From a virus, in the IMG/VR virus record IMGVR_UViG_3300046385_000050, positions 1 through 20,647 of that record: a DNA stretch of 20,647 nt, one strand, 5' to 3'. The first letter of the stretch is position 1, and each line of letters opens with the position of its first letter. This document shows positions 1 to 20,647 of this stretch, piece by piece. The notes below the pieces were generated by a model, which worked only from the letters and a program-made list of their open reading frames with translations, did not search any database and was not told the DNA's origin. A program made the translations under genes and the position numbers.

Positions 1-332
1 CCACCATATTTGTCCCAGTCAATGATTGCAACTCGTGCTGTTTTACTTTCTGTGATTACTTGTTTGGCAAACGCTGTTGCGTCGGCGCCACGTTTGGCTT
101 CTGATTCACACTTGGCTCTGAATCCTTTTTCTGGCGTGTCGACTCCGTATACACGAACTGCCATCTTAGGTTTAAGAGGAGCAGGCAAAAATGGGGCTCT
201 AAACTCTATTGTGTCACCGTCGATTACGCGAGTAATCGTAAAGTCGTATAACTTCATTTCTGGCGACTTCTTTTGTGCATGACCGCCTGTAGACGCAACT
301 AAGACTGCAATTAAAATTAATATTTTTTTCAT
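1..332 (-). CDS. Thermonuclease (SNase-like), exported, 3' part missing at window edge
   Basis: The minus strand from ATG at 330-332 encodes 110 residues before the left edge cuts the gene. The N-terminus, MKKILILIAVLVASTGGHAQ, is a typical signal peptide with a likely cleavage after GHA. The mature part carries the staphylococcal nuclease signature: VIDGDT (metal-binding Asp region), VRVYGVDTPE (catalytic Arg and Glu of the family) and, at the edge, DWDKYGG, where the family has a KYG-R motif. Members cleave DNA and RNA with Ca2+. Secretion to the periplasm or outside is inferred from the signal peptide. No strong Shine-Dalgarno is visible. Upstream is TAACTGT repeated twice, 7 bases apart. 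It is probably its own unit or the end of the operon at 407-6243. Confidence 0.9.
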   Translation of the reverse strand, partial: MKKILILIAVLVASTGGHAQKKSPEMKLYDFTITRVIDGDTIEFRAPFLPAPLKPKMAVRVYGVDTPEKGFRAKCESEAKRGADATAFAKQVITESKTARVAIIDWDKYG

Positions 333-406
333 ACAGTTATTTATTAACAGTTAAGTTTCAAGTCTTCATTGAGCAGAATAAGGCACAAGCTCTGTTAATA
401 AGCCAG

Positions 407-670
407 TTACTGATATGTACCAGCTTCGTAGTTCCAGTGACGGTTGTCGTAAAAGTTAAAGTGTGCGCATACACCGAACACAGATAGTTGAATGTCTACG
501 CCTGCGTGATCTCGACGTGTGGTCCAAAGAAAGTCAAATCCAATTAGAGTTTCAGTGGTGTGCAACTCTAGTTCAATGCTCTTGTTTTTAAACGGAGTAG
601 TCCAAGTCCGGCTCCAAAAGTTTTTAAACTCTCGAGTCAGCGGTGCAAAGTCAAAGCCAAAGCTGATCAT
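407..670 (-). CDS. Hypothetical protein, 87 aa, aromatic-rich
   Basis: A soluble-looking protein with many Trp, Phe and Tyr residues (for example FKNFWSRTWTTPF and HFNFYDNRHWNYEAG). No domain is recognised. The start overlaps the stop of the upstream gene as ATGA (667-670), which points to translational coupling. It is the last gene of the leftward operon before a 74-base gap in which I see no clear terminator. Confidence 0.75.
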   Translation of the reverse strand: MISFGFDFAPLTREFKNFWSRTWTTPFKNKSIELELHTTETLIGFDFLWTTRRDHAGVDIQLSVFGVCAHFNFYDNRHWNYEAGTYQ

Positions 671-921
671 TCGTAAGCCTCTTGCTGAATAATCATGTGC
701 TTGCCAATTTCAAACAAACCAACTGCTGTAGGCAAGTCCGCAACCATGCTGTGAATTTGTGTGTCGCCATCTGAGGTCACGCTGGTCGCAACAAATTCAA
801 TGATCTCACCTGCTTCAACTTGTTCGCGCATTTCGCCAAGTACTTCAAGCAAGTCAGCTTTAATGCGTTCACGTTCACGAGCGCCGGGTACAATGCTTAC
901 AATCTTTGTCTTGTCGGTCAT
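667..921 (-). CDS. Hypothetical phage protein, 84 aa
   Basis: The N-terminal half is a charged helix (RERERIKADLLEVLGEMREQVEAG would be residues about 15-38). The C-terminal half has the pattern SDGDTQIHSMVADLPTAVGL followed by FEIGKHMIIQ. Small proteins of this shape (helix, then an SDGD-QIH segment and VGLFE-GK) occur in many tailed phages with no known role. Starts and stops overlap the neighbours as ATGA on both sides. The function is unknown. Confidence 0.78.
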   Translation of the reverse strand: MTDKTKIVSIVPGARERERIKADLLEVLGEMREQVEAGEIIEFVATSVTSDGDTQIHSMVADLPTAVGLFEIGKHMIIQQEAYE

Positions 922-1145
922 ACATTTTCCTTTTTGTGATCGTCCATCATCTTGATAAGCGGGTCGTGTTCGATAATCAGCAAACGTTGCGGTAATCTAA
1001 TTGCTACCTTGCTGTTGTCTAAATATAAATTTCCGCTGTCAATACGTGTTACTTTACAAAGTTCAATGAGCGGGCTGTTGCCGCGCATTACAGGCCGTGC
1101 TACAGTGCAACCTAATGTAAAAGTAAATCCTTGTAAGTCTGTCAT
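918..1145 (-). CDS. Hypothetical protein, 75 aa
   Basis: The start is ATG at 1143-1145, seven bases after the TGA of the upstream gene, with only a weak purine-rich stretch ahead of it. The sequence is a beta-rich pattern (FTFTLGCTVARPVMRG, then SKVAIRLPQRLLIIEHD) ending in a charged tail. I recognise no family. The stop overlaps the next start as ATGA. Confidence 0.72.
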   Translation of the reverse strand: MTDLQGFTFTLGCTVARPVMRGNSPLIELCKVTRIDSGNLYLDNSKVAIRLPQRLLIIEHDPLIKMMDDHKKENV

Positions 1146-1152
1146 ACTGTTC

Positions 1153-1356
1153 TCAATGAGTTAAATTCATGACCATGTATTCTTCATCTGTTACGTGAGC
1201 AATGGGTTTGAGCCAGCCAGCATTGATTGCAGTTATAAGAATGGCTTGATATTCAGTTGGGCAACTGTTGCTGATTTCAAATCCAGCACGTGGTGTAATC
1301 GTGAACTGGTCAACGATTCGAAAGTGCTTGTGGCCCGGGCGTAGTGCTTTTGTCAT
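1153..1356 (-). CDS. Hypothetical protein, 67 aa
   Basis: The ATG at 1354-1356 lies inside the 35-aa gene upstream, giving a 47-base overlap in another frame. The protein has a basic N-terminus, then FTITPRAGFEISNSCPTEYQ and a hydrophobic helix AILITAINAGWLKPI. No known domain. It fits the densely overlapping operon. Coding status rests on length, position and the lack of another frame in 1153-1309. Confidence 0.65.
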   Translation of the reverse strand: MTKALRPGHKHFRIVDQFTITPRAGFEISNSCPTEYQAILITAINAGWLKPIAHVTDEEYMVMNLTH

Positions 1357-1417
1357 TTTTAGGTTCTGGGTTTAACTTATCACGAGCCATTGCACGTTTG
1401 CTTGAAAAGCCAGTCAT
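1310..1417 (-). CDS. Small phage protein, 35 aa (SSKR type)
   Basis: The protein begins MTGFSSKRAMARDKLNPEP. Short proteins starting like this (SSKR-x-MA-x-DKL) are a recurrent small family in tailed phages, with no known role. A good Shine-Dalgarno, GAAGGAAG, lies 7 bases before the ATG. The start overlaps the upstream stop as ATGA (1414-1417), and the 3' part overlaps the next gene in another frame. Short length limits certainty. Confidence 0.65.
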   Translation of the reverse strand: MTGFSSKRAMARDKLNPEPKNDKSTTPGPQALSNR

Positions 1418-1557
1418 TTGGTAACTTCCTTCTTCATACGTTCTTTCCATTCGAGTGCATCTTCTTCGTAATCAAAATGCGGGCTCAGTTCCAAGTTGTG
1501 ATCATCGTCATCAACCCAAACATAAACTTTATTGTAGTCATCACATATTAGAATCAT
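1414..1557 (-). CDS. Hypothetical acidic protein, 47 aa
   Basis: The ATG at 1555-1557 is preceded by AGGA at 6 bases. The product, MILICDDYNKVYVWVDDDDH onward, is very acidic in its first half and ends with a helical segment EWKERMKKEVTK. It is coupled by ATGA to the next gene. No domain recognised. Confidence 0.65.
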   Translation of the reverse strand: MILICDDYNKVYVWVDDDDHNLELSPHFDYEEDALEWKERMKKEVTK

Positions 1558-1578
1558 TTTTAATCCTGGTGTTGCGCT

Positions 1579-1770
1579 TTAAGTGCCGTCTTTTAGCAGT
1601 CTCCAAAATTTCTCTTGGGGTGTTTCTGTCCATTCAAAGTATAAACTGTTCAAGGGCGGGCGACCTGTACTGGCATCATACAAACGGCGATGCTGTATGT
1701 ATTGACTGAGCCATACTAATTTACCACTGGTCACTTTAGTAGGTAACCATGCAAATTTAGTATTTTCCAC
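1579..1770 (-). CDS. Hypothetical phage protein, 63 aa, GTG start
   Basis: There is no in-frame ATG, so the start is the GTG at 1768-1770, inside the 3' end of the aldolase gene (14-base overlap). The product has FAWLPTKVTSGKLVWL, then LYDASTGRPPL and FEWTETPQEKFWRLLK. I recognise this as a small tailed-phage protein type without known function. The conserved Trp-rich pattern makes a real gene likely despite the GTG start. Confidence 0.75.
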   Translation of the reverse strand: MENTKFAWLPTKVTSGKLVWLSQYIQHRRLYDASTGRPPLNSLYFEWTETPQEKFWRLLKDGT

Positions 1771-2413
1771 TAGCTAATACAATCTTGCAAATGTGCTCTA
1801 GTCGTTCAATGTGTTCGTATGCACGCCACGGGCTAGTATCAATAGCAACTACACCGTGGCCTTTGATACCTACAATGTCATAAGCAATATTGCCATCGTC
1901 GTCTAACTGTAAATTCTTATGACATTGATCAGCAAGTTCTTGACTGATAGGAGCAACATCGCCTACATTGGGTGCTACTCGAGTGTAGCGATTCAGTTCA
2001 GGAAACGCATCGCTGATAGTGCTAAGGTCGATACCAGCATGCATGGCTGCAATACAGTAAGTGGGATGAACGTGTACAATTACACGAACATCGTCCTTGT
2101 GTTGTCCCATTTCTTTTTGTAAGCCAAAATGCAAAGGAATCTCACCGCTGGGCTTTAGATTCTTACTGATATCAGTGTACTCTAACTCTTGCCAAGAATA
2201 ACCATAAATGCCAATGCTGTGTCCGCTGTTGATACATTTATCAATACCAATCTTCTTAAACTGGTCCGGCTGCATTGTTTGCTTACGAACACCGCTTGGC
2301 GTAATATAAAAATGATCACGGTCGTGGTGACGAATACTTACATTGCCATCACGACTAGTAATCCAGTTACGATTATATGCATCTTCTAACACTTCGCAGA
2401 TTGTTTCTAGCAT
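1757..2413 (-). CDS. Class II aldolase/adducin-family protein
   Basis: The 218 residues match the class II (zinc) aldolase fold along their whole length. They have GNVSIR at 23-28, YITPSG at 36-41, the catalytic SGE at 89-91 followed by IPLH, the zinc ligands in VHVHP (His114, His116), and a third His in GHG at 185-187. Members cleave or dehydrate phosphorylated sugars (L-fuculose-1-phosphate or L-rhamnulose-1-phosphate aldolase, L-ribulose-5-phosphate 4-epimerase, methylthioribulose-1-phosphate dehydratase). The length is normal and the active site is complete, so an active sugar-phosphate enzyme is likely, but the substrate cannot be read from sequence. Neighbours give no pathway partner. 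In a phage it would act as an auxiliary metabolic gene in the cytoplasm. Confidence 0.93.
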   Translation of the reverse strand: MLETICEVLEDAYNRNWITSRDGNVSIRHHDRDHFYITPSGVRKQTMQPDQFKKIGIDKCINSGHSIGIYGYSWQELEYTDISKNLKPSGEIPLHFGLQKEMGQHKDDVRVIVHVHPTYCIAAMHAGIDLSTISDAFPELNRYTRVAPNVGDVAPISQELADQCHKNLQLDDDGNIAYDIVGIKGHGVVAIDTSPWRAYEHIERLEHICKIVLASGKY

Positions 2414-2416
2414 TGT

Positions 2417-2599
2417 TTATGCTCCGTAATAGTTGTCATTGTTTAGATTGTCTTGTTCGGCCAGGTTAGGAGTATTCCAAACATTACGAGCATTCCATTC
2501 TTTTACTTTTTGCAATCGTTCAGCGTCGGTCAACTCATAACATCTAGGGTTACGGTCTGGTTGACGCAGTGCTTCTATGCCACGTTGAATTAAATTCAT
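2417..2599 (-). CDS. Hypothetical protein, 60 aa
   Basis: The ATG at 2597-2599 follows CGGAAG at 8 bases. The product has a helical N-terminus and a segment CYELTDAERLQKVKEWNARN, ending in an Asn-rich tail (NLNNDNYYGA). It precedes the aldolase by 3 bases. Whether it acts with the aldolase is unknown. Confidence 0.72.
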   Translation of the reverse strand: MNLIQRGIEALRQPDRNPRCYELTDAERLQKVKEWNARNVWNTPNLAEQDNLNNDNYYGA

Positions 2600-2612
2600 T
2601 CTTTAACTTCCG

Positions 2613-2723
2613 TTAGTTTGCTGGCGCACTGGCCTTGCGAATCGTAATTCGTAATGCTGTGATCATTGCGGCGACAATCACTAAGGGGATAGCCGCTGTG
2701 GCAATTACTTCAAATTCAATCAT
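2613..2723 (-). CDS. Tiny membrane protein, 36 aa
   Basis: The ATG at 2721-2723 follows GGAG at 6 bases. The product is MIEFEVIATAAIPLVIVAAM, then a basic tail (RITIRKASAPAN), consistent with one transmembrane helix with a cytoplasmic basic end. It overlaps the stop of the upstream gene by 8 bases. The size is at the limit, but Shine-Dalgarno, overlap and hydrophobic design agree. Confidence 0.62.
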   Translation of the reverse strand: MIEFEVIATAAIPLVIVAAMITALRITIRKASAPAN

Positions 2724-2925
2724 TTTTAACTCCAAAATATTCTTTAATCTTTGTTTCCATCTCTGGCCAAGTCAATTCCATGCTGGCATTGATCTTGTTG
2801 AGTGTTTCGGCTACAATCAACTCGGTGAGTTTTTGTGTAAATGCGTCTGCTGTACGAACATCATCATCCAACGACCAGTAATAGTCAGATGCTTGTTTTT
2901 CAAGTTGTTGGATTTGTACGTTCAT
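2716..2925 (-). CDS. Small phage paralog family (ELIV...IKEHFGV type), copy 1
   Basis: This is one of four related genes here (the others are 4047-4271, 18323-18574 and 18736-18951). Shared marks are a helical start, a (K/T)-F/L-x-ELIVAE block (residues about 32-40) and a C-terminal IK-E-Y/H-FGV (KIKEYFGVKN). I start at the ATG at 2923-2925, which overlaps the upstream stop as ATGA, rather than at an upstream TTG. Members are common in tailed phages, often in several copies, with no known role. All helical, probably soluble. Confidence 0.82.
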   Translation of the reverse strand: MNVQIQQLEKQASDYYWSLDDDVRTADAFTQKLTELIVAETLNKINASMELTWPEMETKIKEYFGVKND

Positions 2926-3197
2926 TCGCAATCATTCCCTTCATCACCGTCGGGATTCTTAGCAGCTTCTAACATACGAATAAGTTGATCAACCCCAGCG
3001 TTGTTCATTGTTACTGTAGTCTGTGGGTAGTCGCCTAACGACAATGTAACCTTGCCTTCTTCTGTTTTACCAATGCGGTATGCAACAGGATCGCGCTTTG
3101 GAACTTCAACTAGCGGCACTGGATTTGCATATTCCTTATCCATATACTGCTCTACTTGTTCTTTGCGTGATTTAAAAAAGTTAAAATCAAATATCAT
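2922..3197 (-). CDS. Hypothetical protein, 91 aa
   Basis: The product has a basic N-terminus (MIFDFNFFKSRKEQVEQYMD), a middle beta-rich part (VAYRIGKTEEGKVTLSLGDY, then TTVTMNNAG) and a helix VDQLIRMLEAAK before an acidic tail. It looks like a small alpha/beta protein with no recognised family. It overlaps the upstream gene by 11 bases and the downstream one by 4. Confidence 0.75.
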   Translation of the reverse strand: MIFDFNFFKSRKEQVEQYMDKEYANPVPLVEVPKRDPVAYRIGKTEEGKVTLSLGDYPQTTVTMNNAGVDQLIRMLEAAKNPDGDEGNDCE

Positions 3198-3360
3198 TTT
3201 TGGTACCCCATATAAATTTATCCATTGCCCAATACGTCAGCAGTGCCCATCCTTGAAAGTAAGAACGTTCAAATGCAAGGATGAATTCTCCATCAACTTT
3301 GAGCCATTGTGCAATAAAATTGCCAAACGTCAATCCCAGAAAAACCAATAGTGCTTTCAT
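3187..3360 (-). CDS. Small membrane protein, 57 aa
   Basis: I choose the ATG at 3358-3360, which has GGAG at 6 bases and overlaps the upstream stop as ATGA. MKALLVFLGLTFGNFIAQWL forms a likely N-terminal membrane helix or signal anchor. A second aromatic segment (WALLTYWAMDKFIW) may be a second helix. No family recognised. Confidence 0.68.
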   Translation of the reverse strand: MKALLVFLGLTFGNFIAQWLKVDGEFILAFERSYFQGWALLTYWAMDKFIWGTKNDI

Positions 3361-3515
3361 TCTTCGCTCCACTCGATAGTTACACGAAACGTTCCACGCA
3401 GAAACCCATACTCATCACGTGGAATCTCGGCTACGTTATCCGAAAGTGCATCGGCAATGTGACCTTCTAAGTCAATTAGTGATTCGTCGCTGTAATGCTT
3501 GTCAAAAATAATCAT
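3357..3515 (-). CDS. Hypothetical phage protein, 52 aa
   Basis: The ATG at 3513-3515 follows AAGGAAG at 4 bases. The product starts MIIFDKHYSDESLIDLEGHI and ends with a beta segment (GFLRGTFRVTIEWSEE). Small proteins with this HYSDE-LIDLE and G-FRGTFRVT-W pattern recur in tailed phages, function unknown. It is coupled by ATGA overlaps on both sides. Confidence 0.72.
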   Translation of the reverse strand: MIIFDKHYSDESLIDLEGHIADALSDNVAEIPRDEYGFLRGTFRVTIEWSEE

Positions 3516-3835
3516 GTTACTTCCTTAAACTTTTTACTCAAACGCTCAAACTCAGCCTTCTCTGCTTCCTCACGTTTACGGATATGTTCAGCTTGTTCAA
3601 ACAAACGCTGTTTCAGTTCAGCATCGTTTTCTTCTCGCTCAACATATAGCTCAAAGCGTGGTGTTGGATCATTATCGTACTCGTAATAGAAGTTTCGGTT
3701 ATAATCAAGCCGTGCATCGGGGCCGTGTTCTTGGATCATTGCCTGTACACGTTCCAGCACTGTTGATAGTGTACCTTCAAACTCCCAGGTGGAGACATCG
3801 TCCACCATTTCATTAATCTTTCTACGTTCGTTCAT
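3512..3835 (-). CDS. Hypothetical protein, 107 aa, charged C-terminal coiled coil
   Basis: I start at the ATG at 3833-3835, which overlaps the upstream stop as ATGA. The N-terminus is MNERRKINEMVDDVSTWEF. A helix with ERVQAMIQEHG follows, then a Tyr-rich beta segment (YNRNFYYEYDNDPTPRFELY). From residue about 75 to the end there is a highly charged helix with heptad-like spacing, likely a coiled coil. No catalytic motif seen. Confidence 0.78.
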   Translation of the reverse strand: MNERRKINEMVDDVSTWEFEGTLSTVLERVQAMIQEHGPDARLDYNRNFYYEYDNDPTPRFELYVEREENDAELKQRLFEQAEHIRKREEAEKAEFERLSKKFKEVT

Positions 3836-4050
3836 TTCATGCTCACTGTAAAAGGCACTTCGGCAAAAACCAAGTACCATGCGAAAAAGATTCCCATGCT
3901 AATGAAGTTTGTAATCATTCGGACCATGACCGAGTTCTCTGCGCCACCAATGGTATATCGGCCACCGTGGTTAAGCCACATGATAAACCATGATGCTGTT
4001 ACTGCCAGCATCATAATAACCAAACAAACCCATCCAAATACTGCCATCAT
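3832..4050 (-). CDS. Small membrane protein, 72 aa, two helices
   Basis: Two strongly hydrophobic stretches are visible: residues about 4-26 (VFGWVCLVIMMLAVTASWFI) and about 46-66 (ITNFISMGIFFAWYLVFAEV), joined by a short polar loop. The start is ATG at 4048-4050, overlapping the upstream TGA; a second ATG follows at once. Inner-membrane location inferred, role unknown. Confidence 0.75.
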   Translation of the reverse strand: MMAVFGWVCLVIMMLAVTASWFIMWLNHGGRYTIGGAENSVMVRMITNFISMGIFFAWYLVFAEVPFTVSMK

Positions 4051-4271
4051 AGTTCAACGCCAAAATGTTCTTTGATCTCATCAATAATATGATTCACGTC
4101 ATTAGGCAGAGCCCAATCAAATGCTGCACGGTCTTGGGCTATGCTTATGCATTCACGTACAATCGCTTCAACAAACTGCGTTACTTCTGCACGTTGGACT
4201 GGACCAATATTGTACAGATTTGCAATGCGTTCGTTTTGATCAGCAAGCTGTTTAACCAATGCTTCATTCAT
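4047..4271 (-). CDS. Small phage paralog family (ELIV...IKEHFGV type), copy 2
   Basis: The start is ATG at 4269-4271, with AGGAT at 6 bases; longer starts lack a ribosome binding site. The product begins MNEALVKQLADQNERIANLY and has FVEAIVRECISIA in place of the KFAELIVQEC block. It ends in IIDEIKEHFGVEL, nearly identical to the end of the copy at 18323-18574. This is the most divergent copy in its middle. Function unknown. Confidence 0.82.
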   Translation of the reverse strand: MNEALVKQLADQNERIANLYNIGPVQRAEVTQFVEAIVRECISIAQDRAAFDWALPNDVNHIIDEIKEHFGVEL

Positions 4272-4393
4272 CGTGTAATCCTGTATCCTACAATCCACAA
4301 GTCAATTCGAGCAAACCAATTGCCGCTATTCTTACCGAAGCCAATTCTAAGCATTCGGTCATCTTTATCTAGTAAGATTTTAGTCAGCGTCAT
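4268..4393 (-). CDS. Small phage protein, 41 aa (RIGFG...RIDLW type)
   Basis: The product runs MTLTKILLDKDDRMLRIGFG, then NWFARIDLWIVGYRITR. Short proteins with RIGFG-K-NWF-R-DLW--GYRI are a recognisable small tailed-phage family. The start overlaps the upstream gene by 14 bases with only a weak GGAA ahead of it; an internal ATG at codon 14 is an alternative. It is coupled to the next gene by a 4-base overlap. Confidence 0.68.
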   Translation of the reverse strand: MTLTKILLDKDDRMLRIGFGKNSGNWFARIDLWIVGYRITR

Positions 4394-4571
4394 GTTCCGG
4401 AACTTCGCTTAGAATGTCTTCACACATAGCCAAGCCACGTTCCCAACGTGCCATCATTTCACGGAAGGCAGCAATATTCTCACGATTGTGAAATACATCG
4501 CCACTCCAAACTGCGGCGTCGATTTCGTCCATTGGGCCATCTTCGAGGCGTGTGTAATGTTGTGTTGTCAT
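4380..4571 (-). CDS. Hypothetical protein, 63 aa
   Basis: The product has DEIDAAVWSGDVFHNRENIA followed by a helix with FREMMARWERGLAMCEDILS and an acidic tail. No recognised domain. It starts inside the stop of the ligase gene (ATGA at 4568-4571), so it is probably translated together with ligase. Confidence 0.75.
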   Translation of the reverse strand: MTTQHYTRLEDGPMDEIDAAVWSGDVFHNRENIAAFREMMARWERGLAMCEDILSEVPEHDAD

Positions 4572-5890
4572 AGTTTTTCACCAGCTGCAAAACCGCGCCA
4601 TGTTTTAAAGCGAGGGAATCGCATGCTGTACACATCAGTGCTATCCTGATTCAGTGTAAGAGCATCTGCACGAACTTCACCAAGCTCATCGAGCACTTTA
4701 TCTTTATTGGCCCAAATGTCGTCACGATCCTTATCGCTCCAGCCGCCACCAACGCTTACACGGATGAACTTGCCATCGTCTGTACCTTCAAACAACACTG
4801 CACCCATCTTGCCTGCGTTCTTGCCAGTGCCTTCTTCGACTGCAACTGCTTTCAAGGTAACTTCAATAAAAGGCTTGAGCTTCATCCAAGCAACCGTGCG
4901 CTTATTCACATAACCCGCACCTGGGTCTTTAAGCATGATACCTTCGTATCCGCCGGCGATTGCCAGTGCGTTGATTTCTTTGTAGCGGGCTTGACCTGCG
5001 TCAGTATCCAAGTCAACGAGTTCTTGCGCTACCACAGTAACGTTAGGCAATGCGGCTTCGTTTGACTCAAACCAAGTCTTCAAACCATGTGAGCGAAGTG
5101 TTTGTGCAACTTTAGAACCACCAGCATTAAACTCATCCAGCGTTACAATGTCAAACAAGTTGAGCACTGCATCGTTTGCGGTTGCGCTTGACTTACGGTG
5201 AATCTGCTTCATCAAATCTTGGAATGTACCTGACATAATCTCACCGTCAAGCACCATTGCGCTTTTAAATGTATGAGCAACCTTTGCAATCTGCTCTTTC
5301 ACATGCGGAAAGTTTACAAGCTCTTTTCCATTACGACTATACTGGTCAACGCGGCCATCTGGATGCACCACTGTAATAACTCGGACACCATCAAGTTTGA
5401 CTTCAATGAGCTTTTTACCAACCACTTTAGACTCATGATTCGCGCTATCGTGTGCAAGCTGACAGCTAAAAACAGGTATTGCATATTGTGGGAACTTCTT
5501 TTCAGTTACGCGATTGATGGTACCTTCAGTGAAACCAGCTCGCATGTCCTTGGTAAGGATACGCATATACCAGTCATTCCACTCTGCTTGAGTTGCAACA
5601 GATAAGCAAAGTTCAATTGCTTTCTTAGCGGCATCACCGGTGAGCTTGCGTGTTGCAAGATCATCTGCAAGTTTTGCAAAGGCAGTCCAAGGCAAACCTT
5701 GACCATCGGGGCCGCTGTGTTTGGGAACCTTCTTAACTCCAAATGTAATCATGGAGTCATAAGCAAGTCGCATGCCTGCAAAGAATGTATCGTTGCCAGC
5801 TTCAGCTTCTGCAAGAACAATAGCTTCTTTATTCAAGCGGCTTGGATGCTCTTCTAAACTGCGGATAACACGGTAACATTGTTCAGACAT
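4568..5890 (-). CDS. ATP-dependent DNA ligase
   Basis: A full-length 440-aa nucleotidyltransferase-type ligase. The adenylation motif I is EVKLDGVR (Lys165 is the AMP-accepting lysine), motif III is LDGEIM at 214-219, motif IV is EGIMLK at 316-321 and motif V is WMKLKP at 335-340. The N-terminal 150 residues form the helical DNA-binding domain, and the C-terminal 90 the OB-fold. It seals nicks during phage replication and repair, using ATP rather than NAD+, so the NAD+ genes nearby are not needed to supply it. AAGGAAG precedes the ATG. It is the second gene after the promoter at 6325-6353, with a hairpin at 5914-5934 between. Confidence 0.97.
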   Translation of the reverse strand: MSEQCYRVIRSLEEHPSRLNKEAIVLAEAEAGNDTFFAGMRLAYDSMITFGVKKVPKHSGPDGQGLPWTAFAKLADDLATRKLTGDAAKKAIELCLSVATQAEWNDWYMRILTKDMRAGFTEGTINRVTEKKFPQYAIPVFSCQLAHDSANHESKVVGKKLIEVKLDGVRVITVVHPDGRVDQYSRNGKELVNFPHVKEQIAKVAHTFKSAMVLDGEIMSGTFQDLMKQIHRKSSATANDAVLNLFDIVTLDEFNAGGSKVAQTLRSHGLKTWFESNEAALPNVTVVAQELVDLDTDAGQARYKEINALAIAGGYEGIMLKDPGAGYVNKRTVAWMKLKPFIEVTLKAVAVEEGTGKNAGKMGAVLFEGTDDGKFIRVSVGGGWSDKDRDDIWANKDKVLDELGEVRADALTLNQDSTDVYSMRFPRFKTWRGFAAGEKL

Positions 5891-5913
5891 TTCGACTTCC
5901 TTAAAAATTTATT

Positions 5914-5934
5914 GGGGGCTTTGTGCCTGCCCCC
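5914..5934 (-). terminator. GC-rich hairpin between the 96-aa gene and ligase
   Basis: GGGGGC and GCCCCC form a 6-bp stem with a 9-base loop, followed on the minus strand by AATAAATTTTTAAGG. The tail is only partly T-rich, so it may be a leaky terminator or an RNA processing/attenuation hairpin lowering ligase expression relative to the first gene. No separate ligase promoter is visible. Confidence 0.5.
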
Positions 5935-5952
5935 GTTAGGCATAGGGGCCGA

Positions 5953-6243
5953 TTAGGCTGCTTTAGTTTGATTGCCGTTCTTGATAAGGTCGGCAACTTT
6001 GCGCTTGGTACGCTTGGCCAGTTCCTCAGCAATGGCAACACCAGCGTGACCTGGAACGTTCTTGGCATGCAAGAACTCAAGTGCTTCGACCTTAGTCGCA
6101 GGTTTAGCCAACTCATAGAGCTGGATGTCAGTGTGACCGGTCTTGACCAAGGTCTTGATACGAGTCATGTCTGTTGCAAAACGAGCTTTGGTCTTGCCAT
6201 CTTTAGTTGAATAGCCTGCCACGGTGAAAAGTTTATCTGTCAT
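5953..6243 (-). CDS. Hypothetical basic protein, 96 aa
   Basis: The first gene of the ligase operon, with AGGAG 7 bases before the ATG. The product is basic and soluble. The N-terminal half is beta-like (MTDKLFTVAGYSTKDGKTKA, RFATDMTRIKTLVKTGHTDI). The C-terminal half is helical with a Lys/Arg-rich stretch, EELAKRTKRKVADLIKNG, which could bind nucleic acid. No family recognised with certainty. Confidence 0.8.
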   Translation of the reverse strand: MTDKLFTVAGYSTKDGKTKARFATDMTRIKTLVKTGHTDIQLYELAKPATKVEALEFLHAKNVPGHAGVAIAEELAKRTKRKVADLIKNGNQTKAA

Positions 6244-6324
6244 TTAAAATACTCCTGTGTGTGTATGTTACACGTTAGCAAGAAACCGCTTGCTGTCGGG
6301 CATGAACTTCTTGTCCATGTTCTT

Positions 6325-6353
6325 ATTATACCGCAAAACGGACGGGCTGTCAA
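6325..6353 (-). promoter_or_regulatory. Sigma70-type promoter for the ligase operon
   Basis: On the minus strand TTGACA (6353-6348), a 17-base spacer and TATAAT (6330-6325) match the full bacterial consensus. The leader to the ATG at 6243 is about 75 bases and contains a small hairpin (AGCAAG/CTTGCT, 6277-6294). Confidence 0.92.
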
Positions 6354-6383
6354 CCGTTTTTTGGTAAAAATTCCAATTATTTT

Positions 6384-6671
6384 TCAAAATTTTGTCATGC
6401 CCAATTTGGCTAACATCAATTGACCCGTGAAATCATCGGGTAATAGTGCTTGCCCTTTAGGACCAATTTCCTGACTGTAATGGCTCACGTATTCGTAGCC
6501 TTTACGCTGTTTCTTATGGGCCGCATCTTCAACGTCCCAAACTCGGTCATAATGCTTGAAGGATAATGAACCTTTGGTACGACCCCAAAAGGATAACGCA
6601 CCTTCGTCAGTTTTAGTCCAACCCCAGATCTTGTCTGAAGAGCCATCTTTAAAATGATACAATGCAATCAT
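6384..6671 (-). CDS. WGR-like domain protein, 95 aa
   Basis: I start at the ATG at 6669-6671, with AAAGGT at 6 bases and an ATGA overlap. The product has the layout of a stand-alone WGR domain: YHFKDGSSDKIWGWTKTD, then LSFWGRTKGSLSFKHYD with the signature Trp-Gly-Arg, and a later GYEYV. In PARP2-type enzymes WGR domains bind broken DNA ends. Here there is no catalytic domain. The last helix (DDFTGQLMLAKLGM) is phage-specific. It is the last gene of its operon and lies upstream of the ligase transcription unit. A role in recognising nicks is inference only. Confidence 0.72.
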   Translation of the reverse strand: MIALYHFKDGSSDKIWGWTKTDEGALSFWGRTKGSLSFKHYDRVWDVEDAAHKKQRKGYEYVSHYSQEIGPKGQALLPDDFTGQLMLAKLGMTKF

Positions 6672-6889
6672 GGGCGACCTTTCAACAACCACATTACCAC
6701 GTCTTCTTTGTCAACAAGGCAAACATCTTTGGAGAACTTGGTAACTGCTCGAGTAGTATTACTTTTGTCCATTAGGATCATTTTCAAACTACCACGGCCG
6801 TTTTCACGAGCTTTACCTAAGCCTTTGACTTGATAGATGTTGCTGTAAAAAACAACATAGTCATCAACTTTGATCTCACGATCAATCAT
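6668..6889 (-). CDS. Hypothetical protein, 73 aa, small beta-barrel-like
   Basis: The product begins MIDREIKVDDYVVFYSNIYQ and reads as a small beta barrel (V-DDYVVFYSN-YQVKGLGKA), ending in a hydrophobic helix EDVVMWLLKG. The family pattern is that of small phage proteins without known function. The start is uncertain: ATG at 6887-6889 or GTG at 6899-6901, the latter having AGAGG at a better distance and overlapping the upstream gene. Confidence 0.75.
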   Translation of the reverse strand: MIDREIKVDDYVVFYSNIYQVKGLGKARENGRGSLKMILMDKSNTTRAVTKFSKDVCLVDKEDVVMWLLKGRP

Positions 6890-6890
6890 G

Positions 6891-7229
6891 TCAGTTAGCA
6901 CCGCACACCTCTGTTATGTGTTTACATGCACCGCGGAATGTAAATCCCGGGCAAGTGCAAGTCTTTGCATCTGGATCAATTTCATACACTGCACCTTTTG
7001 AACCTTCAACGCGGATCATGTTAGACTTGATCTTGGCTTTGAATGGATTCATCTTTAGTGCTTCAAACTTACGACCACGCTTGTCAAGGCGGAGTGGATT
7101 CTTAAAGTAAAACGCTTCACCTGCGCCCCACTTGATGTAAGCAACTGCTTTGTCGCCGTCCATGAGATACACATGGTTGGCCTGCACTGTTGCATCTTTC
7201 CAAACTGTTGTTTCGCGAACTGCTATCAT
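6891..7229 (-). CDS. SWIM zinc finger protein, 112 aa
   Basis: The C-terminus holds a SWIM motif, CTCPGFTFRGACKHI: Cys91, Cys93, Cys102 and His104 in the C-x-C...C-x-H order that binds zinc. The segment before it (MIRVEGSKGAVYEIDPDAKT) is the beta-strand part usual in SWIM domains. The N-terminal 70 residues are basic and beta-rich. SWIM domains bind DNA or proteins, often in recombination partners. AAGGGA precedes the ATG, with an ATGA overlap upstream. Its partner is unknown; it is co-transcribed with the WGR-like gene. Confidence 0.87.
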   Translation of the reverse strand: MIAVRETTVWKDATVQANHVYLMDGDKAVAYIKWGAGEAFYFKNPLRLDKRGRKFEALKMNPFKAKIKSNMIRVEGSKGAVYEIDPDAKTCTCPGFTFRGACKHITEVCGAN

Positions 7230-7390
7230 AGTGAATCCCTTAGCTTTTGTACTTTGCGGGTGATCTTGAGATACTTGGGAAACAAGTCCGAACCATAAAT
7301 GCTGCCACCTGCTTGCTGGACGATCTTGCTGGCTTCAATCTCCAAACGCATAATCTCTTCAGACTTTTGTTCACGAGTTAGGACTGCCAT
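7226..7390 (-). CDS. Hypothetical helical protein, 54 aa
   Basis: I start at the ATG at 7388-7390, which has AAGGGG at 6 bases; upstream extensions overlap the previous gene and lack a site. The product, MAVLTREQKSEEIMRLEIEA onward, looks helical with a short glycine-rich turn (QQAGGSIYGSDLF). No recognised family. It is coupled by ATGA to the SWIM gene. Confidence 0.73.
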   Translation of the reverse strand: MAVLTREQKSEEIMRLEIEASKIVQQAGGSIYGSDLFPKYLKITRKVQKLRDSL

Positions 7391-7391
7391 A

Positions 7392-7676
7392 TTAGACCCC
7401 TTTGTAGAATTGAATTTCAACTGTAAATGCAGTGACAGCAAAGCCTTTAACTTGCGGATTACTGGGGCGACGGAAACCAAACATCTTTTCGCTTGATGCT
7501 ACATCTAAATCCCAACCTGTAGCGTTTAGGATCATCATGCCAGCGATAGCAAGGATGCTCAAGGGCCAAAACAGTGCAAGGGTAAACACTACGCGGATAT
7601 CTTCATTTGGTACACGGATAGCAAACAAGCTAATGAGTACGATAACGCCTACCAAATATGCTACGATCATTTCCAT
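7392..7676 (-). CDS. Conserved phage membrane protein, 94 aa
   Basis: The start is ATG at 7674-7676, 6 bases after AGGAG; upstream in-frame codons lie in the promoter leader. Two hydrophobic segments are seen: residues 3-20 (MIVAYLVGVIVLISLFAI) and about 29-49 (VVFTLALFWPLSILAIAG). A conserved soluble tail follows (MFGFRRPSNPQVKGFAVTAF). This FWPLSILAI...MFGFRRP-NP-VKGFAVT pattern recurs in tailed phages with no assigned role. It is the first gene of its unit, under the promoter at 7710-7738. Confidence 0.82.
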   Translation of the reverse strand: MEMIVAYLVGVIVLISLFAIRVPNEDIRVVFTLALFWPLSILAIAGMMILNATGWDLDVASSEKMFGFRRPSNPQVKGFAVTAFTVEIQFYKGV

Positions 7677-7700
7677 TTGTAACTCCTGTTTGTTGCTGTC

Positions 7701-7783
7701 TATGTGTTTATTATAGTGCATTAGGGCCAAATGGTCAACCGTTTTTTAGTATTTTTGCCAGATTTTTACCAAAAAAAGTGTTG
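7701..7783. repeat. Promoter-terminator cassette repeat, copy A
   Basis: These 83 bases are nearly identical to 12091-12173. The differences are mainly 8 bases inside the promoter spacer and one after the -35. The copy covers the -10 and -35 boxes and the arm of a hairpin terminator. A shorter relative, promoter and leader only, is at about 9421-9475. Confidence 0.85.
7710..7738 (-). promoter_or_regulatory. Sigma70-type promoter for 7392-7676 and the SWIM/WGR genes
   Basis: TTGACC, a 17-base spacer and TATAAT on the minus strand. The leader, AAACACATAGACAGCAACAAACAGGAGT, is shared almost exactly with the unit at 9442-9470. Confidence 0.9.
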
Positions 7784-7802
7784 TATTTTTGCAACACTTT
7801 TT
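7771..7802 (-). terminator. Bidirectional hairpin terminator after 7816-8109
   Basis: An 11-bp stem, AAAAAGTGTTG paired with CAACACTTTTT, around a short loop, with a T tract on the minus strand (and on the plus strand). It ends the transcript from 9016-9044 just before the next promoter. Confidence 0.87.
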
Positions 7803-7815
7803 GTAGTACTAAGTA

Positions 7816-8109
7816 TTACCGGCTTAGCACTTCAAGTTGGAAGATATGTGCCAGTGCTTCTTCTAACTTTTCGTCAGGTGTAATCACATGCAGTTTTGTA
7901 AAGTGTCGATCTTTTGCTTTGTCGTAATATCGCACCTGTACAATTCGTCCACCGTTTGCTGGCAAGACACTAAAGTGGATAGCATCGTCCTGGCTACCTT
8001 CAAGTTGCTGATCGTCACGTTCAGCTTCATCATGGAAATGCAACTCGCAATCATCTTCATCGTCGCGCATTAGCCAGTTTCGAAATCTTTCTCTCAGTGA
8101 AATTTTCAT
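7816..8109 (-). CDS. Hypothetical phage protein, 97 aa
   Basis: The start is ATG at 8107-8109 (MKISLRERFRNWLMRDDEDD), with a GAAAG stretch upstream. A basic amphipathic N-terminus and an acidic linker are followed by a beta-rich domain: IHFSVLPANGGRIVQVRYYD, then LHVITPDEKLEEALAHI. This N-terminal RERFRNWLM plus GGRIVQ-R-YD--DRH--KL-VIT pattern is a repeated small tailed-phage type, role unknown. It is last in its unit. Confidence 0.8.
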   Translation of the reverse strand: MKISLRERFRNWLMRDDEDDCELHFHDEAERDDQQLEGSQDDAIHFSVLPANGGRIVQVRYYDKAKDRHFTKLHVITPDEKLEEALAHIFQLEVLSR

Positions 8110-8167
8110 TGGTATAGTTCTTTCTGGTTGTGCTTGTTTACTACCTGGGTGTCGTTTAATTGTATTA

Positions 8168-8368
8168 CTACCAATCGAAGCTTGTGTCGAGAACATCCTG
8201 GCGCTCGCTCCAATCCGAATACTCGACAATGAACGCGGTATAGTCTGCATAATCAATTTGTACCTCAATGCTGTAATCTTTTAAGTGAGCACCAACATGT
8301 GCAACATGGGTAGTTTCAAGATTGTTGGTAACTCGTGCCAGGTGCGGCCATTGCTCTGCGTATGACAT
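8168..8368 (-). CDS. Hypothetical protein, 66 aa
   Basis: The start overlaps the upstream stop as TAATG at 8368. The product begins MSYAEQWPHLARVTNNLETT and ends in an acidic aromatic segment (IVEYSDWSERQDVLDTSFDW). A mixed, soluble, probably beta-rich protein with no recognised family. Confidence 0.72.
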   Translation of the reverse strand: MSYAEQWPHLARVTNNLETTHVAHVGAHLKDYSIEVQIDYADYTAFIVEYSDWSERQDVLDTSFDW

Positions 8369-8535
8369 TATTCATCCTGTTCTGCTCTGCGACCATCAAG
8401 TTCGATTGCAAGAAGCTCTGTAAAAACATCTGTAAGACCTTGACGGTACAATGCTTTATAAATTTCAAACTCGGCTTCAAGCTCTGCGGTAGACCGTGAC
8501 CTAATGTATTCTTGCATGTCGGCCACGGATTTCAT
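8368..8535 (-). CDS. Hypothetical helical protein, 55 aa
   Basis: It is joined to both neighbours by one-base TAATG overlaps. The product, MKSVADMQEYIRSRSTAELE onward, is predominantly helical and charged, with AEFEIYKALYRQGLTDVFTE and an acidic end. No known domain. The two coupled junctions support a real gene. Confidence 0.72.
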   Translation of the reverse strand: MKSVADMQEYIRSRSTAELEAEFEIYKALYRQGLTDVFTELLAIELDGRRAEQDE

Positions 8536-8984
8536 TAAGCAGTTTCCTTTAGTGCGGCAAGTGCTTCTGCCAATGGCACCAAGCCATTCTTAACCAAACC
8601 TTCTGCACCGTAGATGCAACCTGCGTACCACACACCGTCCTTCATGATGTAGTAATACTCGGCGCCGCAATCTTCCACACGCTCCAAGAACTTGGCAAAG
8701 CTGTCATCAGTGCGGAAGTCAACATTCTTCTCGCCGCGATCACGACCGTAGAAAACAGTGATGTCATCTTGGGGCTTTTCAAAGCTGTGCTCAACACCTT
8801 CGGGGATTTCAAAATTCTTACGCAGGCTTGAAATGTCGCCAAGTGCCACAATGTGATTGGCTTGCGAGCTGTCGTAATGCTTTTGCAAAATGTCGCCGTT
8901 GTAATCCAAATAACCATCCCAGTGGCAATAAACTGATTTGCAATTGTCACCGTGCATAACACCAATTCGACTACGTGTACCCAT
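8535..8984 (-). CDS. Conserved phage protein, 149 aa (MGTRSRIG type)
   Basis: The start is preceded by AGGAG at 7 bases. The N-terminus MGTRSRIGVMHGDNCKSVYC is followed by HWDGYLDYNGDILQKHY. This MGTRSRIG...S-YCHWDGY--NG--L--HY pattern is a well-marked family in tailed phages and some bacteria, with unknown biochemistry. The middle is acidic and the C-terminus helical (LVPLAEALAALKETA). It is the first of four genes in the unit under the promoter at 9016-9044. Confidence 0.85.
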   Translation of the reverse strand: MGTRSRIGVMHGDNCKSVYCHWDGYLDYNGDILQKHYDSSQANHIVALGDISSLRKNFEIPEGVEHSFEKPQDDITVFYGRDRGEKNVDFRTDDSFAKFLERVEDCGAEYYYIMKDGVWYAGCIYGAEGLVKNGLVPLAEALAALKETA

Positions 8985-9015
8985 TTTTGACTCCTGTTTG
9001 TTGCTGTGTGTGTTT

Positions 9016-9044
9016 ATTATAGCGTATCTGGCTCAACCTGTCAA
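9016..9044 (-). promoter_or_regulatory. Sigma70-type promoter for the 8984-7816 unit
   Basis: TTGACA, a 17-base spacer and TATAAT on the minus strand. It has the common AAACACAC...CAGCAACAAACAGGAG leader. It starts just after the end of the 43-aa gene at 9054. Confidence 0.92.
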
Positions 9045-9053
9045 CTAAAGTCC

Positions 9054-9185
9054 TTACTTCTGTGCGGGCTTTTGTTTGGCTTCTTTTTGTGCAATCTTGC
9101 CGGAGTATGCGTTGGATGCTTTGTGGATAAGGCCCGTTGGGGTGATAGTAACTGTGCCAGTTGCAATTTGGTAAGTGTTTTTCAT
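9054..9185 (-). CDS. Small basic protein, 43 aa
   Basis: The start is ATG at 9183-9185, with AAAGG upstream; longer in-frame readings run through the promoter. The product is MKNTYQIATGTVTITPTGLI, then a lysine-rich end (IAQKEAKQKPAQK). No domain recognised. It has a promoter of its own at 9213-9241, so it may be made in quantity. Confidence 0.68.
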   Translation of the reverse strand: MKNTYQIATGTVTITPTGLIHKASNAYSGKIAQKEAKQKPAQK

Positions 9186-9212
9186 GTGAGCCTTTGTGTT
9201 GTTTAAGTGTTT

Positions 9213-9241
9213 ATTATACTGCGAGTTGTCCGAACTGTCAA
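9213..9241 (-). promoter_or_regulatory. Sigma70-type promoter for the 43-aa gene
   Basis: TTGACA, a 17-base spacer and TATAAT on the minus strand. The -35 lies just after the stop of the 53-aa gene at 9247, so the two units abut. Confidence 0.9.
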
Positions 9242-9246
9242 CCGTT

Positions 9247-9408
9247 TTATTGTTGTTTATTTGCAACAACTCCAGAAAACAATATTACCAGTCCTAGCAT
9301 TGCCAGGCCAAACTGTGCCATCAGATTGCAGTTAGGATCTATTTCAATGGTACCAACTGCACCAAAGACAAGCATAAATCCAATGAACATACGAATTACA
9401 CCTTGCAT
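9247..9408 (-). CDS. Small membrane protein, 53 aa, two helices
   Basis: The start is ATG at 9406-9408, with AGGAG at 6 bases. MQGVIRMFIGFMLVFGAVGT gives one membrane helix and AQFGLAMLGLVILFSGVVAN a second, joined by the polar loop EIDPNCNL. It is a single-gene unit. Inner-membrane location inferred, function unknown. Confidence 0.75.
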   Translation of the reverse strand: MQGVIRMFIGFMLVFGAVGTIEIDPNCNLMAQFGLAMLGLVILFSGVVANKQQ

Positions 9409-9441
9409 TTTTAACTCCTGTTTGTTGCTGTCTATGTGTTT

Positions 9442-9470
9442 ATTATACAGGTCCAGGGTCAAATGGTCAA
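9442..9470 (-). promoter_or_regulatory. Sigma70-type promoter for the 53-aa membrane protein
   Basis: TTGACC, a 17-base spacer and TATAAT on the minus strand. The upstream flank and leader match the cassettes at 7710 and 12100. Confidence 0.9.
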
Positions 9471-9489
9471 CCGTTTTCTGAGCTTATTT

Positions 9490-9507
9490 TGTTGTATTTT
9501 TACAACA
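9490..9507 (-). terminator. Hairpin of the GTTGTA/TACAAC family
   Basis: TGTTGTA and TACAACA pair over a 4-base loop. On the minus strand it is followed by AAAATAAGC rather than a run of T, so it is a weaker terminator than its relatives at 12161 and 13622. It sits between the end of 9551-9787 and the next promoter. Confidence 0.6.
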
Positions 9508-9550
9508 TTCGTGAAACTTTACTAAAGTATTATCTACTAAAGTACTACTT

Positions 9551-9787
9551 TTAGCCCCCAAACGCAGACACCAACCCCACAAACCCAATTGCAATTGATA
9601 CAAAATTAACTGCCATTTGTGGCTGGTTTTTTACACGAACGGACCAGATCAAAAATGCCACAGTGCCCAAGGCAAAGACCACAATATTGTAAGGATATAC
9701 ACGCGGCCCAATTGCATTCAATGAGTGCCCTGCAATAATCAACACTGCCCCGATCCACTGTAGCACTTGATCAAGATCCGGTTTCAT
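9551..9787 (-). CDS. Small membrane protein, 78 aa
   Basis: About three hydrophobic segments: VLQWIGAVLIIAGHSLNAI, YNIVVFALGTVAFLIWSV and VNFVSIAIGFVGLVSAF, with a short basic loop between the last two. The start overlaps the upstream stop as ATGA. No family assigned; it lacks holin context such as a neighbouring lysozyme. Confidence 0.75.
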   Translation of the reverse strand: MKPDLDQVLQWIGAVLIIAGHSLNAIGPRVYPYNIVVFALGTVAFLIWSVRVKNQPQMAVNFVSIAIGFVGLVSAFGG

Positions 9788-10173
9788 TCAGGCACTTTGG
9801 ATGTGTGTTTCACACTAACTGATTCAGAGTAATAGCCGTTAGACGTACCCAACCAGCGAATGTCTACATAACCCTTGAAGGTTGCAAACTTGTAGAAAGT
9901 CCATGTGTATGACTCTGGTTCATACTTAAACACATGGTCTGCAGGTGTGTCGCCTGAAGATTCCTCTGCAATTAGTATTGGTGTGTTCACCAAGTCTTCA
10001 ATGTCACCAACGATGCTTTCGATGTATACCGATTCGCAACAATCTTGTTGATGGCAAAACACATACCGGTCAGTGGCGTTTTCAAACACCAATTCATCAC
10101 CATTTACTTGCACAATAGGAAATATTGATCCCACCATGTTGCGTAATGCTTGTTCTGTTGTCAAATATCGCAT
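9784..10173 (-). CDS. DUF7448-like phage protein, 129 aa
   Basis: AAGGAT precedes the ATG. The sequence follows the DUF7448 pattern: GSIFPIVQVNGDELVFEN, YVFCHQQDCCESVYIE, GDIEDLVNTPILIAEE, TWTFYKFATFKG and RWLGTSNGYYSESV. These proteins occur across tailed phages with unknown function. The conserved HQQDCC cluster could bind a metal (inference). It sits in the operon from the promoter at 12100. Confidence 0.8.
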   Translation of the reverse strand: MRYLTTEQALRNMVGSIFPIVQVNGDELVFENATDRYVFCHQQDCCESVYIESIVGDIEDLVNTPILIAEESSGDTPADHVFKYEPESYTWTFYKFATFKGYVDIRWLGTSNGYYSESVSVKHTSKVPE

Positions 10174-10182
10174 TTTAAATCC

Positions 10183-10578
10183 TTACCATAATATGGGTTC
10201 ATGTGTGCGTTCACCTTGCAACACTTTTATCATTTCATCTTCCTTGGCATACACCAAGCGTTTACTTTCCAAGGTGGCCCAACGAACATCATGTTCAAGT
10301 TCTATCCATTTCTGTACTGCTTCGTAACTGCCCCAAGCCACAGGAGGCGTGGTATCCCGAATCCAACCAACCAGCGCCTTAAGAGCAGGAATGCTGTTAG
10401 CAGAGTGACTGCAATCCATTGCCCTCATAAAGTCATTTGCCAGTACCGCAGTAAAAAATGAACCGGGACTAAACCCACAAACAAAATAGTTGATCATGGG
10501 CTCGGCATAATCTTGTGGTACCCTCCAATCAACAAAGGTATTCAAGAATCTGTTGCGACTATAGTCTCCCAGTTTCAT
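10183..10578 (-). CDS. Conserved phage protein, 131 aa
   Basis: The start is ATG at 10576-10578, behind GGAGAG, directly after the upstream TGA. The core, PMINYFVCGFSPGSFFTAVL followed by ANDFMRAM and SHSANSIPALKALVGWI, is a recurrent phage pattern (GF-PGSFFTAVLANDF...SH-AN). The C-terminal half is helical and charged. No function assigned and no catalytic motif seen. An upstream in-frame extension has no ribosome binding site and overlaps the neighbour. Confidence 0.78.
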   Translation of the reverse strand: MKLGDYSRNRFLNTFVDWRVPQDYAEPMINYFVCGFSPGSFFTAVLANDFMRAMDCSHSANSIPALKALVGWIRDTTPPVAWGSYEAVQKWIELEHDVRWATLESKRLVYAKEDEMIKVLQGERTHEPILW

Positions 10579-10579
10579 G

Positions 10580-10729
10580 TCACTCTCCACAGATTTGAAC
10601 AATGACTTTGCCAAAGGCATGCGAGTCTTTGTAGACTTCATCCGTGTAGTCAAAGACATCGCAGTAGTCGAGGTTACTTAGATGCCTCAGATCATTTACG
10701 ATTTCCGCCACGGTTTTTATCGATCTCAT
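10580..10729 (-). CDS. Hypothetical protein, 49 aa
   Basis: The start is ATG at 10727-10729, overlapping the upstream stop as ATGA, with GGCGGTG ahead. The product is MRSIKTVAEIVNDLRHLSNL followed by an acidic-aromatic stretch (DYCDVFDYTDEVY). No family recognised. Confidence 0.65.
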   Translation of the reverse strand: MRSIKTVAEIVNDLRHLSNLDYCDVFDYTDEVYKDSHAFGKVIVQICGE

Positions 10730-11472
10730 GCTGCACCGCCTTTCTGCTCTGTGATGCCGTGGGCGGCTTCGATGGCTCGTTCTTCCACTTCCCAAACATA
10801 CATTGGGTCCCGTCCGAGGGTTCTGTATGCAAGAAACGTATCGCGGTAGGCATCTTCTGCATTCTTTGCCATACGCCCCGCCCCTTCTTTTGTCCGACTC
10901 ACACCGATAATCGAATGGAGCCGCGAGACACCATCGTGGTGAGGCGTTCTGTCTTTTTTGCCGTCTGGTGTTTTTCTGCGGTAATTACACACAGCAACAA
11001 ATACTAGACTATCAGCCACAGGCTCCTGCATAGGTGCTGGCTGTGCTACGCGATCTTTCTCAATCGCACGCGCCACAATCATTGCCTGCAACTCGGGTGA
11101 ACCGTATTGGGATGGTGCTGGCTGTGCTGCGGGTGCTGGCTGTGCTGCGGGTGGCAATGGTTGCCAGCCAATGTAAGCCGACCCATGACCGAAAATTCGA
11201 TCATCGCTGCTCGTGAAGCGCCCACCTTCGGCACAGGGTGTCCACTCGCAGACATCAACAAGCCCTTCTCCGTTTTTACAGAGAATTCTTGCGGCGTTCT
11301 TGGGCGCAGTGTCCATCGGCATCCAGCCAACAGGCTTCTGCACAGGTGCCGAAAGGGCTAGCTTGACGGCGGCGATGGCTGTGTCTACTTCTTCAAACCG
11401 GTCGTGACTGTTAGCCATTTTTTCCAACGCCTCCAACGCCATCTTCAATGCTTCGTCTTTTGTGTGTGTCAT
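10726..11472 (-). CDS. Burkholderiales-phage-type protein, 248 aa, Pro/Ala linker
   Basis: The start is ATG at 11470-11472, with GGAG at 6 bases and an ATGA overlap. The N-terminal helix (TKDEALKMALEALEKMANS) is followed by a module WMPMDTAPKNAARILCKNGE ending GWQPLPP, resembling DUF551-type modules. Next come a Pro/Ala linker with AAQPAPAAQPAP and a C-terminal region with VAVCNYRRKTPDGKKDR. This build is frequent in phages and prophages of Burkholderiales. The G+C content is visibly higher than in flanking genes, which suggests transfer. No enzyme activity can be named. Confidence 0.77.
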   Translation of the reverse strand: MTHTKDEALKMALEALEKMANSHDRFEEVDTAIAAVKLALSAPVQKPVGWMPMDTAPKNAARILCKNGEGLVDVCEWTPCAEGGRFTSSDDRIFGHGSAYIGWQPLPPAAQPAPAAQPAPSQYGSPELQAMIVARAIEKDRVAQPAPMQEPVADSLVFVAVCNYRRKTPDGKKDRTPHHDGVSRLHSIIGVSRTKEGAGRMAKNAEDAYRDTFLAYRTLGRDPMYVWEVEERAIEAAHGITEQKGGAA

Positions 11473-12017
11473 TTGTTCTCCATTTCTTTGCAAATGTGCA
11501 GTAGTTCTTCTGTTTGAGCTTCTTTTGCAGCAGCATAAGCAGCAGAAGCAGCAGAAGCAGCAGCATAAGCAGAAGCAGAAGCAACAGGGGAAGCATAAGC
11601 AGCCTCAGCAGAAGCATAAGCAGCAGCATAAGCAGCAGCACGAGCAGCAGCATAAGCCCAGGGCCTGGCTACTGAATCAGCAGCATAAGCCGCATCATAA
11701 GCCTCTTTCAACTCCGCTTCTGTAGCCAATCCATGCGCAAACTTTTCAGCCACATCCAAAGCCGCAACAGATCGCGGGTCAGTCATCAAGTGCTGAACCT
11801 GCCTTGCGCACCAAACTGCGAACAAGCGGATTTCTTTGTCTCGCCCTTCAACTGCGCGAAGGCACCAGATTGCATCATCAAGTCCGTTGCTTTCTAGCAC
11901 CGTCAGAATCGACAGAGGCTCGTCGTCTGCCTTTGTCTTTCCCAAGTGTTGGAGAAGTTTGGTCCAGCCTTCAGTGCAAGGGGATTCAGCTCGGATTTTG
12001 TTGAGAGTTGTTTTCAT
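11469..12017 (-). CDS. Phage/prophage protein with Ala-Tyr repeat tail, 182 aa
   Basis: The ATG at 12015-12017 follows AAAGGC. Residues 1-110 form a conserved module (SPCTEGWTKLLQHLGKTKAD, LESNGLDDAIWCLRAVEG, EIRLFAVWCARQVQHLMTDP) known from many proteobacterial phages and prophages, function unknown. Residues about 105-165 are low-complexity Ala-rich with Tyr (AYAAARAAAYAAAYASAEAA), probably a long helix, encoded by a GCA/GCT-type repeat tract. The repeat length varies between relatives. It is the first gene of a six-gene operon. Confidence 0.83.
   Translation of the reverse strand: MKTTLNKIRAESPCTEGWTKLLQHLGKTKADDEPLSILTVLESNGLDDAIWCLRAVEGRDKEIRLFAVWCARQVQHLMTDPRSVAALDVAEKFAHGLATEAELKEAYDAAYAADSVARPWAYAAARAAAYAAAYASAEAAYASPVASASAYAAASAASAAYAAAKEAQTEELLHICKEMENK
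11525..11700. repeat. Trinucleotide-like GCA/GCT tract coding for poly-Ala
   Basis: The plus strand shows many runs of agcagcataagcagcag units. On the minus strand these encode Ala with Tyr and Ser. The tract stays in frame and also creates long meaningless open frames on both strands. Likely prone to slippage. Confidence 0.85.
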
Positions 12018-12090
12018 GTCTAGCCTTTCTGTTGTTTGAGTCCACGTGACTCAATGGTTGATGTGTTCCATGTCTGTCCTTGCTGCTGAC

Positions 12091-12173
12091 TATGTGTTTA
12101 TTATACAGGTCCAGGGCCAAATGGTCAACCGTTTTTTGGTATTTTTGCCAGATTTTTACCAAAAAAAGTGTTG
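12091..12173. repeat. Promoter-terminator cassette repeat, copy B
   Basis: This is the near-identical partner of 7701-7783, including the shared string gccagatttttaccaaaaaa outside the promoter boxes. Confidence 0.85.
12100..12128 (-). promoter_or_regulatory. Sigma70-type promoter for the 12017-9551 operon
   Basis: TTGACC, a 17-base spacer and TATAAT on the minus strand, leaving a leader of about 75 bases before the ATG at 12017. No gene is seen in 12018-12279 apart from this promoter and the terminator at 12161-12186. Confidence 0.9.
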
Positions 12174-12186
12174 TATTTCTACAACA
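12161..12186 (-). terminator. Intrinsic terminator after 12280-12480
   Basis: On the minus strand TGTTGTA, a GAAA tetraloop and TACAACA are followed by CTTTTTTT: a compact 7-bp stem and U tract. Confidence 0.88.
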
Positions 12187-12279
12187 AATGATAGTACTTG
12201 AGTATTACCGGCTTTGCACAAGGGTTGAAATCAGCTTATTGCAGTAGTCAACACATTGCCACCGCTTTGAGGTGTGCAG

Positions 12280-12480
12280 TCAGACTACACCCAGTAAGAC
12301 CTGCAAGATGCGAATGAGTGTACCTTGTCGTGGCCGCCAAGCTTCAAAGTCCTTGCCACAATCAGTCTGCGACTGCCGTGTGGTTGTGAGCCAGACTCCC
12401 GATACAGCGCAGACGCCAGTCTCAAACGATCCGCAGCGGTGGGCACATGTCATGCATGTGCGTGGTACTGGTATGCTCAT
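12280..12480 (-). CDS. Cys-rich small protein, 66 aa
   Basis: GGGAG lies 6 bases before the ATG, and the start overlaps the previous stop as ATGA. The product has RTCMTCAHRCGSFETGVCAV, then CGKDFEAWRPRQG and a basic tail. The Cys pairs suggest a small zinc-binding fold. Similar short Cys-x2-Cys...CG--F--W-PR proteins are found in phages of Betaproteobacteria. Function unknown. It ends 94 bases before the terminator at 12161-12186. Confidence 0.75.
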   Translation of the reverse strand: MSIPVPRTCMTCAHRCGSFETGVCAVSGVWLTTTRQSQTDCGKDFEAWRPRQGTLIRILQVLLGVV

Positions 12481-12635
12481 GTTGCACTCCCGTTCTTTTC
12501 CTTGAGTTTGGTTTCGATGGCTCGGGCAAAAGCCAGCAATTGCTCATCATAAGCACTAGACTGCATCGCAATCTCCGCAAGTTCTTCTTCACTCAGCCCA
12601 ACGAATTGCCGCTGTGCTGCGGGCGGGGGTGGCTT
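12477..12635 (-). pseudogene. Out-of-frame C-terminus of the 12593-13048 gene
   Basis: This frame encodes PPPPAAQRQFVGLSEEELAE, then LLAFARAIETKLKEKN, a C-terminus typical of Burkholderiales-phage proteins with the MKQALTALE-type N-terminus found just upstream. It has no start codon of its own, and its reading continues that of 12593-13048 if one base is restored in the C-rich tract at about 12621-12632. Its TGA overlaps the next ATG (12477-12480), as expected for the true end of the gene. Confidence 0.75.
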
Positions 12636-13048
12636 TCAGCGCAAACAGGTGGCGAATCCAAAGCTGTGCGCTCACCGCTGGTCAGCGAAGGTGACGCACA
12701 TTCTAGCGCTACGCTGCGGATGCACCCAGTCACTCCCTCATGACAAGAAAATGAGCAGTCGCATTCGCCGCAGCCAGTCCACGCCACAGACTCCTGCACA
12801 GGTACCGGCGCTGTGCAGTCAGACAGCTGGACACGCGCAGGCCATCCACAATCAAGGTCTCCCGCTGCAACATGGAGTGCCCCAAGCTCTGCCCCGCACT
12901 TTACGCAAAAAGGTGCTGCGGGGCGAACGGGTACAGGTGCTGTCTGTGCCGCTTCGATGGCGGTGCGCAGAATATCTTGCGCTAGATGCCCAAGTCCTTG
13001 TTCAAGGGCTGTAAGCGCCTGCTTCATTACGTTCAGTTGTGTGTTCAT
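12593..13048 (-). CDS. Burkholderiales-phage-type protein, frameshifted, 151 aa as read
   Basis: The N-terminus, MNTQLNVMKQALTALEQGLG, followed by ILRTAIEAAQTAPVPVRPAA, matches a common type of short phage/prophage protein with helical N-terminus and Pro/Ala linkers. Cys residues cluster in FCVKCGAEL and GCGECDCSFSCHEG. The last 11 residues as read (RPQHSGNSLG before TGA) look wrong, because the expected ending lies one frame away (12477-12635). The G+C content is high compared with flanking genes. Either a real frameshift, a homopolymer sequencing error or a slippage site explains this. It is the first gene after the promoter at 13076-13104. Confidence 0.72.
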   Translation of the reverse strand: MNTQLNVMKQALTALEQGLGHLAQDILRTAIEAAQTAPVPVRPAAPFCVKCGAELGALHVAAGDLDCGWPARVQLSDCTAPVPVQESVAWTGCGECDCSFSCHEGVTGCIRSVALECASPSLTSGERTALDSPPVCAESHPRPQHSGNSLG

Positions 13049-13075
13049 TTCAGTTACCTTGCTGTTTATGTGTTT

Positions 13076-13104
13076 ATTATACCGGATTTAGGACCAACTG
13101 TCAA
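13076..13104 (-). promoter_or_regulatory. Sigma70-type promoter for 13048-12280
   Basis: TTGACA, a 17-base spacer and TATAAT on the minus strand. The -35 box overlaps the stop codon of the 81-aa gene at 13101, so the promoter is nested against that gene's end. No terminator separates the two units. Confidence 0.9.
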
Positions 13105-13346
13105 TAGGCTTCTGCGTAATAAGTCCAAACACCTTTAGGATATTCGCTAAAGGCCCAACTGACCCTACGGTTACCACAATCGCATCGACGATCGTTGCCG
13201 TCCCAGCCATCGCAAGTCTCACCTTCGTCCCACGCATCAGCACAGTTCTGCCCATCAAACTCCACGGTGTTCCATGTGTTGGCCATCTCTGCTGACTGTG
13301 CTGTAGCTGCCGCTTCTGCTTGTTCACGGGTTGCATAGGTAGTCAT
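13101..13346 (-). CDS. Conserved phage protein, 81 aa, possible zinc binding
   Basis: The product starts MTTYATREQAEAAATAQSAE and contains VEFDGQNCADAWDEGETCDG followed by WDGNDRRCDCGNRRVSW. Four or five Cys residues in an acidic, Trp-rich setting suggest metal binding. This CADAWDEG-TCDGW...RRCDCGNRRV pattern is recognisable in phages of Proteobacteria, function unknown. It overlaps the upstream gene as ATGA. Confidence 0.8.
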   Translation of the reverse strand: MTTYATREQAEAAATAQSAEMANTWNTVEFDGQNCADAWDEGETCDGWDGNDRRCDCGNRRVSWAFSEYPKGVWTYYAEAY

Positions 13347-13546
13347 TTGTATTCCTTTACCAAACGATCCATTTCACGATCGAAACCAACGATAGCTTTT
13401 GTCTTGTACTTGAGTGCCCGAAGAGCCCAACGGTTGCGTTCTTCTGCGGTTTCTGCGAACTCGGACATACCTGCCCGGGCATCAGCCTTTTCAATCAAAT
13501 CAACTACTGTGCCTAATGCAATGTAAAACATGGATTCAACTTTCAT
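13343..13546 (-). CDS. Hypothetical helical protein, 67 aa
   Basis: AGGAG lies 6 bases before the ATG. The product, MKVESMFYIALGTVVDLIEK onward, is mostly helical and charged (FAETAEERNRWALRALKYKT). No domain recognised. It is the first gene of a two-gene unit under the promoter at 13581-13609. Confidence 0.72.
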   Translation of the reverse strand: MKVESMFYIALGTVVDLIEKADARAGMSEFAETAEERNRWALRALKYKTKAIVGFDREMDRLVKEYK

Positions 13547-13580
13547 TTGCTGCTCCTGCTGTGTTGCTGTTTATGTGTTT

Positions 13581-13609
13581 ATTATAGCGGATTTAGGACC
13601 AACTGTCAA
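13581..13609 (-). promoter_or_regulatory. Sigma70-type promoter for 13546-13101
   Basis: TTGACA, a 17-base spacer and TATAAT on the minus strand, followed by the AAACACATAAACAGCAACA leader. The spacer text GGTCCTAAATCC is shared with the promoter at 13076, pointing to duplication. Confidence 0.92.
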
Positions 13610-13621
13610 CCATTTTTAGTC

Positions 13622-13654
13622 AAAAAAAAAGCGTTGTATTTCTACAACGCTTTT
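13622..13654 (-). terminator. Strong bidirectional terminator after the AAA+ ATPase
   Basis: A 12-bp stem AAAAGCGTTGTA / TACAACGCTTTT closes a GAAA tetraloop, with a run of nine T on the minus strand. It is the best member of the GTTGTA/TACAAC terminator family. Confidence 0.93.
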
Positions 13655-13673
13655 AAAAAGTACTACTTAGGGT

Positions 13674-14774
13674 TTAAAACGCATCGTAGTAGCTGAAGCT
13701 CTTTTCTTTGATCTTGTTCAGTGTAAGGGTAATACCTTCACTATTGACAAAAACAAACTTAGAACTTGCACCAGCCTGGCTTTCAATCTTCTTCAAGTCA
13801 GAAGCATTGAATCGAATACGTTTCCATTTCCAATCGAAGTCGCCGTCTTCGTCCTTTTCGTCTTCGTACTCCTTGACATTCAACTCTACTTGGGTTTGAA
13901 TTGGGTTACCACTCCATTCACTACGGTCCATGTCTTCGGGCTTGACTTCTTCGCCTTCGCGAATCATCTTGAAGGTAAATCTATCGCCGCCATCAAACTC
14001 AGGCTTCACGTTCAGCATACGAAGTGCATCCTGAGGAGCTTCATCGTAGCGGTTCATTTCTTCGACTGTGGCTTTCAACATGTCAAAGTTAAACTGGCTA
14101 AACAAACTTGCGATTTGGCACAGTTTTTCAGTGTGCTTTTGCAAGTCGGGCTTCAGGTTGTCTTGGCAGTATTCTGTAATGAAGTTAGCATCAAGACCCT
14201 TGTAGTCAATCATGTAGAACAAGCGACCTGGACGATTGCGCATGTGTTGGTTCACACGCCACTTGTCGTTACAAGTTAGAACAAACAACTTCTTGCTTGG
14301 GAATACACCATCCAGCAAGGTCAGGGCCTTTTCTTGGTCATCTTCATCATACACTTTTTCAAACTCATCAAACAACACCATGCAAGGCTGTTCGATCATT
14401 TGCATGAACGCATTAAACTTGTCGCCGACCCAAGGTGCATTGATAACAATGCAAGGAATGCCCCAACGCTTGGCGGATTCAATTGCCAAGTTCTTGGCCA
14501 ACAATGACTTACCAGAACCTTTTTCACCTGCCAGCATAACACCTGTACTTGCAGTACGATCCATAAAAGTAGCCAAGATGCGATCAGTGTTCCGCTCAAG
14601 GTCGCCGTAACGCTTGCCCTTGATTTCAAATGACTCGATATGCTCCAAATATAGTGGGCCATCCATGGGCATTTCTTTGACCACGTAGTTACCAGCAGGC
14701 AGTGCTTCATGGAGATCCATGGCTTCTTTAGTAGAGACTCGGAATGTGTTGCCAGATTTCAAAAAGTAAGACAT
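13674..14774 (-). CDS. AAA+ ATPase, 366 aa
   Basis: Walker A GEKGSGKS is at 83-90, Walker B MVLFDEFEK at 132-140 (Asp136, Glu137), sensor 1 LTCN ends at Asn169, and an arginine-finger-like NRPGR is at 180-184. The N-terminal 70 residues are a phage-specific domain. The C-terminal 130 are acidic and beta-rich and may bind a substrate. It probably remodels a protein or nucleic acid complex with ATP; similar AAA+ proteins are common in large phages, and the target is unknown. It is alone in its unit, between the promoter at 14812-14840 and a strong terminator at 13622-13654. AAAGGAT precedes the ATG. Confidence 0.93.
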   Translation of the reverse strand: MSYFLKSGNTFRVSTKEAMDLHEALPAGNYVVKEMPMDGPLYLEHIESFEIKGKRYGDLERNTDRILATFMDRTASTGVMLAGEKGSGKSLLAKNLAIESAKRWGIPCIVINAPWVGDKFNAFMQMIEQPCMVLFDEFEKVYDEDDQEKALTLLDGVFPSKKLFVLTCNDKWRVNQHMRNRPGRLFYMIDYKGLDANFITEYCQDNLKPDLQKHTEKLCQIASLFSQFNFDMLKATVEEMNRYDEAPQDALRMLNVKPEFDGGDRFTFKMIREGEEVKPEDMDRSEWSGNPIQTQVELNVKEYEDEKDEDGDFDWKWKRIRFNASDLKKIESQAGASSKFVFVNSEGITLTLNKIKEKSFSYYDAF

Positions 14775-14811
14775 GTAAATCCTTTGCTTATGTCTTTGTT
14801 GCTATATGACT

Positions 14812-14840
14812 ATTATACAACGGGCAAACAGTTTTGTCTA
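14812..14840 (-). promoter_or_regulatory. Promoter of the AAA+ ATPase with overlapping inverted repeat
   Basis: TAGACA, a 17-base spacer and TATAAT on the minus strand. An 8-bp inverted repeat, ACAACGGG (14817-14824) and CCCGTTGT (14841-14848), brackets the spacer and -35. It could be a repressor site or a weak terminator for nadV-C, which ends at 14855; there is no U tract. Confidence 0.8.
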
Positions 14841-14854
14841 CCCGTTGTTGTAAC

Positions 14855-15556
14855 TTATTTGCGAGCGTTTGCCCGAACTTGGTCGAATGTGATTTCTTTT
14901 ACAAGTTTGCCATCGCGGTATACTTCTTCCAGTACGTTAACAAAGTCACCAATGGCCTTGTCGTGCCATCCGGTTGGGCGAGCAACTGCACTCACATACT
15001 CGCCACCACTCTTCCAAAGTGTAACACGTCCTGCTTTAGACTTTTTACCCGGATCAGTAACAGGATCTTTCTGGACATCTACCCAAGTTCCGTTGATACA
15101 GGCTGAACTTGCTTTTAGGGCAAACTTTTGAGTATCACGATCAATTGCTTGCAGTAGGGCGCCGCCCATACCAAAAGCAATGTTGTCAGCACTCCAGCCC
15201 ATGGCCATGAACGCACCAAGGATTGAGCGAACTGTAAGCTCGTTGATACCATCGCCCTGAATAAGTCTAACATTGTTTAATACCTTGAAGCCCTTGGCGT
15301 TTACTGTGTATCCGAACTTTTCGCCCAAGATCTCAACCAGTCGACGATTAACTTCGACTGGATCGCCGGAGTCAGGACGAATAACGACAAACCCACCAGT
15401 TTTTCCGTGGTCTTCAATCCTCTGTTTGATTTCAATGTCGTCTCCCAACATCTCACAAAACTTAAAAACATCATAAGAGTCTGCTACCATTGCAAAGATT
15501 GCACCTGGTTTAGCAAACTGATCCAGCATATTCATTACATATTTCTTTTCGCTCAT
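14855..15556 (-). CDS. nadV: Nicotinamide phosphoribosyltransferase, C-terminal half (split gene)
   Basis: Its 233 residues align with the second half of NAMPT/NadV from just after the catalytic-His motif. MLDQFAKPG is at 10-18, DSYD at 26-29 (Asp26 matches human Asp279), IRPDSGDP at 59-66 (Arg60 and Asp62 match Arg311 and Asp313 that bind PRPP and nicotinamide), IQGDG at 99-103 and GMGGALLQ at 129-136. It ends like the family (ITFDQVRANARK). It has its own start behind AAAGGAG, and nothing appears lost at the junction: the first nine residues occupy the family's nine-residue linker. With 16785-17495 it would form a two-chain enzyme (469 aa together) making NMN from nicotinamide and PRPP. A hairpin at 15583-15601 precedes it. 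Confidence 0.95.
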   Translation of the reverse strand: MSEKKYVMNMLDQFAKPGAIFAMVADSYDVFKFCEMLGDDIEIKQRIEDHGKTGGFVVIRPDSGDPVEVNRRLVEILGEKFGYTVNAKGFKVLNNVRLIQGDGINELTVRSILGAFMAMGWSADNIAFGMGGALLQAIDRDTQKFALKASSACINGTWVDVQKDPVTDPGKKSKAGRVTLWKSGGEYVSAVARPTGWHDKAIGDFVNVLEEVYRDGKLVKEITFDQVRANARK

Positions 15557-15582
15557 TTTAAAACTCCTTTAAAAATTAAATG

Positions 15583-15601
15583 CCTGAAGTCTATCTTCAG
15601 G
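15583..15601 (-). promoter_or_regulatory. RNA hairpin before nadV C-half, AUAGA loop
   Basis: CCTGAAG and CTTCAGG pair perfectly over the loop ATAGA (minus strand). The stem overlaps the stop region of the endonuclease gene and ends 26 bases before the nadV-C ATG. It could mask or process the message between the two genes, or act as a weak terminator (TTTAATTTTT follows). The loop equals that of the hairpin in the leader of the N-half. Confidence 0.7.
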
Positions 15602-16733
15602 GCTTCCAATCAATGAGTACAAAATTACACCCATTAAAATCTTTACTTTTCTGTCGATCTGATGTAAAGGTAGAACCTTTTATAGCAGATTCCCAGACAC
15701 TAGCCGGGCAGTTGAACTTCTGAATAAATTCTTGCTTACCGCCCCAGAATGTAAATCGTTCAGTGCCATCAGCATTATAGCATATAAACTTTTTATCGTT
15801 GGCCCTTTTGTACTTCTCAGTATCCATTGTACCTTTAGGGATGTTCACAAACTTTTGTTGTTCAATTTCATAAACTGTTGTCCACCCAGTAGTTCCGACA
15901 ATGTGTTGTCTAGGATCAACCAGTTCAGCAAGAACTCTAAAACTTTTACCTGTCAATCGATCTTTGACCATTGTGGTACCGGATCCGTTTGGCAGGTATC
16001 GGTCTTTGTGTGCGTAGTATTCATTCTGAGTTATGTGTTGAGTTATACCCAACACTTTATCATATGCAGTTATTTTTCCTTTGTGAACCCCAGACAAGTT
16101 CTTTGTTATAAACTCATCTTTGGTCACATATTGTTTCTTCCCATCTTTTACTGCTACAATACCACCAAACACTTTTTCGTGTATCGCCGAATTGAAATCT
16201 TCTGTTGGAATCGATGATGTTAGCCCCGTACTATTCTCTCTAACTGACACTCTCCTTGTAGATGCAGTATTATACTTGTCTTTATTAGTACGATATTCTT
16301 CTACACTCACCCGCATTTTATCACCCGCTGTCTTCAAGTATACTTGCACGGAACCCGAAGTCGGGTAACGATGTATAGTTTTATCAAACTGATCAACAGG
16401 TATTCGGGTGAATAATCCGGGAGTTGTTAGTAATTCGACTGCAACCGTTCCTTTTGTACACCATCCAGTTCCACCTAATACAATGTTGTATGTATCACTT
16501 CGTTTAATGAAATCCTCATTCACTAATTCTGCTTCTTTGCGGTCCATATCTTCAAAATTATCATATACGAACAAAATCTCTTTACTGAATACATCTCTTC
16601 CATGTTTAGATAACGCATTTTGGATTCTAGTACCAGAACCCATATATTTGTCATCCAAATTATCGGTGATGTGCTGTCCGATGTAGATTTGATTTGTTTC
16701 TTTATTGGTAATTTTGTAAATAGTATAAAACAT
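15597..16733 (-). CDS. GIY-YIG homing endonuclease inserted in nadV, 378 aa
   Basis: The N-terminal nuclease domain shows YTIYKITNKETNQIYIGQH (the GIY and YIG strands, residues 3-21), then LDDKYMGSGT, the metal-binding Glu region RKEAELVNEDF at 65-75 and YNIVLGG at 82-88. The remaining 290 residues hold repeated modules of the type V-x-D-x-TG...V-x-x-x-EF/EY (for example VKDGKKQYVTKDEF, ITQNEYYAHKDRY, VKDRLTGKSFRV), probably DNA-binding repeats. Such enzymes cut an uninterrupted target allele and are copied into it. AAGGAG precedes the ATG. Base composition is more A+T-rich than the flanking nadV halves (21 of 60 G/C at 16081-16140 against 29 of 60 at 17161-17220), consistent with foreign origin. 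Confidence 0.93.
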   Translation of the reverse strand: MFYTIYKITNKETNQIYIGQHITDNLDDKYMGSGTRIQNALSKHGRDVFSKEILFVYDNFEDMDRKEAELVNEDFIKRSDTYNIVLGGTGWCTKGTVAVELLTTPGLFTRIPVDQFDKTIHRYPTSGSVQVYLKTAGDKMRVSVEEYRTNKDKYNTASTRRVSVRENSTGLTSSIPTEDFNSAIHEKVFGGIVAVKDGKKQYVTKDEFITKNLSGVHKGKITAYDKVLGITQHITQNEYYAHKDRYLPNGSGTTMVKDRLTGKSFRVLAELVDPRQHIVGTTGWTTVYEIEQQKFVNIPKGTMDTEKYKRANDKKFICYNADGTERFTFWGGKQEFIQKFNCPASVWESAIKGSTFTSDRQKSKDFNGCNFVLIDWKP

Positions 16734-16784
16734 ATAAACTCCTTGTTATATTGTATATATACTATTTATGCCGCAGAGCAGTAA

Positions 16785-17495
16785 TTACTTCCCAAAAGAG
16801 GTAGAAATAGAGTGTTCACTTGCTGGAATTGAGAACCCAGCAATGCCAGCATTGTAATACTCACGAGCAAATAAGATACCGCTAATAGTATCTGTGCCCA
16901 TGAAGTTGACCAAGTGGGCTGCTCCGCCGATGCCAGCACTTTCAAGACTCGATACGCCACGAGCACCGAAATCATGTAGTTTAAAATCAATAGCAGTAGG
17001 GTCACCAGTACGCTCCAAATAGTCAAGAATGACTTGTTTAATTGTGTAAGATTGTGTTGCTACAGTAGTACCGTACCACACTGCACGAAGCAAGGCAGTT
17101 TCCAACCAAGTAGTCAACCAGAAGCAGTTGGGGTCTGTGTTTTCGATAGTGGCCAGGACATTTTTGACTGGAACGACTGTTCCTTCTGGCACGGATCGAA
17201 TAACAACTGGGAGGTATCCGTCGCGCTTGTCAAGAATGTACTGCCATCCTGCTCGGTTGAAAGGCTCACCGTGTGCGGTAAGGATTTCATCAGCGATGTC
17301 GATATCTGCTTGAGTGATTGGTTCGAGCAAGTACTCTTTGATAAAAGCCTGGAGTCCGAACATAACTGTTCGATCGTAACGGCCCCCGCGACTCTCGATA
17401 TACGAGTATACACCTGTAGTACCTGCTGGGTATTGTTTGAACATACTGACTTTATAGCTGTCAGTATTAAGTATTAGATTTTTTGCGAGTTTCAT
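16785..17495 (-). CDS. nadV: Nicotinamide phosphoribosyltransferase, N-terminal half (split gene)
   Basis: Its 236 residues match the first half of NAMPT/NadV. They include NTDSYKVSMFKQYPAGT near residues 10-26 (Tyr14 matches human Tyr18), ESRGG, KLHDFGARGVSS at 172-183, GTDT at 200-203 (Asp202 matches Asp219) and PASEHSISTSFGK at 224-236, whose His228 corresponds to the catalytic His247. The frame ends in TAA exactly after this motif, where the family continues without a break; the rest is encoded at 14855-15556. So the active site is divided between two chains. It is the first gene after the promoter at 17549-17577, with AAGGAAC before the ATG and a leader hairpin at 17520-17538. Confidence 0.95.
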   Translation of the reverse strand: MKLAKNLILNTDSYKVSMFKQYPAGTTGVYSYIESRGGRYDRTVMFGLQAFIKEYLLEPITQADIDIADEILTAHGEPFNRAGWQYILDKRDGYLPVVIRSVPEGTVVPVKNVLATIENTDPNCFWLTTWLETALLRAVWYGTTVATQSYTIKQVILDYLERTGDPTAIDFKLHDFGARGVSSLESAGIGGAAHLVNFMGTDTISGILFAREYYNAGIAGFSIPASEHSISTSFGK

Positions 17496-17519
17496 AATAA
17501 AGTTCCTTTATCAAATTTG

Positions 17520-17538
17520 CCCTGGGTCTATCCCTGGG
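17520..17538 (-). promoter_or_regulatory. Leader hairpin of nadV N-half, AUAGA loop
   Basis: On the minus strand CCCAGGG-ATAGA-CCCAGGG folds as GGG/CCC, an A-A mismatch, and CCC/GGG. It ends 24 bases before the ATG, within the untranslated leader (the transcript should start near 17542). It could be a protein or translation control site. No known riboswitch is recognised. Confidence 0.6.
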
Positions 17539-17548
17539 ACTTGCTTCT

Positions 17549-17577
17549 ATTATAACAAGGTTTTTGCACCTTGTCAA
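17549..17577 (-). promoter_or_regulatory. Promoter of the nadV operon with inverted repeat in the spacer
   Basis: TTGACA, a 17-base spacer and TATAAT on the minus strand. The -35 overlaps the TGA of the macro-domain gene (17574-17576). ACAAGG (17555-17560) and CCTTGT (17569-17574) form an inverted repeat over the spacer: a possible operator, or a weak terminator for the upstream operon. Confidence 0.9.
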
Positions 17578-18041
17578 CCAAATTCTACCACAGTAACGCT
17601 ACCGCCCTGAGCAGAAACAATGTCATCGAACCACTCTAGTAGTCCCATGATCCGTTGCACATCACCACCGGCTAGGCCCATTCCAATCATAGGAAAGCCG
17701 AAGTTTTTTGTTCCGTATAAGTGCCCAAGTTTGCGAAGGATTAGTTCAAAACTGGTATACTCAAATACATCGTTACTTTGACCTTTTCTGTTAAAGTCAA
17801 ATTGAGTGTAAGCGTTGATAATTGTAAATTTACCTGTATCAAAATCAGTCCAATTACCCAGCTTACCAATGTCACCTGACATGGTTTTTGAGTCTGCTTC
17901 ATATGCACCAGGATATTGTTCTTTGATTTGACGTGCTATACCAGACCCCATGGTGCAGAAACAATTGCAACCTTGTACAATTGCATCAAACTTGCCTTGC
18001 TCGGCAAGTGTTAGGAGGTTGCCTTTAGTCAGCTTTAACAT
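17574..18041 (-). CDS. Macro-domain protein (ADP-ribose binding/hydrolase)
   Basis: A single 155-aa macro domain. After KGNLL, the first ligand loop is QGCNCFCTMGSGIARQIK (23-40), with the family's Asn and the GSGIA loop. A helix with YPGAY follows, and the phosphate loop is PMIGMGLAGGDVQRI (117-131). The compact build resembles ADP-ribose-1''-phosphate phosphatases and ADP-ribosyl hydrolases of the TARG1/Poa1 kind. It would remove or process ADP-ribose from molecules in the cytoplasm. It is the last gene of the unit starting at 18982-19010 and abuts the nadV promoter. Which ADP-ribose substrate it uses cannot be read here; a counter-defence role is inference. Confidence 0.93.
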   Translation of the reverse strand: MLKLTKGNLLTLAEQGKFDAIVQGCNCFCTMGSGIARQIKEQYPGAYEADSKTMSGDIGKLGNWTDFDTGKFTIINAYTQFDFNRKGQSNDVFEYTSFELILRKLGHLYGTKNFGFPMIGMGLAGGDVQRIMGLLEWFDDIVSAQGGSVTVVEFG

Positions 18042-18183
18042 ATGGCACTTTCTTTAAAAGATCGTTAAGTCGTTCAGCACACTTTCGGATGTCTTCGCTG
18101 AGTTGCCCTGTACCAATTTCGCGTTCAACTGTTCGGGCAACATTGTGCAGTTCAGCGACTGCATTATCAAGATTGTTATTCAT
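18025..18183 (-). CDS. Hypothetical helical protein, 52 aa
   Basis: The product, MNNNLDNAVAELHNVARTVE onward, is almost wholly helical, with EIGTGQLSEDIRKCAERLND in the middle. Short phage proteins with the same HNVAR-VERE-GTG-LS-DIR pattern are known, without function. It overlaps the macro gene by 17 bases and the previous gene by 4 (ATGA). Confidence 0.72.
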   Translation of the reverse strand: MNNNLDNAVAELHNVARTVEREIGTGQLSEDIRKCAERLNDLLKKVPYVKAD

Positions 18184-18326
18184 AACATAAACCTTAAAAC
18201 AAAAACACCATTCAATGCACTGGCAAACATATTAAGCCACCACCCCCAACTCCATTGCTCACAACTTTGTGCAACTTTCCAACTGAAATACACAAAGAAG
18301 ACATTTAGTAAAATAAACCAGTTCAT
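18180..18326 (-). CDS. Small membrane protein, 48 aa
   Basis: Very hydrophobic: MNWFILLNVFFVYFSWKVAQ, then a Trp-rich turn (CEQWSWGWW) and LNMFASALNGVFVLRFML, i.e. two membrane helices. It is coupled by ATGA to both neighbours. Function unknown. Confidence 0.7.
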   Translation of the reverse strand: MNWFILLNVFFVYFSWKVAQSCEQWSWGWWLNMFASALNGVFVLRFML

Positions 18327-18574
18327 TCTTCAACTCCGAAATGTTCTTTAATCTCGGCAACCATATCCCGTGCTACTTCGCTGGTGTTGTCAGTTGCTCC
18401 AATTGGGTCGTCAATGCCCATATCCCATTCGGATACTTTAGCGATACATTCCTGAACAATCAACTCGGCGAACTTTTCCAGATGAAAGTCGTATTCACCG
18501 GCAGTAAATTTACCAGGTCGCGGCCACACACTTACAGTAGCCTCTTCCCACATTTCTTTAATTCGTTCGTTCAT
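18323..18574 (-). CDS. Small phage paralog family (KFAELIV...IKEHFGV type), copy 3
   Basis: I start at MNERIKEMWEEA (ATG at 18572-18574, AGAGGA at 6 bases, ATGA overlap). It has the full family layout: MNERI start, LEKFAELIVQECIAKV in the middle and DMVAEIKEHFGVEE at the end, over 83 aa. It shares an identical 25-base DNA stretch with the copy at 18736-18951, in the KFAELIV region, so the two arose by local duplication. Role unknown. Confidence 0.86.
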   Translation of the reverse strand: MNERIKEMWEEATVSVWPRPGKFTAGEYDFHLEKFAELIVQECIAKVSEWDMGIDDPIGATDNTSEVARDMVAEIKEHFGVEE

Positions 18575-18732
18575 TGCCATTCCTCTGGTTCTGGTTTTGC
18601 TGAAACAAACTCCCAAAGACCGTCTTCCTTTAACTCATCAATTATATCTTGCAATTCACCGGACCTATTCAGTTCGGTAAAAGATCGAGATTCCGCATCA
18701 TAGACTCTAACTATCCACCACTGTTCATTCAT
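18571..18732 (-). CDS. Hypothetical protein, 53 aa
   Basis: GGAGG lies 7 bases before the ATG at 18730-18732. The product, MNEQWWIVRVYDAESRSFTE then LQDIIDELKEDGLWEFVSAK, looks like a small alpha/beta protein with an acidic tail. It lies between two family paralogs and is joined to the second by ATGA. No family recognised. Confidence 0.7.
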   Translation of the reverse strand: MNEQWWIVRVYDAESRSFTELNRSGELQDIIDELKEDGLWEFVSAKPEPEEWQ

Positions 18733-18735
18733 TCT

Positions 18736-18951
18736 TCAACCTCCGAAATGTTTCAAAATCACAGTATCAGGCAATGAATTAATCTCGCCACAATCCCTGA
18801 TATAATGTTCCACACGTTCTTGACATTCCGCCACAATCAACTCGGCGAACTTTTCCATGACAATTTCTCGATAATCCTTGCCGTGATATTCAAATACTTC
18901 GTTTGCGTATTCAGCAGCCTGATTTTTAAGTTTTAGAATTCGTTCGTTCAT
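18736..18951 (-). CDS. Small phage paralog family (KFAELIV...HFGG type), copy 4
   Basis: I start at MNERILKLKNQAAEYANEVF (ATG at 18949-18951, AGGA upstream); the longer in-frame reading runs through the promoter. It has VMEKFAELIVAECQERVEHY and ends VILKHFGG, a variant of IKEHFGV. First gene of the unit ending with the macro-domain gene. Function unknown. Confidence 0.85.
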   Translation of the reverse strand: MNERILKLKNQAAEYANEVFEYHGKDYREIVMEKFAELIVAECQERVEHYIRDCGEINSLPDTVILKHFGG

Positions 18952-18981
18952 TTTCACATTCCTAATTGATTTAGATAAATA

Positions 18982-19010
18982 ATTATAGCACAAACGGTAA
19001 TTTGTGTCAA
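18982..19010 (-). promoter_or_regulatory. Promoter of the paralog/macro-domain operon with inverted repeat
   Basis: TTGACA, a 17-base spacer and TATAAT on the minus strand. CACAAA (18989-18994) and TTTGTG (19001-19006) form an inverted repeat in the spacer around CGGTAA. The string AACGGTAATT recurs at 19029-19038, in the leader of the opposite-strand endonuclease gene. Confidence 0.9.
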
Positions 19011-19017
19011 CAAAAAT

Positions 19018-19047
19018 GTCCCTCGCGGAACGGTAATTCCCAGGGAC
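19018..19047 (+). promoter_or_regulatory. Stem-loop before the plus-strand GIY-YIG gene
   Basis: GTCCCT pairs with AGGGAC, and inside it GGAA with TTCC, around the loop CGGTAA. It lies 27 bases before the ATG and just ahead of GAGGAG. A stem-loop here could limit translation of the endonuclease, as hairpins do in front of some phage homing endonuclease genes (inference). Confidence 0.6.
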
Positions 19048-19074
19048 TCTAACGCTACAGAGGAGCAATCAGCA

Positions 19075-19779
19075 ATGTATTTATTCATATACAAGACCAC
19101 CCACAAAAACGGCAAATACTACATAGGTCGCCATCAAACAGATAACCTGAATGACGGGTATCTCGGTAGCGGTAAGTGGGTTTCCGCCATCAAGGACAAA
19201 ACCACACTGACCCGAGAAATCATAGCAGAGGCTAAAACTCTTGAAGAACTTTATGATCTTGAAGAATATCATATTTCTCTCCATTATGGAAAACCAGAAT
19301 GTATGAATATGAAGCGAGGCAGTGACGGCAATACCAGTGAAGATGCTAAAGAGTTCGCAAAAAGAATGATTGAAAATGGAACCCACAATTTTCTTGGCGG
19401 CGATCTTCAACGAAGGAGAATCACTGATGGCACCCACAATTTTCTTGATGGTGAAATTGCTAGTAAATCTAACGCCAAGAGAATTGCTGAAGGCACTCAT
19501 AACTTACAAGGCTCCAACAATCCGACACATCGCAGAATTCAAGATGGCACTTATCATATGTTTGGTGAGAACAATCCTGCCGTTCAACGAGTCAAACAAG
19601 GCACCCACAACTTTCTTGGCCCAAAAAACAATCAGCGAAGGATTGATAATGGTTCTCATAACTTTCTGGGGCCCAGTGCTCCATCGCAATTCGTATGGCA
19701 TTGCGATGCCTGCGGTAAGACAGGCAAGGGTAAAGGAATATTCACTAGATTCCACGGTGTCAATTGCCGCCAATCGTAG
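19075..19779 (+). CDS. GIY-YIG homing endonuclease with six-fold repeat, 234 aa
   Basis: This is the only plus-strand gene. The nuclease domain (1-90) has FIYKTTHKNGKYYIGRH, TDNLNDGYLGSG, the Glu-bearing LEELYDLEEYHI and a conserved Asn in CMNMKRGS. Residues 102-200 contain six repeats of G-T/S-H-N-F-L-G followed by a basic R-R-I segment, spaced 17-21 residues, resembling NUMOD3-type DNA-binding motifs. The C-terminus has Cys210, Cys213, His227 and Cys231, a zinc-finger pattern. GAGGAG lies 9 bases upstream. It overlaps the end of the convergent nadM-Nudix gene by 20 bases. It likely cuts a related phage allele near this locus; the target is unknown. Confidence 0.93.
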   Translation: MYLFIYKTTHKNGKYYIGRHQTDNLNDGYLGSGKWVSAIKDKTTLTREIIAEAKTLEELYDLEEYHISLHYGKPECMNMKRGSDGNTSEDAKEFAKRMIENGTHNFLGGDLQRRRITDGTHNFLDGEIASKSNAKRIAEGTHNLQGSNNPTHRRIQDGTYHMFGENNPAVQRVKQGTHNFLGPKNNQRRIDNGSHNFLGPSAPSQFVWHCDACGKTGKGKGIFTRFHGVNCRQS

Positions 19780-20647
19780 AGCCTACTGCCCATTCAATCA
19801 TGTCGGCGTGATCTTCAAACAGTTCTTCTCTCTTTAGATCAGAGATAGGCCGCCAGAGTGCCTTTTCAGCATCGTCACTGCCTTTTACCTTGGGCAGTTC
19901 ACCATCGGGCAATACAATTTTGAAACAGTGTGTAATGATACGACCACGTGGGCTACGATCCACAGCATCAAACACACGATTGTCAACAATGCTACCACGC
20001 AGTACAGGACCGGGCACTTTAATCATTGTTTCTTCACGCAGTTCACGAATAGCTGCATCTAATACTGTCTTGTCAGTGTTTGCGTTGACGTAGCCACCGG
20101 GCAATGCCCACAGGCCACGGCCAGGTTCAGCACGGCGTTTAATCATCAACACGTGGCCTGAACAGATAACAACCGAATCGGCAGTAGAGAAGATTGGAGG
20201 GTACTTCAAGCTGGCGTATTGTTTGGCGTGCTCAATCAAAAACTCACGTTCACGAATAATCTGTTCGTACTCGGCAGTATCTTTAAAAGCATCCAAGTAC
20301 ACGAATGTAGTTTCAGGAACCACGTTGCGAATGAACTTCATATTGCAATCACGCTTGAAGTACAAGTCACGAATGTTGACTGCACTAAGAGGTTCAATCT
20401 CATCCACGTTCTCGTAGCCCCACTGTGGGAACATATCCAAGTAGAAAGAGCTTTCGTCTTTCTTGTGGCCAATGATAGCAATTCGTTCGCCAGGTTGTGT
20501 ATTCTTGGCAACAATGGCTTGAACACGAACTGCCCAGGCTTGGTCATTGTACATTGTGTCAATGTTGGACTCTACTGTGATTTGCAATGCAAGGCCGGCA
20601 GTTGCGGCCTTGATCATACGTTCGCGCTCTTGCGAAGTAAAGGGGTT
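19760..20647 (-). CDS. Bifunctional NMN adenylyltransferase/Nudix hydrolase, 5' end missing
   Basis: The frame is open to the right edge (295 residues visible). The first visible residues, NPFTSQERERMIKAA, match the NadM segment that follows the nucleotide-binding GRFQPFH-GH region, so the true start is outside the window. NadM marks seen are IGHKKDESSFYLDMFPQW and the SAVNIRDLYF loop. A Nudix domain follows: LWALPGGYVNANTDKT, then RELREET with the catalytic REL-EE glutamates, and HVFDAVDRSPRGRIITH as in the cyanobacterial and phage NadM-Nudix family. The first domain makes NAD+ from NMN and ATP; the second hydrolyses ADP-ribose-type compounds. The Nudix Glu before the helix is replaced by TDK with two extra residues. 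It pairs functionally with nadV. Confidence 0.95.
   Translation of the reverse strand, partial: NPFTSQERERMIKAATAGLALQITVESNIDTMYNDQAWAVRVQAIVAKNTQPGERIAIIGHKKDESSFYLDMFPQWGYENVDEIEPLSAVNIRDLYFKRDCNMKFIRNVVPETTFVYLDAFKDTAEYEQIIREREFLIEHAKQYASLKYPPIFSTADSVVICSGHVLMIKRRAEPGRGLWALPGGYVNANTDKTVLDAAIRELREETMIKVPGPVLRGSIVDNRVFDAVDRSPRGRIITHCFKIVLPDGELPKVKGSDDAEKALWRPISDLKREELFEDHADMIEWAVGSTIGGN

Follow-up and report, generated by a model that had tools for sequence, protein, structure and literature searches.

Results

Organization of the split nadV locus

The window analysed here is an IMG/VR virus contig of 20,647 bases, in which the gene for NAMPT (nadV) lies in two parts on the minus strand, in the order nadV-N, GIY-YIG endonuclease gene and nadV-C. 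The features of the locus are as follows.

14855-15556, minus strand: nadV-C, C-terminal chain of NAMPT, 233 aa, with its own ATG (ORF; Pfam NAPRTase 7.4e-37)
15389-15556, minus strand: downstream arm of the putatively imported (co-converted) tract, nadV residues 237-292, including the GGF insertion (rare residues, identities, informative sites)
15564-15570, minus strand: AAAGGAG, likely ribosome-binding site of nadV-C, 7 nt 5' of the ATG (sequence)
15597-16733, minus strand: GIY-YIG homing-endonuclease gene, 378 aa, between nadV-N and nadV-C (ORF, Pfam, PHROG, homologues)
16739-16744, minus strand: AAGGAG, likely ribosome-binding site of the endonuclease gene (sequence)
16785-17495, minus strand: nadV-N, N-terminal chain of NAMPT, 236 aa (ORF; Pfam NAMPT_N 1.4e-27, NAPRTase 5.2e-14)
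16788-16820, minus strand: upstream arm of the putatively imported tract, nadV residues 226-236 (clustered rare residues, donor-like informative sites)
17574-18041, minus strand: macro-domain gene upstream of nadV (Pfam Macro 1.7e-4, just under the cut-off)
19760-20647, minus strand: nadM/Nudix gene (NMN adenylyltransferase), cut by the end of the window (NCBIfam PRK05379 8e-90)

Domain searches recover both NAMPT_N and NAPRTase. The former and positions 1-59 of the latter fall in nadV-N, positions 63-238 of NAPRTase fall in nadV-C, and the 465 positions of NCBIfam PRK09198 are covered from 3 to 237 by the first chain and from 241 to 462 by the second, so that the two jointly span NAMPT. As the initial annotation had it, nadV-N terminates in ...PASEHSISTSFGK directly followed by TAA, nadV-C starts from its own ATG behind AAAGGAG, the chains add up to 469 residues (236 + 233), and a GIY-YIG gene lies between them, the last point being borne out by the ORF, Pfam and PHROG 314. 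Its further claim that no linker is missing also holds: compared to intact relatives, nadV-C resumes at the codon after residue 236, with Met1 corresponding to one native codon and zero residues lost.

NAMPT is consequently not encoded as one continuous chain in the window, while nadV runs uninterrupted across the break site in all intact relatives checked, i.e. the endonuclease ORF separates two parts of a gene that is continuous elsewhere. Relatives with an intact nadV and no endonuclease at this site, which the initial annotation had suggested searching for, do exist, with 96% (N part) and 88% (C part) identity in the nearest, L005/L085. Outside the junction, both halves match the consensus of close relatives and therefore do not represent a chance pattern of ORFs. 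The same split is present almost letter for letter in three other IMG/VR contigs from other metagenomes, which speaks against assembly error as its source; these near-identical contigs make the window lineage one population.

In intact relatives, nadM, a small ORF, the macro-domain gene and nadV occur in the same order as in the window, placing the insertion in an NAD salvage and ADP-ribose module. The gene belongs to the same family and fold as phage NadV/NAMPT associated with NadM (PMC9503650), Xcc NAMPT (7yqo) and human NAMPT, and shares its neighbour gene with the first of these; in one survey, every phage with NadM also had NadV (PMC9503650). Its intact relatives are ordinary NadV/NAMPT members, from which the window differs in having two chains rather than one. 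Namat (NARP1) is the less likely identity, as both the nadM/Nudix partner and the closeness of the match to NAMPT favour NadV. A related phage pathway is known to act against NAD-depleting defence (PMC12774641); for the module of the window, such a role is only a possibility. We also note a second GIY-YIG gene (PHROG 314) in opposite orientation (19075-19779, plus strand), located between nadM and small ORFs and containing repeats of the type NGTHNFLG; in intact relatives the small ORF directly follows nadM at this place.

Position of the break and retained residues

Residue 236 is equivalent to Lys255 of human NAMPT, hence the break falls between Lys255 and Asp256, eight residues past the equivalent of the catalytic His247. 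In an AlphaFold2 model of an intact relative (pLDDT 95.4), to which Xcc NAMPT is the closest solved structure (TM 0.94), this places the break at a loop/helix boundary, behind the three residues of loop 233-235 and ahead of the first turn of helix 236-250. Modelled alone, nadV-C of the window reaches a mean pLDDT of 89 and begins with the helix that starts at the break.

The equivalents of human Tyr18, Phe193, Arg196, Asp219 and His247 are located in nadV-N, and those of Asp279, Arg311, Asp313, Gly353, Asp354, Gly383 and Gly384 in nadV-C. The initial annotation had stated that all known catalytic residues are retained, with His in the first chain and Asp/Arg in the second. This stands for the residues listed in PMC3665594 that could be checked, all of which are present (Asp219 and His247 in chain one; Asp279, Arg311 and Asp313 in chain two), but not for the equivalent of Ser275 (window residue 261), which is near-invariant in intact relatives and Ala in the window. 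This position is Ala or Gly in all five split genes, and Ala also in intact L139 and L157, while the Asp279 equivalent is Asn in split L155 and L156. A few intact relatives show the same changes at the Ser275 and Asp279 equivalents, which are thus not necessarily incompatible with function.

The endonuclease

The window endonuclease matches Pfam GIY-YIG weakly (4e-4, below the curated cut-off) and the homing endonucleases of PHROG 314 well (2e-34), and the Tyr, Gly, Glu and Asn motifs of the GIY-YIG catalytic domain are invariant across five homologues. Its N-terminal GIY-YIG domain is about 60% identical to domains of Vibrio and Rhizobium phages and is shared with the free-standing homing endonucleases of the T4 type (Seg/GIY-YIG, PHROG 314), from which it is set apart by its C-terminal 290 residues. 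The latter have almost no match in cultured phages, with one weak match away from nadV, and all full-length relatives found lie at or beside nadV. The enzyme is predicted to be active with specificity for this site. Megablast of the window against cultured phages gave zero matches. A late-promoter-like ATAAATA precedes the endonuclease gene in the window, at a frequency not above chance. The window does not support an RNA hairpin masking the start of the endonuclease gene in the manner of mobE (z +1.4), while the corresponding stretch of L155 folds well (z -4.0).

Recurrence of the split in other lineages

Using first the junction peptide and then the endonuclease as query, we identified homologous endonucleases that split nadV at the same position as in the window in three divergent lineages, L155 (64-kb contig), L156 and L158 (55-kb contig), with 70%, 49% and 41% identity, respectively, to the window endonuclease. 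The L156 arrangement recurs on two further contigs, and a fourth breaks off within the endonuclease. The gene junctions are tight: the endonuclease stop overlaps the ATG of nadV-C in L156, and in L158 the endonuclease ends one base before it. L155 shares with the window a nearly identical intergenic non-coding stretch before nadV-C, including the ribosome-binding site AAAGGAG and the ATG. Searches for a second nadV on the split contigs (12-87 kb, all from metagenomes and none complete) found none.

In a fifth lineage, L160 (87-kb contig), both nadV ORFs are open in different frames and the endonuclease is absent. The N chain ends in the tail ...RDCSFTLIDWINQNE, the stop of which overlaps the ATG of the C chain. 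Within this tail, CSFTLIDW resembles the endonuclease C-terminus; an equally high score is reached only by endonuclease tails among the 2664 ORF tails taken from all loci, and L156 has the same tail motif at the same distance from the same stop/ATG overlap. The simplest reading would be that the endonuclease was deleted in L160 and the split gene retained.

Other arrangements were encountered around nadV. L167 (1514-4099) has a related endonuclease (43% identical to that of the window) directly upstream of an intact nadV, possibly a non-splitting neighbour form. In L206 (2300-5301), two GIY-YIG genes, resembling that of the window in the N-terminal domain only, lie downstream of an apparently intact nadV. 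L147 and L148 were rejected as split candidates, both being intact, and so was L311 (2995-4400), in which the endonuclease is absent and nadV carries a frameshift shortly past the junction region rather than at the split site, through sequencing error or decay. PHROG 16547 and 15800 are short families named nicotinamide phosphoribosyl transferase, and might hold fragments from other phages.

A probably imported tract around the junction

Relative to 71 close intact relatives, 31 residues of the window NadV are rare or unseen, of which 28 are located within residues 226-292; random placement never brought more than 15 into such a stretch. Informative sites are 23 donor-like to 6 recipient-like inside this interval and 4 to 124 outside, a division unmatched in 20,000 permutations (0/20,000). 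The same tract limits result from L155 and L156, and similar but weaker ones from L158 and L160; intact controls show no tract there. The limits adjoin two of the most conserved motifs, which may be natural places for strand exchange.

Over the tract, from PAxEHS to just before RPDSG, the best match of the window is L155 (71%), followed by L156, both split, whereas outside it the best match is intact L085 and L155 ranks 113th of 139, with 48% identity between window and L155 in the C part. These tract identities derive from anchored pairwise alignment; the full multiple alignment misplaced a gap in the tract. The window, L155 and L156 share the GGF insertion, the MSE start and the motif CE(M/L)LGxDxEIK, up to 55 residues from the break, and intact L157 comes closest to the tract over the first 26 residues only. 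The dN between window and L155 is alike for tract and endonuclease (0.19 and 0.22), with synonymous sites saturated, indicating that the split architecture is old.

In a tree of the nadV core, in which L160 and L155 have long branches, the five splits are scattered over five positions, monophyly being rejected (p-AU 3e-6); p-AU is 2e-78 for a clade of the window, L155 and L156 and 0.07 for a pair of the window and L155. In the tract tree (reduced set, 68 columns), the five splits form one group (SH-aLRT 99), and with these 68 columns grouping with the own clade is rejected for the window (p 0.02) and unrejected for L156 (p 0.11) and L158 (p 0.39). A shared tract origin may, tentatively, extend to L158 and L160.

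The findings fit the behaviour of a homing element: unrelated backgrounds carry the same element at one site, relatives have this site empty, and the flanks are co-converted. It seems that the split spreads ready-made by homing with co-conversion, the donor chain ends travelling with the endonuclease.

Constraint on both chains

The pN/pS of split genes against their nearest intact relatives is 0.16-0.30 for the N part and 0.22-0.49 for the C part, similar to the medians of intact pairs (0.27 and 0.42), in agreement with the earlier claim that the halves are conserved. For the window against L085, omega is 0.06 (N) and 0.08 (C), compared to 0.05-0.10 in close intact pairs. Over the divergence between the window and L155, reading frames, ribosome-binding site and ATG have all been kept, which, together with the endonuclease-less L160 that keeps both ORFs, favours a working two-chain NAMPT; the four further split lineages, one of them split without endonuclease, back reassembly into an active enzyme.

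Discussion

Based on the locus, its relatives and the junction tract, we propose the following account, to which we assign a probability of roughly 0.8 as a whole. A free-standing GIY-YIG homing endonuclease would have inserted in a phage nadV right after the codon equivalent to human Lys255, past the catalytic His, with the cassette bringing, besides its own gene, a stop codon, a ribosome-binding site and an ATG, such that chains of 236 and 233 residues result. The two chains very likely co-fold as one NAMPT subunit and would then dimerise as usual for NAMPT, giving a working enzyme that presumably feeds NadM in NAD salvage. The split of the window probably arrived ready-made, as homing would have copied the endonuclease along with donor coding sequence on either side, about 33 nt upstream and about 170 nt downstream, and the new chain ends would come as a matched pair through the copied donor flanks. 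The split, the insertion, the mosaic tract, the recurrence, the endonuclease-less relic and the constraint on both chains are read directly from the sequences, from which chain assembly and enzyme activity are inferred; that the two-chain NAMPT works is very likely.

Splicing would restore one message and one chain if the insert were an undetected self-splicing intron with an endonuclease ORF. GIY-YIG endonucleases are often encoded within group I introns, the halves join exactly, and some phage introns have gone unrecognised, as in the interrupted tape-measure gene of ICP1, spliced according to RNA sequencing (PMC10448857). Yet Rfam gave no intron family in the insert at either gathering or permissive thresholds, the endonuclease ORF leaves just about 90 nt of it uncovered, and nadV-C has a ribosome-binding site of its own, kept in L155. 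The overlapping or nearly abutting genes of L156 and L158 and the insert of L160, too short for an intron core, appear to leave no room for a mobile group I intron, for which neither core nor splice sites were recognised. A split intein was likewise rejected, because the chains stop and start exactly at the junction with zero extra residues. With no Rfam match, little spare sequence and no intein residues, a single spliced protein is unlikely, and we regard the intron as very improbable. A less improbable, still unlikely explanation is that the insertions were independent and the new chain ends then adapted convergently, which would account for the common junction segment: new termini alter local selection, L158 and L160 are only weakly tied to the other splits, and the tract tree comprises 68 columns. 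Against this, the window, L155 and L156 hold the insertion, start and motif described above in common, tract identity between window and L155 far exceeds that of the C part, tract and endonuclease have diverged alike, and even the non-coding stretch before nadV-C is nearly identical in these two. On balance, we lean towards a homing endonuclease that spreads a ready-made two-chain NAMPT among distant phages in one recombination step, with the two-chain form able to outlast the endonuclease. Each homing event would thereby bring in the endonuclease, the stop and start codons, the ribosome-binding site and both matched chain ends at once.

It is also conceivable that the split nadV is dead or dying, its halves being functionless remnants of selfish endonuclease spread. 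Phages can tolerate losing an accessory NAD gene, the Ser275 and Asp279 equivalents are substituted, and the branches of L155 and L160 are long. We nevertheless consider decay improbable, given that both ORFs are open in five lineages with saturated synonymous sites, that pN/pS equals that of intact pairs, that the translation start of nadV-C is kept in the window and L155, and that L160 has retained both ORFs after losing the endonuclease. Slightly less improbable would be that both chains are expressed and needed and their task has changed, e.g. in substrate preference or regulation, in line with the altered Ser275 equivalent in five of five splits and with the substrate switch of related phage enzymes (Namat, PMC12774641). 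On the other side, the neighbours nadM and macro are the same as in intact relatives, two of which have Ala at this position as well. A two-chain NAMPT that retains its usual task is the reading we prefer.

Gene fission by a free-standing homing endonuclease is a known kind of event. The likeness to phage Aeh1 drawn in the initial annotation is apt: in nrdA/mobE, a free-standing endonuclease likewise sits in a critical part of a metabolic gene and yields two chains, with no intron or intein (PMC2988022), and the split ribonucleotide reductase is active (PMC2988022, PMC3653736). The target and the endonuclease differ, NAMPT and GIY-YIG in the window versus ribonucleotide reductase and the HNH enzyme mobE in Aeh1. 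Unlike the Aeh1 case, the nadV split recurs at one site, has an imported junction tract and occurs once without endonuclease, and its product is predicted to be active. Fission associated with an endonuclease also affects the T4 topoisomerase large-subunit gene (mobA), where two polypeptides must reassemble (PMC2988022), again with another target and endonuclease; a similar fission in Aeromonas phage 25 (gene 43 with a seg-like endonuclease; PMC2988022) is less clearly caused by the endonuclease. A NAMPT split in this manner was absent from the open papers of a non-exhaustive search, in keeping with the initial annotation, to which no such case was known, and also from a 60-row spread, likewise not exhaustive, of 1913 nadV records of cultured phages. 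The novelty would appear to lie in the enzyme that is targeted, in the fact that five lineages are split at one site, in the imported junction that they share and in the split relic lacking an endonuclease.

Interruptions of another kind were observed in two cultured phages. In Staphylococcus phage vB_SauM-T-SE-G2 (OR640350; L346:1495-3885), nadV has an intein-like in-frame insert of about 300 aa at VVIRPD|CYDEETEV...VCGN|SGDP, i.e. the Arg311-Pro-Asp313-Ser site, which looks like another mobile element aimed at the NAMPT active site. In Vibrio phage ICP1 isolate 2017_Dha_N (MW794162; L349:1636-3032), a tandem duplication of about 77 nt spanning the catalytic-His segment breaks nadV into two annotated ORFs; this segment is uninterrupted in two other ICP1-type records.

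Fission by a selfish element is known mostly from single cases. Here, one site offers the intact gene, the split gene with the element, the split after loss of the element and a related element beside an intact gene, making it possible to compare and test stages of fission within a single enzyme of well-known structure. A homing element may, by carrying matched chain ends, spread protein fission horizontally. Since NAMPT is targeted by drugs and NAD salvage in phages has a bearing on NAD-depleting defence, a natural two-chain NAMPT would be useful for enzyme work and phage biology.
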